64,000 nt of DNA, from contig JAHHIJ010000021.1 in NCBI GenBank assembly GCA_019358985.1, positions 1-64,000 of the forward strand, in the 5' to 3' direction. This stretch comes from Tolypothrix brevis GSE-NOS-MK-07-07A (GTDB lineage Bacteria > Cyanobacteriota > Cyanobacteriia > Cyanobacteriales > Nostocaceae). Shown one piece after another: positions 1 through 64,000 of the stretch (the first letter of the stretch is position 1; each line of letters opens with the position of its first letter). The notes below the pieces were generated by a model, which made no database searches, was not told the origin of the DNA, and worked only from the letters and a program-made list of their open reading frames with translations. A program made the position numbers and the translations under genes.

Positions 1-33
1 TTGGATGCTTGGTTGGCAGCACTTAAAGCTTAA
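1..33 (+). CDS. 3' tail of a further DUF2887 gene copy
   Basis: The first 33 bases encode the tail LDAWLAALKA and a stop. The sequence from base 1 onward is the same as that from base 915, so this is the end of another copy of the DUF2887 gene that follows. Only the C-terminus is inside the window; the start lies upstream. Confidence 0.75.
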   Translation: MDAWLAALKA

Positions 34-68
34 AATCGAGAAGGTGCAATCTTCCGATAAAATCCTTC

Positions 69-947
69 ATGCGTCGAGATACAATTTTCTATAAACTTTT
101 TCAACAATCGCCAACTTTACTATTTGAACTATTGACTAATCCACCAGCTAATGCAGGTGAATATAGATTCGATTCAGTAGCTGTCAAAGAACCAAAATTT
201 GAAATTGATGGGGTATTTTTGCCTCCAGAAAGTCAAAATTCAGGTGTTGTGTATTTCTGTGAAGTCCAATTTCAGAAAGATGAAAGACTCTATGAAAGGG
301 TATTTGCCGAATCTTGGTTATATTTCTACCGTAATCGGGATAGATTTAGTAATCTACAAATAGTGATAATTTACCCATCCCGTAATCTTGAGCAAAGTGA
401 TATTCGTCCTTATCTCAGTCAGCTTAACAGCCCCCAGGTCAATCGCATATATTTAGATGAATTGGGGGATATTCGCTCTTTACCCTTGTGGGTAGCATTG
501 ATGGTGTTAACTACAATTGAAGATGAGCAAGCAACCGAAGAAGCGAGGTATTTACTTACCAGAAGTCAACAGGAAGCACCTCAACCAGAAAATCGCGCCA
601 TAATAGAGTTACTGACGACAATAATGGTGTACAAGTTTGAAAATAAGAGCCAACGGGAGGTAGAAGAAATGTTAGGAATTACACTCAGAGAAACACGGGT
701 TTATCGGGAAATCAAGGAAGAGGGACGAGAGGAAGGACGAGAGGAAGGACGAGAGGAAGGACGAGAAGAAGGGGAAAAATCCCTAGTTTTACGTCAATTA
801 GCCAAAAGGGTGGGGGAATTACCGCAAGATGTCTGTCAACAAGTTGAATCTCTCTCCCTCGAACAGTTGGAAAATCTGGGAGAAGCATTGCTTGATTTTA
901 CCAGCATGGCTGATTTGGATGCTTGGTTGGCAGCACTTAAAGCTTAA
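69..947 (+). CDS. DUF2887 / Rpn-like PD-(D/E)XK nuclease family protein
   Basis: 292-residue protein of the DUF2887 family, common in cyanobacteria and related to the Rpn (PD-(D/E)XK) recombination-promoting nucleases. The N-terminus MRRDTIFYKLFQ is typical. The likely metal site is visible as FEIDGVF near residue 45 (Asp) followed by FCEVQFQK near residue 65 (the E-x-Q form of the nuclease core). A charged linker made of EEGR units (near residues 218-236) precedes a helical tail. The linker is coded by a 12-nt tandem repeat and is longer than in the next gene (about five units versus two), so it varies by slippage. Cellular role not known; DNA cleavage is inferred from the family. The gene is one of at least three tandem copies. 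Confidence 0.85.
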   Translation: MRRDTIFYKLFQQSPTLLFELLTNPPANAGEYRFDSVAVKEPKFEIDGVFLPPESQNSGVVYFCEVQFQKDERLYERVFAESWLYFYRNRDRFSNLQIVIIYPSRNLEQSDIRPYLSQLNSPQVNRIYLDELGDIRSLPLWVALMVLTTIEDEQATEEARYLLTRSQQEAPQPENRAIIELLTTIMVYKFENKSQREVEEMLGITLRETRVYREIKEEGREEGREEGREEGREEGEKSLVLRQLAKRVGELPQDVCQQVESLSLEQLENLGEALLDFTSMADLDAWLAALKA

Positions 948-982
948 AATCGAGAAGGTGCAATCTTCCGATAAAATCCTTC

Positions 983-1819
983 ATGCGTCGAGATACAATT
1001 TTCTATAAACTTTTTCAACAATCGCCAACTTTACTATTTGAGCTATTGACAAATCCACCAATCAATGGCGATGAATATCGCTTTGATTCAGTAGCTGTCA
1101 AGGAACCAAAGTTTGAAATCGATGGTGTATTTTTACCTCCCAAAAGTTCAAATCCCGGTGTTGTTTATTTCTGCGAGGTACAGTTCCAAAAGGATGAACA
1201 GCTTTATGAAAGAGTATTTGCCGAATCTTCATTATATTTTTACCGCAATAGTGCCAGGTTTAGTGACTGGCAAGCAGTAATAATTTATCCATCCCGTAGT
1301 ATTGAACAAAGTAAAATTTATCCCCATCGCTCATTTCTCAATGGAGAGCAAGTAACTCGCATATATTTAGATGAGTTGGGGGATATTCGCTCTTTACCTG
1401 TATGGGTAGCGTTAATGGTGTTGACTACAATTGAAGATGAACAAGCAACCGAAGAAGCGAGGTATTTGCTTACCAGAAGTCAACAGGAAGCACCTCAGCC
1501 AGAAAATCGCGCCATAATAGAGTTACTGACGACAATAATGGTGTACAAGTTTGAAAATAAGAGCCAACGGGAGGTAGAAGAAATGTTAGGAATTACGCTG
1601 AGAGAAACACGGGTTTATCGGGAAATCAAGGAGGAAGGACGAGAGGAAGGAGAAAAATCCCTTGTTCTGCGTCAATTAACCAAAAGGGTGGGAGAATTGC
1701 CCCAACAGGTGCTTCAACAAGTTGAATCTCTCTCCCTCGAACAGTTGGAAAATCTGGGAGAAGCATTGCTTGATTTTACCAGCATGGCTGATTTGGATGC
1801 TTGGTTTAATCAATTATGA
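983..1819 (+). CDS. DUF2887 / Rpn-like nuclease family protein, tandem paralogue
   Basis: 278-residue paralogue of the preceding gene. It starts with the same bases, then diverges in the middle (about residues 27-130), and becomes almost identical again from the TTIEDEQATEEARYLL segment to near the end. It keeps the FEIDGVF and FCEVQFQK nuclease residues. The EEGR linker has only two units. The C-terminus ends DAWFNQL instead of DAWLAALKA. The identical upstream 35 bp suggest the copies share the same expression signals. Divergence in the middle with conserved ends suggests either selection on the nuclease core or gene conversion at the ends. Confidence 0.85.
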   Translation: MRRDTIFYKLFQQSPTLLFELLTNPPINGDEYRFDSVAVKEPKFEIDGVFLPPKSSNPGVVYFCEVQFQKDEQLYERVFAESSLYFYRNSARFSDWQAVIIYPSRSIEQSKIYPHRSFLNGEQVTRIYLDELGDIRSLPVWVALMVLTTIEDEQATEEARYLLTRSQQEAPQPENRAIIELLTTIMVYKFENKSQREVEEMLGITLRETRVYREIKEEGREEGEKSLVLRQLTKRVGELPQQVLQQVESLSLEQLENLGEALLDFTSMADLDAWFNQL

Positions 1820-1919
1820 ATTCTGTTTTCAGCTAATCCGCAGTTAAACTGTATAAATAAAAATCTCAAATTATTGTGGTGCAGGCATCCTGCCTGCTGA
1901 TTGTACACAAATTAAGCGC

Positions 1920-4900
1920 TTAACCTCTTAACAAATCCCTTTTCCACTGGGATGCTTTTTCTAAATCTGCCATTTTTAAATCCGCACCTTCATATACCAA
2001 ACCTTTGAATTGGGTGTAGTTGTAAGCGACTCCATCATCTAAATCTAGTTTAATTCTGGCATCGGCTAAATGTTGCAGTTTGGCTTGATAATCTCGTAAT
2101 TCTAATTGTTGTTCTTGTAGTTCTTTCAAGCGTTTTGTAGCTGATTTTTTGGCAACGGTGGAGGATGCAGTTTCCAATTGTTGCTGGGTACGGACAATTT
2201 CGCCATCTATTTTTACTTGTAGTTCCAATACATAATCGGTGCGGATGCGTGCGAGGGTGTCTTCGTTGTATCTGTGCAAATATATAAAAGCTCCAAAAGC
2301 GCGTTTTTTGCCGCTTGTAAATAGCCAGTAGATGGGGCGTTTTTTGTAGGTTTGAATGTGGTCGGAAATAAAGTCTTGGAGGAAGTAGCGACGAATTCTT
2401 TCTAGGGGTGTTTCGTCGTTTTTTAATGTTAGTGCATTGGCGATAAAATCGAGGTTTTCGGTGAGGGTTTCGGGACTGTATGCGATGCGGAGAAACTCAA
2501 CGAAACGGGTGACTATATCGTCGTCAAAGTAAGCGCGATCGGTGATGGGGATGATGGCATCGATATCTGCGGTGTATGTTTGGTGTAAGCTGGAATCGAA
2601 GGGTTGTCCGGCGTGGATGAGTCCGGGTTTGTCGAGGCTGTAGCGTCCCATCATGCAACCGACTGCGTAGGAGATGAGGGAACGGATATCGCGGTTGATG
2701 TCTGCGCGACGGATGGTAATTTGGTCGTCGGGTACTTCGGGGGTGAGTTCGTCTTGGAGTCCGTATGCTTCTATCCAGTAGCGGTTATTTTCTTCTTCTA
2801 GTTGTTGGAGTTCGCGGAATGCGGTTTCCGATTCGTTTTGCCAGGTTGTGAAGGCTTGGGAGAGGTGGGTGGTGTTGTTGCGGAGGAGGGGATGGGTTTG
2901 GAAGTCCCAGGAGGTTTCAAAGTTGTCCCAGTCTTGGCGGGATAATTGAAATAACTGACTCACAATACAATTGATGATTTTCTTTGTATCATCTTCTATA
3001 GTTATTAATGGTAAATTACCAATGTTCCATGCCTGGAAATTAAGGCTAGGATTAATTAACTTTAGAAAATGATTGGCTAGATGACAATTAAGAAATCCGC
3101 CTAATATATTGATAAATTTTTTATCACAAAAAGCTGCTGAACCTCCAGCATCAAATAACATTCCTTTTTGAGTAATTCTAGTAGAAAAACTGCTAGATGT
3201 TACTCCTGTCCAGTTGACATTAGGCTTAAAAATATAATTATCATTGAAAGCATGTGCAGGGACTTTACTATTTCTGTCTTTTGTCGTTCTGATTTCTTTG
3301 CCATCATCATACCAGTTAACAACATATTCAAGATTGCCATACCATTTTCTAAATTCACCCCCCTTTTGATACGGAAACCATTTTAATTTACTCTCCTGAG
3401 CTATAATTTTGGATTCAAAATCTAGTCCCATTTTAATAGAATTCAGTTCATACCATAATCTAATAAATCTATCATTATTACCTGTAATCATTCCTGCTCT
3501 CGGCGTTGCAATTTGATGCAAAGGAGAACAAGTTTCAAATAACTTAAGAATCTTTTGACTCGCCCAATAAGCGATCGCACTCCCCGGTATCTTCCCAAAA
3601 TCAGCCGACTTAGCATAATAAAGGTATCCACAATCAGGATTTTTAATTGCTTCTAAAGCTTTCACGGGCTGTAATTCTGCACCATAAAAATCTTTTAAAT
3701 CGATAAAAGTTCCTTTGTATTCAGGTAAAGCATTATTGAGAAGAGTAAAAGAACAAATGGGAACATAAGCAGACTCAAAGAAAGCATGATATTCAGGTCT
3801 GATTAAGCTGGTTATTGTACTATTATTCAAAATATATTTACGCAGTTTCTCATAAGAACTTAAAAACATCCACGTAAAGGGAGTCATCAAGCCAATAAAG
3901 CCATTTTTCAAAACCATGTTCATAATTCGTTCGACAAACATGGCAAATAAATCTGATTTACTATCGGGATATTCATCCTTAGCAAAATCTTTCAAAATTT
4001 CGTTTAAACTCTTATTTCCCATATAAGGAGGATTCGCAACCACCACCCAATATTTATTCTTCAACAACTCCGCTTGCAACAACAACCCTCGCAAAACAGT
4101 TGCTTCCCCGCGAAAAACCGAACTACTCGCTTCCAAATCATCCAATTGCTGCTTTAACTTCTCCCCATCAAAATCAGGAGGTGTAATCAAACTTCCCAAA
4201 TTATCCGCATCTTGAAAAGCTTCAATCAACCCTTCCCAATCTTGATTATTTATCTCATCAGTTATCGGTAAACTTTGCCCTTTGGTAGAACGTACAGTAG
4301 TAATCTTCAAATTTATAACTTTCTTCAAAATCCGAGAATTCTTTGCCCTCGCTTTCATCAACACAGCAAAACTAGCTAACTGCGCTGCTCGCTCATCAAT
4401 ATCCAAACCATGCAAATTATGACTTAAAATCAATGCGGGAATATCTCTTTCTAAATATCCCTGTTCTTTATAAATTTCAAACAGCAAATCAAACGCATAA
4501 ACCAATATATGACCGCTACCACAAGCAGGGTCAATTACTGTTAAATCTTGCGGATTTTGGATTAAAGATTCTAAATTTTCTTCCTCTTCTCTTATCCCCT
4601 CTCCTACGAGGAGAGGGTTAGGGAGAGGTTCTTTATTCTCCAAATAATAAGGCATTTTTTCCCGCAAATTTGATTCCGGATGCGATTCCAACCACAACCT
4701 TCCCAAACTATTCTCTACCATATATTGCACAATCCAACGCGGGGTAAATAACTGCGTTGCTGCCGGAATATCTGCTGCTGCTACCTTTGACTTTGCCCCA
4801 ATTACCTCATCCTTGCGTTCGGAAATATAGAACTGATACAACCAACCAACAACTTCAATATCTTGCCAATCCGATTCTGGAATTTCCTTTACCAATCGCC

Positions 4901-5510
4901 GTAAAATTGAATCCTGATTGAGCAAATTTCCCGGTAAAAATAATGCTTGATAGTTTTTACTTTTATCAAACAAAGCTGGAATACCTTCAGCCAAAGCATT
5001 ACATTGAGCTAACAGCAACCGACGGTACAGATACTCATCAGAATTCGCTTCTCGACTGGCAAAATTACGCCATTGATTGAGAGTTTCCACATCCAAACCC
5101 GGTAATTCTCCCATTTCGGCAATGGAAAAAGCATCCCGCAAAATATCCGGATCGACTAAATTGGGATCACTACTACTCAAAACTCTGCCAATATAACCAT
5201 TTACCTCCATAAACCGCAGCGCAGCAAAACGATTAAACCAGGTATAAGCGATTTCATCAATTAACGCATCTACCGCTTCAGATTGACGGTGATTTTTCAT
5301 CAAATCTTGGAGATGTTTCTGCAATTGGTCATACTGACTCGCTTCATTGGTATCTAAAGTTTTTCCCGCTACCAATAAACCTCCCGCAACTTTCTGAGGT
5401 TCGGTAATACCATCACGAGTAATCCCATATTGGGTAGCACGAACTGTCACCTGTTCTCGAAGATAACGACGCGACCAAATTGCGAAATTTTTAATAGCAG
5501 TGCGATTCAT
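1920..5510 (-). CDS. pglX: BREX system adenine-specific DNA methyltransferase PglX
   Basis: 1196 residues, the usual size of BREX-1 PglX. It methylates adenine in the BREX recognition site so that self DNA is spared. The N-terminus MNRTAIKNFAIWSRRYLREQV is typical of the family. The SAM-binding motif DPACGSGHILVYAFDLL lies near residue 327 and the catalytic NPPYMG motif near residue 492, followed by a target recognition region and a long C-terminal helical domain. It is the last of three co-directional BREX genes (brxB, brxC, pglX). The 195-bp gap before it holds a hairpin repeat that could reduce coupling with brxC. No frameshift seen, so it looks functional. Downstream, where pglZ is expected, convergent DUF2887 genes are found instead. 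Confidence 0.93.
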   Translation of the reverse strand: MNRTAIKNFAIWSRRYLREQVTVRATQYGITRDGITEPQKVAGGLLVAGKTLDTNEASQYDQLQKHLQDLMKNHRQSEAVDALIDEIAYTWFNRFAALRFMEVNGYIGRVLSSSDPNLVDPDILRDAFSIAEMGELPGLDVETLNQWRNFASREANSDEYLYRRLLLAQCNALAEGIPALFDKSKNYQALFLPGNLLNQDSILRRLVKEIPESDWQDIEVVGWLYQFYISERKDEVIGAKSKVAAADIPAATQLFTPRWIVQYMVENSLGRLWLESHPESNLREKMPYYLENKEPLPNPLLVGEGIREEEENLESLIQNPQDLTVIDPACGSGHILVYAFDLLFEIYKEQGYLERDIPALILSHNLHGLDIDERAAQLASFAVLMKARAKNSRILKKVINLKITTVRSTKGQSLPITDEINNQDWEGLIEAFQDADNLGSLITPPDFDGEKLKQQLDDLEASSSVFRGEATVLRGLLLQAELLKNKYWVVVANPPYMGNKSLNEILKDFAKDEYPDSKSDLFAMFVERIMNMVLKNGFIGLMTPFTWMFLSSYEKLRKYILNNSTITSLIRPEYHAFFESAYVPICSFTLLNNALPEYKGTFIDLKDFYGAELQPVKALEAIKNPDCGYLYYAKSADFGKIPGSAIAYWASQKILKLFETCSPLHQIATPRAGMITGNNDRFIRLWYELNSIKMGLDFESKIIAQESKLKWFPYQKGGEFRKWYGNLEYVVNWYDDGKEIRTTKDRNSKVPAHAFNDNYIFKPNVNWTGVTSSSFSTRITQKGMLFDAGGSAAFCDKKFINILGGFLNCHLANHFLKLINPSLNFQAWNIGNLPLITIEDDTKKIINCIVSQLFQLSRQDWDNFETSWDFQTHPLLRNNTTHLSQAFTTWQNESETAFRELQQLEEENNRYWIEAYGLQDELTPEVPDDQITIRRADINRDIRSLISYAVGCMMGRYSLDKPGLIHAGQPFDSSLHQTYTADIDAIIPITDRAYFDDDIVTRFVEFLRIAYSPETLTENLDFIANALTLKNDETPLERIRRYFLQDFISDHIQTYKKRPIYWLFTSGKKRAFGAFIYLHRYNEDTLARIRTDYVLELQVKIDGEIVRTQQQLETASSTVAKKSATKRLKELQEQQLELRDYQAKLQHLADARIKLDLDDGVAYNYTQFKGLVYEGADLKMADLEKASQWKRDLLRG

Positions 5511-5548
5511 ATAATTTTAGATTTTAGCTTTTGCGAGAGATTTATTAT

Positions 5549-5645
5549 GTCATTGCGAGCGAAATGAAATGTAGCGAAGCAATCGCAAAATTGTGAATTG
5601 ATAACGAATCCACGCGATTGCTTCGTCGTTCCTCCTCGCAATGAC
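5549..5645. repeat. dispersed inverted-repeat element
   Basis: About 97 bp between brxC and pglX. The left arm reads gtcattgcgagcga and the right arm tcctcctcgcaatgac, with gcgaagcaatcgc and gcgattgcttcgt inside, so the segment can form a long hairpin. The same half sequence occurs near 9980 and 29320, which marks it as a dispersed cyanobacterial repeat. Confidence 0.75.
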
Positions 5646-5704
5646 AATCCAATTTTCTTAATTGCTGGAAAATAGAAACTGGGATACTTTATTTAGATTT
5701 TAGG

Positions 5705-8700
5705 TTACTCAATGCGAATACGATTATTTTGTTGTATTTCCTTCAGCAAATTACTTCGCAAAGCTGCTAAATAATCTTCCACATCTTGCTCTGTCTCCAA
5801 CAATTTTTGTGATGTAATTTCTGTAATTTTTACCGATACAATTGGTTTAACTACAGGTTTGTCGTCATCGTCTATCTGTTGCCGATTTTGAATAATTTCT
5901 GCTGCTTGTTCGTCAACTTTTTGCCATATTTGTGTTTTGATGACTTCAAGTTCGCTTTGACGGGCAATAACCGAGTCAATATTGGCAATTTGACTAACCG
6001 CATCCACAACGCGATCAACTTCTTTTGTAATACTCCCTATATTCAGTTCTCCAGCAATATTTCCATAAGCTGAAGTGACATATTTACCGACTTCTTCGCG
6101 CATGGTTCTAGCTTTAGTTTGGACTTGGACTATTTGCGACTGTAATACCTCCTGTACTTTTTCCTGGACTGGTTTTAATAATATTGCTAATTCGGGTATT
6201 TTAGCAGTTGGGTCGGACATTGCTAAAATTTGTTTAACCGAATTAACCTTATTTGATATATTTTGGTCACTAATATGACGTAATTGTGGTTCTAGAGCTT
6301 TTAGTTCGTGACTTGTTTGCTGGAATATTTTAATTTGTGTTGTAAAAAAGGAATGCAATTTTTCAACATCTTCAATATGTTCCTCAATTTCATCTTTACG
6401 AGCGCGAAATGTGCGAAAAAATTCTGCTGCACTCTCCTTGACTAACAAATCATCTAAGATTTGTAAATTACTCCGTAACAAAGCCGTAAAAGGTAAATTA
6501 TCTCCAATATTATTCTCTACCTTTTGTAACCATGCTTGTAATTCTTGACGACGACTTTTAAAAGCTTCTTTATAATCTGTAAAAAGTAATTGTGGGTCAT
6601 TTGCTGGATTTTTATTTAACAACTGACTTGCCATATTTTTGGCAATTGTCAAGCTAGCATTATCTATAGTCTCTGCCAAACGGACAGTATACTCATCTAA
6701 GCCTTTTCTGGAACGTAACTTACCTACTAATCCTATTTCTCGCAAGTTTACATTACTTTGAGCGTGTCTTAATTCCACTAATCCCTTATTAGCAAGTTCT
6801 GCCATTATTCCCAATGTATCAAACTCCGACCAACCATAGGGACGACCTGCAAATTTTTCAATTAAAGCCCTAATTGTAATTTGACGATGAGTACGATTTT
6901 CTTCCCGTAACCAATTTTGCATCTCACTATGTGCTGCATTATTTACAGGTAGACTATTAATATCCTGTTCTTGGGAATCACGAGTAAAGGCATTATTTAC
7001 ATCGTCTTCTGTTTCAAAATTACTGGCAACATAACCCAGCTTTTTATAAACATTATCAACTAAATAAGTTAGACCTTCAATTAATATATTCTTACTATCA
7101 CGGTTACGAATTTGCACCTTACTACCACAAGCAAAAACATCAGCACGAGTAATCATATCGGCTAATTGATTTTGAATTGCTTCGCGTCTTGTGTTATTCT
7201 CGTCACTTCTAGACCTTAAGATAATTTGAATAGTAGGGGTTAAATTACTACTATTTTTGATACGCAAATATTCTGTAGTTTTAATTAAAGTATTTAAGTC
7301 ATCTAATAAACGCTGCTCATCCGGCAATCTTACCAACACCTCAGAACCATTTGCTGTAGATAACATACAGGAAGTATCATCCTGCATAGTTCCATAGGTT
7401 TCCGCATAAGGTGTGATAATATGTAAGGTCAAATCGCTTAGTTGTTGTCCGTAAGTTTGCTCATCAAGCTTACGATTAAACTTATATGAATTACGGTAAT
7501 TATAGCGAAAAAGCTTATCAGTAAAAATGTTATTCCAAACCAGCGCTTGTAATTCTGTACTGACTTTAATTGCTTCAATTTGGGTATTCTTAATTTCTCG
7601 ACTAATATCTTGCTCTTCATGGGTGAGAAATTCATACATATCCCCATTTCTTTGAATTAAAGTTTGCCTTTCCAATCGTTCTAAGGCTTTTTCTACTTCC
7701 TGCTTTAGTGCTAATCTATCTTGGTCAATATTGCTAAGACTTAAAGTTGTTAAGTTATCCACATTTGCTCGGATTTCTTTAACATACTTAATCATAAACA
7801 GTGTTTTCAATAATTCAACATCAAACGGCTTTTGTAGTTGAGAATTTTCCTCAGCTTGAACAATTACCTGACTAATAACACTATCTAAAAATCCTTCCAC
7901 AGCCATATAAAATGTATGGAAGGGAACCAAAACACCCAGAGATGAATTTGATATTTCCTTAGAAGCGACTTGAAACGCATCTAATAACGAACGTTCCCCC
8001 GAAGCTAAATGTTTACCCGCAGAACCCATAACCCGAATTTGGGTAAATACTTTCTGCAACAAATTAAATTGATAGGGAATAAACGGATAAGAAGCGATAA
8101 AATCTTCTGCATTGCGATATCCCGGCATTTCGGCACTATCTTGGGTAAAAGTAATTTGGTTTTTGAGAACCGCAATTTTTTGGTGATATAAACTCTCTAA
8201 ATCTCCCCTAACTGCATCAATTTTCGCCAGCAAACGTAATTTAATTACCTCGTCAGTGTTTGCCGAAGAAAGACTCAAAGGACGGTAAAAACGACCAACG
8301 ATTTTAGAAAAATCTTGCCCCCGAATCCTATTTTGGGTAATTTCATCCATCGCTTCCTGGGATGTCACCACTACCCAAGCTTTCCCCTGACAGTGAGTAC
8401 CCAAATCTTCCACTACAGTTTGCATATTCAACATTAAATCGGGATTCTCACCAATATATTGCCCGACTTCATCAACCATAAAAATGAGACGATGTTGCTT
8501 TCCTTTTTTACTCAAATGTTCTTTAACTTGTTTCGCAAATCTCTCCACACTCAAACTATAACTTTGCTCATTAAAATCTAAGAATTTATTTGCAGCTTCC
8601 CCACTCATTCCCGTACTAGCTTGCAAAGCAGTAGCGATCGCATCTTGATAAAAACCCCAAGCATCCCGATTCTCTTTCCATTCCAAACCACTTTCAGCTA

Positions 8701-9259
8701 AAAAAGCTTGTTGAAAAGCTGCATATTTACCTTGCTGATATAATTGACGTTCAAATTCCGCAATCGCTGGAACCGTTCCAAAATAACCTAAATATTCATC
8801 AAATACTTTCTGAAAAACTTTAACAATACTTTCTTTATCATTCTTACTACTAGCTTCCGCTTTCGAGTCAATATTAAATACAATTACATCACAGTCATTA
8901 TTCGCAGCTTGAGTAATCTTTGCACGCAATATTGCATCAGGAATACGAACATCATCAAAATAATCTAATGGATATTTTTGCTCTATTTCCTGATTAGCAA
9001 GCAAATAGGATAAAATCTTTAAAAAGTGAGACTTACCCGAACCAAAAAAGCCCGAAATCCAAACTCCCATTTTATCGGTGGGATTATTCAAAGCTTCCGT
9101 ATAACGGTCAAAAAAAGTGCGGAAATGTTTGTCTAATTCCTTGGTGACGACATACTCTTCCAATTCTTGACGAACATTATCTATATCTTGTTGTCCAACT
9201 TTAATTACACCGTTAATATTACGGTATATATCTTTTTGGAAAAGCTGAGAAATTTTCAT
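5705..9259 (-). CDS. brxC: BREX system P-loop protein BrxC
   Basis: BrxC is the large ATPase of BREX phage defence. The P-loop GFFGSGKS lies at residues 70-77, and MVDEVGQYIGEN about 200 residues further on looks like the Walker B region. A long coiled C-terminal part follows. The open frame extends 44 codons further upstream, but that part is hydrophobic, overlaps brxB and does not fit the family; the start MKISQLFQKDIYRNINGVIK is the family N-terminus, giving about 1184 residues. It lies 50 bp after brxB in the same direction, consistent with an operon. Confidence 0.93.
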   Translation of the reverse strand: MKISQLFQKDIYRNINGVIKVGQQDIDNVRQELEEYVVTKELDKHFRTFFDRYTEALNNPTDKMGVWISGFFGSGKSHFLKILSYLLANQEIEQKYPLDYFDDVRIPDAILRAKITQAANNDCDVIVFNIDSKAEASSKNDKESIVKVFQKVFDEYLGYFGTVPAIAEFERQLYQQGKYAAFQQAFLAESGLEWKENRDAWGFYQDAIATALQASTGMSGEAANKFLDFNEQSYSLSVERFAKQVKEHLSKKGKQHRLIFMVDEVGQYIGENPDLMLNMQTVVEDLGTHCQGKAWVVVTSQEAMDEITQNRIRGQDFSKIVGRFYRPLSLSSANTDEVIKLRLLAKIDAVRGDLESLYHQKIAVLKNQITFTQDSAEMPGYRNAEDFIASYPFIPYQFNLLQKVFTQIRVMGSAGKHLASGERSLLDAFQVASKEISNSSLGVLVPFHTFYMAVEGFLDSVISQVIVQAEENSQLQKPFDVELLKTLFMIKYVKEIRANVDNLTTLSLSNIDQDRLALKQEVEKALERLERQTLIQRNGDMYEFLTHEEQDISREIKNTQIEAIKVSTELQALVWNNIFTDKLFRYNYRNSYKFNRKLDEQTYGQQLSDLTLHIITPYAETYGTMQDDTSCMLSTANGSEVLVRLPDEQRLLDDLNTLIKTTEYLRIKNSSNLTPTIQIILRSRSDENNTRREAIQNQLADMITRADVFACGSKVQIRNRDSKNILIEGLTYLVDNVYKKLGYVASNFETEDDVNNAFTRDSQEQDINSLPVNNAAHSEMQNWLREENRTHRQITIRALIEKFAGRPYGWSEFDTLGIMAELANKGLVELRHAQSNVNLREIGLVGKLRSRKGLDEYTVRLAETIDNASLTIAKNMASQLLNKNPANDPQLLFTDYKEAFKSRRQELQAWLQKVENNIGDNLPFTALLRSNLQILDDLLVKESAAEFFRTFRARKDEIEEHIEDVEKLHSFFTTQIKIFQQTSHELKALEPQLRHISDQNISNKVNSVKQILAMSDPTAKIPELAILLKPVQEKVQEVLQSQIVQVQTKARTMREEVGKYVTSAYGNIAGELNIGSITKEVDRVVDAVSQIANIDSVIARQSELEVIKTQIWQKVDEQAAEIIQNRQQIDDDDKPVVKPIVSVKITEITSQKLLETEQDVEDYLAALRSNLLKEIQQNNRIRIE

Positions 9260-9308
9260 AATAAGTAACAAGTAATAACTAATTTGGGATAAATTCTCAT
9301 CTAAAACC

Positions 9309-9890
9309 CTACTTATGAGGCACAAGGGGAAAAGCCCGATAATAATTATCGTCCTTAAATGTATTAAATAAGCGTAATTCATTTCCGTCATAGGAACCAG
9401 GAAAAAACATTACCAATGGTATTTTGTCAAGTACTGAGTGCAAATTGTTGAGAATGGTATGCGATCGCAACATTGGATAACTCGCACCAACCCCAGTCAT
9501 CAAAATCAATTGCTCGTTACCTTTGAGCTTATTATTAATATGGTCAATAATCCGATCCGGTCGAACCAAGGGTGCGATCGTCTTTGCTAAAGTCGCGCTT
9601 CCCTTCGTCGCTTCCACATCAAAAGCCCTTTGCAATACCTTGCGCTCATCTAAAATACTGAGGATAGATTTATACAAATTTATCTCCACCACCACCAACT
9701 CATCGGGTGGACTCATTAACTGGCAAATTAACTTATCAACTCGCTGCTGTACCAAAGGCTCGTACTCAGGGTCATAATCGAAAATATAGAACCCGATTTC
9801 ATTACCAATACCACGGTTACTTAACAAACGCGGGTTTTGTAATTTAGGTAGTATCGTATCCAAACGCTGATGAATGGTTAATTGGGACAT
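9309..9890 (-). CDS. brxB: BREX protein BrxB (DUF1788)
   Basis: 193 residues, matching the DUF1788/BrxB family in length and sequence (GIGNEIGFYIFDYDPEYEP near residue 30, and LMTGVGASYPMLRSHTIL near residue 130). BrxB is a small core BREX component of unknown biochemistry. It is the first recognisable gene of the operon here: brxA, which normally precedes it, is not found between 9891 and 10333. The upstream DNA is repeat-rich, so the promoter context may have been rearranged. Confidence 0.9.
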   Translation of the reverse strand: MSQLTIHQRLDTILPKLQNPRLLSNRGIGNEIGFYIFDYDPEYEPLVQQRVDKLICQLMSPPDELVVVEINLYKSILSILDERKVLQRAFDVEATKGSATLAKTIAPLVRPDRIIDHINNKLKGNEQLILMTGVGASYPMLRSHTILNNLHSVLDKIPLVMFFPGSYDGNELRLFNTFKDDNYYRAFPLVPHK

Positions 9891-9924
9891 GAGTTACGTC
9901 GCAAAATTTGGTTGATATCGCTCA

Positions 9925-10333
9925 ATTAAGAAGTGGAACGTGGCGATCGCATCAACTTGTTGGTATTGAAGATATTGCGATTGCTTCGTCGTTCCTCCTC
10001 GCAATGACGGAGAGGTTTTAGTGCGATAGCTTGCGCTGACTTGTCAGTTCGCATTTGGTTTTGAGCGTTTTAGTTTGAGGGGTTTGTTTGAGAGTGCGAT
10101 GGCATTATTAGGGAAGTTGTAGGGATGGCGATCGCGTTTATTTTTGAGCGTTTAGTTTTGAGCGCTTTGTTTTAAGCAGTTTGTTTGGAATGCGATCGCA
10201 TTTTGGTTTAAGCAGTTTGTTTGGAAGTGCGATCGCCTTTTAGTTTGAGTGGTTTGTTTGAGAGTGCGATCGCGTTTGGGTTTGTTTTGAAGTGCGATCG
10301 CGTTTGTGGGGTAGTTGTGGGGAGTGCGATCGC
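9925..10333. repeat. HIP1-rich repeat cluster with dispersed hairpin half
   Basis: A gene-free stretch. Bases 9930-10015 contain the sequence ttgcttcgtcgttcctcctc, an inverted copy of the segment at 29318-29410. After that, GCGATCGC octamers recur every 30-60 bp, joined by short G/T-rich words such as gtttgtttggaa. A similar cluster in inverted orientation lies at 29095-29310. No coding sequence is recognised; the short open frames here are repeat translations. Confidence 0.8.
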
Positions 10334-10639
10334 TCAAACGTCATCATCTTCTGAAAACAGAGTATCAAAATCACGATAACCACTCAAAACCCGCTCAACT
10401 TCAATCCCATTTTCAATTTGGCGATAAAAAATTAGATAATTGCCAACAGAAAAACCCCTCAATGAGGTTGCAAGATAATCAAAACTGCGTCCCATATTCG
10501 GGAAATTAGCCAAAACCTGACACTTTTCCTCAACAGTATCTACAAAACGAGTTGCTGCTTGGGGATTTTCACGAGCAATAAATTTGTTGATTTCCTTAAT
10601 ATCAAGTCTTGCTTGAACAGTAAAAACTATGCGACTCAT
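10334..10639 (-). CDS. RelE/ParE family toxin
   Basis: 101-residue ParE-type toxin. It shows the typical ARLDIKEINKFIA near residue 10, the GRSFDYLATSLRGFSVGNYLIFYRQ core and a closing VLSGYRDFDTLF. ParE toxins act on DNA gyrase, RelE relatives on ribosome-bound mRNA; the sequence alone does not decide, but ParE fits better. The gene overlaps the upstream antitoxin by 4 bp, as expected for a coupled toxin-antitoxin operon. It appears intact. Confidence 0.88.
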   Translation of the reverse strand: MSRIVFTVQARLDIKEINKFIARENPQAATRFVDTVEEKCQVLANFPNMGRSFDYLATSLRGFSVGNYLIFYRQIENGIEVERVLSGYRDFDTLFSEDDDV

Positions 10640-10899
10640 TTGTCTGATGAGATTTGATGGATATCTTCGCGCAATTCCCTAAAAACTTCCTCCCCATCAA
10701 TAACTTCTCTGTTATCGCCTTGTTTTATACCAATAGCAATCTCCGAACGAAGCGCTTCAAGTCTCGTTTCACGGATGCGATCGCGTTCCTCTAATAGTCG
10801 CAATGCTTCCCGTACAACTTCACTCGCGGATAAATACCTACCAGTTTTGACTTTTTCGTGAACTAACTGCTCAAGTTCAGGTGTGAGTGATACATTCAT
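10636..10899 (-). CDS. ParD-like antitoxin (ribbon-helix-helix)
   Basis: 87 residues with the N-terminal ribbon-helix-helix MNVSLTPELEQLVHEKVKTGRYLSASEVVREALRLLEERD (shown in part by SASEVVREALRLL), the standard ParD/CopG DNA-binding fold. The C-terminal tail wraps the toxin. It is translated first and overlaps the toxin gene by an ATGA overlap, so the pair is probably autoregulated from the region just upstream of 10899. Confidence 0.88.
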   Translation of the reverse strand: MNVSLTPELEQLVHEKVKTGRYLSASEVVREALRLLEERDRIRETRLEALRSEIAIGIKQGDNREVIDGEEVFRELREDIHQISSDK

Positions 10900-11244
10900 G
10901 GCTTTATTTGAATTTGCCTATTGATTTGATTTTGTCACCAATAGCAAAGCTTGTCAAAGTTTGTTATTGCTTTGTAATAAGGAAGGTGCGATCGCATTTG
11001 CTTGGGTTTGGTTTAGAAGTGCGAAGCTTGCGCGACGTAAGTCGTTCGCGTAACGAAGTCATGGGGGTTGGTTTGGAGATGCGATCGCATTGTTGGGGAA
11101 GTTGTAGGTATGGCGCTCGCAGTTGGGTTTTGAGGAGTGCGATCGCCAGCGTTTTACCCCTCAGCATTTTCACCAACGACACGCTACCATAAGTGTAATT
11201 AACAGGCTATATACAGACTTTTATACCAAAACCCTGTGTTACCA
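10900..11244. repeat. HIP1-rich spacer
   Basis: No gene is supported here. GCGATCGC octamers at about 10987, 11080 and 11141 are embedded in short repeated words (gggtttggtttagaagtgcg) like those at 10050-10330. The stretch probably carries the ParDE promoter on the right side of 10899; no clear -10/-35 could be chosen. Confidence 0.6.
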
Positions 11245-11847
11245 ATGCCTCTAAACGAAATCATAAGTGCGATGCGTAAGCGCTTGCCGCAAGGCAGCAT
11301 CGCAAGTTTGGCAAGTCCTATCCTCAAGGACAAAATTCAACGCAATGAGACTGTAATCAAGCTATTACAGCAGTTTAAGCTGAATCCTGAGCATCCTCCC
11401 AGTGATTTTAGCGGGGTTTATGCCTATGCTTTGGTAGAATATGGTGTTGGTAAACCCAGGCAATTGTTGGAAATTTTCCGTCATGAAGAGGTAAAACAGG
11501 CTTTTCGTAAAGCGTTTGACCACAATAACCCTTCAATTTTGCTTTCGGAAGTCGATACATTTCTTGATGGTTATAGTTTAGGTGATGAAGTCCGCGATTT
11601 AGGGCTGGATGTGAGGCGAGAAGTAGCTGAGTTTGCCACTGTTTTTATTGAGGTTGCTAAACGTAGTCGTACTCCTGGTGATGTTTTGATGAGCCATCAA
11701 CTCGGTTCATTACACAAACGCATTGCCAGTATTCAAGAGCAACTTAGTAGATTGCCGAATTTAGAAGGAATCCGTACCGAAATTGCCAGGTTAGCGGCAG
11801 AAAATTACCCAGCGCTTCCGGGGGTTTCTGCGGGAAATTCCAACTAG
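11245..11847 (+). pseudogene. N-terminal piece of a STAND/NACHT-type WD40 protein
   Basis: About 200 residues of helical sequence (MPLNEIISAMRKRLPQGS to AAENYPALPGVSAGNSN), resembling the effector-associated N-terminus found ahead of NACHT or NB-ARC NTPase domains in cyanobacterial WD40 proteins. The open frame stops directly before WD40-coding sequence; no P-loop NTPase domain is present. I infer that the ATPase core was deleted and that this is half of a broken gene. It may still be translated as a separate protein. Family assignment of this half is by context, not by a diagnostic motif. Confidence 0.5.
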
Positions 11848-11849
11848 TA

Positions 11850-12626
11850 AACGTTTAAAAACATTAGAAGGGCATACTAACTCTATAATTTCAGTTGCTT
11901 TTAGTTCTGATGGTAAAACTTAGTCCAGATAATCAGATACTTGCTAGTGGTAGCGTTGATAGAAATATAATATTATGGGATGTAAAAGTTGGGAAATGTT
12001 GGAAAATTTTACAAAATAATGATTCAACACGCTCAATAACATTTAGTCCTAACGGTGAAATACTAGCTGCTGGAACTTGGAGTGGAACAATAAAACTGTG
12101 GAATATTCGTACCGGACAATGCTATAAAACTTTGCAGGTAGGAAATGATATTAGCACACGTTCAATTGCTTTCAATTCAGATGGTCAATTTATAGCTAGT
12201 GGAACAAAAAATGCAGGTGTGGGTTTATGGAATACCTCTACAGGTCAATTATGGAAAGTTTTACAGGCTCATACTAATTCAGTATCTGCTGTTACTTTTA
12301 GTCAAGATGGTAAATTATTAGCTAGCGCTGGAGACGATCTAACTGTAATAGTTTGGGATATTTATAGTGGTCAATGCCTTAAAGTTTTGCATGGTCATTC
12401 TCTTTGGATTCGTTCTGTTACATTTAGTTCAAAAGGTAACATCCTTGCTAGTTGTAGCTGTGATGGTACAATCAAAATTTGGAATATAGAAACAGGCGAG
12501 TGCCTAAAAACCTTGAAAAGCGATCGCTCTTATGAAAATATGAACATCACAGGTGTCAAAGGTTTAACCGATGCTGAAATTTCCACCCTCAAAGCATTAG
12601 GCGCAGTGGAAGATGGGGAAATGTAA
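11850..12626 (+). pseudogene. C-terminal WD40 repeats of a STAND-type protein, frameshifted
   Basis: From 11850 the + strand encodes [22 protein letters not shown], then changes frame near 11925 into [21 protein letters not shown] and continues through about five WD40 repeats (signatures [63 protein letters not shown]). The tail [21 protein letters not shown] is typical of the ends of cyanobacterial NB-ARC/NACHT-WD40 proteins. With the preceding piece it forms one gene that has lost its NTPase domain and suffered at least one frameshift. Confidence 0.8.
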
Positions 12627-12650
12627 AGTAAACAGGAATTATGATTAATA

Positions 12651-12979
12651 TATTAGGTGCGATCGCATGGAGTCGAATTATGCGATATATTAGGCGCGAT
12701 CGCATGGAGTCGAATTATGCGATATATTAGGTGCGATCGCATGGAGTCGAATTATGCGATATATTAGGCGCGATCGCATGGAGTGGAATTATGCGATATA
12801 TTAGGTGCGATCGCGTGGAGTCGAATTATGCGATATATTAGGCGCGATCGCATTGAATAGAATTATGCGATTAGGCGCGATCGCCTGGAGTCGAATGATG
12901 CGACATATTATGTGCGATCGCCTGGAGTGGAATTATGCGATATATGATGTGCGATCGCGTGGAGTCGAATTATGCGATC
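12651..12979 (+). repeat. 37-bp tandem repeat, about nine copies, each with HIP1
   Basis: Units of 37 bp start at 12651, 12688, 12725, 12762, 12799 and 12836, followed by three more with small deletions. Each begins tattaggygcgatcgc, continues with the variable tggagtcgaattatgcgata and abuts the next without any spacer. Size and HIP1 content resemble the long tandemly repeated repetitive (LTRR) sequences described in Anabaena. The absence of spacers argues against CRISPR. Open frames through it are artefacts of the periodicity. Confidence 0.9.
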
Positions 12980-13317
12980 GCCCTAAGGTATTGCCCCAAT
13001 TGTTCGCACTGGAGTTTTCAAGGGCTTTTTCTAACTCAGCCACTCGTTTTTCTAATTGTCGGTTTTTGGTTTCTTTCCGTTTGGGCAAAACGCGAGACAG
13101 TCGAAGTAGAAATCTTGGAGCGATCGCCCTATTTCTATCAACCCATCAAAAGTTTGACGGACGAAGCCAAAGAAGTTGCCGAGAGTGGATTTAGCCTTGG
13201 CTTGTAAATCGGGTTTGGCAAAGCGATCGCTCTGCAACCGACAGGTCAGCGCTAAGTCCCAAGAGGAGAGGCTACGCCAATGCGATCGCCTCCCAAAATT
13301 TTACCGAAAAATTGGGT
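12980..13317 (-). other. decayed sequence with coiled-coil remnant
   Basis: No intact gene. On the minus strand, 13080-13000 reads ETKNRQLEKRVAELEKALEN, a coiled-coil scrap of an unknown gene. Bases 13090-13128 (agtcgaagtagaaatcttgg) are shared with 59190-59225, in both places next to a HIP1 octamer, so a short mobile or recombined segment has spread. Otherwise HIP1 octamers and a gctacgcc palindrome only. Confidence 0.45.
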
Positions 13318-13849
13318 CTAAAGCCCCGTCGTTCTACGACGGCTTTTTATTAATTGATTTGGACAGCTTGCGTATAAGTTCTCGCAGGACATCTGTCTGA
13401 TTCCGACATTCTTGTTCGCAGTATTCCAACAGTAATTTTTTCTCCTCAGCACTAACACGAAAAGTAATAAATATTTCCGGCTTAGGCATTGACTGATACC
13501 ACTATTTAAGGTATTTTTATTATAGTGGAAAGGTAATCAACCACTCTAAAAACCTCGTATCTAACCGATACACTGAACCATGAAAACCTAAGCTATGGGG
13601 TTCCACAGAGTAACGTTTCTGTGGGTAAAGTTTAGAACACCATGCACTCTTTGAACCAATTATTTAGGTTTGAACTGTACTGTAGGGCATACAGAAACAG
13701 GGTGTTGAAATACACTGAAAGACTGAGGAGAGAACCATCTCTGGTTATAGTTTCGCAAGAAGTTATAAGTAAGTGGACTCGTTGAACCAGTAATTCCAAG
13801 GGGCGACTCTGGAAGAATCCCCGACCGTTCACGGCGGGGAGTATGTCAA
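13318..13849 (+). mobile_element. IS200/IS605-like element A without transposase
   Basis: About 530 bp. The left end has the hairpin aaagccccgtcgttctacga (then cggcttttt). The right end is gaatccccgaccgttcacgg followed by cggggagtatgtcaa, which matches the right end of the TnpB element at 61416 and of element B at 35819. Inside are a minus-strand ribbon-helix-helix ORF and about 350 nt of noncoding DNA with the word gtactgtagggcatac, also found in element B. No tnpA or tnpB. Boundaries are inferred from shared ends, not from target duplications. Confidence 0.6.
13334..13489 (-). CDS. small ribbon-helix-helix protein of IS-like element A
   Basis: 51 residues, MPKPEIFITFRVSAEEKKLL at the N-terminus followed by EYCEQECRNQTDVLRELIRK, a CopG/MobC-like ribbon-helix-helix fold. 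The stop codon lies inside the end hairpin of the element. The same architecture (small RHH gene next to one end) is seen in element B (36211) and next to TnpB (62791), so it is probably an accessory or regulatory gene of these elements. Confidence 0.65.
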   Translation of the reverse strand: MPKPEIFITFRVSAEEKKLLLEYCEQECRNQTDVLRELIRKLSKSINKKPS

Positions 13850-13940
13850 CCCCTATCCCTATCAAAGTTTGGTCAATAGAAAAACTATCTGGCATGATTT
13901 ATCTCCCAAAAGTTTATGTAATTTTGCAAGAGGACAATAA

Positions 13941-14792
13941 CTATGAACCGAAAAACCACTGAGTCCCTGTAAACAGGTAATACACCCCAGTTAAAATCAG
14001 TGCGACACTACCAAAACGAATAATTCCCTCGGAATGATTCAATAAATTACGACTTTGTTTAGCTAATCCTGTAAATAAACTTGCGAGAAAAATCAACAGG
14101 GTATAACCAAGCGCATAACTCACCATCGTCAGCGTACCCAATATCTGGGAACCCGTAGCTGCTGCTGATGCTAACACTGCAAATAACACCGGACTTGCAC
14201 AAGGGGAACTCACCAATGCAAAGGTCAAACCGACTCCATAAGGTCCAGCTTTCGGAAGATTTACATTCATCTGCGGTAAGGGTATGTTCACCACACCCAT
14301 CAACCACAACCCCATCACAGCCATAATTAAGCCCACTACTATATTGATATAGCCTCGGTACTCCACCATTACAGTTCCCGCAAAGGAAGACACCAAACCA
14401 AATAAACTTAAAATTGTCACCGCACCCAAAACGAACAAACCAGCTTTAGTGAAAGCATCCCAACGGGATTTGATATTGAGTGTACCGATATAGCTGAGAT
14501 TGACAGGTAAAAGGGCGAGAATACAAGGAGATACGGATGCGATCGCACCTCCTGCAAATGCCAATGGTAACAAAACAAAGGGATTGGCGGTATCCTGTTT
14601 ATCAAACCATTTTTGATAGCGGTTTTCCACAATCGAAACTACCTGTTCGATGGGATGACTAATTATAGGTCCTAGTGTGAGAACTAGAATTAGTGATAGT
14701 AATCCCAATCCACCGTAAACTAGCCATTTTTTCGAGATTGGAAAACGTCGGGAAGGGGTTCGCTCTGGGGAGGATTGGGGTATTGGTTTCAT
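13941..14792 (-). CDS. CcdA/DsbD-like membrane thiol-disulfide transporter
   Basis: 283 residues with a cytoplasmic N-terminus and about six to seven membrane segments. The two conserved cysteine motifs of the CcdA/DsbD family are visible: SVSPCILALLPV near residue 87 and SSPCASPVL near residue 197. The family passes electrons across a membrane from thioredoxin to thiol proteins, for example in cytochrome c maturation. The thioredoxin-like lipoprotein 150 bp upstream on the same strand is a likely partner that receives the electrons. Confidence 0.85.
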   Translation of the reverse strand: MKPIPQSSPERTPSRRFPISKKWLVYGGLGLLSLILVLTLGPIISHPIEQVVSIVENRYQKWFDKQDTANPFVLLPLAFAGGAIASVSPCILALLPVNLSYIGTLNIKSRWDAFTKAGLFVLGAVTILSLFGLVSSFAGTVMVEYRGYINIVVGLIMAVMGLWLMGVVNIPLPQMNVNLPKAGPYGVGLTFALVSSPCASPVLFAVLASAAATGSQILGTLTMVSYALGYTLLIFLASLFTGLAKQSRNLLNHSEGIIRFGSVALILTGVYYLFTGTQWFFGS

Positions 14793-14944
14793 GAAATTCT
14801 CCGTAAACTAATGAAGAGATAGAGATTAAAAAACAAGTAATGAGTAATAAGCAATAAGTAATGAGTGTGTTTTGTAACGGGGATTTAACCCCGACAGAAA
14901 ACACGCTGCTTATAGAAGCACGGGAATTAGACCCCCTAATGTTG

Positions 14945-15463
14945 TTAATTTTTAGCTATTGCAGCATCGAGGACTTTGGTGTAGTCGGCTTTGTTAGGAT
15001 TATTTTTAAACATGGTTAAAATATTGCCAGTTGCCGGATCAACAATAGCTACTGTGCTAGTTTTACTCTTATTAGCCTCCAGAAATTTACCTAAACCCAG
15101 TTTTTCAGCTTGAGCTTGTGTCTCTTGAACCTTGGCTTTATCGGTGACATCTAAAACCACAAAATTCACCTTACCGGAATATTCTTGTTTCAATTGCGAC
15201 AAGGTGGAAGCAATATTTTTACAACCAGCACACCAGGTAGCATATACATCTACTAAAACTGGTTTACCCTGAAGTTCTTTGGCTAGGGGCGCTCCGACGG
15301 AAGTTAATTTTCCTGCAAGAGGATCAGCTTGAGTAACTTCTGTAGTCGATGGTGTAGCTTGATTTTGGGAAATATTATCTGATTTTGTGGTGCTGCATGA
15401 TACGGTCAAAACTAAGCTACTTAAACACAGTAGACTGAGTAAAAATTTGCTATTTTTGAACAT
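14945..15463 (-). CDS. thioredoxin-like lipoprotein
   Basis: 172 residues. The signal peptide ends in a lipobox-like LVLTVSCS (Cys about 24), so it is probably a lipoprotein facing the periplasm or lumen. The thioredoxin active site is VYATWCAGCKNI (CAGC) near residue 78. It likely works with the CcdA-like protein encoded next. A second thioredoxin (17515) is a close paralogue with CASC and no lipobox. The DNA upstream of both genes is also related, so gene plus promoter region were duplicated. Confidence 0.88.
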   Translation of the reverse strand: MFKNSKFLLSLLCLSSLVLTVSCSTTKSDNISQNQATPSTTEVTQADPLAGKLTSVGAPLAKELQGKPVLVDVYATWCAGCKNIASTLSQLKQEYSGKVNFVVLDVTDKAKVQETQAQAEKLGLGKFLEANKSKTSTVAIVDPATGNILTMFKNNPNKADYTKVLDAAIAKN

Positions 15464-15592
15464 GATTGCTTTTTATCCTCAAGGTTGTATGGCAAAATGT
15501 TTTTCCGAGATAACTCGAATTGCATCTATATTACTAAGACGACCAAGGAACGGGATTGGATTTAATTCAACGAAAATTCCGTTGAACCAACC

Positions 15593-15793
15593 AAATAGGG
15601 GGTTTATACGGAATTGTTCTTTTGAATAACCCTACAGGGGATTTATACGGACTTGTTCTGTATAATCCACTTAAAAAGGTAGTTTATAAGGAAAGATTCG
15701 GTATAATACTGCAATTGGGGGAGTTAAACAGAATAGTTCGGTATAAGTACCTTGTTGAAGGGGATTATATGGAGACATTCGGTATAATAAATA
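15593..15793. repeat. array 1 of about 40-bp imperfect palindromes
   Basis: Five degenerate units in a row. The core reads ttatacggaattgttc, ttatacggacttgttctgta, ttataaggaaagattcggta, ttaaacagaatagttcggta, ttatatggagacattcggta, each followed by taat or a variant. Each unit is roughly palindromic around NGGAA-N3-TTCNG. The last unit runs straight into the core site gttagac at 15794 that opens the methyltransferase cassette. Arrays of the same design lie at 18218, 51050 and in short form at 42408. Function unknown: integrase or regulator binding array are possibilities. Confidence 0.7.
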
Positions 15794-15800
15794 GTTAGAC
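15794..15800 (+). other. integron-type core site GTTAGAC opening a cassette
   Basis: Fits the consensus GTTRRRY. Its exact complement GTCTAAC opens the attC-like site at 16602, as expected for the two ends of one circularisable cassette. It lies 40 bp before the methyltransferase start codon. Confidence 0.6.
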
Positions 15801-15839
15801 GGCAAAAGCCTCTTGGTATTAGAGCTACCAAAAATCCAT

Positions 15840-16592
15840 ATGAGTACAGACACTCAAACTGAGTACGTTGCCGCTTTGACTGATTTACACCGTGGACTTG
15901 ACCGTAAAGGGCCAGGTGACTCTGACTTCTCGCGCAATATTTTGAGCAATCTTTCTACTTTGCCGCTCAAGCCGCGAATTGCCGATCTAGGATGTGGAAG
16001 CGGTGCTAGTGCATTGCTGCTTGCACAACACTACCAAAGCACTGTCATGGCAGTAGATTCCTCGTCGGTTTTTATCGACGAACTCAAAGTTCGCGCAAAA
16101 CAGCTTGGTCTTGAGCATTTAATCATTCCAATTCATGGTGACATGGCTAAGCTCGATTGGTCAGTGGGTTCGGTTGACCTGCTTTGGTCTGAGGGGGCTG
16201 CTTATAATCTTGGGTTTGAGCAGGCTCTTAAAATCTGGCGACCGCTTCTTGCCAACAGCGGCATTGCCGTCATATCAGAGATGAGTTGGTTTACTGATAA
16301 TGTGCCAGAGCCTGCGATCGCGTTTTGGCAAAATGCCTATCCGATGATGGGTACCGAGGCTGAGAATATCGATCGAGCTAATAGGTCTGGCTTTAGCGTA
16401 CTTTCTACGCATCGGCTGCCAAGTCAGGTTTGGTGGGTCAATTATTATGAACCGCTCCGTAAGCGGATGCAGCAGATCGAAATCATCCCAAGTACTCAAT
16501 CAGTTATTCGTGAAACTGAAGAAGAGATGAGACTGTTTGAAAAATTCAGCGACTCTTATGGTTATACATTCTATATTCTGCAAGCAGCTTAG
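15840..16592 (+). CDS. class I SAM-dependent methyltransferase (gene cassette)
   Basis: About 250 residues. The SAM-binding motif I is IADLGCGSGASALLLA near residue 47, followed by an acidic residue in MAVDSSS and the VDLLWSEGAAYNLGF motif IV region near residue 110. Substrate not predictable; small-molecule methylation is likely. The ATG at 15840 is preferred over the upstream TTG/GTG-type start because the family N-terminus begins there. The gene sits alone between a GTTAGAC core and an attC-like site starting 10 bp after its stop, which is the layout of an integron gene cassette. Confidence 0.85.
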   Translation: MSTDTQTEYVAALTDLHRGLDRKGPGDSDFSRNILSNLSTLPLKPRIADLGCGSGASALLLAQHYQSTVMAVDSSSVFIDELKVRAKQLGLEHLIIPIHGDMAKLDWSVGSVDLLWSEGAAYNLGFEQALKIWRPLLANSGIAVISEMSWFTDNVPEPAIAFWQNAYPMMGTEAENIDRANRSGFSVLSTHRLPSQVWWVNYYEPLRKRMQQIEIIPSTQSVIRETEEEMRLFEKFSDSYGYTFYILQAA

Positions 16593-16601
16593 AAAAAAGC
16601 C

Positions 16602-16690
16602 GTCTAACAACGCCCATGCACACCGACCGCCAAGAGTTCACTGGTTGCGAGGCAGATGTTATCTGCGGCGGGTGATGGGCAACGTTATGC
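16602..16690 (+). other. attC-like recombination site 1 (89 bp)
   Basis: Starts with core GTCTAAC and ends with GTTATGC. The arms aacgcccatgcacaccgacc and ggcgggtgatgggcaac fold back on each other (GCCCAT with ATGGGC, CCGCC with GGCGG) around a variable loop. Length and arm sequence are shared with the sites at 36771 and 52470. Confidence 0.7.
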
Positions 16691-16820
16691 TGGAAGTCTT
16701 TGGTGGAGGCGTTTCTTGAAGTTTGTCTACTGGCGTTTATGCTGAAGTTGATTTAAGGTTATTGCGGAACTACAGGCGATCGCCCTTCTTAAAATCCTGT
16801 TAGTGCGATCGCCGATCTTG

Positions 16821-17496
16821 TAGGATGCGTTAGCGACAGCGTAACGCATCACCAAATTATGAATGCTCTGCTAAATTTGGGCAAACTAATCAAGAAATCC
16901 CAATAGTATCATTCAATGACCAGCTACCGCAGAAGCAGGATTGAGGGCGGAACCTATTTCTTTACCCAAGTAACACATCAAAGACAACCGTGGCTGTGTA
17001 CGGATGTTGCTCGTCCTTTGCTGCGCGCTGCATTTCTCAAAGTGCGTGAAAAATATCCCTTTGACATCGATGCCATTGTATTGTTGCCTGACCACATTCA
17101 CTGCATCTGGACTTTACCACCCAATGATAGTGATTATGCAACTCGTTGGCGATTGATTAAAAGCGATGTCGCCAAGCAAGGAACATCTGTGCTAAATTTG
17201 CAGGCAAACCGGAGTGAATCACGGCAAAAACGCAGAGAAAGCAATCTTTGGCAGCGTCGATTTTGGGAACATTGGATTCGAGACGATGATGATTTTGCGC
17301 GGCATTGTGATTATATTCATTACAATCCAGTCAAGCATGGGTTTTGTCAGCGAGCAATGGATTGGAAGTATTCAAGTTTTCACCGATATGTAGCACAGGG
17401 TATTTACTCGGTTGATTGGGGAATTGAGGAAGAGTTGATGCCCTTATTTGATGAGGATTTTGGGGATGCGTTGCGCTGACGCGAACACATCCTACT
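16821..17496 (+). mobile_element. RAYT transposase gene flanked by REP-like palindromes
   Basis: The transposase gene is preceded at 16821-16853 by ggatgcgttagcgacagcgt and followed at 17463-17496 by ggatgcgttgcgctgacgcg with acacatccta. Both are imperfect palindromes starting ggatgcgtt, like the REP sequences recognised by RAYT proteins. The two flanks resemble each other, so the set forms a compact REP-RAYT unit. Confidence 0.7.
16916..17479 (+). CDS. REP-associated tyrosine transposase (RAYT, Y1 family)
   Basis: 187 residues. The start MTSYRRSRIEGGTYFFTQVT, the metal-binding HUH motif in LLPDHIHCIWTLP near residue 60 and the YIHYNPVKHGF motif near residue 137, whose tyrosines include the likely nucleophile, mark the TnpA_REP family. 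Such enzymes cut and join REP hairpins in single-stranded DNA. The frame is intact and REP-like palindromes flank the gene, so it may be active. Confidence 0.9.
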   Translation: MTSYRRSRIEGGTYFFTQVTHQRQPWLCTDVARPLLRAAFLKVREKYPFDIDAIVLLPDHIHCIWTLPPNDSDYATRWRLIKSDVAKQGTSVLNLQANRSESRQKRRESNLWQRRFWEHWIRDDDDFARHCDYIHYNPVKHGFCQRAMDWKYSSFHRYVAQGIYSVDWGIEEELMPLFDEDFGDALR

Positions 17497-17514
17497 GGAC
17501 TGACTACAATTTAA

Positions 17515-18048
17515 CTACTTTTTCGCCACAGCAGCATCAAGGATTTTGGTGTAATCAGCCTTGTTAGAATTATTCTGATACAGGGATAAAATGTTACCAG
17601 TTGCCGGGTCAACAATCGCCACAGTGCTGGTTTTACCTTTGTTAGCTTCGAGAAATTTACCTAAGCCGAGTCTTTGGGCTGCTGCTTCTGTCTGTTTGAG
17701 CTTACCTTTATCAGTTACATCCAAGACAACAAAATTCACCTTACCAGAATATTCCTGTTTCAACTGCGATAGGGTAGGAGCAATATTTTTACAACTAGCG
17801 CACCAAGTAGCATATACATCCACCACCACTGGTTTACCCTGAAGTTCCTTAGCCAGAGGACCTCCCACAGATTTCACTTTACCTGCACAAGGATTTTTCC
17901 CAGCACAGGGATTCCCTTGAGCAATCTTGGTAATTGATGATTGAGCTTCAGTTGCAGAGATACTAGTTGAGGTTGTTGCAACTATAGATGCAGTCAAAAC
18001 TAGGCTGCTCAGACAAATTTTGAGTAAGAAATTCGCGTGTTTATGCAT
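17515..18048 (-). CDS. secreted thioredoxin-like protein, paralogue
   Basis: About 177 residues from the internal Met (MHKHANFLLKICLSSLVLTA), which begins a clear signal peptide; a longer open frame upstream is not needed. The active site is VYATWCASCKNI. Two GNPCAGKNPCAGK-type repeats after the signal peptide add two cysteines. It closely resembles the protein at 14945 but has no CcdA partner beside it. The region upstream carries array 2, as array 1 lies upstream of the paralogue. Confidence 0.85.
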   Translation of the reverse strand: MHKHANFLLKICLSSLVLTASIVATTSTSISATEAQSSITKIAQGNPCAGKNPCAGKVKSVGGPLAKELQGKPVVVDVYATWCASCKNIAPTLSQLKQEYSGKVNFVVLDVTDKGKLKQTEAAAQRLGLGKFLEANKGKTSTVAIVDPATGNILSLYQNNSNKADYTKILDAAVAKK

Positions 18049-18217
18049 AAAACCTGTCCTCAAGCTGAAAGTGTATAATGGCGGTATGCTTTCCACAAAA
18101 ATAGTCAATTGTGGTGCATCTATTTACTAAGACGGCTGAGGGGTGATATCGGATTTAATTAAATTCAAACTTTTTTCTTCGTGTTAAGTTTTGATAGTTA
18201 AGTATCTTTCGTTAATA

Positions 18218-18366
18218 CAGGATGATATTCGGAAACTTTCTGAATATTCAGGGTGAATGATACAGAAATTTTCCATATTTCTCTCCCCAAATGGGTGAAT
18301 ATATAGAAAAAGTATGGATATTGTCGAAAAAAGGGTGATATGTGGAAACTGTCAGTAGAACAAATA
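18218..18366. repeat. array 2 of imperfect palindromes
   Basis: Four units of about 38-40 bp. Cores: gatattcggaaactttctga with atattc, gatacagaaattttccatat, gaatatatagaaaaagtatg, gatatgtggaaactgtcagt. The first is nearly a perfect dyad. The last unit runs into gttatgc at 18367, a GTTRRRY-like core. Same layout as array 1 (15593) and array 3 (51050). Confidence 0.65.
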
Positions 18367-18422
18367 GTTATGCAACCTCGTTTGGTCGAGTAGGCAGCAA
18401 TTGAAAACGTACTCATCGCTGT

Positions 18423-19007
18423 TCAAAATGACGATCGCAAGGAATTAATGTGTCGCCGCACGAGGTATTGTTGTTGATCTGCTGAGAACTGCTCAGGGCA
18501 GATGACAACTCCAGTGCCAATGCCATCCACTAGCGCGATGAGGGCATTGGCTTCAAGGGTTAGATCAAGATCGCCTCGAATCAGCTTAGCCGTTTGTAAG
18601 TCAGTTAACTCTTGACAAATAACCTGACGTAAAGAGTCATAGCGTTTTCGGTGTTCCTGAACTAAGTGTTCACGCCCGATCGAATAACCCAAAAATGCCA
18701 CCCAAACCTTCCAATCATCTCTATCAATAGACTCCATCGGGAGAGCCAAAAAAATCATTTTCTCTAGTCTCTCAGTTCCTTGCCATTGATCGGCACAGGC
18801 TTTCATATCTTCTACAATATTTTCAAAAACTTGTTCCAAGGCAAACAAAATGAGTGCTTCTTTGTCTCTAAAGTAGTGGGTGACAACCCCGGTCGAAGAG
18901 CCAAGTTCTTGAGCGATCGCCCGCATACTAGTGCGATCCAGTCCTTCACGGACAATCACCTGCCATGCTGCTTTAGCGACTTCAATACGGCGATCGTCAA
19001 AACTCAT
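18423..19007 (-). CDS. TetR/AcrR family transcriptional regulator
   Basis: About 194 residues from MSFDDRRIEVAKAAW. The helix-turn-helix is TSMRAIAQELGSSTGVVTHYF (shown in part; near residues 24-44) followed by DKEALILFALE, the usual TetR pattern, close to BetI-like regulators. A longer frame to 19043 adds only a non-conserved leader. It is divergent from the acetyltransferase at 19148, which is a possible target, with the operator expected between 19007 and 19148. Confidence 0.88.
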   Translation of the reverse strand: MSFDDRRIEVAKAAWQVIVREGLDRTSMRAIAQELGSSTGVVTHYFRDKEALILFALEQVFENIVEDMKACADQWQGTERLEKMIFLALPMESIDRDDWKVWVAFLGYSIGREHLVQEHRKRYDSLRQVICQELTDLQTAKLIRGDLDLTLEANALIALVDGIGTGVVICPEQFSADQQQYLVRRHINSLRSSF

Positions 19008-19147
19008 AACTCTCCTCGGTTTACAGCAACATGAAACAATCATCTTGACACTTTATCACAACAGTTGTTATGCTGCTCAAAACCATGACAGATGTTGTGA
19101 TTTTGCCTCCAATGGCTGAACGGTTTTACACGCATACGGAGTTGGCT

Positions 19148-19627
19148 ATGATTCGACCTGCAACACCTGATGATATTTCTGCACTGATCGCTGTAGCCGA
19201 GGCATCTGTGCCATTCGAGCCTAACGAGATAGAGGAACTCTTGCAACTGCTCACTCAGCATTTCGATAGCAACGGTAATAGTCGTGACTTCTGGCTCACT
19301 GACGATGATAACGGTCTGGTAAGTGTTGCATATGTTGCACCGGAACGAATGACTGAAGGGACTTGGAATCTGTATTTAATTGCTGTCCACCCTGACCGCC
19401 AGCGGCAAGGACGCGGTAAGATGCTACTCGAACACGTTGAGCAAATGCTGGCAAATCGCGGCGAACGTGTACTGCTGGTCGAAACTTCCGGTACTGAAGA
19501 CTTTGAATACGTCCGGACGTTTTACCGCAAGAGCGGTTACACCGAGGAAGCGAGGATTAGAGAATTCTATGCTGCTGGCGTTGATAAGATCGTTTACCTA
19601 AAATCACTGCATAAACCGGATGCATAA
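19148..19627 (+). CDS. GNAT family N-acetyltransferase
   Basis: About 159 residues from MIRPATPDDISALIAVAE. The acetyl-CoA site is LYLIAVHPDRQRQGRGKMLLEH (in part) near residue 80 and the FYRKSGYTEEARI motif closes the fold. Substrate unknown. The stop codon lies within GCATAAC at 19622, which would match the core at 18367, but no attC arms follow. Confidence 0.87.
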   Translation: MIRPATPDDISALIAVAEASVPFEPNEIEELLQLLTQHFDSNGNSRDFWLTDDDNGLVSVAYVAPERMTEGTWNLYLIAVHPDRQRQGRGKMLLEHVEQMLANRGERVLLVETSGTEDFEYVRTFYRKSGYTEEARIREFYAAGVDKIVYLKSLHKPDA

Positions 19628-19717
19628 CAAAGGGGGTAATTGCAGTAAAATGATTGACAAGACAATGCAAACGCATTACCTTAAACATAGGTTTAACAAA
19701 TAAGCTTAGAGGTTGCT

Positions 19718-20050
19718 ATGGCTCTAACACTAGCTTCATCCTCAGAATCTACCCTTACTGATCGATATCAAACAACAATTCCCGAAGCAGTACGTAAAGC
19801 TCTGGGCTTACATAAGCGTGATAAGATCTCCTACACTGTCCAAGCTGACGGCAAAGTAGTGATTTCTCGCGCTAACCAGACACAGAGCGATCCTATACTT
19901 GGGCAATTTCTGAACTTTATTGCACGAGATATCGAAAAGAATCCTCAGCACTTACAAGCGATTAGCTCTGATTTAGTCAGCCATGTCCAATCCTTAGTTG
20001 CTGAAGTCGATCTCGATCTTGATGCACCACTCTCTGACGAGGATGAGTAG
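19718..20050 (+). CDS. prlF: PrlF-family antitoxin (AbrB-like)
   Basis: 110 residues with an N-terminal SpoVT/AbrB fold (LTDRYQTTIPEAVRKALGL, then KRDKISYTV near residue 35) and an acidic tail DLDLDAPLSDEDE. This is the antitoxin type that pairs with YhaV, and the toxin gene follows 2 bp after its stop. The antitoxin binds its own promoter in known systems. Intact. Confidence 0.9.
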   Translation: MALTLASSSESTLTDRYQTTIPEAVRKALGLHKRDKISYTVQADGKVVISRANQTQSDPILGQFLNFIARDIEKNPQHLQAISSDLVSHVQSLVAEVDLDLDAPLSDEDE

Positions 20051-20052
20051 GT

Positions 20053-20550
20053 TTGTCTGTAAATCAGCCACTAGTGATTAATGGGTGGAACATATTTGCT
20101 CATCCCCTCTTTCTTAACCAGCTTGAAGATACTCTGACGCAGGTAGAAAATTTACGACAAAAGTATCCCCAAGACTACAAGAAGAAAAACGCTACAAAAC
20201 GTCTAGCAGCCATAGTAAAGCTAGCATTTGACGTAATTCCTCAAGATCCAACACTTAGTGATTATCGCCAAGGTAATACCCTTGGTGATGATTATAAGCA
20301 CTGGTTTAGAGCTAAATTTTTTCAGCAATATCGATTGTTTTTTAGATATCATCAAGACAGTAAAATAATTGTTTTTGCCTGGGTTAATGATGAAAACTCT
20401 AAGCGAGCTTATGACAGTAAAACAGACGCTTATCGAGTTTTCCAAAAAATGCTTGAAAGTGGAAATCCTCCAGATGATTGGAATGACTTACTCAAAGAGG
20501 CAGAAAGTGAAACTAATCGTTTAGAGAAAGTTGTCAAAGTAGAGATATAA
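20053..20550 (+). CDS. yhaV: YhaV-family ribonuclease toxin
   Basis: 165 residues, matching YhaV. Conserved parts include INGWNIFAHPLFLNQL at the start, FRAKFFQQYRLFFRYH near residue 90 and ENSKRAYDSKTDAYRVFQKML near residue 118 (in part). YhaV cuts mRNA in a translation-linked manner. The start appears to be TTG, 2 nt after the prlF stop, so translation is coupled. Confidence 0.9.
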   Translation: MSVNQPLVINGWNIFAHPLFLNQLEDTLTQVENLRQKYPQDYKKKNATKRLAAIVKLAFDVIPQDPTLSDYRQGNTLGDDYKHWFRAKFFQQYRLFFRYHQDSKIIVFAWVNDENSKRAYDSKTDAYRVFQKMLESGNPPDDWNDLLKEAESETNRLEKVVKVEI

Positions 20551-20739
20551 CTGGACAGTTTCTTAAAAATAAAATATCCACATCTAACATCCAATCCAAT
20601 TCCATCACCCAGTCGTCATATATATAGACGGCTTTTTTAAGCGAAAATATCTCTTGATATGCGTTGTGGAGCAAGGTGATGACAGACAATTTGTGCTTAA
20701 CTTACGACTGTATTGGTTTAGACATGGTTTAAAAATTGC

Positions 20740-21339
20740 ATGGATAAACTACCCCAGTCAAATTCTTCCCTAGCTTCCGATGTGACCGATGAAGCGTTAT
20801 TTGTGGCACTTAAAAATGGCGATTCTGCGGCATTAAGCGTTTTGTTTAATCGTCATGGTCGCTTGGTATATGGATTCGCACTCAAGATTTTGGCTAACCC
20901 CCAGGAAGCGGAAGATTTAACCCAGGAAATATTTTTGACACTGTGGCGAAAAGCATCTACTAATCCTGATTGTCGCTTTTTTGTCCGCTATTTGGTGACA
21001 ATAACGCGATCGCGTGCCATCGACAAAATTCGCGATCGCACCAGACAACTCAAACTTGTGGAAAAAGTAGGAACTATGAGCAATGATATAACACCCGAAC
21101 CGACACCCGTAGAACAGGTAAGTAATGCAGAGCGATCGCAACGACTTAATCATGCTCTTTCTGAACTTTCAGAAAAGCAACGTCAAGTCATCGAATTAGC
21201 TTACAACCAGGGATTGAGTCAATCGGAAATAGCCGCACAACTCGATATTCCCCTGGGTACAGTCAAAACTAACACCCGTCAAGGATTATTAAAACTCAAA
21301 CGGATTTTACTTGATGCAGATATCTTAATTTATGAATAA
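20740..21339 (+). CDS. ECF-type sigma-70 family sigma factor
   Basis: 199 residues with region 2 (FNRHGRLVYGFALKILANPQ, AEDLTQEIFLTLWRK) and region 4 (LSEKQRQVIELAYNQGLSQS, EIAAQLDIPLGTVKT). It directs RNA polymerase to a stress regulon. It overlaps the following anti-sigma gene by 8 bp, so the two are co-translated and the sigma is probably held inactive until a signal arrives. Confidence 0.93.
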   Translation: MDKLPQSNSSLASDVTDEALFVALKNGDSAALSVLFNRHGRLVYGFALKILANPQEAEDLTQEIFLTLWRKASTNPDCRFFVRYLVTITRSRAIDKIRDRTRQLKLVEKVGTMSNDITPEPTPVEQVSNAERSQRLNHALSELSEKQRQVIELAYNQGLSQSEIAAQLDIPLGTVKTNTRQGLLKLKRILLDADILIYE

Positions 21340-22165
21340 ATCTTTTGATTCTGAATATATAAAAAATTTAGCTGCGGGATTTGTTGTGGATGACCTTTCC
21401 CCGGAGGAAGCTGAGGAATTTCGGCTATTGCTCGATCAACATCCTGAATTGATTGCCGAAGTTGAGGATTTGCAGGAAGTTTTGCGACAGGTTGTAGATG
21501 GTTTTATCACAGTAGAGCCACCTGCTGATTTGTTAGGGAAAATTCTCTCGCAAGCCGAATTAATTACAACTCAACAATCCAATATAAATGATATTCTAAT
21601 TCAGCAACAGAATAATTTACTAATACCAAAAAAATCTCAAAAATGGACAAAAATTGCTGGTAGTATCGCCGCATTATTTGTGATAATTTTAGGTGTTGAT
21701 AATTATAGATTGCGGCAAAATTTGGGTTTTGTCACCGCCGATAACCAAAAATTACGCCAGGATTTTGCTCAAGCTCAAGCTGTCAAAAATATGCTGCAAA
21801 ATTCCCAAACGCGCTTGTACACTTTTGCAGCAGCTAGCTCTACAAATAAGATTACAGATAATGCTTCCGGAAGTATAGTTATTAATCCTCAAAAACAAAA
21901 AGCAGTGATGGTATTCCAAAATCTACCCGCTCCACCTCCCGGACAAGTTTATCTATTATGGACAATTATCGCTGACAAAAAATTACCCTGTGGTCAAGTC
22001 AAACCCTATTCCTGGGGAACAGCTTCCTATGATTTACCATTTACAGAACAAATGTATAAAGAATTTTCCCATCCCCAATTTTCTGGGTTAGTTGTGACAT
22101 TAGAAACAGATGCAAAGGTTTCTCGTCCAACAGGAAAAGTCGTTATGCAGAGTTCGCATATTTAA
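21332..22165 (+). CDS. RskA-like anti-sigma factor
   Basis: 277 residues. The N-terminal cytoplasmic part has ADLSPEEAEEF-like sequence (VVDDLSPEEAEEFRLLLDQH), then one membrane helix (IAGSIAALFVIILGVDN near residue 108), then a coiled part and an extracytoplasmic RskA domain (AVMVFQNLPAPPPGQVYLLW near residue 190). It probably binds the sigma factor encoded just before it and releases it after proteolysis. Confidence 0.88.
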   Translation: MNKSFDSEYIKNLAAGFVVDDLSPEEAEEFRLLLDQHPELIAEVEDLQEVLRQVVDGFITVEPPADLLGKILSQAELITTQQSNINDILIQQQNNLLIPKKSQKWTKIAGSIAALFVIILGVDNYRLRQNLGFVTADNQKLRQDFAQAQAVKNMLQNSQTRLYTFAAASSTNKITDNASGSIVINPQKQKAVMVFQNLPAPPPGQVYLLWTIIADKKLPCGQVKPYSWGTASYDLPFTEQMYKEFSHPQFSGLVVTLETDAKVSRPTGKVVMQSSHI

Positions 22166-22819
22166 ATTTTGTTCCCACAAACCCTAAAAAATAGATGATG
22201 ATTGTAGAGACGTAGCACTGCTACGTCTCTACAGGATTGTGGATTTGTCACAACTATCAAAATATAATTGACAGGGTAGTAATTAGTTAAAAATCATCAC
22301 GTAAATATAAACTATTTGATTTCAGATAATTATAAACCCCATCGGAAAGCAGATTATTCTGGGTTTGCTTGTCCTTTCGAGGATTTTTTCAGTCACAAAG
22401 AAGAAGTTTTATCGTTAATTATTAAAGTGAAAGGTGATGATTTTGAAGCTCAAAGATATATTTATCAAGAAATACTATCTAAAATGGAATTTATTTTTTG
22501 TGTTGTTTTTTATTGTTGAAAATTTATGAAATTATTAGTGTTTCTATTCAACTAATTCTCAGGAAAATCTTATCTAAGAATCATTTACTTTTCAGTTTTA
22601 TCAACTAATCTAATAATATCGAAATGCAAAAAAATCTGATTTAAGTAATCTTACATTTTTGAATCATGAACTTTCGATAAAAAAGAAGTTTCATAAATGT
22701 CGAATAACGGCTGAAATCTACATAAATTCATTTTAAACTTAGCCCAGTTATCCTATGATTCAGCAAAATCAGAATTTGAACTCAAGTTATATGTCAGGTG
22801 CGCTAGAGATTACAAACAT
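22166..22819. other. intergenic stretch with one doubtful ORF
   Basis: Bases 22200-22240 carry the inverted repeat gtagagacgtagcactgcta/cgtctctac, a likely terminator or small repeat. A TTG-started frame at 22316-22519 (KPHRKADYSGFACPFEDFFS and EAQRYIYQEILSKM) reads like a protein scrap but I do not recognise it. The rest is AT-rich upstream DNA of the sulfur block. Confidence 0.4.
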
Positions 22820-24610
22820 ATGAGTATATTCCTCACACTTGCCATTGTTGTATTGGCATTAATTTTATTTGTGACTGAATGGTTGCCGTCAGATATTATT
22901 GCCATAATCGTCACACTTCTTTTAATAGTTTTAGGTTTAGTTACTCCAGATGAAGGAATATCTGGTTTTGGCAATTCTGCGACTATTACCGTGATGGCAA
23001 TGTTTATCCTCAGTGCAGGTATTGCTCGTACTGGAGCGATTCAAATTGTTAGTGATATTTTACTCAAATGGGGTGGTAAAAGTACAACTAGGCAAATCTT
23101 CACTTTAGGGATAATTGTTGGACTAATTACAGCTTTTATTAATAATACTGCTGTTGTTGCGGTGTTTTTACCTATTGTCGAACAATGGTGCAAACAACAA
23201 AAAATCTCCGTTTCCAAATTACTAATGCCTCTATCATTTGTGACAATTTTAGGCGGTATGATTACAGTAATTGGAACTTCTACTAATATCTTGGCAAGTG
23301 GAATTTCTCAGAAATTGGGTTATGGAGCATTTAGCTTATTCCAATTTACTAAATTAGGAATAATTACATTCATCATCGGTTTAATTTATTTAGCTTTAAT
23401 TGCACCTCGGTTATTACCAAGCCGTAAAAAACAAACCGATAATATTTTGATAGAAGACTATGGTTTAAGTGACTACATTAGTGAAATTTTAATTCCACCT
23501 GGTTCTAATTTAGCAGGAGAAACCCTCTTATCAAGTGGTTTACAACATAAATTTGATGTAGATGTATTAGAAATGATTGCTGGTGATACCCATTTTCATC
23601 AACCTTTAGAAGACAAAAAATTACAAACTTGCGCGGTTTTAGTAGTTCGTGCTAGTCGAGAAGAGTTACTTAAAATTAAGGATGACAAAGGAATAGAAAT
23701 TCTACCGGAGTTTCTACAGAAGAAGAAATCTTTAGATGCACAAATTAGTTCAGATAATGAAGGTATTGCCGAAGTTTTGATTCCCTCCAACTCAAACTTA
23801 ATTGGCTCAACTATCAAAGAAGTCCGCTTCCGTCAAAGATATAATGTCACGGTTTTAGCGATGCATCGCGGACAAGCAGTTATGCAAGAACGTCTTGCCG
23901 AAAACAGATTAAAATTTGGCGATGTTTTGTTAGTACAAGGTCCCAAACAAAGCCTTTTAGGTTTACAAATTAATCGTAATTTGTTGGTACTTAATCAACA
24001 ACAATTAGAAACTCTCCGTCGAGATAAAGCTGGGATTGCAATAGCTATTGGTTTGGGAGTTGTAATTGTCGCAGCTTTGAATTTGCTACCAATTCTTGTA
24101 ACTTCTCTAATTGGTGTTGTCTTGATGGTGTTAACAGGTTGTCTCAAACCCAGAGAAATTTACGATGCTGTACGTTGGGACATTATCTTTTTACTGGCTG
24201 GATTAATTCCCCTTGGTATAGCAATGGATAAATCTGGTACCACTCAATGGTTAGCAAATACCTTAATTGGACTAGGAGGGAATTTATCTGGTTACTGGAT
24301 ATTGACTTTCTTTTTTGTGATTACTTCCTTACTCACCGAAATTATTTCTAATAATGCCGCAGTGGTTTTATTATTACCAGTTGCTGCAAAAGTCGCAGAG
24401 AATCTCAGTCTAAATCCTCTGGCTTTTTTGTTCGCAGTCACCTTTGCTGCTTCTAACAGCTTTATGACACCAATTGGCTATCAAACTAACACGATGATCT
24501 ATGGTCCTGGTGGCTATAAATTTACTGATTTTATCCGTGTTGGAGGACCGTTAAATCTGTTGATGGCGATAATTGTACCTCCATTAATTATTCTCTTTTA
24601 TGGTTTGTAA
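22820..24610 (+). CDS. SLC13/DASS family permease with two TrkA-C domains
   Basis: 596 residues. Membrane segments at residues 1-200 and 395-596 flank two RCK-type TrkA-C domains (EILIPPGSNLAGETLLSSGL near 215 and EVLIPSNSNLIGSTIKEVRF near 317). The SNT-type signature regions are NNTAVVAVFLPIV near residue 108 and SNNAAVVLLLPVA near residue 510. DASS members with TrkA-C domains often carry sulfate. Placed directly before sat and cysH, it is very likely the sulfate importer of this block. Confidence 0.9.
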   Translation: MSIFLTLAIVVLALILFVTEWLPSDIIAIIVTLLLIVLGLVTPDEGISGFGNSATITVMAMFILSAGIARTGAIQIVSDILLKWGGKSTTRQIFTLGIIVGLITAFINNTAVVAVFLPIVEQWCKQQKISVSKLLMPLSFVTILGGMITVIGTSTNILASGISQKLGYGAFSLFQFTKLGIITFIIGLIYLALIAPRLLPSRKKQTDNILIEDYGLSDYISEILIPPGSNLAGETLLSSGLQHKFDVDVLEMIAGDTHFHQPLEDKKLQTCAVLVVRASREELLKIKDDKGIEILPEFLQKKKSLDAQISSDNEGIAEVLIPSNSNLIGSTIKEVRFRQRYNVTVLAMHRGQAVMQERLAENRLKFGDVLLVQGPKQSLLGLQINRNLLVLNQQQLETLRRDKAGIAIAIGLGVVIVAALNLLPILVTSLIGVVLMVLTGCLKPREIYDAVRWDIIFLLAGLIPLGIAMDKSGTTQWLANTLIGLGGNLSGYWILTFFFVITSLLTEIISNNAAVVLLLPVAAKVAENLSLNPLAFLFAVTFAASNSFMTPIGYQTNTMIYGPGGYKFTDFIRVGGPLNLLMAIIVPPLIILFYGL

Positions 24611-24783
24611 ATCAATTTTTATTGAAATCTAAATTTGCCAAAAATATATGATTCAATATCCACAAATTATCAATTTAATTAACCGTTCTCCTCCTGATTA
24701 TTGATTAAGTCTAGATACGGTTAATTCAAACTCAAAAATTACAGTTTTTTTCACCCAATACTAGGAATAAATAGGAGCAACAT

Positions 24784-25959
24784 ATGTCTAAAATCAAAGC
24801 TTTAATTCAACCCCACGGTGGTCAACTCATCAACCGTTATTTGTCTGGAGAAGAACGGGAAGCAAGTCTATTTAGAGCATCTAATCTACCTCGTCTTACC
24901 CTCTCTGCTCGCAATCTCGCTGACTTAGAATGTATTGCTACAGGTGTTTATAGTCCATTAGAAGGATTCGTCGATGAACAGGAATACTATTCCATCATCA
25001 AAGACATGCGACTTCCAAATGGTCTCGCTTGGAGCATTCCCGTCACATTACAAATTTCTGCATCAGTCGCAGATCAATACCAATTAAATTCTGAAATTGC
25101 CTTAGTCCATCCCAATGGCACAATTTTGGCAATCATGACGATTACTAGTAAATTTCAGCCAGACCAAAATTTAGAAGCAGAAAAAGTTTACGGTACAAAG
25201 GACGAAGCTCATCCTGGTGTTCAATCTATGCGTCAGGAAGGAGAAGTGTATTTGGGAGGTGCGATCGCGCTCATTAATCCTATTCCCTACACAGATTTTC
25301 TTGGTTATCGTCTAACTCCAGAAGCAACAAGAACTGAGTTTGCCAGACGTGAATGGAATACAACTGTGGCATTTCAAACTCGTAATCCCATCCATCGTGC
25401 CCATGAATACATTACCAAAATTGCTTTAGAAGTAGTGGATGGATTATTTATTAACCCTTTGGTGGGTCAAACAAAATCTGATGATATTCCAGCAGACGTG
25501 CGGATGCAGTGCTATCAGGTACTGATGGAAAAATATTATCCGCAAAATCGCGTATGTTTGAGTGTTTTCCCTGCCGCTATGCGCTACGCAGGACCACGGG
25601 AAGCAATCATGCACGCGATCGCACGCCAAAACTACGGCTGTACCCATCTCATAGTCGGACGTGACCATGCTGGAGTTGGGGATTATTACGGTACTTATGA
25701 TGCACAGTATATCTTTGATGAATTTAGCAAAGATGAGCTAGAAATTACACCATTGAAATTTGAACATGCTTTTTACTGTACTCGTACCCAATCAATGGCA
25801 ACAGCTAAAACGAGTCCGAGTAGTAAAGAAGAAAGAATACATCTATCGGGTACAAAGGTGCGGGAAATGCTGAGAAGCGGTAAAACTCCACCACCAGAGT
25901 TTTCTCGTCCTGAAGTTGCGAAAATTTTAGTCGCTTCGATGCAACCAGCACAAGTTTAA
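24784..25959 (+). CDS. sat: sulfate adenylyltransferase (ATP sulfurylase)
   Basis: 391 residues, full length for the single-chain Sat family. It makes APS from sulfate and ATP, the first step of sulfate assimilation. Key motifs: QTRNPIHRAHEYI near residue 198 (HxxH nucleotide site) and HLIVGRDHAGVGDYYG near residue 288. A ribosome site aggagc lies before the ATG. Between the sulfate permease and cysH, so the pathway order is kept. Confidence 0.95.
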   Translation: MSKIKALIQPHGGQLINRYLSGEEREASLFRASNLPRLTLSARNLADLECIATGVYSPLEGFVDEQEYYSIIKDMRLPNGLAWSIPVTLQISASVADQYQLNSEIALVHPNGTILAIMTITSKFQPDQNLEAEKVYGTKDEAHPGVQSMRQEGEVYLGGAIALINPIPYTDFLGYRLTPEATRTEFARREWNTTVAFQTRNPIHRAHEYITKIALEVVDGLFINPLVGQTKSDDIPADVRMQCYQVLMEKYYPQNRVCLSVFPAAMRYAGPREAIMHAIARQNYGCTHLIVGRDHAGVGDYYGTYDAQYIFDEFSKDELEITPLKFEHAFYCTRTQSMATAKTSPSSKEERIHLSGTKVREMLRSGKTPPPEFSRPEVAKILVASMQPAQV

Positions 25960-26029
25960 TTTCAGCTATCAATACAAATTTCCGAACTTATCGCAGCTAC
26001 AAACTAACTAATTAAGAGAGAAAACAATC

Positions 26030-26785
26030 ATGTCTCAAGTAAATTCCATATCCATGACTGAAGATAAAGTTATCCAATTAGAATTAGAATATGCCACAAA
26101 AAGTCCACAAAAAATACTTGCACTAGCACTCAAAGAATTTGATAACATTGCGATTTCTTTTAGTGGTGCTGAAGATGTAGTCTTGATTGATATGGCAGCA
26201 AAAATTAAGAAAGATATTAAAGTCTTTTCGATTGATACAGGTCGTTTACATCCTGAAACTTACCAGTTTCTTGATAGGGTTAGCAAACAATATCGCATTA
26301 AAATAGATGTGATTTTTCCTGATGCATCAGAAGTCGAAAAATTAGTCAAAGAAAAAGGATTTTTCAGCTTCTATCAAGATGGTCATAAAGAGTGCTGTGC
26401 TATTCGTAAAGTTAAACCGCTACGTCGCAAACTGGCAACCCTTGATGCTTGGATAACCGGACAGCGTAAAGACCAAAATCCTGAAACCCGTGCTAGCGTT
26501 CCCGTAATTCAGGTTGATACTGCTTTTTCCACAGCAAAAAATACCCTAATTAAGTTTAATCCCCTAAGTAATTGGACTTCTGCTCAAGTTTGGCAATACA
26601 TTCAAAAGAATGAAATTTCTTACAATCAGTTACATGCAAAAGGTTTTAATAGCATTGGTTGCGAACCTTGTACTAAAGCAATTTTACCAAATCAACATGA
26701 GCGTCTTGGTCGTTGGTGGTGGGAAGAAGCAGCTGATAAAGAATGTGGTTTTCACGAAATTAATTTGACACAGAACAACAAGTAA
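26030..26785 (+). CDS. cysH: phosphoadenylyl/adenylyl-sulfate reductase
   Basis: 251 residues. ATP-pyrophosphatase-like fold with [13 protein letters not shown] near residue 45 and [14 protein letters not shown] near residue 68. Cysteines [16 protein letters not shown] near residue 121 and GCEPC near residue 208 form the CC...CxxC set of iron-sulfur enzymes, so APS as well as PAPS may be used. It makes sulfite with thioredoxin as electron donor. The downstream thioredoxin-fold gene is a possible partner. Confidence 0.93.
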
Positions 26786-26873
26786 TTTGTCTACTTAAAA
26801 CGAGTTTGTAGAGATGTAAAAATAATACCTCTCTACAATATTCGCCGTGCTTATTCTTCAAAAAATCAAAATT

Positions 26874-27206
26874 ATGCACATTAAATTAGTTACAAAAATC
26901 AAACTTGATGGTAATCCATGTCGTAAATCTACAAGAGTTATAGATGAACTTGAAAGGTTAGACTTGCTCGCTCGAATCAATGAGATTGTTCCTGCTGATG
27001 AACGTCAAACAACAAGTGAAGGATTCACTTTAGCAAATAAATATCAAGTACAATCAGCTCCTTTTTTTATTGTTGAAGATGATGGCTTAATCCGTTTATA
27101 CACTGCATATTATCAATTCATGAAAGATATCTTTCAAGTTTCTGTTTCTGAAGAAGATGAAATCTTTGAAATCATGGCTCAAAATCCAGAACTTGATTAC
27201 ATCTAA
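26874..27206 (+). CDS. thioredoxin-fold protein of the sulfur block
   Basis: About 110 residues from MHIKLVTKIKLDGNPCRKST. A glutaredoxin/thioredoxin-like fold is suggested by the N-terminal NPCRKS and the SAPFFIVEDDG segment with a cis-Pro position near residue 60. Only one cysteine is present, so it is not a classical CxxC reductase. It may deliver electrons to or bind CysH, judging from position; not proven. Confidence 0.65.
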   Translation: MHIKLVTKIKLDGNPCRKSTRVIDELERLDLLARINEIVPADERQTTSEGFTLANKYQVQSAPFFIVEDDGLIRLYTAYYQFMKDIFQVSVSEEDEIFEIMAQNPELDYI

Positions 27207-27259
27207 TTGTTATCTAAATATTCCTTCTTCTCCATTCCTCAAAATTAACAAAAATAACA

Positions 27260-28294
27260 ATGGACAATCCATCTGCAAAGATTACAACCCCATTCCCAAA
27301 ACCTCTTGAATTAAAAGTAGTAATACCAGGTTTATTACTAACATCTGGACTTGCACTCTTCGCTACTTCTCTCAAAAAAATTCCATCACTCTCATTTTTA
27401 AGCGCATTAATTATCGCAATTTTGCTAGGGATTTTAGTCAAAAATACAATTGGAACCCCAAAAATATTTCAACCAGGAATTACTTTCACTCTCAAACGCA
27501 TTCTCCGACTGGCAATTATTTTATTAGGATTGCAGTTGAGTTTACCCCAGGTAATCACAGTTGGACCAATTGGTTTAGGAATTGTCATTGTTACTTTGGT
27601 TAGCACATTCTTTTTTACTTGTTGGTTTGGTAGACAATTAGGTGTTAATAGCAAACTCACAAAATTAATTGCAGCAGGTACTTCTATTTGTGGTGCATCT
27701 GCTGTAATTGCCACAAATTCTGTAGTTGAAAGTAAAGATGAAGATGTTGCTTATGCAGTGGCAATCGTCACAGTTTTTGGGACTATTTCTATGCTGCTTT
27801 ATCCTTTACTACCTGCACTTTTGAACTTAAATTCTCAGGAATTTGGTATTTGGTGCGGTGTTTCTATCCATGAAGTAGCTCAAGTAGTTGCTGCTGCATT
27901 TCAAGATGGACAAAATAGCGGAGAAATAGCAACAATTGCCAAATTGTCAAGAGTAATATTTCTAGCTCCAATTGTTTTAATTCTGGGATTATTATCAACA
28001 GGCATCAGTGATAAATCGCAACAAGTTAAGTTGAGTAAATTACCGATTCCTTGGTTTGTTTTTGGATTTATTGCCCTCATAGTCTTAAATAGTTTAAATA
28101 TTTTTCCTAATGCCTTGAAGTCAATGATAATTGAAGGTAATCGTTTTCTGCTGACAATTGCAATGGCAGGAATGGGTTTAGAAACAAGTCTGAATAAGAT
28201 AAAACAAACTGGTATTAAGCCTCTTTACTTAGGTGCAGCTTCATGGATATTTATCTCTGTTTTAAGTTTTAGCATGGTCAAGATTTTTTACTAG
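27260..28294 (+). CDS. YeiH family putative sulfur-compound exporter (UPF0324)
   Basis: 344 residues with about ten hydrophobic segments. Family signatures LILLGLQLSLPQV-like (IILLGLQLSLPQVITVGPIG), AAGTSICGASAVIAT near residue 140 and GVSIHEVAQVVAA near residue 198. YeiH relatives are linked to export of sulfite or related sulfur compounds. In this block it may relieve sulfite made by CysH. Confidence 0.9.
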   Translation: MDNPSAKITTPFPKPLELKVVIPGLLLTSGLALFATSLKKIPSLSFLSALIIAILLGILVKNTIGTPKIFQPGITFTLKRILRLAIILLGLQLSLPQVITVGPIGLGIVIVTLVSTFFFTCWFGRQLGVNSKLTKLIAAGTSICGASAVIATNSVVESKDEDVAYAVAIVTVFGTISMLLYPLLPALLNLNSQEFGIWCGVSIHEVAQVVAAAFQDGQNSGEIATIAKLSRVIFLAPIVLILGLLSTGISDKSQQVKLSKLPIPWFVFGFIALIVLNSLNIFPNALKSMIIEGNRFLLTIAMAGMGLETSLNKIKQTGIKPLYLGAASWIFISVLSFSMVKIFY

Positions 28295-28387
28295 CTTTTC
28301 ATAGCTGCTATTATTCTGGTTGAAATTTATTTCCGTTAACATCATAGATAGAAGATTTTTCTAATTAATTACACGAGGCTTTTGACA

Positions 28388-28864
28388 ATGAAGAAAATTT
28401 TATTAGGTCTTTTAGCATTAGGTTTAATAGTTATTCCTGCTTATGCAAGCAAAGGGATGAACAAGAAAGCTAATAATGGTATTGTCAGGGTAAAAAGTGC
28501 TTTTAGCGTCTCAGAAACAACCGAACGTTTTGAATCTGTTGCCCAGCAACAAGGTTTAAAAATAGTTGCCAAAATTGACCATGCGGCTGGAGCAAAATCT
28601 ATCAATCAAGAATTACGTCCGACTCAATTAATTATATTTGGTAATCCTGCGACTGGAACCCCATTGATGCAATGCAATCAAACTGTAGGAATTGATTTAC
28701 CCCAAAAAGCACTTATTTGGCAAGACGAACAAGGACAAGTCTGGTTTGGTTATAACAGTCCAAAATACTTAATGGCTCGTCATCAACTCAAGGGCTGTGG
28801 TGAAGAAGCCATTCAAAAAATTGACAATGCTTTGAGTATGTTAGCTCAAAAAGTGACTCAATAG
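28388..28864 (+). CDS. secreted DUF302 protein
   Basis: About 158 residues: signal peptide MKKILLGLLALGLIVIPAYA, then a DUF302 domain (KIDHAAGAKSINQELRPTQL, FGNPATGTPLMQCNQTVGID). DUF302 proteins often occur near sulfur or thiol metabolism genes; no reaction is established. It lies 90 bp after yeiH and is probably the end of the block. Confidence 0.85.
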   Translation: MKKILLGLLALGLIVIPAYASKGMNKKANNGIVRVKSAFSVSETTERFESVAQQQGLKIVAKIDHAAGAKSINQELRPTQLIIFGNPATGTPLMQCNQTVGIDLPQKALIWQDEQGQVWFGYNSPKYLMARHQLKGCGEEAIQKIDNALSMLAQKVTQ

Positions 28865-28917
28865 AAATGCGACATAGCCTCCTAATTCTTACAGGATGGC
28901 TATGCAAATTAGCTGCG

Positions 28918-29043
28918 CTAACACATCAAATTTTTTAGATGTTGTTTGGATTGGGCAAAATCTTTAATTAAAAGATATAGCTCATCTAGATATTCTTCGT
29001 TGAGGCTATCAATTTCAGCTTTGATGTTGTCTTTTGCAGTCAT
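28918..29043 (-). CDS. small antitoxin-like ORF, 41 aa
   Basis: MTAKDNIKAEIDSLNEEYLD followed by ELYLLIKDFAQSKQHLKNLM. It resembles the N-terminal part of small cyanobacterial antitoxins of the DUF2281/VapB kind but has no toxin beside it and may be a remnant. Confidence 0.4.
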   Translation of the reverse strand: MTAKDNIKAEIDSLNEEYLDELYLLIKDFAQSKQHLKNLMC

Positions 29044-29094
29044 TTTTGCCTTTCCTGTCAATACCATACTTATTGTAACTTTTGGAGATAGCTA

Positions 29095-29420
29095 GAAAGC
29101 GATCGCACCTCCATAACTCCCTCACAACGCGATCGCATAACTCCACAAACCCCTCAAATACTAAACGCGATCGCACTCCTCAAAACCCAACTGCGATCGC
29201 ACCTCCATAACTCCCTCACAACGCGATCGCACTTCCAAACCGACCGCTCAAAACAAAGCGCGATCGCACTCCCAAACAAATCCCTCAAACTAAAATGCGA
29301 TCGCACTCAAACCCCTCTGTCATTGCGAGGAGGAACGACGAAGCAATCGCAATATCTTCAATACCAACAAGTTTATGTGATTGCCACGCTCCACTTCGTT
29401 ACGCTCGCAATGACAGAAAA
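29095..29420. repeat. HIP1 cluster plus dispersed hairpin repeat
   Basis: At least eight GCGATCGC octamers within 220 bp, spaced by C/A-rich words such as acctccataactccctcaca (used twice). It is followed at 29318-29410 by cattgcgaggaggaacgacg, the inverted copy of 9930-10015. No gene. Confidence 0.85.
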
Positions 29421-29562
29421 AACATTTTTCCCTTTTTTACTTCGACAACCCCAATTTTTTCTTAAACTCTTCATCATATATTGCCAATTCTTGGCAGCTT
29501 TCACTTGCTCAGGTGTGAGGTTTTTGGCATTGCTGAAATTTGTACAGGGGAAGATATCTTTG

Positions 29563-29814
29563 TCAAGGGTTAAATTTACCTGAGTGCGGTGTCAGGAATA
29601 TTTCTGCCTTCCGGTTTGAATAATTGTGCGATCGCATTACATCGAAGTATCGGAAGACGTGAATATTCCCCCTATCGCTACGGAAGAGTTTGTATAATTC
29701 TGCAAGTACAATAGTAGAAATATAACAATCGCTTGATTTTAAATAAAATTCTGCGATTGCTTGAGAATTTTGATTGTTCAATGCAATACAAATATTAGTA
29801 TCTAACAAATACAC
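29563..29814 (-). pseudogene. VapC-like PIN toxin, C-terminus replaced
   Basis: The start MYLLDTNICIALNNQNSQAI and YISTIVLAELYKLFR are the N-terminal third of a VapC PIN ribonuclease, with its first catalytic Asp. After residue 50 the sequence is unrelated (SDRGNIHVFRYFDVM), and the remaining acidic active-site residues are missing. Full PIN proteins have about 130 residues, this has 83. It therefore looks dead. Confidence 0.75.
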
Positions 29815-29824
29815 AATTATCTAC

Positions 29825-30079
29825 CTATATATGAGAAGTATCTGTATGCTCAAGTGTATTTGAGATATTCTCTTCTTCCTCTAATTGTGTCATCGTCCTA
29901 ATAAAATCCTCTTTGCCTTCCCAATCTTTATCAAAAAAAGCTTTAAGCTTACGTTTCCTTTCTTCATCACTAACTATCTGATTATCACTAATCTCGATGA
30001 TTAATGCTGTACCATCAGGAATATTTATATTTTCTGTTAATTCAATATTTGAACCACGTTTTATTCCTTTAACTTTCAT
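29825..30079 (-). CDS. VapB-like antitoxin
   Basis: 84 residues: MKVKGIKRGSNIELTENINI looks like the AbrB-type DNA-binding start of cyanobacterial VapB antitoxins, followed by a polar toxin-binding tail (EERKRKLKAFFDKDWEGKED). It lies 10 bp before the broken VapC gene, so this is the surviving half of a toxin-antitoxin pair. Confidence 0.7.
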   Translation of the reverse strand: MKVKGIKRGSNIELTENINIPDGTALIIEISDNQIVSDEERKRKLKAFFDKDWEGKEDFIRTMTQLEEEENISNTLEHTDTSHI

Positions 30080-30098
30080 GTTTAAATCCTCCTAATTT

Positions 30099-30185
30099 TT
30101 AGTAGCAATTTCCCAAGTCATAAAGTTCTGCTAGTTTATCTTCAGGGATATCTTGCAGTTCTTGGACAATTTTCTGGATCAGCAT
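30099..30185 (-). pseudogene. antitoxin fragment, 28 aa
   Basis: MLIQKIVQELQDIPEDKLAE and a short tail, stop at 30099. It is the start of a DUF2281-like antitoxin that has lost the rest. Confidence 0.4.
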
Positions 30186-30643
30186 AAGTCAAATATTATT
30201 AGGTAATATTGTTAAACTTGATGTTATTATAACTGTTCTTAAGTTGCTACGTGGTAATTCGTAGTGGGAGCATCTTGCTCCCTGCTGTTGTGAAAATGCA
30301 ATTTAATTTAATGAAAAATTTGGTAAAATTACGAATCCAAACGTGGGTAAGGTTTTATTCCAAACGCGGGCAAGATGCCCGCACTACAATTAATGCATCA
30401 CAAACAATACATCAAAATAAGCTCAACTGTCCTTCTTCATTTAATGGTAGCTCAATTTGTTTGTATGATACCTTGGCTTTAATTTCATCCATTGACAACC
30501 ACAAATCTAATAAATATTTCTCTTCCAAAATGCGTTTTTTCTCATCCCCTATTCTCAGAATTACTTTTAATGCGACTTCAAAGCTACGCATAAATAAATC
30601 GTTGCTAACTAATCCCGTACTTTTCATAAATCTTCGCACGAAC
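30186..30643. other. spacer with dispersed repeat and an unrecognised minus-strand ORF
   Basis: Bases 30255-30390 contain the common cyanobacterial hairpin words gtagtgggagcatcttgctc and gcgggcaagatgcccgcact. A minus-strand frame 30639-30412 (MKSTGLVSNDLFMRSFEVAL ... LPLNEEGQLSLF) has protein-like composition but is not recognised and may be a gene end. Confidence 0.4.
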
Positions 30644-31163
30644 CTATCCCACTAATAATATTTTGTTAATCCAGATGTGGATGGTAGCGAGGTCAATAAA
30701 TGCATCAAAATAAACTTTTCGACGTTCCCATCTGACGACAAGACGACGGCCTAAAGCGTTGATACCAAGCGAAACACCGCTCTTGTTGAAATCTAGGAAC
30801 AGAAATTTTGATGGGTCTTCCTCTGTTTTTCTTGGTTTTCCAAACTCGTTTTGGCCATTGAGGGCGAATACCTCTTTTGCGTAGAGCAGCACGTTTTTCT
30901 TTGGAGTCATAACCTTTATCAGCAGCCAGTACTTTGATTCGCTTACGTGGTCTACCAGGTTTTAATGTTTTAAGTTTGACTTTATCGAGTAAGGGTATTA
31001 CTTGTTCCCGCTCGTTACCGTTGGCGGGAGTGGTGGAGTTAGCTAGCGGCATTCCATTGCCTTCAGTCAGGGTGTGAATGAGAATACCTTTACCTTTGCC
31101 ACCATAGGCAACCTCTTCACCTCCTCCCTTTCCAGGGGGAAAAAGACCCGTCAACCGCGCCAA
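30644..31163 (-). pseudogene. IS5-family transposase remnant
   Basis: The central DDE region is visible: GKGKGILIHTLTEGNGMPLA, VLAADKGYDSKEKRAALRKR near residue 80 (second Asp), then WYQRF. Near 30770 the frame shifts, and the C-terminus continues as RRLVVRWERRKVYFDAFIDL. The N-terminus is missing too. The element is therefore inactive. Confidence 0.85.
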
Positions 31164-31313
31164 AGTTCCAGTTTATTAATCCCTTATTATCAGCGATCGC
31201 TAATATACGTGCTTGTATAGGTTCATGTAATTAATTGTGTTTGGTTACTTAAAGATTGTGTTGCTGAGTGAGAAACTATTCTTAAAAGGCATGGTTTAGG
31301 GAGAATACTCTGT

Positions 31314-31769
31314 ATGTCAAAGCTCGACCTCGAAGTAACGCTGCGCGAGATAACTAAGGAAAACTGGCGTGATATCGTTCGCTTAAAAGTAGCCCCACAC
31401 CAAGAGCAGTTCGTGACATCCAACGCTGCGTCTATTGCAGAAGCCCATTTCAATCCAGAGGTTGCTTGGTTCCGCGCGATCTACTCTCTCGATGTGCCAG
31501 TCGGTTTTTTGATGTTGGAGGACGACGCAGTTCAGCAAGAGTACTTTCTGTGGCGCTTTATGATAGATGAGCAATACCAGGGGCGTGGGTACGGGCGAAA
31601 GGCACTGGAGTTGTTCTTCGCACACGTCAAAACGCGCCCTGGGGCAGATGCAGTCGAAACAAGTTGTGTGCCAGCCAAAGGTGGTCCCGGTCCGTTCTAC
31701 GAGAAGATGGGTTTTGTTTACACCGGAAAAGAAGAGGACGGCGAACTTGTGATGCGACGTGAATTTTAA
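31314..31769 (+). CDS. GNAT family N-acetyltransferase (SpeG/RimI-like)
   Basis: 151 residues. The acetyl-CoA loop is YQGRGYGRKALELFF near residue 83 and the fold closes with GPFYEKMGFVYTGKEEDGEL (in part). It is closest in pattern to spermidine-type acetyltransferases. Followed by three more small genes of similar type; no attC site was seen here. Confidence 0.88.
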   Translation: MSKLDLEVTLREITKENWRDIVRLKVAPHQEQFVTSNAASIAEAHFNPEVAWFRAIYSLDVPVGFLMLEDDAVQQEYFLWRFMIDEQYQGRGYGRKALELFFAHVKTRPGADAVETSCVPAKGGPGPFYEKMGFVYTGKEEDGELVMRREF

Positions 31770-31841
31770 TCTAAAGAACTTTTCTGGGAAAGCAACAGAT
31801 TTTATGACTATGGAGAAATTCTGCGAAATCTTCGCCACCCA

Positions 31842-32147
31842 ATGCGCTTTTTTTACGAATCATGTTCTCAGAGACGCAAATGCAGAATATTGGAAAAGTA
31901 TGCGATCGCAGAAAACTTAAAACCCCATGAATTAGTATCGATACTAATCGAAAATATCGAACAGATACATGCTGACGGGGACATAAATTTAGATGATTCC
32001 TATGTTGCTAGTATCCTCAAATACCGCAGCATTATTATATTGATGCACAATTTCTTCTCACAAATGTGGGTAAACAAAAACAAGGACACGATATTTCCGA
32101 ATGTAGAGTTGGGACTGTTACTAACAGAGGTAGGGCTTATTAGTTAA
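31842..32147 (+). CDS. hypothetical protein, 101 aa
   Basis: Mainly helical sequence (EKYAIAENLKPHELVSILIE, SYVASILKYRSIIILMHNFF). No family recognised. Codon use and position between two acetyltransferase genes make a real gene or gene fragment possible; the start is uncertain. Confidence 0.4.
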   Translation: MRFFYESCSQRRKCRILEKYAIAENLKPHELVSILIENIEQIHADGDINLDDSYVASILKYRSIIILMHNFFSQMWVNKNKDTIFPNVELGLLLTEVGLIS

Positions 32148-32281
32148 AAATAGGAAAGTATTGTTTGTGTTACAATGTAGTTCGGAGATTTTCTTGCGCG
32201 ATCGCAAAGCGTATGCCGTAGGCTCATCGCGCTTATGACAGAAATCAAGCAAAGCCATGTAGAAACTTACAAAAAATTGAT

Positions 32282-32767
32282 ATGAAAATGCAAATAGAAC
32301 CTTACGATAATCGCCAACTTGATGCAGTTGTTCGTCTTTCACTGCAAGCTTGGTCTCCAGTTTTTGACTCAATTCAGAAAGCCTTGGACACCGGGGTATA
32401 CGAGCATTTTTATCCCGATGGTTGGCGTATTAGTCAGCAAAAGGCTGTCGAGGATGTGTGTGCGGCTGAAGATACAAATGTATGGGTTGCAATTGACGCT
32501 GGTCTGGTCGTAGGTTTTGTCGCTGTAAAATTAGATTCCGAGTCCAGTATGGGTGAAATCTATATGGTCGCAGTCGATCCAGACTTTCAAAGTCGCGGTA
32601 TTGGCTCTGCTTTGCTAGAATTTGCTCTCGATTGGATGAAGAATGCAGGAATGTCGGTTGCGATGGTCGAAACTGGAGCCGATCCCGGTCATGCACCAGC
32701 CCGTCATACCTATGAAAAAGCTGGCTTTGGATTGTTTCCCGTCGCTAGATATTTTAAAAAGCTGTAG
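32282..32767 (+). CDS. GNAT family N-acetyltransferase
   Basis: 161 residues. Motif MVAVDPDFQSRGIGSALLEF near residue 100 forms the acetyl-CoA loop, and RHTYEKAGFGLFPVARYFKK is the usual C-terminal motif B. Resistance-type small-molecule acetylation is possible. It ends 20 bp before another GNAT gene in the same direction. Confidence 0.88.
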   Translation: MKMQIEPYDNRQLDAVVRLSLQAWSPVFDSIQKALDTGVYEHFYPDGWRISQQKAVEDVCAAEDTNVWVAIDAGLVVGFVAVKLDSESSMGEIYMVAVDPDFQSRGIGSALLEFALDWMKNAGMSVAMVETGADPGHAPARHTYEKAGFGLFPVARYFKKL

Positions 32768-32787
32768 AAAGGAAAATTAGTCAGCGA

Positions 32788-33267
32788 ATGAACATAAGAC
32801 CCGCAAACCCCAATGATATTTTGCTCATTTTCTCGTTTATCCAGAGGAAAGCTGAATTCGATCGCTATATTGGTGCATTTTCTGGAGTATTGCAAGTTTC
32901 CCCAGAGAAAATCAGCAAAACACTGTTTGGCAAAACTCCTTTTGCATACGTTTTGTTTGCAGAATCTTCGGGATGCGAGATTGGATTTGCATTGTATGGA
33001 TTCAGATATTCGTCATTTGCCGGTCAACCGAGTATTTGGCTTGATGATTTATACATAGATGAAAATCGCCGAAGTCAAGGTGCGGGAACTGCACTGATGA
33101 ATAAGTTGGCTGAAATTGCCCAAGAAAATGATTGTAGTCATCTTGCTTGGAATGCGGATGCTCGAAATATTCGCGGACTCGGTTTTTACGATCGATTAGG
33201 TGCAGAAATTACTGACCAACAGGGGAATCGATGTTTCTTGAGGTGGGTTCCACGATTCGCTGTTTGA
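32788..33267 (+). CDS. GNAT family N-acetyltransferase
   Basis: 159 residues: MNIRPANPNDILLIFSFIQR, the loop DENRRSQGAGTALMNKLAEI near residue 92, then NIRGLGFYDRLGAEI. The pattern matches diamine-type acetyltransferases. Possibly co-transcribed with the preceding GNAT. Confidence 0.88.
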   Translation: MNIRPANPNDILLIFSFIQRKAEFDRYIGAFSGVLQVSPEKISKTLFGKTPFAYVLFAESSGCEIGFALYGFRYSSFAGQPSIWLDDLYIDENRRSQGAGTALMNKLAEIAQENDCSHLAWNADARNIRGLGFYDRLGAEITDQQGNRCFLRWVPRFAV

Positions 33268-33518
33268 TGCGTGAACATTTTTTATACTACAATAAAAGAC
33301 AGCTTGTTTATAAGTTATCTTTTCACCCCAAAATCTATGAAATACCCACCCTGGTAAGCCTCTAGCAAAACACCGCAACGGCGATTTGGATTAAAACTTT
33401 TACAGTTTTGTTCTCTCGGAAAAACCACCAATAGCCCTACTACGTGGATTCCTCCACCAACAAACCAACAATTTTGATTTGCGTTGGTTACTAAATGTTG
33501 GAAATAGGAGAATACACA
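33268..33518. other. gap before the MFS gene
   Basis: AT-rich DNA with no recognisable gene. The frame ATAIWIKTFTVLF near 33380 hints at a lost gene end. No attC arms. Confidence 0.3.
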
Positions 33519-34709
33519 ATGTCATTGCGCGGTAAAAACAAAACTGCAAGCCAAGTATTTTTATTAACCATAATTTTCCTCATCATCGAATTCTTAGACG
33601 AACTCGTTGATGGTGTGTATAGTCCTGCTTTACCCTTAATTCGCAGCGATTTACATCTGAACTATACTCAAATTGGAATGTTGCTGACCATACCTAATAC
33701 CATTGGTAGCATCATTGAGCCGATACTGGGGATTTTGGCAGATATCGGTCAACGACGACAGTTGATTTTGGGTGGTGGTATTGCTTTTGCAGGGGCTTTA
33801 CTACTAATTTCCCTCAGCCATAATTTTCCCCTATTGTTAACAGCCCTTATCTTGTTCAATCCAGCATCAGGTGCTTTTGTTAGCCTTTCACAAGCTACTC
33901 TGATGGATATCGAACCAATGCGTCATGAGCAAAATATGGCACGTTGGGCTTTAGCTGGTTCTGTGGGAAATACAATCGGTCCTTTGGTATTAGCAGTTGT
34001 CGTGGGATTGCATCAAAGTTGGCGAAGTGCATTTTTTATCTTGGCAATACTGACTATTTTGTCGTTGGTAGTGCTATGGAAATATCGTCAACTCATTCCC
34101 AATACTATTTCCCATAGTGATGAGTCAATCCAAAGTCTAGGAGAGGGAATCTGCAATGCCATCAAGGCTTTAAAACAGCGTAATGTTCTGTTGTGGTTAA
34201 CTTTGTTGCAATTTTCCGATTTGATGCTGGATGTATTGCGTGGGTTTGTAGCGCTGTATTTTGTTGATGTAGTCGGTGCAAGTAATACCCAAGGGAGTTT
34301 GGCTATTGCAATTTGGTTGGGATTTGGTTTGGTGGGAGATTTTTTACTGATTCCCTTGCTGGAAAGGGTGCAGGGAATGGCTTATTTAAAATTAAGTGCT
34401 GCGGTCATTTTGTTTGCTTACCCAGCTTTTTTACTCGTACCCAGCATCAATATTAAGTTATTTATTCTTGGTTTGCTGGGTTTGTTTAATGCGGGTTGGT
34501 ACTCGATTCTGCAAGGACAATTATATACAGCAATGCCAGGAAAAAGTGGTGCGGTACTGACTTTGAGCAACTTGTTTGGTTTGGTCGGTGGTTTGATACC
34601 TTTGGGGTTGGGTTTATTGGCAGGGCATTATGGTTTGGGAAGTACGATGTGGTTGCTAATTGCTGCACCGATTGTTTTATTAATCGGACTTTTCACGCAC
34701 AAAATGTAA
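33519..34709 (+). CDS. MFS transporter
   Basis: About 396 residues with twelve predicted membrane segments; start chosen at MSLRGKNKTASQVF because the upstream codons are not conserved-looking. Signature GILADIGQRRQLILGGG between helices 2 and 3 (residue about 85) fits the major facilitator superfamily. Drug or metabolite export is likely; substrate unknown. The 3' end overlaps the convergent acetyltransferase gene by 30 bp. Confidence 0.85.
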   Translation: MSLRGKNKTASQVFLLTIIFLIIEFLDELVDGVYSPALPLIRSDLHLNYTQIGMLLTIPNTIGSIIEPILGILADIGQRRQLILGGGIAFAGALLLISLSHNFPLLLTALILFNPASGAFVSLSQATLMDIEPMRHEQNMARWALAGSVGNTIGPLVLAVVVGLHQSWRSAFFILAILTILSLVVLWKYRQLIPNTISHSDESIQSLGEGICNAIKALKQRNVLLWLTLLQFSDLMLDVLRGFVALYFVDVVGASNTQGSLAIAIWLGFGLVGDFLLIPLLERVQGMAYLKLSAAVILFAYPAFLLVPSINIKLFILGLLGLFNAGWYSILQGQLYTAMPGKSGAVLTLSNLFGLVGGLIPLGLGLLAGHYGLGSTMWLLIAAPIVLLIGLFTHKM

Positions 34710-35216
34710 TACCAAATGCTCCTCATCGAAATATATGCCATCAACAAATAAAGCATCATGCTCTAGCCCAAACCGCTCGAAACCCCTTGACTTGTAAAGT
34801 GAGAATGCGGCAGAATTATTCGCAGTCACCCCGAGAATGACCTGCCGCAAACCATCGAGTTGTTGAGCATGGGATAATGCACGATCGAGAAGCACCGCTC
34901 CTACACCTCGACGGCGAAATTTGGGTAAAACATACATACTCCATAGATTGCCGATGTGAGCGCGTTTCGGACGATTTTCGCGGGAAAAGCCGAGCATACC
35001 GATTAGGCGATCGCTATCATCAAAAGCACCAAAAATACCGCTATTCAAATTATCGTGAGTGCTAAGTCTGGCAGCAAAGTCGGTCACAGTCAAATAAGCT
35101 TCCTGCTCGAAACTCGAAGCAAAAGCTGTTGGGGATTCTCTCAATGCTTGTAACCGTAGTTCGCGGTAAGCGACGACATCCTGCGAAGTTAAAAATCTAA
35201 TTTTGGGTTTATCCAT
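34680..35216 (-). CDS. GNAT family N-acetyltransferase
   Basis: 178 residues from MDKPKIRFLTSQDVVAYREL. Loop motif YVLPKFRRRGVGAVLLDRAL near residue 103 and NNSAAFSLYKSRGFERFG near residue 137. Overlaps the end of the MFS gene on the opposite strand, an unusual tight arrangement that suggests recent joining. Confidence 0.87.
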   Translation of the reverse strand: MDKPKIRFLTSQDVVAYRELRLQALRESPTAFASSFEQEAYLTVTDFAARLSTHDNLNSGIFGAFDDSDRLIGMLGFSRENRPKRAHIGNLWSMYVLPKFRRRGVGAVLLDRALSHAQQLDGLRQVILGVTANNSAAFSLYKSRGFERFGLEHDALFVDGIYFDEEHLVLHFVREKSD

Positions 35217-35304
35217 ATTTGCCTCCACTAATTTAGAAATACACCTTTCAAAGGGAATAGCGATCGCTTCTGGCGCTGCGCCGCGCAATTGCGTTATAAT
35301 CCTA

Positions 35305-35673
35305 TTAAATCGCCACTGTTGAAGACGCTAACCGTTTCTGGGGAACTCGTAGCAAGGAGATACCCACCAATAGCATCCAAACTTCCCAGAGGATAAAACC
35401 GACGGGGGTTGCTTCCACTATAGAAAAACCAGGAATAACTGTAGCGAATAATTCACTCTGTCCCACCAGTAACAAAGGTGCAGTCATCAAACCCCACCAA
35501 GCAACCCAGGATTTGAACAGGGGAGAACCCAACATAACGACCCCAACTCCCACTGTCCAACCGACAAGTAAGGTTTGTCCTAAATATTCACCGATCGCCA
35601 CCCCACCATATTGATGCACTATTTGGTAGGTGATCGCAACGGCAGTTACAAGCGATCGCCGTTGGATCATCAA
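35305..35673 (-). pseudogene. DUF4386-like membrane protein, N-terminus lost at attC site
   Basis: 122 residues with about four hydrophobic segments (AVAITYQIVHQYGGVAIGEY, WVGLM-like WWGLMTAPLLLVGQSELFAT, GFILWEVWMLLVGISLL), which fit the C-terminal half of DUF4386 proteins of about 230 residues. The coding sequence begins where the attC-like site at 35677 ends, so recombination there probably removed the front. Confidence 0.6.
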
Positions 35674-35676
35674 TGC

Positions 35677-35761
35677 TATTGTTCCCGTTCACCCGCCGCC
35701 AGCAACTTTTCGGACTCACCGATTAGCTTAATTCGGTCGGTGTGCAACGGGGTTGTTAGGC
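35677..35761 (-). other. attC-like recombination site 2 (reverse orientation)
   Basis: On the minus strand it starts GCCTAAC with the arm aaccccgttgcacaccgacc and ends with ggcggcgggtgaacgggaac. The closing core is damaged (aacaatag instead of GTTRRRY). The arms are those of site 1. Its opening core complements GTTAGGC at the end of site 3, so the two delimit one cassette. Confidence 0.65.
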
Positions 35762-35818
35762 ATGATTTTTGTATATTATGTGAGATTTAGCCCTCCGTCT
35801 GAAATTATAATCTCTCCC

Positions 35819-36439
35819 TTGACACTCCCCGCGATAAATCGACGGGGATTCTTAGTTCATCGACGTGCCTTAAAATTGTCTATCCTTACGGCAATACTTA
35901 AACCTGATACCCGTTCAATAGAACAAAGTGTCGAGTCTAATTTAAACAACCCCAGTGGGCTTCATCTCCTTAAGCGTTAGAGAATTGTTTCTCTAGTTCC
36001 CGTATGCCCTACGGTACTTTGCACAATCAACAAATGTTTTGTTTACTGGTATAGATGCGCGTTGGCATCTTAGCTATGTTTATCGTGGTGTTTTCGCTAC
36101 CCACTATCCATTATTTTTTCCTAGCCAGTCGTTTTGGGGTTGGTTATCCATTTGTGCTAGCGGTTATTCTACCTGTGGCATAATTATATTGTACCCTCAA
36201 ACGTTCGTATATGTCTAGGGAAAAATCAATTAAAGTTAGACTATCTGAATATGAGCTTCAGCAGTTGAAACAAGAAGCTGAAAAACAAGGAATAGGAATG
36301 TCTGATTTTCTGAGAAAATACATCTCAAAGCTGCCCAAACCAGAAAACTTCACGGCAGTTAAAACTGCTTGAGTCGTTTTTCATCCCCTGTCTTAAGCAC
36401 GTAAGGCATTGCTACGCAATGCTTACTCAGGGGCTTTCA
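35819..36439 (-). mobile_element. IS200/IS605-like element B without transposase
   Basis: About 620 bp. One end ttgacactccccgcgataaa/tcgacggggattctt, the other a long hairpin between catcccctgtcttaagcacg and cttactcaggggctttc. Inside: a ribbon-helix-helix ORF and about 380 nt noncoding with the word gtatgccctacggtac, which is the reverse of the word in element A. No tnpA/tnpB. It is inserted in the 3' part of an SDR gene. Confidence 0.65.
36211..36372 (+). CDS. small ribbon-helix-helix protein of IS-like element B
   Basis: 53 residues: MSREKSIKVRLSEYELQQLK, then GIGMSDFLRKYISKL, an Arc/MobC-type ribbon-helix-helix. Same place in the element as the ORF in element A and the ORF beside TnpB. 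Role unknown; control of the element or of its RNA is possible. Confidence 0.65.
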   Translation: MSREKSIKVRLSEYELQQLKQEAEKQGIGMSDFLRKYISKLPKPENFTAVKTA

Positions 36440-36709
36440 AACTTCCCAGTCTTTCTTGTAAGATAGTGACTTGCAACAATCATAGAAGCTATCTGTGCGA
36501 TTTCTTCTGGTTGCGCTCCTCGTCCCATCGGAGATCGTTCTTCCCAGAGCTTTCGTGCTGCTGTCCAGTTCTTACTCATTGGAGTCTCAACCAAACCTGG
36601 TGCGATCGTCCTCGGCAAGTCGCTTTGCGATCGCCATCCCAATTCCAGATGTCGAACCAGTGACGAGAGCCACTCTCTTTTCGTTTCTAGACTCGCTCAC
36701 AACATTCAC
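36427..36709 (-). pseudogene. short-chain dehydrogenase (SDR), deleted and interrupted
   Basis: The start NEKRVALVTGSTSGIGMAIA (TGxxxGIG NAD(P) site) is followed after about 35 residues directly by the C-terminal part LVETPMSKNWTAARKLWEER and GAQPEEIAQIASMIVAS. The middle with the YxxxK catalytic site is gone. The end after SHYLT is cut by element B. In minus orientation the gene lies between attC-like sites 3 and 2, so it was once a cassette gene. Confidence 0.8.
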
Positions 36710-36770
36710 TTATAGATTTGGTTTCATTTAATCGAGTTGTCAGATCTAACGACATTATTAAAGTTGTTCT

Positions 36771-36859
36771 GCCTAACGTTGCCCATCACCCGCCGTAGAT
36801 CACCTTTGCATCATAACCAATAGACTCTCGGCGGTCGGCGTGCATAGGCGTTGTTATGT
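36771..36859 (-). other. attC-like recombination site 3 (89 bp, reverse orientation)
   Basis: Plus strand: GCCTAAC, gttgcccatcacccgccg ... cggcggtcggcgtgcatagg, GTTATGT. The arms pair (GCCCAT/GCAT-type, CGCCG with CGGCG), and length and arms match sites 1 and 5. On the minus strand its closing core is GTTAGGC, complement of the opening core of site 2. Confidence 0.7.
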
Positions 36860-36989
36860 CGTCGCATGGGATAGAGATTTGAGGTCATTTTAAATGAAAA
36901 ACTAAAAACTTTATGTCATGGGGATAAACGGGTCGCCGTTGTCATGACAACATGAACCAGCATGTGAGCAATCATTGCTGACTCAAGAC

Positions 36990-37588
36990 CTTTCTGCCAG
37001 TATAGTTATATTCTGCAAAGTGAAAATGCCGAATTATCGGCGGAAATTACAGGTAAACTGCGATATCGTGCCAGCGATGCTCCCAAGGGGAGCCGCGCAA
37101 AGCGCGATCGCCAAGATTTTCCCGCAGTGGGTGATTGGGTTGTTATCCGCGCTAAAGAAAGGGAAGGAACCGCAAGCATCCACGAGATTTTGCCTCGTAA
37201 AAGCAAGTTTTCTCGGAAAAATGTTGGTGCAGAAACCACAGAGCAAATAGTAGCTACGAACGTCGATACAGTATTTTTAGTTTCCGGTTTGGACGGTGAC
37301 TTTAATCCCAGACGCATCGAGCGCTATCTAATTTTGGCATGGGAAAGCGGAGCTAATCCCGTAATTGTTCTCAACAAAGCCGATGTTTGTCCCAACTTGG
37401 AAGCCTGTTTGAGAGAAGTTTCAGCGATCGCTTTAGGTGTGCCAATTATTACGATTAGTGCAGCCACCAGCCAAGGATTGGAGGAACTCAAGTATATGGA
37501 AAGAAAACAAGACCAAAGGGAGTATATAGCCGAGAAAGAGAAATGGAAAAAGCTAACTAAAGCAATGGGAAATTACCAGAAAGCTTGA
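36990..37588 (+). pseudogene. RsgA-type ribosome GTPase, internal deletion
   Basis: The N-terminal OB part ([36 protein letters not shown]) and the start of the GTPase domain ([18 protein letters not shown]) are kept. Then [11 protein letters not shown] jumps to the extreme C-terminus [20 protein letters not shown]. The P-loop, switch regions and zinc domain are missing, so it cannot bind GTP. Confidence 0.8.
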
Positions 37589-37659
37589 GATTAGTTAGGG
37601 CTTGCGGGGAAGTTACACCGAAATATCGGTTGCATAAAACCCTGACAAGCCCCCGATAG

Positions 37660-38291
37660 ATGAAAAGGGTGCGGTTAAATTCTTGGAATTACTCGCACCA
37701 AATATGTATACATTTATCTCTAGAAATATCTGACGCTAATGTATTGAAACAACTTTTGCAACTAGAAAGTGAAGTAGAATGCAAACAACCCGATCGCAGT
37801 CAAGACCTCCGCGAATACATAAATAGTCAGATTGCAATACGATTATTTGAAGAACGGGATGCCGAACAAATAGCTCAGTTATTCCATGACACGGTTCGTG
37901 AAATCAATATCCGCGACTACTCAAGCAACCAAGTTCGGGCATGGGCACCGGATAATATCTACTTTAGAGACTGGGTGAAAGTGTGTTCGAGTCGATTTAC
38001 ATATATTGCCGATGATATGGGCATAATTGTCGGGTTTGGAGAGCTAGAAGCCAATGGTCATATCGACTGCTTTTATTGTCACAAAAATTACCAAGGTTGC
38101 GGTGTGGGTAAGCAAATTTATCGAGCAATTGAAACAAAAGCAGTTGAGTTGTCATTGAATCGATTGTTTGTTGAGGTTAGTATTACCGCAAAACCGTTTT
38201 CCAACGCATGGGGTTTTCAGTTGTCCAAAAGCAGGAGGTAACTTGTCGGGGTGAAAGTTTTGTTAATTACGTAATGGAAAAGTCTCTTTAA
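37660..38291 (+). pseudogene. GNAT acetyltransferase with one frameshift near 38197
   Basis: The fold INSQIAIRLFEERDAEQIAQ, then HKNYQGCGVGKQIYRAIETK (acetyl-CoA loop), reaches VEVSITAKPF. At a T/C run near 38197 the frame is lost; one extra base would restore FFQRMGFSVVQKQEVTCRGE and a natural stop at 38291. It is either a recent pseudogene or a sequencing error. The start is uncertain. Confidence 0.75.
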
Positions 38292-38387
38292 ATTTATAAT
38301 TAAATAACCCTAAAGGGTACTGTTAAAATTCTTAAGATTTCCAATTGTAATTTCAACGCTCAATACTCAATCAAGGTAGAGCTAATT

Positions 38388-39239
38388 ATGAATCAGCAAT
38401 TACCTGACTTTATTCATGATGTAGTCGAACATTTGCAGTCAATTGAGGGGATTGCATCTGTAGCACTCGGAGGTTCTCGCGCAAGAGGGAATCACACCCC
38501 GAAGTCAGATGTGGATTTAGGAATTTATTACCAACCAGACAATCCCATCGATGTAATTGCTCTCAATAAACTTGCTTGCGAACTTGATGATAATCATCGT
38601 CCCAATCTGATTACACCAATTGGTGGATGGGGAAAATGGATTAATGGTGGTGGTTGGCTCAAGATTAAAAATATGCCTGTGGATTTTCTCTATCGTGATG
38701 TTGATCGGGTCGATCGCGTTATTGATGATTGCAGACTTGGGAAAATTACGATTGATTATCAACCGGGACATCCCCACGGTTTTGTCTCCTCAATTTATAT
38801 GGGGGAAGTTGCTATTTCTTTACCACTTTGTGATTCTCATGGTGTTCTCGCAGCTTTGCAAGCAAAAACTAAACCATATCCGATAGAACTGCAAAAAGCA
38901 ACTATTGATACCTTTGCTTGGGAAATTAGCTTTTCGCTGTTAGTTGGGAAAAAGTCAATTGCACGAGGTGATATAGCCCATGCAGCAGGTTGTTGTTTCC
39001 GCAGTATTGCTTGTATTAATCAGGTGTTATTTGCACTAAATCATGAGTACCTACTGAATGAGAAAGGAGCAGTCGCTATGGCGAATAATTTTGCCGTGTG
39101 TCCGCACAACTATCAACAACGGGTAGAGTCGGCTTTTGCTTTGTTAGCAACAAAATCCATTGCGGAAGCTGTAGCTATTTTGGAAGAAATTGAGCTTGAG
39201 TTGAGTCAATGGTATGGCGAACGCCGTTTAGAGATGTAA
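38388..39239 (+). CDS. nucleotidyltransferase-domain protein
   Basis: 283 residues. The metal-binding NTase motif is VALGGSRARGNHTPKSDVDL near residue 24 (GG/S and DxD). A C-terminal helical domain (DTFAWEISFSLLVGKKSIAR) follows, as in aminoglycoside-type or DUF4037-like nucleotidyltransferases. It may transfer AMP to a small molecule; substrate unknown. The kinase-like gene follows after 22 bp. Confidence 0.85.
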   Translation: MNQQLPDFIHDVVEHLQSIEGIASVALGGSRARGNHTPKSDVDLGIYYQPDNPIDVIALNKLACELDDNHRPNLITPIGGWGKWINGGGWLKIKNMPVDFLYRDVDRVDRVIDDCRLGKITIDYQPGHPHGFVSSIYMGEVAISLPLCDSHGVLAALQAKTKPYPIELQKATIDTFAWEISFSLLVGKKSIARGDIAHAAGCCFRSIACINQVLFALNHEYLLNEKGAVAMANNFAVCPHNYQQRVESAFALLATKSIAEAVAILEEIELELSQWYGERRLEM

Positions 39240-39261
39240 TAATTATCCAAGGAGAAAACAA

Positions 39262-39753
39262 ATGTACTCAAAAGGGACTTTGATATTTTTCTGTGGGAAA
39301 ATGGGCGCTGGTAAATCTACATTATCCCGTCAAATCTCTCAAGAATTAAATGCAATCCTCCTATCTGAGGATGATTGGTTATCAACTCTTTACCCGGAAG
39401 AAATCAAGAATTTTGATGATTATTTGAAATATGCAAATCGCCTCAAACCACTATTAATATCCCATATCAGAAACATACTTAATTCTGGAGTTTCTGTAGT
39501 TATGGATTTTCCAGCAAATACAAAGAATCAAAGAGCATGGTTCAAGGATATATTTTTAACCGAGAACATTCCCCATCGCCTAATCTATCTTGAGATAGAT
39601 GACAAAATCTGCATAGAGCAAATTGCCAAGCGGCGAGAAACCAATCCAGAGCGATCGCAATTCGACACCGAAGAAGTTTTCCGTCATGTAACTAGTTTCT
39701 TTCAGCCACCATCTGCTGATGAGGGATTCTCTATTGAGGTTGTAAAACGCTGA
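39262..39753 (+). CDS. small P-loop kinase (AAA_33/zeta-like)
   Basis: 163 residues with the P-loop FFCGKMGAGKSTLSRQI near residue 10, an acidic DDWLSTLYPE switch and the lid IAKRRETNPERSQF near residue 122. Family members phosphorylate small substrates such as antibiotics, sugars or UDP-sugars. It sits directly after the nucleotidyltransferase gene, probably co-transcribed. Confidence 0.85.
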   Translation: MYSKGTLIFFCGKMGAGKSTLSRQISQELNAILLSEDDWLSTLYPEEIKNFDDYLKYANRLKPLLISHIRNILNSGVSVVMDFPANTKNQRAWFKDIFLTENIPHRLIYLEIDDKICIEQIAKRRETNPERSQFDTEEVFRHVTSFFQPPSADEGFSIEVVKR

Positions 39754-40030
39754 ATTTGAATTAAGGAAGCAGTCCAGATGAAAAAAATTTCACCGTCATA
39801 GTATGTAAGCGGTTTCTTCATTACTTATTACTCACTTACAAGTCAGGAGGAATCCCCACTTTTCTGATGCGGCAATCATCTTCTCTAGATGCGTTTCCCC
39901 TGGTTTGGAAGAAATTTAATTAGTAAAAAGCCGTCCTTCTAGGACGGGGCTTGTATCCCATTATTTTCAGTCAATTAAATAACCATGCTTTGATTCAATG
40001 ATAGTAAATCTGTCGCTATACCTACACTTG
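39754..40030. other. gap with solo IS200/IS605-like end
   Basis: Bases 39845-39865 (gtcaggaggaatccccactt) and 39928-39950 (aaaagccgtccttctaggac, then ggggctt) look like the two ends of the element family seen at 13318, with almost everything between them lost. No gene. Confidence 0.5.
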
Positions 40031-40474
40031 CTATTTAGTAGTAGATAATACTTCAAATCGTCGTTTTTCGAGTTCTTCAGGTGAAACATCCTCTTGATGA
40101 GTTGCAATCCACCAACAATTTCCAGTTTGGTCTTTTACCCCTGCGGCTCTATCTCCATAGAACTCATCTTTTGGCTCCATGACTGAAGTCGCTCCTGCTT
40201 GTATTGCACGCTCATAAATTGCGTCGGCATTCTCAACATACAGGTGAATCATACTCGGCATTGCCTGAAAATCCTCTCTTGCTTCACCCATCATGATGAA
40301 TGAGTCACCAATTTTCACCTCAGCGTGCATGATAGAGCCATCTGGATGCATGATACGACAAATTTCCGTAGCTGCAAATCCTGAAGTGAGGAACTCGATT
40401 AAACTTTCTACCCCTTTTACAATCAGGTAGGGTGTAACGGTATGATATCCTTCAGGAATAGGTTTAACTGACAT
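40031..40474 (-). CDS. VOC family protein (PhnB/glyoxalase-like)
   Basis: 147 residues from MSVKPIPEGYHTVTPYLIVK. The two beta-alpha-beta modules include MHAEVKIGDSFIMMGEA and AAGVKDQTGNCWWIATHQED, typical of the PhnB-like branch of the vicinal oxygen chelate family. Bleomycin-resistance or lyase function cannot be told apart. Confidence 0.88.
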   Translation of the reverse strand: MSVKPIPEGYHTVTPYLIVKGVESLIEFLTSGFAATEICRIMHPDGSIMHAEVKIGDSFIMMGEAREDFQAMPSMIHLYVENADAIYERAIQAGATSVMEPKDEFYGDRAAGVKDQTGNCWWIATHQEDVSPEELEKRRFEVLSTTK

Positions 40475-40600
40475 AACTTTTGCCTCCGAAAACAAGAACA
40501 AATGTATTATAGTTCAAATTAACTACCTTAGCGATAATCTTAAAAATCTGTATCAATAGGTGCGTAGTGATGCTCCAGGACGGTTGATCGAAAAGAATCA

Positions 40601-41260
40601 TTACACATTCTCCCGCAACCTGTCGAGACCATCGAGAATCAACCCTAACCCAAACTCGAAATCATGCAAACCATCATAACGTCCCTCCATCACGTAATGG
40701 GTCAGTTGGTTCATATAGGGATAGCGATCGCTTGGAATAAAGGAAACAAAATCTCTCGCTGCTTGGAAATACTCGTTTGGTTGCAAGGGAAAATTTAACT
40801 CTTGGAGGGTAAACCCGTAAATGTGACTATCCATAGCATTCCACGCATGATCAGCCATCTCGAAGGAAAAACCCGCTTCCCGCAGACATCCCAATGTTGC
40901 ATCTACGTAGCGTAACATCGCCGAACCCACATTCATCCGCGACATCATCGCCATTGTTGCCCAAGGGTGACGCAACAGTACCCTGTGAGCCGAAATTGCT
41001 CGTCGTCGCATGGCTGTTTTCCAGTCGCTCCCAATTTCGGGAACTTCAATTTCACCAACCACCATATCGACAATCCCATCCACAATATCGTCCTTATTGG
41101 CGACATGGTTGTATAGGGACATGGCTTTGACACCCAATTCCTGAGCAAGTTTCCGCATGGAAAGCGCCTCAATCCCATCTCCGTCGGCAATGCGGAGTGC
41201 AGCAGCTAACACCCGTTCCCGACTTAAAGGAAATTGGGGTGATTTGTCGATTTCAGTCAT
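40601..41260 (-). CDS. TetR-type repressor
   Basis: 219 residues from MTEIDKSPQFPLSRERVLAA. The helix-turn-helix ALSMRKLAQELGVKAMSLYN lies near residue 35 with HVANKDDIVDGIVD after it, and the C-terminal part fits the TetR_C branch. It is divergent from an oxidoreductase gene. Two copies of a palindrome in the 126-bp gap are the likely operators, so it should repress both genes until a ligand binds. Confidence 0.9.
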   Translation of the reverse strand: MTEIDKSPQFPLSRERVLAAALRIADGDGIEALSMRKLAQELGVKAMSLYNHVANKDDIVDGIVDMVVGEIEVPEIGSDWKTAMRRRAISAHRVLLRHPWATMAMMSRMNVGSAMLRYVDATLGCLREAGFSFEMADHAWNAMDSHIYGFTLQELNFPLQPNEYFQAARDFVSFIPSDRYPYMNQLTHYVMEGRYDGLHDFEFGLGLILDGLDRLRENV

Positions 41261-41317
41261 TTTGCTCCCATCTAGATATATCTTCAATAACCTATCGTCC
41301 ATATTTTGCCATTTATC

Positions 41318-41356
41318 TTGACAAACTTACAGTGTAAGCTAGACTTACAGTGTAAG
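41318..41356. promoter_or_regulatory. twin palindromic operators and promoter between tetR-like gene and oxidoreductase
   Basis: cttacagtgtaag occurs at 41326-41338 and again at 41344-41356, centres 18 bp apart. The first overlaps the spacer of a candidate promoter ttgaca (41318) with tagact (41340). This is the classical layout of a TetR-controlled divergent promoter. Confidence 0.8.
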
Positions 41357-41385
41357 CCAATATCATCACAAAGTCGAGGAAACCG

Positions 41386-42393
41386 ATGAAAGTAGCCAAT
41401 CTAGCCACACCAAAAATGAGAGCGATCGCCCAAAGTGAGTATGGTTCTCCCGATATGCTGAAACAGGTGGAAGTCGAGCGTCCGGTTGTGTCGGAGAATG
41501 GTGTGCTGGTGCGAGTTTGTGCGACTGCCATCCATGCAGGTGACTGGCATTTGATGCGAGGTACACCGTTTTTGATTCGCTTCATCTACGGAGGATTGCG
41601 AAAGCCTAAAATCAAAATCCTGGGTACTGATATGGCTGGGGAAGTAGCAGCAGTGGGTAAAAATGTCACCCTGTTCCAACCGGGAGATGGGGTGTTTGGA
41701 GATTTGTCGGGATGCGGTTTTGGAGCCTTTGCCGAATATGTCTGCGTTCCCGAACAAGCATTAGCCTTGAAACCTGTCAATTTGACCTTCGAGGAAGCTG
41801 CCACCGTTCCCGTCTCTGCCCTTGCTGCCCTCCAAGGGTTGCGGGATGTGGGGCAAATTCAGCTAGGGCAGAGGGTTTTGGTGAATGGGGCTGGTGGTGG
41901 CGTGGGTTCATTTGCCGTGCAGATTGCCAAGGTGTTGGGGGCTGAGGTGACTGCTGTATGCAGTGGGAGCAAAGTAGAAATTGTGCGAGCGATCGGTGCG
42001 GATCGGGTTTTTGCACGCAATGTGATTAAATCCCAACTAAATAAAAATTATTACGATGTGATACTCGATACCGCCGCCTACAATTCGATTTTTGACTATT
42101 TACCCTTATTAAAACCCCAAGGTCGCTATGTGTTGGTGGGTGGTTCCACTGCTCGCTTGTTTGGGGTAATGTTTTTCGGTGCAGGGATTTCCAAATTCAC
42201 CAATCGTCAGGTGAAGTGTTTGATTTCCCAGCCAAATCGGGAGGATTTAATCGTTTTGAAAGATTGGCTGGAAGCTGGTAAGATTCGTCCCTATATCGAT
42301 CGCAGTTATCCCTTGAGTGAAATTCCTGCGGCAATTCGGTATCTGGAGCAGGGTCAGGTAACAGGAAAAGTCGCCATTCGGGTTGTAGATTGA
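41386..42393 (+). CDS. NAD(P)-dependent quinone oxidoreductase/alcohol dehydrogenase (MDR)
   Basis: 335 residues, zinc-free MDR type. Substrate side start MRAIAQSEYGSPDMLKQVEV; nucleotide motif VLVNGAGGGVGSFAVQIAKV near residue 165; LDTAAYNSIFDYLPLLKPQG near 222. It reduces quinones or enones with NADPH. Controlled by the divergent TetR. Its last 60 bp and the following 100 bp are duplicated at 50965-51140. Confidence 0.9.
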   Translation: MKVANLATPKMRAIAQSEYGSPDMLKQVEVERPVVSENGVLVRVCATAIHAGDWHLMRGTPFLIRFIYGGLRKPKIKILGTDMAGEVAAVGKNVTLFQPGDGVFGDLSGCGFGAFAEYVCVPEQALALKPVNLTFEEAATVPVSALAALQGLRDVGQIQLGQRVLVNGAGGGVGSFAVQIAKVLGAEVTAVCSGSKVEIVRAIGADRVFARNVIKSQLNKNYYDVILDTAAYNSIFDYLPLLKPQGRYVLVGGSTARLFGVMFFGAGISKFTNRQVKCLISQPNREDLIVLKDWLEAGKIRPYIDRSYPLSEIPAAIRYLEQGQVTGKVAIRVVD

Positions 42394-42615
42394 TAGTAAT
42401 GTTCGGCGATGGTACGGAAATTTCCTGATGAAATTCTTTTAATGTCCTTATTTGGACGTTACATGAAAAATTTCTGGATATCCGCAATAAACAGAATGAA
42501 AAGATGGAGAAGGAGAAATGTCAGGAGGCTGGTTAGCTTATCCAATTCTCTCTGGATTAACAGTTTGCGACGTAGAAGCTAAAATATATTAAGCCTTATA
42601 CGTTAGGTGTTGCAT
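42394..42615. repeat. short palindrome array (array 4) after the oxidoreductase gene
   Basis: Two units of the array type seen at 51050: tacggaaatttcctgatgaa and ttacatgaaaaatttctgga. The segment 42298-42500 is nearly the same as 50965-51140. A GTTAGGT core-like word lies at 42602, but no attC arms with ACCTAAC were found downstream. Confidence 0.55.
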
Positions 42616-42852
42616 ATGACTGAGCGACTTGAGCAGGCGATCGCCCGATTGAAAACTTTACCGACCGACAAGCAGGACGCGATCGCGACCCTAATTTTAG
42701 AAGAACTCGAAGAAGAGCAACACTGGGATGAATCCTTTTCCCGCTCCCCAGATCTGCTTGCTAGACTGGCAACTCAAGCAATGGCAGAATACCGAGCAGG
42801 CAAAACTCAGGAATTAGACCCAGAAACAATGAAGCTGCGATCGCATATTTAA
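42616..42852 (+). CDS. orphan addiction-module antitoxin
   Basis: 78 residues: MTERLEQAIARLKTLPTDKQ, then QHWDESFSRSPDLLARLATQ and EYRAGKTQELDPETM, the pattern of RelB-like antitoxins in cyanobacteria. The toxin that should follow is missing; a DISARM drmA fragment starts 17 bp later, so a deletion joined the two. Confidence 0.75.
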   Translation: MTERLEQAIARLKTLPTDKQDAIATLILEELEEEQHWDESFSRSPDLLARLATQAMAEYRAGKTQELDPETMKLRSHI

Positions 42853-42869
42853 CTTATTGCGGTGATTCC

Positions 42870-43667
42870 TTGGGAAAATGTTTGTTTAGCAAAAAACAAT
42901 CTTCCGGGGAAGGTTTACCCATCCTGGTTGTCGATGAGGAAATTTACCGTCGTTTACCCACACTCCTAATTGCCACCGTCGATAAATTCGCTCAAATGCC
43001 CTGGAAAGGAGAGATTCAAATGCTATTTGGACAGGTAGACGGTTATTGCGATCGCCACGGTTTTCGCTCCTCAGATATCGAAGACACCGACTCCCACAAG
43101 AAAAACGCCAATTTCCCCGCAGCGAAAACAGTTCCCTGTAATCCCCTGCGTCCACCCGATTTAATTATTCAAGATGAGTTGCACCTAATTAGTGGACCCT
43201 TGGGAACCCTAGTGGGACTCTACGAAACAGCCGTAGACCAATTATCCTCCTGGGAAGTAGACGGGAAAAAAATTCGCCCCAAAGTCATCGCTTCTACTGC
43301 AACCATCCGCCAAGCAGAAACCCAAATCCACAATTTATTTTTGCGGCAAGTACAGGTTTTTCCACCCCAAGGCTTGGATGTATCCGATAATTTTTTCTCC
43401 CGTCAGCGACAACCAGACGAAACGAATTTTGGACGCAGATATCTGGGGATTTGTGCCACAGGAAGGCGGATGAAAGCTGCATTAATCCGGATTTATGTTG
43501 CTATCCTCGCTGCTTCCCAATACCTGTACGAAAATAAACAATATGGCGATCGCGTTGACCCCTGGATGACCTTAGTTGGTTATTTTAACTCGATACTCGC
43601 TACGTCCACCTCAATTGCTCCAAAAGCCACAAAAAAGACCCAACAGCAATCCCATCGCGGTTTCTAG
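42870..43667 (+). pseudogene. drmA: DISARM helicase DrmA, central fragment
   Basis: 265 residues from a protein that normally has over 1000. Kept are LLIATVDKFAQMPWKGEIQM, the Walker B box LIIQDELHLISGPLGTLVGL near residue 100 and the SAT motif VIASTATIRQAETQIHNLFL. The N-terminal P-loop domain is missing, and the frame breaks after GYFNS at about 43590, where DrmB sequence in another frame begins. Not functional as helicase. Confidence 0.8.
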
Positions 43668-44405
43668 TGTCATGCGATCGCGGTCATTTAGATGATTTTC
43701 CTTGGTTGTATTTCGTACATCGTGGTAACACAGATTGTAAAGGACCTTTAAGGTTGGAGGAGTATGGTGTCTCTGGCTCTCCTTCCGATATTGTAGTTAA
43801 ATGTGATACCTGCGGAAGCGAACGGCGATTGTCCGATGCCTTTGGTGAAGCTGGGAAAAAAAATATGCCCAGGTGTCGCGGTCGTCACCCTCACCTACGT
43901 GGATTTATGGTGTACAATCCGTTCCCTCGACCCAGATAAAGTAAAATTTCCTGGTGTGCGCTACATTTTGCTACATTCCTTTGCCCACGCCTTAATGCGG
44001 CAAATGACGTTGGAATGCGGTTATAATGCCGCCAGCTTAAAGGAGCGAATTTACTCCAAACGACCGGAAGAAGAAGGTGGACCAATGGCAGGCATACTAA
44101 TTTATACAGCCGCACCCGATAGCGAGGGTACATTGGGAGGATTAGTTAGCTTGGGCGAACCCAAAACCCTCTCCCACCACATCGACCAAGCATTAGAACA
44201 AATGCGGTTGTGTGCTTCCGACCCTTTATGTGCAGAGCATACCCCCTTTCAAGGTGCTACATCTCTGCATTGGGCAGCTTGTCATGCTTGCCTGTTTAGC
44301 CCGGAAACTTCTTGTGAACGCGGCAATAAATATCTCGATCGCGCTGTGTTGATTTCCACAGTATCGTCTGCTGATTTGGCGTTTTTTGCAGAGGAAAAAA
44401 TGTGA
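43620..44405 (+). pseudogene. drmB: DISARM DUF1998 protein DrmB, fragments
   Basis: First piece: PSRFLVSCDRGHLDDFPWLY, then KCDTCGSERRLSDAFGEAGK with zinc cysteines and CRGRHPHLRGF. After 43930 the frame changes and DUF1998 sequence follows: KFPGVRYILLHSFAHALMRQ, CGYNAASLKERIYSKRPEEE, LGGLVSLGEPKTL and CSP-type cysteines CHACLFSPETSCERGN. The middle of about 200-300 residues is gone. The order drmA-drmB-drmC is kept. Confidence 0.82.
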
Positions 44406-45064
44406 GTTTCTTGCCACCAGTGTTATTATCTCAAATTCGTACCTGTGCCCAACAGCTTCCACCTCCTGTATTAGAAGTCGTGGTTAATTTGTTGGTATCT
44501 AGCCCAGCAAAATATTGTGATTTGACAGTGAAAGCATCAATCCTCAAACAACTGCACAATCCTAGCTTTCGTCGTTTAGTAGCCGAATTATTAGAAATTT
44601 GGTGTCGGGAAGCCATTTATTTAGAAAGTCATGCGATCGCATCCGCATTATCCACCGCAGCTTACTGTGCGATCGCAGCAAAAGATGAATTGTCAGTTGA
44701 GTTGGTGTGGACTGGTCCCACAAGTGAGGGAATGCTACTTCGCAGAACAGAACAGGTGTTGCTACAACTAATTCGTGAAGCACAACGGGAAATAATTCTT
44801 GTTAGTTTTGCCGTTTACAAGATTCCAGAGATTGCCAAAGCCCTATCAGCAGCAATTAAACAAGGAATCACCCTGGGAATTATTGCCGAAACCCCCGAAT
44901 CTAGCGAGGGTAAAATTCCTTTTGGGGTAACTACAACATTGGGTACAGAAATTATCCAACAAGCGCAAATCTTTATCTGGCAACGCAGCAAACGTCCCAC
45001 AGATGCAGAAGGAAGATATGGTTCCCTACATGCCAAATGCGCGATCGCAGCCGAGGGAGGTTGA
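44402..45064 (+). pseudogene. drmC: DISARM phospholipase-D-like protein DrmC, C-terminus cut
   Basis: 220 residues. The helical start and the PLD half EQVLLQLIREAQREIILVSF near residue 118 are kept. The catalytic HxK motif appears as SLHAKCAIAAEGG, but the protein stops right after it, so the Asp and second part are lost. GTG start overlaps the drmB stop, as in an intact operon. Confidence 0.82.
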
Positions 45065-45163
45065 GCAAGTATTAAAGGGATTGAGAACGCACAAGCAGGC
45101 TGTATATTGCGATCGCCATAACACAATCATTAAACACAGCTTTATTCAACCAAGCGATCGCGC

Positions 45164-45502
45164 TTATGCTACTGCGAAACCTGTATGTTGACGAATTTTG
45201 GGATGGCGAAAACCCAGAACAATATCTTCCTTTGGGATACCTGCTTCCATCAAATCATTCGCTACTCCTTCTTCCGTATCATCATACTGAATCCACACTT
45301 TGTCATTGGTTAGACTGATGTGTATGGGGGTCGCATGAAGATATTGATCGCTACTCCAGCCGATATCTAAAACTAAATATTGTCCGCGATCGTCATCAAA
45401 TAGCACCTGAGATTGATAATCATCAGGAAGAGTTTTGCGATCGTCCGCATGACTTTGGAGAACGCTTTTAATGATTTTTCGATATTTCAATTGGGTATCC
45501 AT
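45164..45502 (-). CDS. xisI: XisI-family protein
   Basis: 112 residues, family of the fdxN-element excision controlling factor XisI. Typical parts are LFDDDRGQYLVLDIGWSSDQ, KVWIQYDDTEEGVANDLMEA and DIVLGFRHPKIRQHTGFAVA. Overlaps the xisH gene by 16 bp. Such pairs are found in many copies in cyanobacteria, usually away from any fdxN element; a defence or toxin-like role is often suspected but not shown. Confidence 0.92.
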   Translation of the reverse strand: MDTQLKYRKIIKSVLQSHADDRKTLPDDYQSQVLFDDDRGQYLVLDIGWSSDQYLHATPIHISLTNDKVWIQYDDTEEGVANDLMEAGIPKEDIVLGFRHPKIRQHTGFAVA

Positions 45503-45906
45503 CGTACAATTGCCTCTCTTTCATCATCAAATACAACTAATTTGACAACTTGATTCTTGAGCAGGATTTGACCTAATTCTATTGTAAACACACTATTAAA
45601 AGTGATTTGAGAAACAGCCAGGTATAAAATACGCTTATCGTCCATCTCATCTAGAATCTGGCGATAAAGAACGTACTGTCCCAAAGCTTGCTCTAAATCT
45701 TTTACGTCAGACTGCCCTATGAAACTCTTCACTTCAACCACGATTTTTCGAGTTGCGGTTTCGGCACTAATCAGACGCTCTGCCCCTAAGTCGGCAGATA
45801 AGCGCTTTTTGCCGATTTTCAGAGGAAATGGATCGTGAGTGATTGTCCACCCGTCTCTCTGCAATGCCCGTTTCACTGTATCGTGATAGATATCTCTTGT
45901 GGACAT
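45487..45906 (-). CDS. xisH: XisH-family protein (endonuclease-like fold)
   Basis: 139 residues. PD-(D/E)XK-like core: LSADLGAERLISAETATRKI and IVVEVKSFIGQSDVKDLEQA (E-x-K). Partner XisI follows with overlap, so both are made together. In Anabaena the relatives help excise the fdxN element. Here no such element is seen. Confidence 0.92.
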   Translation of the reverse strand: MSTRDIYHDTVKRALQRDGWTITHDPFPLKIGKKRLSADLGAERLISAETATRKIVVEVKSFIGQSDVKDLEQALGQYVLYRQILDEMDDKRILYLAVSQITFNSVFTIELGQILLKNQVVKLVVFDDEREAIVRWIPN

Positions 45907-45928
45907 TCGGAGCGTATGGTGAACAATT

Positions 45929-46324
45929 ATGAGTTCAAATCAGCAGTTTCTGCAAAATTTGTACGAAGCCTTCAACAAAGGCGAGATTGAAACAATCATT
46001 TCGGTGATGCACCCGGACGTGAAATGGGCGAACGGGGTGGAAGGCGGTTTTGTTTATGGACGCGATGCGGTGCGCGAGTACTGGACTAATCAATATAAGG
46101 TTATTCAAGTGCAGCTTGAAACCTTAAAATTCGAGACGGATGAAAACAATCGAAATGTCGTTACCGTTCATCAAATCGTCAGAGATTTGCAAGGCAATTT
46201 GCTTGCGGATGCAACAATTCAGCAAATCTTTACCATTGAGAATAGTTTGATTAGTCTTTATGAAATTGGCGAAACCGAAACAATCCAAGAGATGATTCAA
46301 AAGACGAGAACTCCCAATGAATAA
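45929..46324 (+). CDS. SnoaL-like/NTF2-fold protein
   Basis: 131 residues, MSSNQQFLQNLYEAFNKGEI, then VMHPDVKWANGVEGGFVYGR and REYWTNQY, a ketosteroid-isomerase-like fold. Function not predictable. Start 23 bp from the divergent xisH start. Confidence 0.85.
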   Translation: MSSNQQFLQNLYEAFNKGEIETIISVMHPDVKWANGVEGGFVYGRDAVREYWTNQYKVIQVQLETLKFETDENNRNVVTVHQIVRDLQGNLLADATIQQIFTIENSLISLYEIGETETIQEMIQKTRTPNE

Positions 46325-46438
46325 TTGGGAAGGCAGTTACAATTCGAGCCGTTGCTTTTACCGATCGCAATAGACATCTCCAAAATAGAACCATTCTATG
46401 GTAAAAGGGTATAAAATCATCTTTTTTACCACAAAAAT

Positions 46439-46971
46439 ATGAGTGACATGTTAAGTTATATTCAAAACAACCCTCAAGAAACACAGCGGTTAGTAGGTGT
46501 AAAGTATGACCAACTTGAGCAACTAATAAAACAGGCGATCGCCTTAGATACCGAAAAGCAACAAAACAAAGTCATACATTTAAAAATCAAATTACTGTTT
46601 TACCTGATGGGAGAGATATTGTTGATATAATTGCGGGAGAGCCAGGACCTAAAAGTGACATAGCTTTATTTCGTCAAGGTCAGAAAGACTTTGAAACCAA
46701 TCAAAAATTTCAAGGAGATAAAGGTTATGTCGGAGAGCCATCAATTAAAACTCCTAGGAAAAAATTGAAAAAAGGAGAATTAAGCGAATCACAAAAAAAG
46801 AAAAATAAACAAATGGCTTCCGACAGAATATTTGTCGAGCATTTAATTCGGATATTAAAAATATTTAGAGTTGCGTCTGAAAGATTTAGATTAAATCCAA
46901 CTAAATACAAACAAATAATTATGACGATATGTGGACTTGTAAGACTCCGAATAGGAGCCTTAGTCTTATAA
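46439..46971 (+). pseudogene. IS5-superfamily (DDE_4-type) transposase, internal deletion
   Basis: The N-terminal part MLSYIQNNPQETQRLVGVKY, then QLEQLIKQA, is joined near 46590 in another frame to the C-terminal half VTVLPDGRDIVDIIAGEPGP, FQGDKGYVGEPSIKTPRKKL, RILKIFRVASERFRLNPTKY. The segment with the first catalytic Asp is missing. Inverted ends not confirmed. Confidence 0.82.
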
Positions 46972-46979
46972 ATACATGA

Positions 46980-47155
46980 TAGGCAATTTTCACCTCATTA
47001 AAATGGGCGTGCATCGATACTTATTTTGATCTTATTATCAACAGTAACTGTCTCAAAGCCTTATTTTGTCGTTCAGCGTGGCTGATATTTGCAATTGGCG
47101 ATCGCGAGGGTGAAAGCCAGTCATAGAAAGGTATTCGCATTTTTCGGAGATGTCC
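46980..47155. other. gap without recognisable gene
   Basis: HIP1 octamer near 47098; otherwise nothing recognised. Confidence 0.3.
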
Positions 47156-47157
47156 AT

Positions 47158-47474
47158 TTCATGTCTTGGAATTTGATGGTAGTGGCAGATTGCATCAGGA
47201 CGGCAAATTGAGCGCACAAGCGATCGCACAACCGCTAGAACTGATCACAACAGGCGATTTGATTTGAACATATGGCGGCTTTGAACCTCGTTTACCGATT
47301 CCAGCACTTTACCAACAGGTTGCAGAAGAGTATGATTTCATTGGTGTCACTGCCGAGAGAAGTATTCACTGTGACTTTCTCAGAAGCCTCCTCATTAACT
47401 ACGATCACAATCATCAAAATGGAACCCATCGAGAAATGTTCAGGGTGAAATCCTGTTGCGCTATATTGTTGCGG
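47158..47474 (+). pseudogene. unrecognised gene remnant with internal stop
   Basis: The frame HVLEFDGSGRLHQDGKLSAQ, then QPLELITTGDLI, meets TGA (possibly from TGG) and goes on TYGGFEPRLPIPALYQQVAE and SIHCDFLRSLLINYDHNHQN. Protein-like on both sides of the stop, so a decayed gene. Family not known. Confidence 0.45.
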
Positions 47475-47494
47475 TAGAGATGTGAATCCTCAAC

Positions 47495-48370
47495 ATGAAT
47501 GAACACAGCGTATGGCGAATTTCCTTGGCTCACAAAATAGCTCCCGCTTTCACTACTAATCTCAAAGTTGAAGCGTGTTTTGTGTTTGGCTCGGCAGTAT
47601 TAGGGATTTCAGACCAATATTCTGACCTTGAATTGGCGTTTATCTGGTCAAAACTACCTTCTGCCGAAGAATTACAAGTCAAAGCGCAGAGTGTTGGTGT
47701 CACAGGGTGGGAAATTGAGCCGCGTGGGGAAGCAACACAGGGGTGGTTGGAGCAGTTCTATCTGTCTGGTATGAAAGTTGAAGCAGGTCATTGGGCGCGA
47801 GATACAATCGACAACATCGTGATTGATGTTATTGAGCGTTACGATGTGTCGCAAAACGGACTTGTGTTTGACAAGCAAGTGATCGCATTTCATCTTCAAC
47901 GCGCAGTGGTTCTTCAGGGTGAAGACATCATTAAACAATGGCAAACTCAGCTTTCTCCTTATCCTGAAGAACTTGCAGTTGCAATGGTTCAAAAGCATCT
48001 GAAGTTCCGCCCGTTTGATGGTCAACACATCTTGACCGATCGCCTTGAGATTCCGATGTTATACGAGAACAAGTGCGCCATTGTGCGAAGGCTGCTCAAC
48101 ATACTGTTCGGGCTGAACCGCATTTATCATCCCGGCTTCAAGTGGACACGCTACTGGGCTGAAGAAATGAGCATCAAACCGTCTAGTTTTTTCAATCGGC
48201 TAGAGCGTGTTTTTCAAGCTGATGCTGTAAGCGGAATTTATGAGCTACGCCAACTTGTTGAGGAAGTTTTCGATCTTGTGGAAAGGACATTACCCCAAGT
48301 TGATCTCAAGCAGCAGCGCGAGATATTCGATCGGACTTACCCCAGGTGGAAGTTACCCGTTGATGATTGA
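47495..48370 (+). CDS. nucleotidyltransferase-domain protein (gene cassette)
   Basis: 291 residues. NTase motif VEACFVFGSAVLGISDQYSD near residue 27 (GS and DxE), then a helical C-terminal part with LEIPMLYENKCAIVRRLLNI. The pattern fits aminoglycoside-adenylyl-like or DUF4037-like enzymes. The stop is 22 bp before attC-like site 4, the position expected for a cassette gene. Upstream DNA contains a remnant, so the cassette start is lost. Confidence 0.82.
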   Translation: MNEHSVWRISLAHKIAPAFTTNLKVEACFVFGSAVLGISDQYSDLELAFIWSKLPSAEELQVKAQSVGVTGWEIEPRGEATQGWLEQFYLSGMKVEAGHWARDTIDNIVIDVIERYDVSQNGLVFDKQVIAFHLQRAVVLQGEDIIKQWQTQLSPYPEELAVAMVQKHLKFRPFDGQHILTDRLEIPMLYENKCAIVRRLLNILFGLNRIYHPGFKWTRYWAEEMSIKPSSFFNRLERVFQADAVSGIYELRQLVEEVFDLVERTLPQVDLKQQREIFDRTYPRWKLPVDD

Positions 48371-48391
48371 ACTTCAAGCTCTCAATAAACA

Positions 48392-48479
48392 GGCTAACAA
48401 CGCCCATGCACACCGACCGCCGAAAAGTGATCGGTAGGATGCAGAGGTCATCTGGTGCCGCTGATTTGAGTCGTTATGT
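48392..48479 (+). other. attC-like recombination site 4 (88 bp)
   Basis: Opening core GGCTAAC, arm aacgcccatgcacaccgacc identical to site 1, closing core GTTATGT. The right arm is degenerate (gtgccgctgatttgagtc). It follows the nucleotidyltransferase gene directly. Confidence 0.62.
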
Positions 48480-48609
48480 CGCTCCAGCTAGCGGTAGGAA
48501 TGCGATCGCTTCCATAAGCCGTGTAATTGTGATTTCTTGGCTATTTTTTTGTCTCGCTATACTCAGAAAGGCTTGTACTACAGGCGGTAAGGGGATTGAT
48601 CGATGGGCA

Positions 48610-48696
48610 GATGTACTTCATAAAGGTAGAATCTGTTGTAGTTGATTTTTTGGGTGCCCCTCTTGACACTGACGCAGCGTGAGGCTCTTACGATGG
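48610..48696 (+). promoter_or_regulatory. MerR-type promoter in an 87-bp direct repeat, copy 1
   Basis: ttgaca at 48663 and tacgat at 48689 are 20 bp apart, too far for a normal promoter; the spacer holds the dyad tgacgcagcgtga (48670-48682). This is the design of MerR-controlled promoters. The 87-bp segment recurs at 50366-50451. Confidence 0.65.
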
Positions 48697-48709
48697 ATGC
48701 ATTCACAGA

Positions 48710-49168
48710 TTGAGATTGTCTCAGTATTTGCAGAATCTGGGTATGAAAGATATCGTTGTAGCTAACACAGAGAAGGAGTTATTACGAGATAAAGCCGTTC
48801 AGTATCGCAACTATGCAACACCTGATGCCACTATCATTTTATTGCGTGCATTCCATGAAGGACGAGGGCTTTCAGAATCTAGTCAAGCCTTGTTGCGGCG
48901 CTTGATGACAGAGACACCTACAGGTTTAAAGCGCATTAAAGGCATATTGCCTAAAGGAACAGTGGTCGTGCATAAAACTGGTACATCAAGTACTGTCGAT
49001 GTCGATGGGGTGGCGGCTGCAACCAATGATGTAGGACTCGTGACGTTGCCGAATGGAAACCATTTAGCGATCGCAGTTTTCGTATCCGATGCTAAAGCTG
49101 ATATGGCAACTCGTGAAGCAGCGATCGCAAAGATATCGAGAGCGGTGTGGGATGAATGGAGCAAATAA
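48710..49168 (+). pseudogene. class A beta-lactamase, C-terminal fragment
   Basis: 152 residues of the C-terminal half. The KTG motif is in VVVHKTGTSSTVDVDGVAAA near residue 83, and IVVANTEKELLRDKAVQYRN, SSQALLRRLMTETPTGLKRI and FVSDAKADMATREAAIAKIS fit the family. The catalytic SxxK and SDN segments are absent, so it cannot hydrolyse beta-lactams. It starts just after the MerR-type promoter repeat. Confidence 0.88.
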
Positions 49169-49399
49169 GCATAAAATAGAACTGTGATGAATTGGCAAGG
49201 ATGAATTGACAAGTGCGAGGCAGTTTGAAGCCGCTGTCGAACAATTGCAATGCACCGGAACAATTCAGTTTGGTCGGTTAGTCGCAAAAGTTACTGGTGT
49301 CTGGTGATTGGAACCGTTGGGCGGCTGTCGGTTGAATCAGATGTGTCGATAGACAAACCGCTCAATCAAAGCATATTCTTAATCTCAGGAGAATAAAAT

Positions 49400-49783
49400 A
49401 TGCCTTTCTACAACGGAATAGTGACAGGCAAACTTCTAGAGTCAAAAGAGTTTTACACGAAAAATTTGGGGTTTTCGGTCAAGTTTGAAAACGAGTGGTT
49501 CGTTCTGCTTGAGCGTGACGGACGCGAACTCGCTTTTATGCAGCCGAATTTGGAGTTTCAAAATCCGATATTTCGCGGTGAATATGGCGGCAAAGGGCTT
49601 TGGTTGACGGTTGAAGTCGCTGATGTCGAAGCTGAATATAAACGCATTCAAAACTTAGGCGTTCCTATCGTCGTCGAGCTTCGGCAGGAAGATTGGGGCG
49701 AAACGCATTTTTCGATTGCTGACCCGAACGGCATCGGCGTTGACTTTGTGAAATACAAAGTACCAGAATCAAAATCAAGCTAA
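49400..49783 (+). CDS. VOC family protein (glyoxalase/bleomycin-resistance fold)
   Basis: 127 residues: GIVTGKLLESKEFYTKNLGF at the start, ELAFMQPNLEFQNP, and the closing THFSIADPNGIGVDFVKY. A metal-binding or antibiotic-binding VOC protein. A purine-rich site aggag lies before the ATG. Convergent with the phosphatase gene, ends overlapping by 9 bp. Confidence 0.88.
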   Translation: MPFYNGIVTGKLLESKEFYTKNLGFSVKFENEWFVLLERDGRELAFMQPNLEFQNPIFRGEYGGKGLWLTVEVADVEAEYKRIQNLGVPIVVELRQEDWGETHFSIADPNGIGVDFVKYKVPESKSS

Positions 49784-50329
49784 CCTGCCTCTTAATCGAT
49801 TGCATTCATCCAGTAGCAGATCAAATTTTGCCGCAACTTTCCAGGGATTGCGTCCTTTGAACAGAGCGGCGATGATCGCTTCATGGGGATTTCTCCCAGT
49901 CTGCTGAACGGCTGAGATCGCTGCTGTCTTGGAGAGTCCTCGTCCAGCTACCAGCCAAGCGGCTAAAACATGCCCTGTGCGCCCAATGCCACCCGAACAA
50001 TGAACGACAACCCTCTCATTTTTCTGATTGGCAGTCGCTAAAAACGGTAGGATTTGATGAATCAGTAGATCAGGATCGGCAAAGTCGAAGTCCTCGATCG
50101 GTGCCCAGCATACCTGGTTAATTCCAAACACTTGTCGATAAACCTCAAGCAGATTGGAATAGCGATCGAGTTGAGATTCGGGAAGCAAACAGCAGACCTG
50201 CTTGATCTCTTGGCTCTGCATAAACTCAATCCACTTGTTGACTTGCTCGTTGCTGTATCCAGGGCGGGCAGAGCCAAACACAATGGATTCATTCTCTGAA
50301 GCGGCAGAAAATTTGTACATGGTGATCAT
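49775..50329 (-). CDS. dual-specificity/tyrosine phosphatase-like protein
   Basis: About 184 residues from MITMYKFSAASENESIVFGS. The CX5R active site is VVHCSGGIGRTGHVLAAWL near residue 115 with an Asp in WAPIEDFDFADPD as general acid. Such enzymes remove phosphate from Tyr/Ser or from small molecules. Cassette-type neighbour genes; a damaged attC-like arm lies just upstream at 50340. Confidence 0.87.
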   Translation of the reverse strand: MITMYKFSAASENESIVFGSARPGYSNEQVNKWIEFMQSQEIKQVCCLLPESQLDRYSNLLEVYRQVFGINQVCWAPIEDFDFADPDLLIHQILPFLATANQKNERVVVHCSGGIGRTGHVLAAWLVAGRGLSKTAAISAVQQTGRNPHEAIIAALFKGRNPWKVAAKFDLLLDECNRLRGRLA

Positions 50330-50339
50330 TTCAAATCGT

Positions 50340-50366
50340 TCCAATAAAGCCTATGCACACCGACTG
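50340..50366 (+). other. degenerate attC-like left arm
   Basis: caataaagcctatgcacacc/gactg matches the arm aacgcccatgcacaccgacc with three or four changes. No matching right arm before the promoter repeat that starts at 50366. Confidence 0.4.
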
Positions 50367-50451
50367 ATGTACTTCATAAAGGTAGAATCTATTGTAGTTG
50401 ATTTTTTGGTGCCCCTCTTGACACTGACGCAGCGTGAGCCTCTTCCGATGG
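50366..50451 (+). promoter_or_regulatory. MerR-type promoter, direct-repeat copy 2
   Basis: One base shorter than the copy at 48610 and otherwise nearly the same: ttgaca at 50418, dyad tgacgcagcgtga at 50425-50437. Here it precedes a WG-repeat fragment instead of the beta-lactamase. Confidence 0.62.
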
Positions 50452-50845
50452 CGGCAAATGGGGATATGCCAATCTCAACAATGAAATTGTTGTTCACCCC
50501 CAATATGACAGCGCTAGAGATTTTGCCGAAGGGTTAGCCTCCGTAAGGCTAAATGGTAGATCGGGGTTCATCGACAAAACTGGAAAAGTTGTTATCCCCC
50601 TTCAATTTTCTGAAACTTTCTCTTTTTCAGAAGGGCTTGCTTCAGCAAAACTAAATAGCAAGTGGGGGTATATCGACAAAACCGGTAAAGTGATTATTCC
50701 GTTTCAATTTACTGAAGCACTTGCTTTTTCAGAAGGGCTTACAGCAGCAGAACTGAACGGCAAGCTAGGGTTTATCGATAAAACTGGTAAGGTTGTCAGG
50801 GTAAACGCGTCCGGTGATTGCGAACGTTACCAATTTTCAAACTAA
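50438..50845 (+). pseudogene. WG-repeat protein, N-terminus missing
   Basis: An open frame without a start codon encodes DGGKWGYANLNNEIVVHPQY, then RSGFIDKTGKVVIPLQFSET, SKWGYIDKTGKVIIPFQFTE and KLGFIDKTGKVV: four WG beta-repeats. The frame begins after a TGA inside the promoter repeat, so the front was lost when the repeat was joined. The C-terminal end RVNASGDCERYQFSN is encoded by an attC-like closing sequence. Confidence 0.78.
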
Positions 50846-50929
50846 ATTACGATCGCCTCTGGCGCTCCGCGCGATCGCGTAGCGACATCCTCCTGGGTTT
50901 GGCTTTAATCCTGCAATAGTTTGTGGCAG

Positions 50930-50957
50930 GTGATGGGCAACGTTACGAATTTCAAAC
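50930..50957 (+). other. attC-like right arm only
   Basis: ggcaggtgatgggcaacgtt/acgaatttc matches the right arm of site 1 and is followed by the same atttcaaacta word that follows the core at 52552. The left arm is missing. Confidence 0.45.
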
Positions 50958-50964
50958 TACATGC

Positions 50965-51140
50965 GATCGCAGCTATCCCTTGAGTGAAATTCCTGCGGCA
51001 ATTCGGTATCTGGAGCAGGGTCAGGTAATGCGGATTGACAGTAATGTTCGGCGATATATGGTGCGGAAATTTCCTGATGAAATTCTTTTAATATCCTTAT
51101 TTGGATGTTACATGAAAAATTTCTGGATATCCGCAATAAA
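50965..51140 (+). repeat. second copy of the oxidoreductase 3' end
   Basis: Matches 42298-42500: first the codons for SYPLSEIPAAIRYLEQGQV, then a deletion of about 25 bp, then the shared untranslated part with two palindrome units. It is a gene end only. Confidence 0.8.
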
Positions 51141-51399
51141 CAGACTGAAAAGCTTATAATTACATGCAAAATCAGGTCGATATGCCGAATAATTCCGCCT
51201 ATTACCCGAAAAAGGAGAATAGCCAGAAAATTTCTTGATATCCACCTATATTTAGGTAGTTATCTGGAAAAATTCTGTATAATAAGTGGATATTGACGAT
51301 ATCAGGAAAAGTTCTTGATATTATGACTAAATTATCTGTAATGCTTGATTTTACTGGACTTATTTGGCTGATAGACGGAAAATTTCGGGTTAATAAATA
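51050..51399. repeat. array 3 of imperfect palindromes
   Basis: About seven units with cores such as tgcggaaatttcctgatgaa, catgaaaaatttctggatat, gccagaaaatttcttgatat, tatctggaaaaattctgtat, gatatcaggaaaagttcttg and agacggaaaatttcgggtta. The dyad centre is NGGAA-N3-TTCNG. The last unit is followed by aataaatagttatgt, that is, a GTTATGT core at 51400. Confidence 0.65.
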
Positions 51400-51406
51400 G
51401 TTATGT
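51400..51406 (+). other. integron-type core site GTTATGT opening the arr cassette
   Basis: Its exact complement ACATAAC opens the attC-like site at 52470. The same aataaatagtta context precedes the core at 15794. Confidence 0.6.
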
Positions 51407-51635
51407 GGCTTTGGTTGTCGGTGAGGGCGTACTGAGGAAGTATCTGCGGGTTGAGATATCTAAGTGGTCGTCAGTTCTTGATTGAAGCATGACTGGCAAG
51501 TTTTGATGGGCTGTGTTCATAGTTGAATCCGTCGCCAAGTTTTTTGTATGTTTCAATACTTAACAACTCACCACTTACTGTCTAGCGATTGTCTAGAATA
51601 CGGCGATATTAAGATAATTAGGAGACAAAACAATT

Positions 51636-52379
51636 ATGGAATTCAACCCAAGCAACAATGTTGTTAAACTTTGTCTTCAAGGTATGGGCATGGAAGAAAA
51701 AGGCAAACCTGAAGAAGCAAGTGAACTATTTCTTCAAGCCTGGAACGAAGCAACATACGACTTTGAAAAATTTATTTCAGCTCATTATGTAGCCCGACAT
51801 CAAAAAAATGTTTCCGATAAATTAAAATGGCTCGAAACGACTTTGCAGTTTGCATTAAAAATGAATGACGACTCTGTTAAGAGTGCTTTCCCTTCTCTAT
51901 ATTCAAACATTGCTAAATGCTATGAGGACTTAAGCGACCCTGACAAGGCAAAAAAGAATTATGAATTAGCAACTTCGTTTAAGGATAAACCTTCTGACAA
52001 AGGACCTTTTTATCATGGGACGAAAGCAGATTTGTCGATTGGCGATTTGCTGACAGCAGGGGGCAGTTCTAATTACAAATCTGAACTTAAAATGAACCAC
52101 ATTTATTTTACAGCCGTTGTTAATGGAGCGGGACTAGCTGCTGCATTAGCAAAAGGCGATGGACGGGAACGTGTCTATATCGTTGAACCGACAGGGGGTT
52201 TTGAAAATGACCCGAATGTTACAGACAAAAAATTTCCGGGCAATCCGACACGCTCATATCGCTCCCAAGCACCATTAAAAATCGTTGGCGAAGTAACAGA
52301 TTGGGTGAGACAAACACCTGAGGAACTCCAAAAATGGCGTGAAAAGTTGGTCAATAACAAAGGAGAAATTATTAATTAA
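51636..52379 (+). CDS. arr: rifampin ADP-ribosyltransferase (Arr) with N-terminal helical-repeat domain
   Basis: 247 residues. Residues 1-120 are TPR-like helices (KGKPEEASELFLQAWNEATY, LYSNIAKCYEDLSDPDKAKK). Residues 125-247 are an Arr domain: GPFYHGTKADLSIGDLLTAG, MNHIYFTAVVNGAGLAAALA, ERVYIVEPTGGFENDPNVTD, GNPTRSYRSQAPLKIVGEV. Arr uses NAD to ADP-ribosylate rifampin; arr genes are known integron cassette genes. Single gene between GTTATGT (51400) and attC-like site 5 (52470). It looks intact. Confidence 0.9.
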   Translation: MEFNPSNNVVKLCLQGMGMEEKGKPEEASELFLQAWNEATYDFEKFISAHYVARHQKNVSDKLKWLETTLQFALKMNDDSVKSAFPSLYSNIAKCYEDLSDPDKAKKNYELATSFKDKPSDKGPFYHGTKADLSIGDLLTAGGSSNYKSELKMNHIYFTAVVNGAGLAAALAKGDGRERVYIVEPTGGFENDPNVTDKKFPGNPTRSYRSQAPLKIVGEVTDWVRQTPEELQKWREKLVNNKGEIIN

Positions 52380-52469
52380 AGCCATCAGATCTCGATTAGT
52401 TGCTCGAAAGATGGTTTAGTTGTGGGAGAGTTATAACTACCTAGTGATTTCAATGACCTCACGATCGCC

Positions 52470-52558
52470 ACATAACAATCCGCCTGCACACCGACCGTAT
52501 AGAGTTAGTTGGTTGAGTCAGAGAGGTTACTAGCGGCGGGTGAAGCGGGTCGTTACCA
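52470..52558 (+). other. attC-like recombination site 5 (89 bp)
   Basis: Opening core ACATAAC, left arm aatccgcctgcacaccgacc, right arm ggcgggtgaagcgggtc, closing core GTTACCA. CCGCC pairs with GGCGG, TAAC with GTTA. It is 91 bp after the arr stop codon. Confidence 0.7.
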
Positions 52559-52620
52559 ATTTCAAACTAAATCATCAGTACACATATATTAATTCTCGTT
52601 TGGTTGATATGCGTAAATAG

Positions 52621-52728
52621 ACTGTAAAAGGTTTTGGAAGATACCTAATCTCCTATCGATATACTGATGAATATGTCGAGGTAGTGCGGGTAATTCATGC
52701 AGCACGAGATATTCCATCTATATTTTAG
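52621..52728 (+). pseudogene. ParE toxin C-terminal fragment
   Basis: VKGFGRYLISYRYTDEYVEV, then VRVIHAARDIPSIF and a stop: the end of a ParE-type toxin. The first 60-70 residues are missing. A further scrap ADDFDDPLEEFANYQ at 52785-52832 is the end of a DUF2281-like antitoxin. The rest of 52730-52980 shows only HIP1 octamers. Confidence 0.7.
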
Positions 52729-52981
52729 AATAACAGCGAATAGCGATCGCCGTCCCACCCCAGCGATGCAAAAGGGCGATCGCCGATGACTTTGATGATC
52801 CGCTAGAAGAATTTGCCAATTACCAATAATTTATGAACCAGCCCTCCAAATCTTGATCGAATTCGGCGATCGCGGTTCGCTGGCTGAACTGGGTGAGCTA
52901 TGATGTCTTTTCCAGGTAGTATTTGAAATGCAACTTTTAAACCAACATTCAAGTCATCCCAAACACAAACACAATTAGGAC

Positions 52982-53571
52982 TTACGCAACCATAACGGGA
53001 AAACTAGACTTTGGGATTGCTTCCTTACGTTGCAATGACGTAAATGCATAGTCTTTACGTAAGTCATGACAATAATCATCGTCCACCAGGATTTGCAGAT
53101 GGAGGAAAAAACCAAGGACTACTACCCGCAAATCCCGATGGAAACGACTGTGGAAAGTATACAAAGTAGAATTACTTTCCATCAAACTAATTCTCCAACC
53201 CAAAACCGGAGTTTTTTCACAAGCAGGTTTATTGATAGTCACACCCAAGCAAGTATCATCCCAAGTCAGCAATTCAGCCCAATGTAACCGAAAGTTACTC
53301 GCAGGTTTACCAGTTTGTACGGATGCAGCTTTGATGGCTTCCTCGACAAGATAGGAGGGAACACTTTTGGGTGCATCAAATTCAAATTTAACCGCTTCGC
53401 CATATTTTGACGCACCTGTAAGACAACAGAGTTGGGTATTGCTGAAGCTTTTAACGAGGGTTGTGCTTGGGATAATTTACCAGGAGTCTCTGCAAAAGTA
53501 GATTGATATGTATGGGGAATAGCCAGCGTCAAACTGCCCACTATTGCTAAAATAGTAGTTTTCAGTGTCAT
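52982..53571 (-). pseudogene. secreted hypothetical protein, frameshifted
   Basis: Signal peptide MTLKTTILAIVGSLTLAIPH, then ASAIPNSVVLQVRQ. Near 53405 the frame changes into KYGEAVKFEFDAPKSVPSYL, VEEAIKAASVQTGKPASNFR and WDDTCLGVTINKPACEKTPV, the W-D-x-C-L-G type seen in small secreted cyanobacterial proteins. Two or more indels. Function unknown. Confidence 0.6.
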
Positions 53572-53650
53572 ATTTAAGATATAGATAAATATGATTTAGA
53601 TGACGCAGATTAGGTAAATTTAGTTGCGATGAAAGTTAATTGTCAAACTA

Positions 53651-55510
53651 TCACATCAACCCCAAATTTCCCATAGCCTTCCACAAATTGCGTCGTCGCT
53701 GGTGCTGGATTTTCCATTTCGACAAGAACATCTGATAATTCTGTGGTGATAACTCCTTCAACGCAGACATCCACGCCGCATTTGTACTGTAATCTGAATT
53801 TTGAGACATTTCTGGTCTCGGTACAAAGTTGTGTAAATTCACTTTCCAATAATCCATCACCCTTTCCCACAAATCTGATGGTGCATATTCTTGGAGATAT
53901 TTTTTCCTGGAAGTATCATCAGGAGTAGATTGCTGGCTAGGTACAACTACCACCTCATAAAATTTGGGGTAAGGGCATTTTCGTTGATACAGAATATCGC
54001 TCAAATCCTTTGTTAGCGATCGCAAAACACCATACTCACCACCCAATTCTCCCCTATCTCCAGGTAAGTTTGCCAACCACTCGGTCATTTGCTGTCCAAA
54101 CCAAGCTTTTCCAGTTTTTTCAGATATAATACTATCAAGTAACCAATGCAACCACCAAACACTTACGGGTTGTTCCCTTGTATAAAAATTCAAATAACTA
54201 TGTGGTGTACAACGCTTAATTATCGAGTCACGCCAAAAGTTTAACAATGCTTGTCGAGTATTTTCAGTAACTTGTGTCTCTGTAAACACTTCCAGCATCT
54301 TCGACCAATCATAACAACATTCAAAAGCAATACACTGAATTTCCAAGGCATTTACCCGTTCGGTTTCTCCCAGTTCTCCAACAGCTTGTTGGTAATAGCG
54401 AAGTAACTTTTTTGCGTTTTCCTGATTTGCATTACCGTGAGAATATCCACCCAGCAACAGGAAAAGTAGGGAAGTTTCCGGTGTCCAAGATTGCTTATCC
54501 TGTTTATGTTGCAACAAAGAATCCAAAGTTTCTTGGATGACTACAACACTCTCTCTATATTCCTGTTTAGCCAACAAATCCTCAATTACAGGTAAACCAT
54601 TTTCCCACTCCTGGTTAATAGTCGATCGCAGATTGTTTAAATATATCTCCGGTGTTGCGAATAAACGCATTGTTTCCATGTAAAACATGTGCCAATGGGA
54701 ATGGGTATTTTCCAGGTGACGCTTCCATAGGGAATTATCTCGCTCGGTTGTCATCCCCACGAAAGTCAACTGTTTTTGCACATCGGGTAAATCAGAACAG
54801 AAATCGATAACAGCATCACCATCTAAGCTAATATGGGCGAATTTTTCTTCCCATTCCCGGATATTTTGAGCAAATTTAAACCCATCTTGTCCTTGTTCCT
54901 GCGCTAACAACCATTCCCACTCCAACAAACAATGGGTTATTGCTGCTTCCAAATGAATCCCATCATAAATTCCGATCCAGTCAGGTATACCATCGGAAAT
55001 ATCACTTTCTGCTGACAATAAACTGACAGCAAAACCATCGTCGTAACTAAAGCCACTCTCAAAAGCCGTTTTTACCAATGGTTTCATTTGTTTGGCAACT
55101 GCTTCCAAATCCTCAACCAAAGTATTATTATCAAAATAGGGTTCTTCCCAGTGATGCTCTTGAACTATGTACTTTCCTTCATCCTGGGATGCTTCCCAAA
55201 TAATTTGATTCCATTCTCGCCATAATTCCGACCAAGTTTGGGCTAATTTTGCGAGGGAAGTCGGTTGTGCTTTGGCTGTTTGTTCCGGCTCGATTGTTTG
55301 AGGTGGGGTAATGATTTGGGTTAAGGTTGCTTTGGTATCCGGTTTGAGTTTGCTAAAAACAAGCGAACGCTGTTCGTCGGATATAACTACAAATAATTCA
55401 TCAAGTAACTGGGAAATCTCTGTTTGGGTAAGTGCTGCAAAGATGGGGGAACCAAGAGAAGCTTGTGGTTTGACATTAGCCTGAGAATTGCTTTGAATCT
55501 TTTTTGGCAT
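53651..55510 (-). CDS. hypothetical protein, 619 aa
   Basis: An intact long gene with no family that I recognise. Charged, helical and without membrane segments or signal peptide. Notable parts: LTQTEISQLLDELFVVISDE near residue 27, WSELWREWNQIIWEASQDEG near residue 92, HLEAAITHCLLEWEWLLAQE near residue 182, and a TPR-like middle (LLKYY-type, KKLLRYYQQAVGELGETERV). Rich in Trp. Cytoplasmic. The convergent-free position between pseudogenes and its good condition suggest selection. Confidence 0.75.
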   Translation of the reverse strand: MPKKIQSNSQANVKPQASLGSPIFAALTQTEISQLLDELFVVISDEQRSLVFSKLKPDTKATLTQIITPPQTIEPEQTAKAQPTSLAKLAQTWSELWREWNQIIWEASQDEGKYIVQEHHWEEPYFDNNTLVEDLEAVAKQMKPLVKTAFESGFSYDDGFAVSLLSAESDISDGIPDWIGIYDGIHLEAAITHCLLEWEWLLAQEQGQDGFKFAQNIREWEEKFAHISLDGDAVIDFCSDLPDVQKQLTFVGMTTERDNSLWKRHLENTHSHWHMFYMETMRLFATPEIYLNNLRSTINQEWENGLPVIEDLLAKQEYRESVVVIQETLDSLLQHKQDKQSWTPETSLLFLLLGGYSHGNANQENAKKLLRYYQQAVGELGETERVNALEIQCIAFECCYDWSKMLEVFTETQVTENTRQALLNFWRDSIIKRCTPHSYLNFYTREQPVSVWWLHWLLDSIISEKTGKAWFGQQMTEWLANLPGDRGELGGEYGVLRSLTKDLSDILYQRKCPYPKFYEVVVVPSQQSTPDDTSRKKYLQEYAPSDLWERVMDYWKVNLHNFVPRPEMSQNSDYSTNAAWMSALKELSPQNYQMFLSKWKIQHQRRRNLWKAMGNLGLM

Positions 55511-55773
55511 CTCGGTAAACTCCCCTTTGCACTATACAAATAGACTATTTCAACCAGGGGTAACGAGTATAGTCGGGCAAACATTATTTAACATGCGATC
55601 GCGTAGCGTCTCCTTTAGGAGAATCGCCAAGCTTGGGTATCGTGTAGCGACTCCTACCCTGCGGGAAGCTAAAGCAACAGAGTATTGTCTTACAGTAACA
55701 CTGCATATCAACTAACAAAGCTAGATTTTAGATATTTTGTGCTGTCGTTAATTGGCGATTGAGAGTTAAATAT
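55511..55773. other. intergenic gap with short repeats
   Basis: No gene. It holds a HIP1 octamer at about 55596 and words gcgtagcgtctcctttagga and gtgtagcgactcctaccctg of the dispersed cyanobacterial repeat kind. Confidence 0.4.
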
Positions 55774-56382
55774 CTATGGCATAACGTCATCGAGTTTGAG
55801 TTGTAAATTTGGAAATAAATAAGAACCAATCATATCTCCCAAACGGTATTGTTGTTGCTGATAAATACCGTTAACTAACTGACATACTGTAAAAGTCGGT
55901 TGCTTTGGACTTCCAATAAATTGTAAACCACCCAAACCACGAAAATCGATAATCCAATATTCTGGAATTTCCAAAAAAGCGTATTCTTCAACCTTTCTGG
56001 CATAATCATCTTGCCAATTTGTACTAACAACTTCAGCAACCAATTTAATCGTATTACCATTACAGATAATTGGTTCCTTTTGCCAAAGTGGCTCTTGGTC
56101 TAATTTTACTTTATCTAAAACAATTACATCTGGACGTAATGCTGTTGCTTCTGCTGCGGGTGGTTTAATTAAGCAAGTCTTGGGAATCAACCAGTTAAAA
56201 TTAGCACGAAGAATCTCAGCATAAATTCTACCCGCAACGCTTCCTGAAACTTCTTCATGAAGACCGGTTGGTTCCATGTCACGTAATTCTCCGTCAATAA
56301 GTTCGTAACGAGGATTGTCCCCATAATTAGTGATAAATTCTTCAAAAGTAAGAAGTTTCGGTGGGGTATAGGTATAGGTCAT
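55774..56382 (-). CDS. Uma2 family endonuclease-like protein (DUF820)
   Basis: 202 residues from MTYTYTPPKLLTFEEFITNY. PD-(D/E)XK core: GDNPRYELIDGELRDM near residue 20, ALRPDVIVLD near residue 89 and VAEVVSTNWQDDYARKVEEY near residue 118. Uma2 genes are numerous in cyanobacteria; their biological role is open. Intact. Confidence 0.92.
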   Translation of the reverse strand: MTYTYTPPKLLTFEEFITNYGDNPRYELIDGELRDMEPTGLHEEVSGSVAGRIYAEILRANFNWLIPKTCLIKPPAAEATALRPDVIVLDKVKLDQEPLWQKEPIICNGNTIKLVAEVVSTNWQDDYARKVEEYAFLEIPEYWIIDFRGLGGLQFIGSPKQPTFTVCQLVNGIYQQQQYRLGDMIGSYLFPNLQLKLDDVMP

Positions 56383-56442
56383 ACTTAATCGAATAGCAAG
56401 AAATGGTTTCATTCTAACGAAATCTAACGGGTTGTAATGGGA

Positions 56443-56985
56443 TTATCGGGACTTAAACAAAACAAAAGGCAAAAATAGAGTATAATTATTTACCAGCATA
56501 GCATTCACGTCAAAATAAAACCTAATGAAAGAGACAACCCCCGCAGCCATGCCGCCGTGTTCTGAAAAATGGTGTGGGACGTATTTGCCGCTTATAAAGC
56601 TAGTTTGGACTACATTTGGGCTTAATTTTTGTTTAAGTCCCGCTAAGTCGATTTGGGGGTAATTATTAATTTTTTCCAATAGATAATTAGCATCAAGTGT
56701 CGATATCAATAATTTCACCATTACCCAACAGCAAAAACCCAAAGCAATACCTTCGGCAAGCTTCGCTAACGCATAAGTAAACCATGCGTCCCAAAACCCA
56801 ATCATGTGTCCTTGTGATCCCATACACACTACTGCAACTGAAGTTGTGAGCAAAAGTAAGGGAGAAAATAGAAATAATGCGATCGCACGTTGCCAACGTT
56901 CACTCCAACTTCCCCCTGATGTAGAGTATTTTGTCCTGATGTAGTAGGAACAGACCACAGCTATGACCATCATAACTAAGTGCAT
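56443..56985 (-). pseudogene. M56 (BlaR1-like) peptidase, membrane part only
   Basis: About 180 residues. MHLVMMVIAVVCSYYIRTKY and GSWSERWQRAIALFLFSPLL are typical of cyanobacterial M56 membrane proteins. The chain ends after LKQKLSPNVVQTSF with an unrelated tail, before the HExxH zinc site. Start ATG at 56985 (or GTG at 56988) overlaps the stop of the small gene upstream. Confidence 0.7.
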
Positions 56986-57116
56986 CACTTTGAGTCCTCC
57001 CTAGCTTTTCTAGCTGCTTCTACCAGTTTTGCGATCGCATTTATTTGCTCGCAGGTTGCTTCATCCGTAGCAATAAAGTTTTGTTGCCAATCTTGGAGAT
57101 TTATTTCTGAGGACAT
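56985..57116 (-). CDS. small protein, 43 aa, coupled to the M56 gene
   Basis: MSSEINLQDWQQNFIATDEA, then QINAIAKLVEAARKAREDSK. Its TGA stop overlaps the M56 start in GTGATG, so translation is coupled. In intact operons a BlaI-like repressor is more usual here, so this may be another accessory protein. Family not recognised. Confidence 0.5.
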   Translation of the reverse strand: MSSEINLQDWQQNFIATDEATCEQINAIAKLVEAARKAREDSK

Positions 57117-57148
57117 CTGATGTTAAACTCCTATTAGTTAGGCATTAA

Positions 57149-57568
57149 TTAGATTCGTGTCACCATAACTGTATTCTTTTCAATTTTCGTTTTATAGGTT
57201 GACAGTGGTTTCGTCGCTGGTCCATTTTGGACTTTCCCTTCTGCGGTAAATTCAGAAGCATGACAAGGACATAAAAAAATATTTTCTTCCGCTTCCCAAT
57301 CTACATTACACCCAAGGTGAGTACAAATTGGGTTGACTGCAATTAATTGTTTACTCTTGGATGTCCCTATTACTAAAACAGCACCTAAAGAAGTTTTTTC
57401 TTTGAGAATTTGACCGTTTTTATCCAGTTCTGCTACTGTCCCGATAGAAATCCAATTCTCCTTTTTCTTTGGTTTTGGTTTATTCGGATAAACCACAGTT
57501 ATTAATAAAGGAGAAAAGCTTAATAGTAAGCTGACACTCAATAAGTTTATAAATTTACGACGTTTCAT
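57149..57568 (-). CDS. Rieske [2Fe-2S] protein
   Basis: 139 residues. N-terminal [20 protein letters not shown] is a membrane anchor or Tat-like signal. The cluster ligands are CTHLGC near residue 83 and CPCHASEF near residue 101. It resembles small PetC-like proteins but is shorter than PetC (about 180). Electron transfer at the membrane is inferred. It is the first of three minus-strand genes with the 43-aa ORF and M56 gene, so an operon is possible. Confidence 0.88.
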
Positions 57569-57812
57569 ACTTTAAACAAAAATAAACGATCTAGGCGTCA
57601 ATAAAAAACTAGTTATTTATTCATATAAACCTTAAATAATTTTCAATAATATCCATGATATCAAGCGCAGTAGATAATATATACAAAACAACTAGAAATA
57701 TTCTTCATTGATTGTATTTATCTACCACGCCATTTAGTCACTTACGTTATTTACACCCTAGATTGTTTATCTCAATAAAATACCACATACAATTAAAACC
57801 ATTGATTACCAA
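57569..57812. other. AT-rich gap
   Basis: Nothing recognised apart from AT-rich sequence that probably contains the promoter of the Rieske gene. Confidence 0.3.
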
Positions 57813-58208
57813 CTAGTCTGGTAAACTGTTCCGTAAACGACGCAGACAATTAATTGATGCAACACAATCACAACCAAACATCTTTACAGCAGCATCACTT
57901 TCTTCATTTGTGACACCAAGTAATGCATCTTGATTATTTAGGTCTGTTTCATCAATTTCTGGATTACCCTTCTTTAAGCGAGATAACTCCTGTGTATTTC
58001 CACAGAAAAACTTACCAACTTTTGGATGTTTTATACAGGCTTTTTGACTATCTACTGACACAGGTGTCACCGTAGCATCAGGACGTTCTATTGGCTGTAC
58101 ATTCCTGACTGTTTCGTTAGCTACAGCAATTTTCCCCGTCATTAGTAATGAGCCAAGAGAAATAAATGCCAAAGGTTTACCAGTTAGATGTGAGAGTATT
58201 TTTTGCAC
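57813..58208 (-). CDS. secreted Cys-containing hypothetical protein
   Basis: 131 residues. Signal peptide MQKILSHLTGKPLAFISLGS to about residue 31. Mature part has cysteines KACIKHPKVGKFFCGNTQEL and FGCDCVASINCLRRLRN, which may form disulfides or hold a metal. Family not recognised. Confidence 0.6.
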   Translation of the reverse strand: MQKILSHLTGKPLAFISLGSLLMTGKIAVANETVRNVQPIERPDATVTPVSVDSQKACIKHPKVGKFFCGNTQELSRLKKGNPEIDETDLNNQDALLGVTNEESDAAVKMFGCDCVASINCLRRLRNSLPD

Positions 58209-58677
58209 TTATTTATCCTCAATATATAGAAGTTGCAAGCATCATCATATTCTAATCAGCTAGACCTGATTCGTCACTATCAAGTTCCTGAAATTAATCA
58301 GTTGTAACATATTTTTAATGTTAATTCTTAACTTGTTAATGATGGTTAATGATGCATTTACTCTATATTTCGATGTGATAAATTTTGGTTTTATGTCGAA
58401 AATAAGACACTAGAACAGAAAAAAGTGGTGCAACCGATCGCCACAATCCAACAGTGGATCGATATCGCCTAGCAACTTCAATGTCACTGAATTATAGTTA
58501 CGCGATCGCTTGATTAGTATAGTGCTTGATATATTTAATACTCAAACCGAATTCACTACTATAGATATCATATATTTACTTATTCAAATTCTCTCTATTT
58601 TAAATACGGATTTTCATTATCTCCAATGAATATTGTATAACAGTAGGTTATTTTTTTATTTTTGAAAATAAAAAAAT
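58209..58677. other. AT-rich gap
   Basis: No gene supported. One HIP1-like octamer at about 58502. Confidence 0.3.
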
Positions 58678-58806
58678 ATGAAGGTCGCAGTACTGGGAAA
58701 AGGTGGAAGCGGGAAAAGTACAATTAGCTGGCTCTTATCCCAATATTTGAGCCAAGTCAAACTGATCGCCATTTTGAGTCAATGGCAAAATTCGACACAA
58801 ATCTAA
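58678..58806 (+). pseudogene. ParA/CooC-like ATPase, N-terminal scrap
   Basis: 42 residues starting MKVAVLGKGGSGKSTISWLL, a deviant Walker A P-loop (GKGGSGKST). The frame ends 20 residues later. Intact family members have about 250 residues or more. Confidence 0.7.
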
Positions 58807-58818
58807 TTTGATGTAAAT

Positions 58819-59502
58819 CTAAAATGCTATTTCCTGTTGTTGATGACTGGGGTAAGAAGCTTTCAGATCGGTAATGAAGGCTGCGATCGCACTAATCCCC
58901 GTACACAACATTCCACTAGCAGCGCGATACCCCCGACGACTCCAACCAGACCACCCAAATCTTTCCCCTATCTCCCCAAACTCAGCTAAAACTGCATCTG
59001 ATGATGATTCTTCTTGTTGTTTTCTATTGAGTATTTGAAGTTGCGATAATTCTTGTTCCTGCGATAGCGAAGCGCTGCTGCGAAGCGCAGACTGATTTCC
59101 ATCGCGCTTTGTGCTATGTAGCGAGATGCACCAAAATCAGGTGAAGCAAGCCATTCGGAGAATACTTTTTTTCCGTTGGGGCAAAAAGCAAGGCAGTCGA
59201 AGTAGAAATCTTGGAGCGATCGCCCTGGGAGAATTGCCACCACCACGTCTTAAATCCTGCTGTAACTGCAAGTATAGAGGTTGAGTAGAGCGAGAGGAGC
59301 GGCTATTAGTCGTTGGTTTAAAGCTGACAGCAACGCGATCGCATTTGAGATTCAGAGGGATTTTTTGACCGTAAAATGTATAAAATAGTTCGTCTGTTGT
59401 TTGTGCTTGTGCGAGTTCCCGGTATTGATGAGGGATGAGGGGAAGACTAGTAGAGGTAAGGAAACAACCAGCTAAAACCAGACTTGAGAGAAAACGTTTC
59501 AT
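58819..59502 (-). pseudogene. exported hypothetical protein, broken by short insertions
   Basis: Signal peptide MKRFLSSLVLAGCFLTSTSL, then DELFYTFYGQKIPLNLKCDR and STQPLYLQLQQDLRRGGG. The frame is then broken by a HIP1-containing segment also found at 13090-13128. The C-terminal part returns as SQEQELSQLQILNRKQQEES and FGWSGWSRRGYRAASGMLCT, ending at 58819. A ctgcgcttcgcagcagcgct palindrome has also been inserted near 59080. Function unknown. Confidence 0.6.
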
Positions 59503-59603
59503 AATTGCGTAGAATCATAATACTCCCAGATGAATCAATTTCAAATTCAAGAATTTCAATTAAAACTGGTAGTTTACGATACTGAAACTGAGGAGATAGT
59601 AAG

Positions 59604-59939
59604 ATGGATAAGTTAGAAAAATATAGAGAATATATTCAGCAGCTTTTGACAAAATATGGTAGCTATAAACCTTCTTATGGCGATGTAGAAGTAGAACAAA
59701 TATTTGATACTGTACGTGACCATTATCAACTTGTTAATGTAGGCTGGGAAAATAAACGTCGTGTGTATGGTTGTTCAATACACATTGATATCAAGAATGA
59801 AAAAATTTGGATTCAGTGGAATGGAACCGAGATAAATGTTGCAGAAGAGCTAGTTTTAATGGGAGTTCTAAAACAAGACATTGTTATCGGATTTCATTCA
59901 CCTTATAAAAGACAGTTTACAGATTTTGCTATGGGTTAG
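59604..59939 (+). CDS. xisI: orphan XisI-family protein
   Basis: 111 residues: DKLEKYREYIQQLLTKYGSY, QLVNVGWENKRRVYGCSIHI, KIWIQWNGTEINVAEELVLM, DIVIGFHSPYKRQFTDFAMG. Clear XisI pattern but no xisH beside it, and about 14 kb from the XisHI pair at 45.2-45.9 kb. Confidence 0.88.
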   Translation: MDKLEKYREYIQQLLTKYGSYKPSYGDVEVEQIFDTVRDHYQLVNVGWENKRRVYGCSIHIDIKNEKIWIQWNGTEINVAEELVLMGVLKQDIVIGFHSPYKRQFTDFAMG

Positions 59940-59997
59940 GAAGTATGGATTTTCATTAAAAACAGAACCACATGGCATTACGAGTAAAGAACCTTGA

Positions 59998-60263
59998 GAT
60001 ATCGCACTATTTCCAGTTGCGATCGCACTTATCTCTAGTATTTACCGCATTTTTCAGTTAGCGGTGAGAGGTTGGTTGTTTGCCCTAGCGATCGCATTCC
60101 AATGGATAATCGAAGTCTGTATGTTGTTAACAGCTTTACTCGGACCATTAGCTGTCGGAGGTTCCCTACTTCCCGTTGGTCAAAAAGCTATTTTCGCATG
60201 GTTAACAGGTTTTTTTCAGTGGGGATGATAAAGCTACGTGAGGCTTTTTCTACAGGGAGATAA
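59998..60263 (+). pseudogene. fragment of a TrbL/VirB6-like membrane protein
   Basis: The frame reads IFQLAVRGWLFALAIAFQWI, then LLTALLGPLAVGGSLLPVGQ and IFAWLTGF; a T-run near 60213 shifts the frame to SVGMIKLREAFSTGR. Sequence type known from plasmid or conjugation-linked membrane proteins in cyanobacteria. It suggests an old integration of plasmid DNA. No intact neighbour supports it. Confidence 0.45.
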
Positions 60264-60379
60264 TTGTCTTTTAAAGCCCCTGTTAGAGATATTTTGTCAA
60301 TATTGCGAGTAAAATTCTCGAAAAACCCCAGAAAAGCCCCAAAAATCGTAAATACCGGGTAAGTCTACTACAGGGTTAC

Positions 60380-60398
60380 AATAATGATTATCATTTTA
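60380..60398 (+). promoter_or_regulatory. Fur-type box upstream of hemB
   Basis: aataatgattatcatttta agrees with the 19-bp Fur consensus at about 15 positions and holds the palindrome aatgattatcatt (60383-60395). It lies 11 bp before the hemB ATG, a position where a repressor would block transcription or its start. Confidence 0.65.
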
Positions 60399-60399
60399 A

Positions 60400-61419
<1,020 letters not shown>

Positions 61420-61431
61420 CCTCTCCCCGGC

Positions 61432-62748
61432 TTAAAAGCACGGGGATTCTAAACTGTTGCTACACGGAGGGCACTCAGCCGCTCCGTTTTGCTTTTTAGT
61501 TTTGGTTTCCCAGATACGAAATCTGGTAGCAAGGGTCAAAACTTGCCTACAGACCTTGACTAGGCTTAAGCCTAATTGTGTCTCTACTTTCCGCATTATG
61601 TTTGCGGCTCCGTTCAAGTCAGCATTAACTAACTGTCCTTTACCAGTACGGTACATTCCCCGTTTAACTCTTTTTCCGCTTGGTTTCCACCCTTCAGGTT
61701 TTGCGCCGAAAGTAGGTAGAAAATCACCATCTAGAAAGCTAGTTTTGCTGGTGTAGGATTCTTCTGTCTCAACAAATTTAATGCAGTATTCTTCACACAA
61801 TTGCTCAACTCGTTTTTTCAGTTTTGCAGTAGGTATTTGCACAAAAGATTGAGTAGTCTTACCTAATACCGCTTCTTGCCGTTGTCCCTGGTTCCATCCG
61901 AAAATAACTGTGCCAATTTGATGCTTAATACAGTGGTCAATAATTAACTTTGCAGCCTTATTAACTGCGTCTCGCATTTGTCGATTACGCTTCTCTGTTA
62001 TGCGGGCTAATTGGTCATCCCAATAGCCTTGCGGTTTACCTTCTTTAAGGGTGCTAATTCGCTTGTTATACCACTGGTTAAGACTTTTTACTTTACGTCC
62101 ATCAACAATGAAACTTGTTCCGACATTGGAAACGCAACTTAACCAATTGTTTATACCTGGGTCAATCCCTAAAGCGTTACTTGGGTCAACATCCAGCTTT
62201 GATTGAGGTTGTTTTTCATAGGCAAACTCAACATAAAAGCATTGATTTCTAGGCAGGATTCGCAGTTCCTTGATGTCTTCAAAAAGTAAATTAGACGGCA
62301 TTGGAATTGCGAAACTATCAAGCTTAAACCATCTTTTTACAGTCGTTCCAAGTGGTATTTTGATTTTGCCCCCGACAAGTCTTAATGCTTGAAGAGGATA
62401 TGTCACCATTGCAAGTCCGTCTTTTCTCCGATAGTCGGGAGCTTTTGGGCGCTCGTGCAATTCACCCTTGCGATATTTTTTGTCCAACTCCTTAAAAGAT
62501 TTGAATGACTCTGCAACTGTTCTCAATATTTGCTGTGCTGCTTGAGAGTGCAAAACTTGATAATGTCTATTAGTTTTGTATTCTTTCTCCAAGTCATATT
62601 TACCGATTATCTTCTTGGTCTTAAAAAACAATTGACGGGCATAATAAATACCGCAGTTAGTCAACTTGTGCGACTCGGAGCAAATAAACTCAAGAATTGC
62701 TTTTAAATTGTCGTCAGGGTTGATTAGATTTTGCTGACACCCATACAC
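61432..62748 (-). CDS. tnpB: TnpB RNA-guided endonuclease (IS200/IS605, IS1341-type)
   Basis: 438 residues, full length. The RuvC residues are all there: ALGIDPGINNWLSC near residue 193 (Asp), KFVETEESYTSKTS near residue 333 (Glu) and VNADLNGAANIMRK near residue 378 (Asp). The four-cysteine zinc knuckle of classical TnpB is not seen between the last two motifs, a known variant of this branch. The omega-RNA is expected from the 3' end of the gene up to the gaatccccg hairpin at 61421-61450, with the guide taken from hemB sequence beyond ttgac. Start ATG at 62748 is likely. Confidence 0.9.
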   Translation of the reverse strand: MYGCQQNLINPDDNLKAILEFICSESHKLTNCGIYYARQLFFKTKKIIGKYDLEKEYKTNRHYQVLHSQAAQQILRTVAESFKSFKELDKKYRKGELHERPKAPDYRRKDGLAMVTYPLQALRLVGGKIKIPLGTTVKRWFKLDSFAIPMPSNLLFEDIKELRILPRNQCFYVEFAYEKQPQSKLDVDPSNALGIDPGINNWLSCVSNVGTSFIVDGRKVKSLNQWYNKRISTLKEGKPQGYWDDQLARITEKRNRQMRDAVNKAAKLIIDHCIKHQIGTVIFGWNQGQRQEAVLGKTTQSFVQIPTAKLKKRVEQLCEEYCIKFVETEESYTSKTSFLDGDFLPTFGAKPEGWKPSGKRVKRGMYRTGKGQLVNADLNGAANIMRKVETQLGLSLVKVCRQVLTLATRFRIWETKTKKQNGAAECPPCSNSLESPCF

Positions 62749-62790
62749 CTTGCAATTACCTCCTTTGATGCGCTACTTATACAAGTATAC

Positions 62791-62994
62791 ATGAATATAC
62801 AACAAATGAATATGCCATTCCAGAAAAAACACAAAGATAGATATACAACCAACAGGGAAAACCCTTTAACAAGTAGCCCGGTATGTTTGCGGATGGATGA
62901 GGAATTAGCCAAGGATTTAAAATCCGTCCCTAACTGGCAAGAACGGTTAAGGTTAGCGTTGCCAGAATTAATAAAAAATTGGAAGGCAGGTTAA
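62791..62994 (+). CDS. small accessory ORF of element C
   Basis: 67 residues: MNIQQMNMPFQKKHKDRYTT, then VCLRMDEELAKDLKSVPNWQ and ERLRLALPELIKNWKAG. It runs divergently from tnpB with 42 bp between the starts. The basic N-terminus and helical tail are compatible with a DNA-binding ribbon-helix-helix-like protein. Comparable small ORFs are in elements A and B. Confidence 0.6.
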   Translation: MNIQQMNMPFQKKHKDRYTTNRENPLTSSPVCLRMDEELAKDLKSVPNWQERLRLALPELIKNWKAG

Positions 62995-63045
62995 AACCTG
63001 CCGTGTCGTGTTTCATCCCCTCCTTAAAAGGTAGGGGCTTTCACA

Positions 63046-63206
63046 CTACCGTTAAGTTTTTTGTAATGGGGGAATGGGGAAGAAGCAAGGGAGCAGGGAG
63101 CAAGGGAGAAGAATTTCCCCCCCCGCCCCCCGCCCCTCTGCCTCTTTTCAATACCCATGCCCTATTTTCAGAATTACCTTGCTGGACTGATCTTCCCAAG
63201 GTAGAA
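63046..63206. other. purine/pyrimidine-rich spacer
   Basis: A run of g/a followed by c/t (gaatttccccccccgccccc) on the + strand, no gene. Low-complexity DNA of a kind frequent between cyanobacterial genes. Confidence 0.4.
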
Positions 63207-63221
63207 TGATAACTATTATCA
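63207..63221 (+). promoter_or_regulatory. Zur/Fur-type operator before the flavoprotein gene
   Basis: tgataactattatca matches the 7-1-7 palindrome TGATAATNATTATCA at 14 of 15 positions (one mismatch). It lies 25 bp before the ATG at 63247. Zur is favoured over Fur by the spacing, not proven. Confidence 0.7.
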
Positions 63222-63246
63222 TAGAAGCCAGATTGTCTCTCCAGCA

Positions 63247-64000
63247 ATGCAATTTACCATCGCTCTTCCTAAAACAATTGACCTGGCAATTATTGGCGCA
63301 GGGCCTCATGCTCTGACCTTAACTACCCATCTGCTGCAAAAACGGCAGTCTATCAGGGGTAAATTCTCGGTATTCGACCCCAGTGGTAGGTGGATGAGTC
63401 ACTGGAAACAGCAATTTGCAGCTTTAGAAATTCCGCATTTGCGTTCTCCCGCAGTGCATCATCCAGATCCCAACCCGTTTGCTTTACGAAAATTCGCCGA
63501 ATCTCGTTCGGATGAGTTATTTCCCCCCTATGATTTGCCAGGAACACAGCTATTTGAGGATTTTTGTCAAGATGTCATTCGAGTTTGGCAGTTGCAAGAG
63601 CAAGTTATCCCTTTAGCAGTCAAGAGTATCGAACCCTTAACTCATCATTTGCGTCCCCGTTTCCGCCTCTGCTTGCAAGATGGACAAGAAGTTATTGCAC
63701 GGCGGGTAGTGTTGGCAACTAGTAGCGCTCAAATTCAAATACCTGATTGGGTAAACCAGATTCAGACAGCCTACCCACAAGATAGACTTTGCCACTCACA
63801 AACTATTGATTTACGAAAATTGCAGTTGATGGGTAAGAGAGTGTTGATTGTGGGCGGCGGTTTGACGAGTGGACATTTGGCATTAGGTGCTATTTCTCGC
63901 GATGCCAAGGTGCATTTAATGATTCGGCGACAATTAGCAGAAAAGTTGTTCGATGCTGAACCGGGTTGGTTAGGACCAAAGTATCTGAAAGATTTTTTTG
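63247..64000 (+). CDS. FAD/NAD(P)-binding oxidoreductase, 5' part
   Basis: 251 residues are inside the window; the gene runs off the right edge. FAD motif IDLAIIGAGPHALTLTTHLL near residue 12, second dinucleotide motif GKRVLIVGGGLTSGHLALGA near residue 196. It resembles lysine/ornithine N-monooxygenase-like flavoproteins (SidA/PvdA group). The metal-responsive operator in front suggests a role in metal-limited cells, for example metallophore synthesis; this is inference. Confidence 0.8.
   Translation, partial: MQFTIALPKTIDLAIIGAGPHALTLTTHLLQKRQSIRGKFSVFDPSGRWMSHWKQQFAALEIPHLRSPAVHHPDPNPFALRKFAESRSDELFPPYDLPGTQLFEDFCQDVIRVWQLQEQVIPLAVKSIEPLTHHLRPRFRLCLQDGQEVIARRVVLATSSAQIQIPDWVNQIQTAYPQDRLCHSQTIDLRKLQLMGKRVLIVGGGLTSGHLALGAISRDAKVHLMIRRQLAEKLFDAEPGWLGPKYLKDFF

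Follow-up and report, generated by a model that had tools for sequence, protein, structure and literature searches.

A tandem array of paired-box units in Tolypothrix brevis, very probably an attI site without an adjacent integrase gene

The attI1 site of class 1 integrons is arranged as DR2-DR1-L-R over 65 bp, and its two direct repeats stand 19 bp apart. Four attI1 regions, DR1 and DR2 among them, are reported to be bound by IntI1 (PMC12901181). The attI1 direct repeats are reported to favour attI1 x attC recombination and are proposed to act as topological filters, and the attIA of Vibrio cholerae, which like the site proposed here is the attI of a chromosomal integron, is described as being without repeats of this kind (PMC8946536). 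The role of such extra integrase sites, two repeats in attI1 and none in Vibrio cholerae, is a question that matters. Clusters of attC sites lacking an IntI are called CALIN (PMC9668308), and cyanobacterial integrons and their attC sites are already published (PMC9668308, PMC8352920, PMC2426708). No description of cyanobacterial attI arrays or attI structure was found in the literature searched, whose coverage of subscription journals was thin. What is new here is the tandem-box layout of attI and the abundance of orphan attI sites.

The window is the whole stretch of DNA analysed, 64,000 nucleotides at positions 1 to 64,000 of contig C39 in a 6.5 Mb genome of 74 contigs (G000). Array 1, the tandem units of the proposed attI, lies on its plus strand at 15572..15793 and was delimited from a unit matrix, the repeat lag and identity to the array of locus L084. 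The unit matrix was trained on intI-linked arrays from six other genomes. It placed unit starts at 15603, 15642, 15683, 15723 and 15764 with scores of 17.5-29.3, giving five clear units of ~40 bp that span 15603-15788 at spacings of 39, 41, 40 and 41 bp, and a direct-repeat search of the window recovered the same family with spacings of 39, 41 and 40. At a score of at least 17 the plus strand of the window held 11 matrix matches, 5 of them within array 1; over 100 dinucleotide shuffles of the window such matches averaged 0.06 and never exceeded 2. The best internal repeat lag was 41 bp (p=0.002, 500 shuffles), and the five tandem units of about 40 bp in the original prediction are therefore there. 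A chance array or a simple tandem repeat was ruled out by these shuffle controls, and no Rfam family reached its gathering score.

The units run up to AATAAATAGTTAGAC, and the terminus of the array reads AATAAATA-GTTAGAC. The terminal unit has as its right arm an L box, GTATAAT (15782..15788, plus strand), spaced as in the attI1 of locus L262. It is followed by a 5-nt spacer, AAATA (15789-15793, plus strand), and by the R box GTTAGAC (15794..15800, plus strand), which is of the GTTRRRY type and which the conservation pattern of alignment A1 marks as the presumed crossover point and cassette start. The array had been predicted to end at a recombination core, and it does so, with GTT at 15794. 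It had also been predicted to begin at 15593; the right end held, while the left edge lies nearer 15572, because the likeness to the L084 array, which adjoins an intI remnant (87.6% identity over 234 nt), begins at about 15572 and stops just beyond the core, and because a degenerate sixth unit can be seen by eye at about 15572-15590. The dyad claimed for each unit was found at the level of the family, whose consensus GTTATACGGAAAAATTCCGTATAAT is visibly palindromic, but not in array 1 alone, where the near-palindrome count was no better than in shuffles (p=0.53).

Behind the core lies a cassette ORF for a SAM methyltransferase (Methyltransf_25, by domain match) at 15840..16592 on the plus strand, whose start the ORF lister sets at TTG 15813. 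Its attC site, at 16602..16690 in the same direction, was matched by covariance model R2 and is itself one of the 18 R2 seeds. The first box of this attC, GTCTAAC, is the complement of the array 1 R box GTTAGAC, which is the match to be expected of a cassette inserted at that R box.

Array 1 and attI1 (L262; plasmid record LC746223) have in common a GTTA-type box, an L box, a 5-nt spacer and an R box, and attI1 shares with the intact cyanobacterial arrays the position of a GTTRRRY site beside a divergent intI. The cyanobacterial arrays differ from attI1 in carrying paired inverted boxes about every 40 bp. Array 1, with five paired-box units about 40 bp apart, lacks the DR1-DR2 pair that attI1 packs into about 65 bp. 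Intact loci of the family and the window arrays have 4 to 6 detected units, and other clades have fewer or more by eye. Several box pairs, near-fixed spacing and many natural truncations at the cyanobacterial sites make an accessory-site role testable by the number and phase of the units.

Relatives of array 1 were found beside integrase genes. Ten of the 217 genomes of the family have an integron integrase above the curated cut-off. Where a family locus is intact (L073, L074, L075, L078, L079), a divergent intI stands on one side of the array and the core on the other, at 166-337 bp from intI, an arrangement shared by many loci of the order. The R box of L078 is TTTTTTC. From 40 intI loci of family and order, 30 regions were scored, after four loci without an N-terminal match, five without a core and L178, removed by hand as 51% identical and without a recognisable array, had been set aside. 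The best repeat lag was 39-42 bp in 29 of these 30 regions and reached p<0.05 in 24; the value for L084 rests on a shortened region. The scored regions include integrases down to 57% identical to the IntI of L073, and their unit sequence varies. L077, whose intI is 63% identical, L167 and L178 have intI and no recognisable array or core. In a set of named genomes, which may overlap those of the family and order, 73 of 80 loci were scored (6 excluded by hand, 1 for short upstream sequence), and a lag of 39-42 bp at p<0.05 was found in 9 of 11 cyanobacterial intI gaps and in 2 of 62 others. Two non-cyanobacterial MAGs (L229, L232) show a significant 40-bp lag and have intI with upstream 40-bp tandem units of another sequence, seen also by eye, and these arrays are either convergent or misbinned.

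Array 1 is very probably an attI, the place where a cyanobacterial chromosomal integron takes in cassettes, here without an adjacent integrase gene. What is observed in favour of this is the anatomy of the site with its L-5-R core, the adjacency of intI at homologous arrays (30 scorable of 40 intI loci), the downstream cassettes with attC sites in one direction, the change of sequence at GTT, and the way units and core vary together from one IntI clade to the next. The attI-like reading had been one of two offered in the original prediction, and it has gained from each of these. As no intI lies in cis, the locus is not a complete integron.

Each ~40-bp unit consists of two core-type boxes facing outward, GTTATAC-like on the left and GTATAAT-like on the right, 11 nt apart, and in the last unit the right-hand one doubles as L box of the core (L-AAATA-R). 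It is probable that these units are boxes to which IntI would bind. In the mechanism we propose, IntI would load on the row of boxes, the loaded IntI would mark the double-stranded attI as the site with which a folded single-stranded attC is to pair up, and IntI would then drive cassette insertion at G|TT of the R box. The units may have a role in the efficiency or direction of insertion, and array 1 may still be usable with an integrase from elsewhere.

Two further arrays of this kind lie in the window. Array 2, an orphan attI recognised with the unit matrix, is at 51058..51394 on the plus strand, with units 293, 221, 182, 141, 102 and 30 before GTT and a best repeat lag of 39 bp (p=0.01). 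Its R box GTTATGT (51400..51406, plus strand) precedes a cassette ORF for an Arr-type ADP-ribosyltransferase with sub-threshold TPR matches (51636..52379, plus strand). The attC of that cassette (52470..52558, plus strand), an R2 seed, has the first box ACATAAC, the complement of the array 2 R box. Array 3, a weaker orphan attI, is at 18224..18361 on the plus strand, with four units at offsets 143, 110, 69 and 30 before GTT. It matched covariance model R1, of which it is one of the 30 seeds, at E 3.8e-7, and its repeat lag of 43 bp was not significant (p=0.16). Its R box is GTTATGC (18367..18373, plus strand), and the R2 and R-box searches found no attC to match it. A broken fourth array at 42409..42503 (plus strand) is 96% identical to 51058-51152.

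Some of these copies sit in duplicated DNA. Two thioredoxin-like ORFs on the minus strand (14945-15463 and 17515-18108) are 81% identical over 300 nt, and each sits just upstream of an attI array (arrays 1 and 3). By sequence, the thioredoxin gene together with its attI looks like a segmental duplication, and since arrays 1 and 3 adjoin the two paralogues, part of the spread of attI would be by duplication. A zinc-type alcohol dehydrogenase ORF likewise has its 3' end duplicated, together with the start of an attI array, between 42297-42503 and 50964-51152, about 8.65 kb apart and at 96-98% identity.

In the whole genome R2 found 9 attC sites at E<=0.01, and 6 of them are in the window, including 2 seeds. 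Four attC sites have no visible adjacent attI array, at 35674-35761 and 36771-36859 on the minus strand and at 48392-48479 and 49236-49322 on the plus strand, and these are CALIN-like. The window resembles a CALIN in having cassette attC sites without intI, at 48392-52558 and 35674-36859. It differs in that the attI sites themselves persist, which is outside the scope of the term.

The terminal unit is common in the family. A pattern of the last unit and core, allowing up to one mismatch, matched 352 times in 146 of the 217 genomes, and a reversed control pattern matched 84 times in 66, so single pattern matches can be chance. R1, which is stricter than the pattern, was built from 27 loci of the pattern search and the 3 window sites and gave 507 matches at E<=1e-3 in 152 of the 217 genomes. 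This is an upper figure, because a few matches are internal units, as noticed in G000 at a looser cut-off, and because R1 was built from its own loci. Alignment A1, of 30 sites (L026, L029 and L032 of the 30 pattern-search loci were omitted), is conserved through GTTA and variable beyond. The loci taken up from the pattern and R1 searches come from among the matches listed, and the 60 fetched R1 regions are near the top of the R1 ranking, some top regions having been skipped as already fetched or near a contig end, so the sample is biased towards well-preserved sites.

At 61 family sites, with nearly equal lengths searched up- and downstream, R2 found 40 attC matches downstream on the same strand, 7 upstream on the same strand and none in the opposite orientation. 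Since 12 of the 18 R2 seeds had themselves come from downstream of some of these 61 sites, the figure of 40 is in part a product of how the model was made. Without the seeds and one seed twin there were 27 matches downstream, 6 upstream and none opposite, at 23 of the 61 sites. In a separate comparison, the complement of a site's own R box with a hairpin was found downstream of 25 of 73 sites and upstream of 3; 200 permutations of the R boxes gave a mean of 6.1 sites and a maximum of 13. A strict RYYYAAC..GTTRRRY scan overlooked obvious attC sites, and a folding scan also overlooked obvious sites and yielded no more than shuffles; the attC results rest on R2 and the R-box permutation test. The original prediction expected profile matches to end at GTTRRRY ahead of cassettes, which occurred above control, though not throughout: 31 of the 61 family sites, about half, had no R2 attC match within 4 kb downstream.

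Most family sites stand apart from an integrase gene. No trace of intI at E<=1e-3 was found within 4 kb upstream of arrays 1, 2 or 3, and the three are therefore called orphans. In G000 no TIGR02249 match exceeded the cut-off, and none of the four weak matches, the best at E 2.8e-7, is on contig C39. Among the 61 family sites a trace of intI lies within 4 kb upstream of 13; of the 48 without a trace, 45 had at least 1 kb of upstream sequence examined and 3 had under 1 kb. Trace-free sites retain 1 to 5 detected units, and in L106, L108 and L121 the arrays lead directly into intI fragments, which together fit the loss of intI by deletion at orphan sites.

With no intI near the arrays and none over the cut-off in the genome, array 1 may be dead. 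We give about even chances to the possibility that the window copies are relics, attI sites left unused after the loss of intI, which is compatible with an attI origin. The scarcity of intI traces, the units kept at sites without one, and the arrays that abut intI fragments are all in favour of this. Against it, array 2 has a copy on contig C41 that agrees with it at 94.8% over 250 nt, yet the R boxes and cassettes of the two differ. The two copies diverge at the R box, and their likeness is gone within about 20 nt past GTT, so exchange of cassettes may be fairly recent. An integrase acting in trans from a plasmid is also possible, as plasmid pB of Kovacikia minuta carries both intI and an array of this kind (lag 40 bp, p=0.004). 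The ten genomes with an integrase over the cut-off have 6.1 R1 terminal-unit matches on average and the other 207 have 2.2, a comparison that ignores kinship. A rather doubtful extension of the attI reading is a dispersed integron, in which many attI platforms, each made of IntI box pairs arrayed at ~40 bp, would be served in trans by one chromosomal or plasmid integrase. If this were true, cassettes could be captured at several loci.

The arrays might instead be multi-site operators or promoter clusters, with intI and the first cassette under the control of a regulator, or of RNA polymerase acting at TATAAT-like boxes. The units do occupy the gap between intI and the cassettes, where promoters are expected, and GTATAAT, which resembles a -10 box, closes many of the units in the window's family. 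Across the 16 IntI clades, however, the L-box position, at the terminal right arm, ends in AAT in 15 and reads TATAAT in 3, so the promoter likeness is not conserved as it would be in a sigma-70 promoter array. That right arm is also the L box of the core, and units co-vary with the core: in all 16 of the 16 clades, upstream units resemble their own terminal unit more than the mean foreign unit (permutation p 5e-5). The own terminal unit outscored every other one in only 4 of the 16, and GGAA..TTCC-like units are common to many clades. The near-palindrome count was significant (p<=0.05) for 4 of the 16 clades and for one of the three window arrays; in clades L162 and L169 the 40-bp lag is present and near-palindromes are absent at the threshold used. 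An operator is unneeded to explain the array and is improbable as its main function; bound IntI may regulate.

That the array is a separate MITE-like mobile repeat inserted before cassettes is very hard to credit: the R1 matches are many and the window copies adjoin unrelated genes (thioredoxin, alcohol dehydrogenase), but the right end is fixed at GTT while the left end differs between sites, intact copies abut intI, and the thioredoxin- and dehydrogenase-side copies sit within duplicated stretches.

Under the attI reading, the array sequence is a marker for cassette platforms at which no integrase remains, including that on pSYSM of the model Synechocystis PCC 6803. A well-preserved terminal attI unit and core lies on this plasmid at about 79078-79113 (about 3497-3536 of L263), upstream of an alpha/beta hydrolase gene, and no matching attC was found in the downstream stretch examined. 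Arrays or terminal units are also carried on plasmids of Nostoc sp. C052 and Fischerella sp. NIES-4106.

Several other repeats and arrangements were seen. L113 (G074) and L086 (G029) each have a pair of attI arrays that face the same way at a distance of about 2-2.7 kb, and in L113 two attC matches lie between them. Tandem repeats of about 30-37 bp rich in GCGATCGC, known as HIP1, lie in the window at 12648-12978 and 29099-29308; they are unlike the attI arrays and were set aside as separate from them. A 102-bp tandem repeat at 50563-50796, with other cassette DNA on one side and array 2 on the other, lies within sequence that looks coding.
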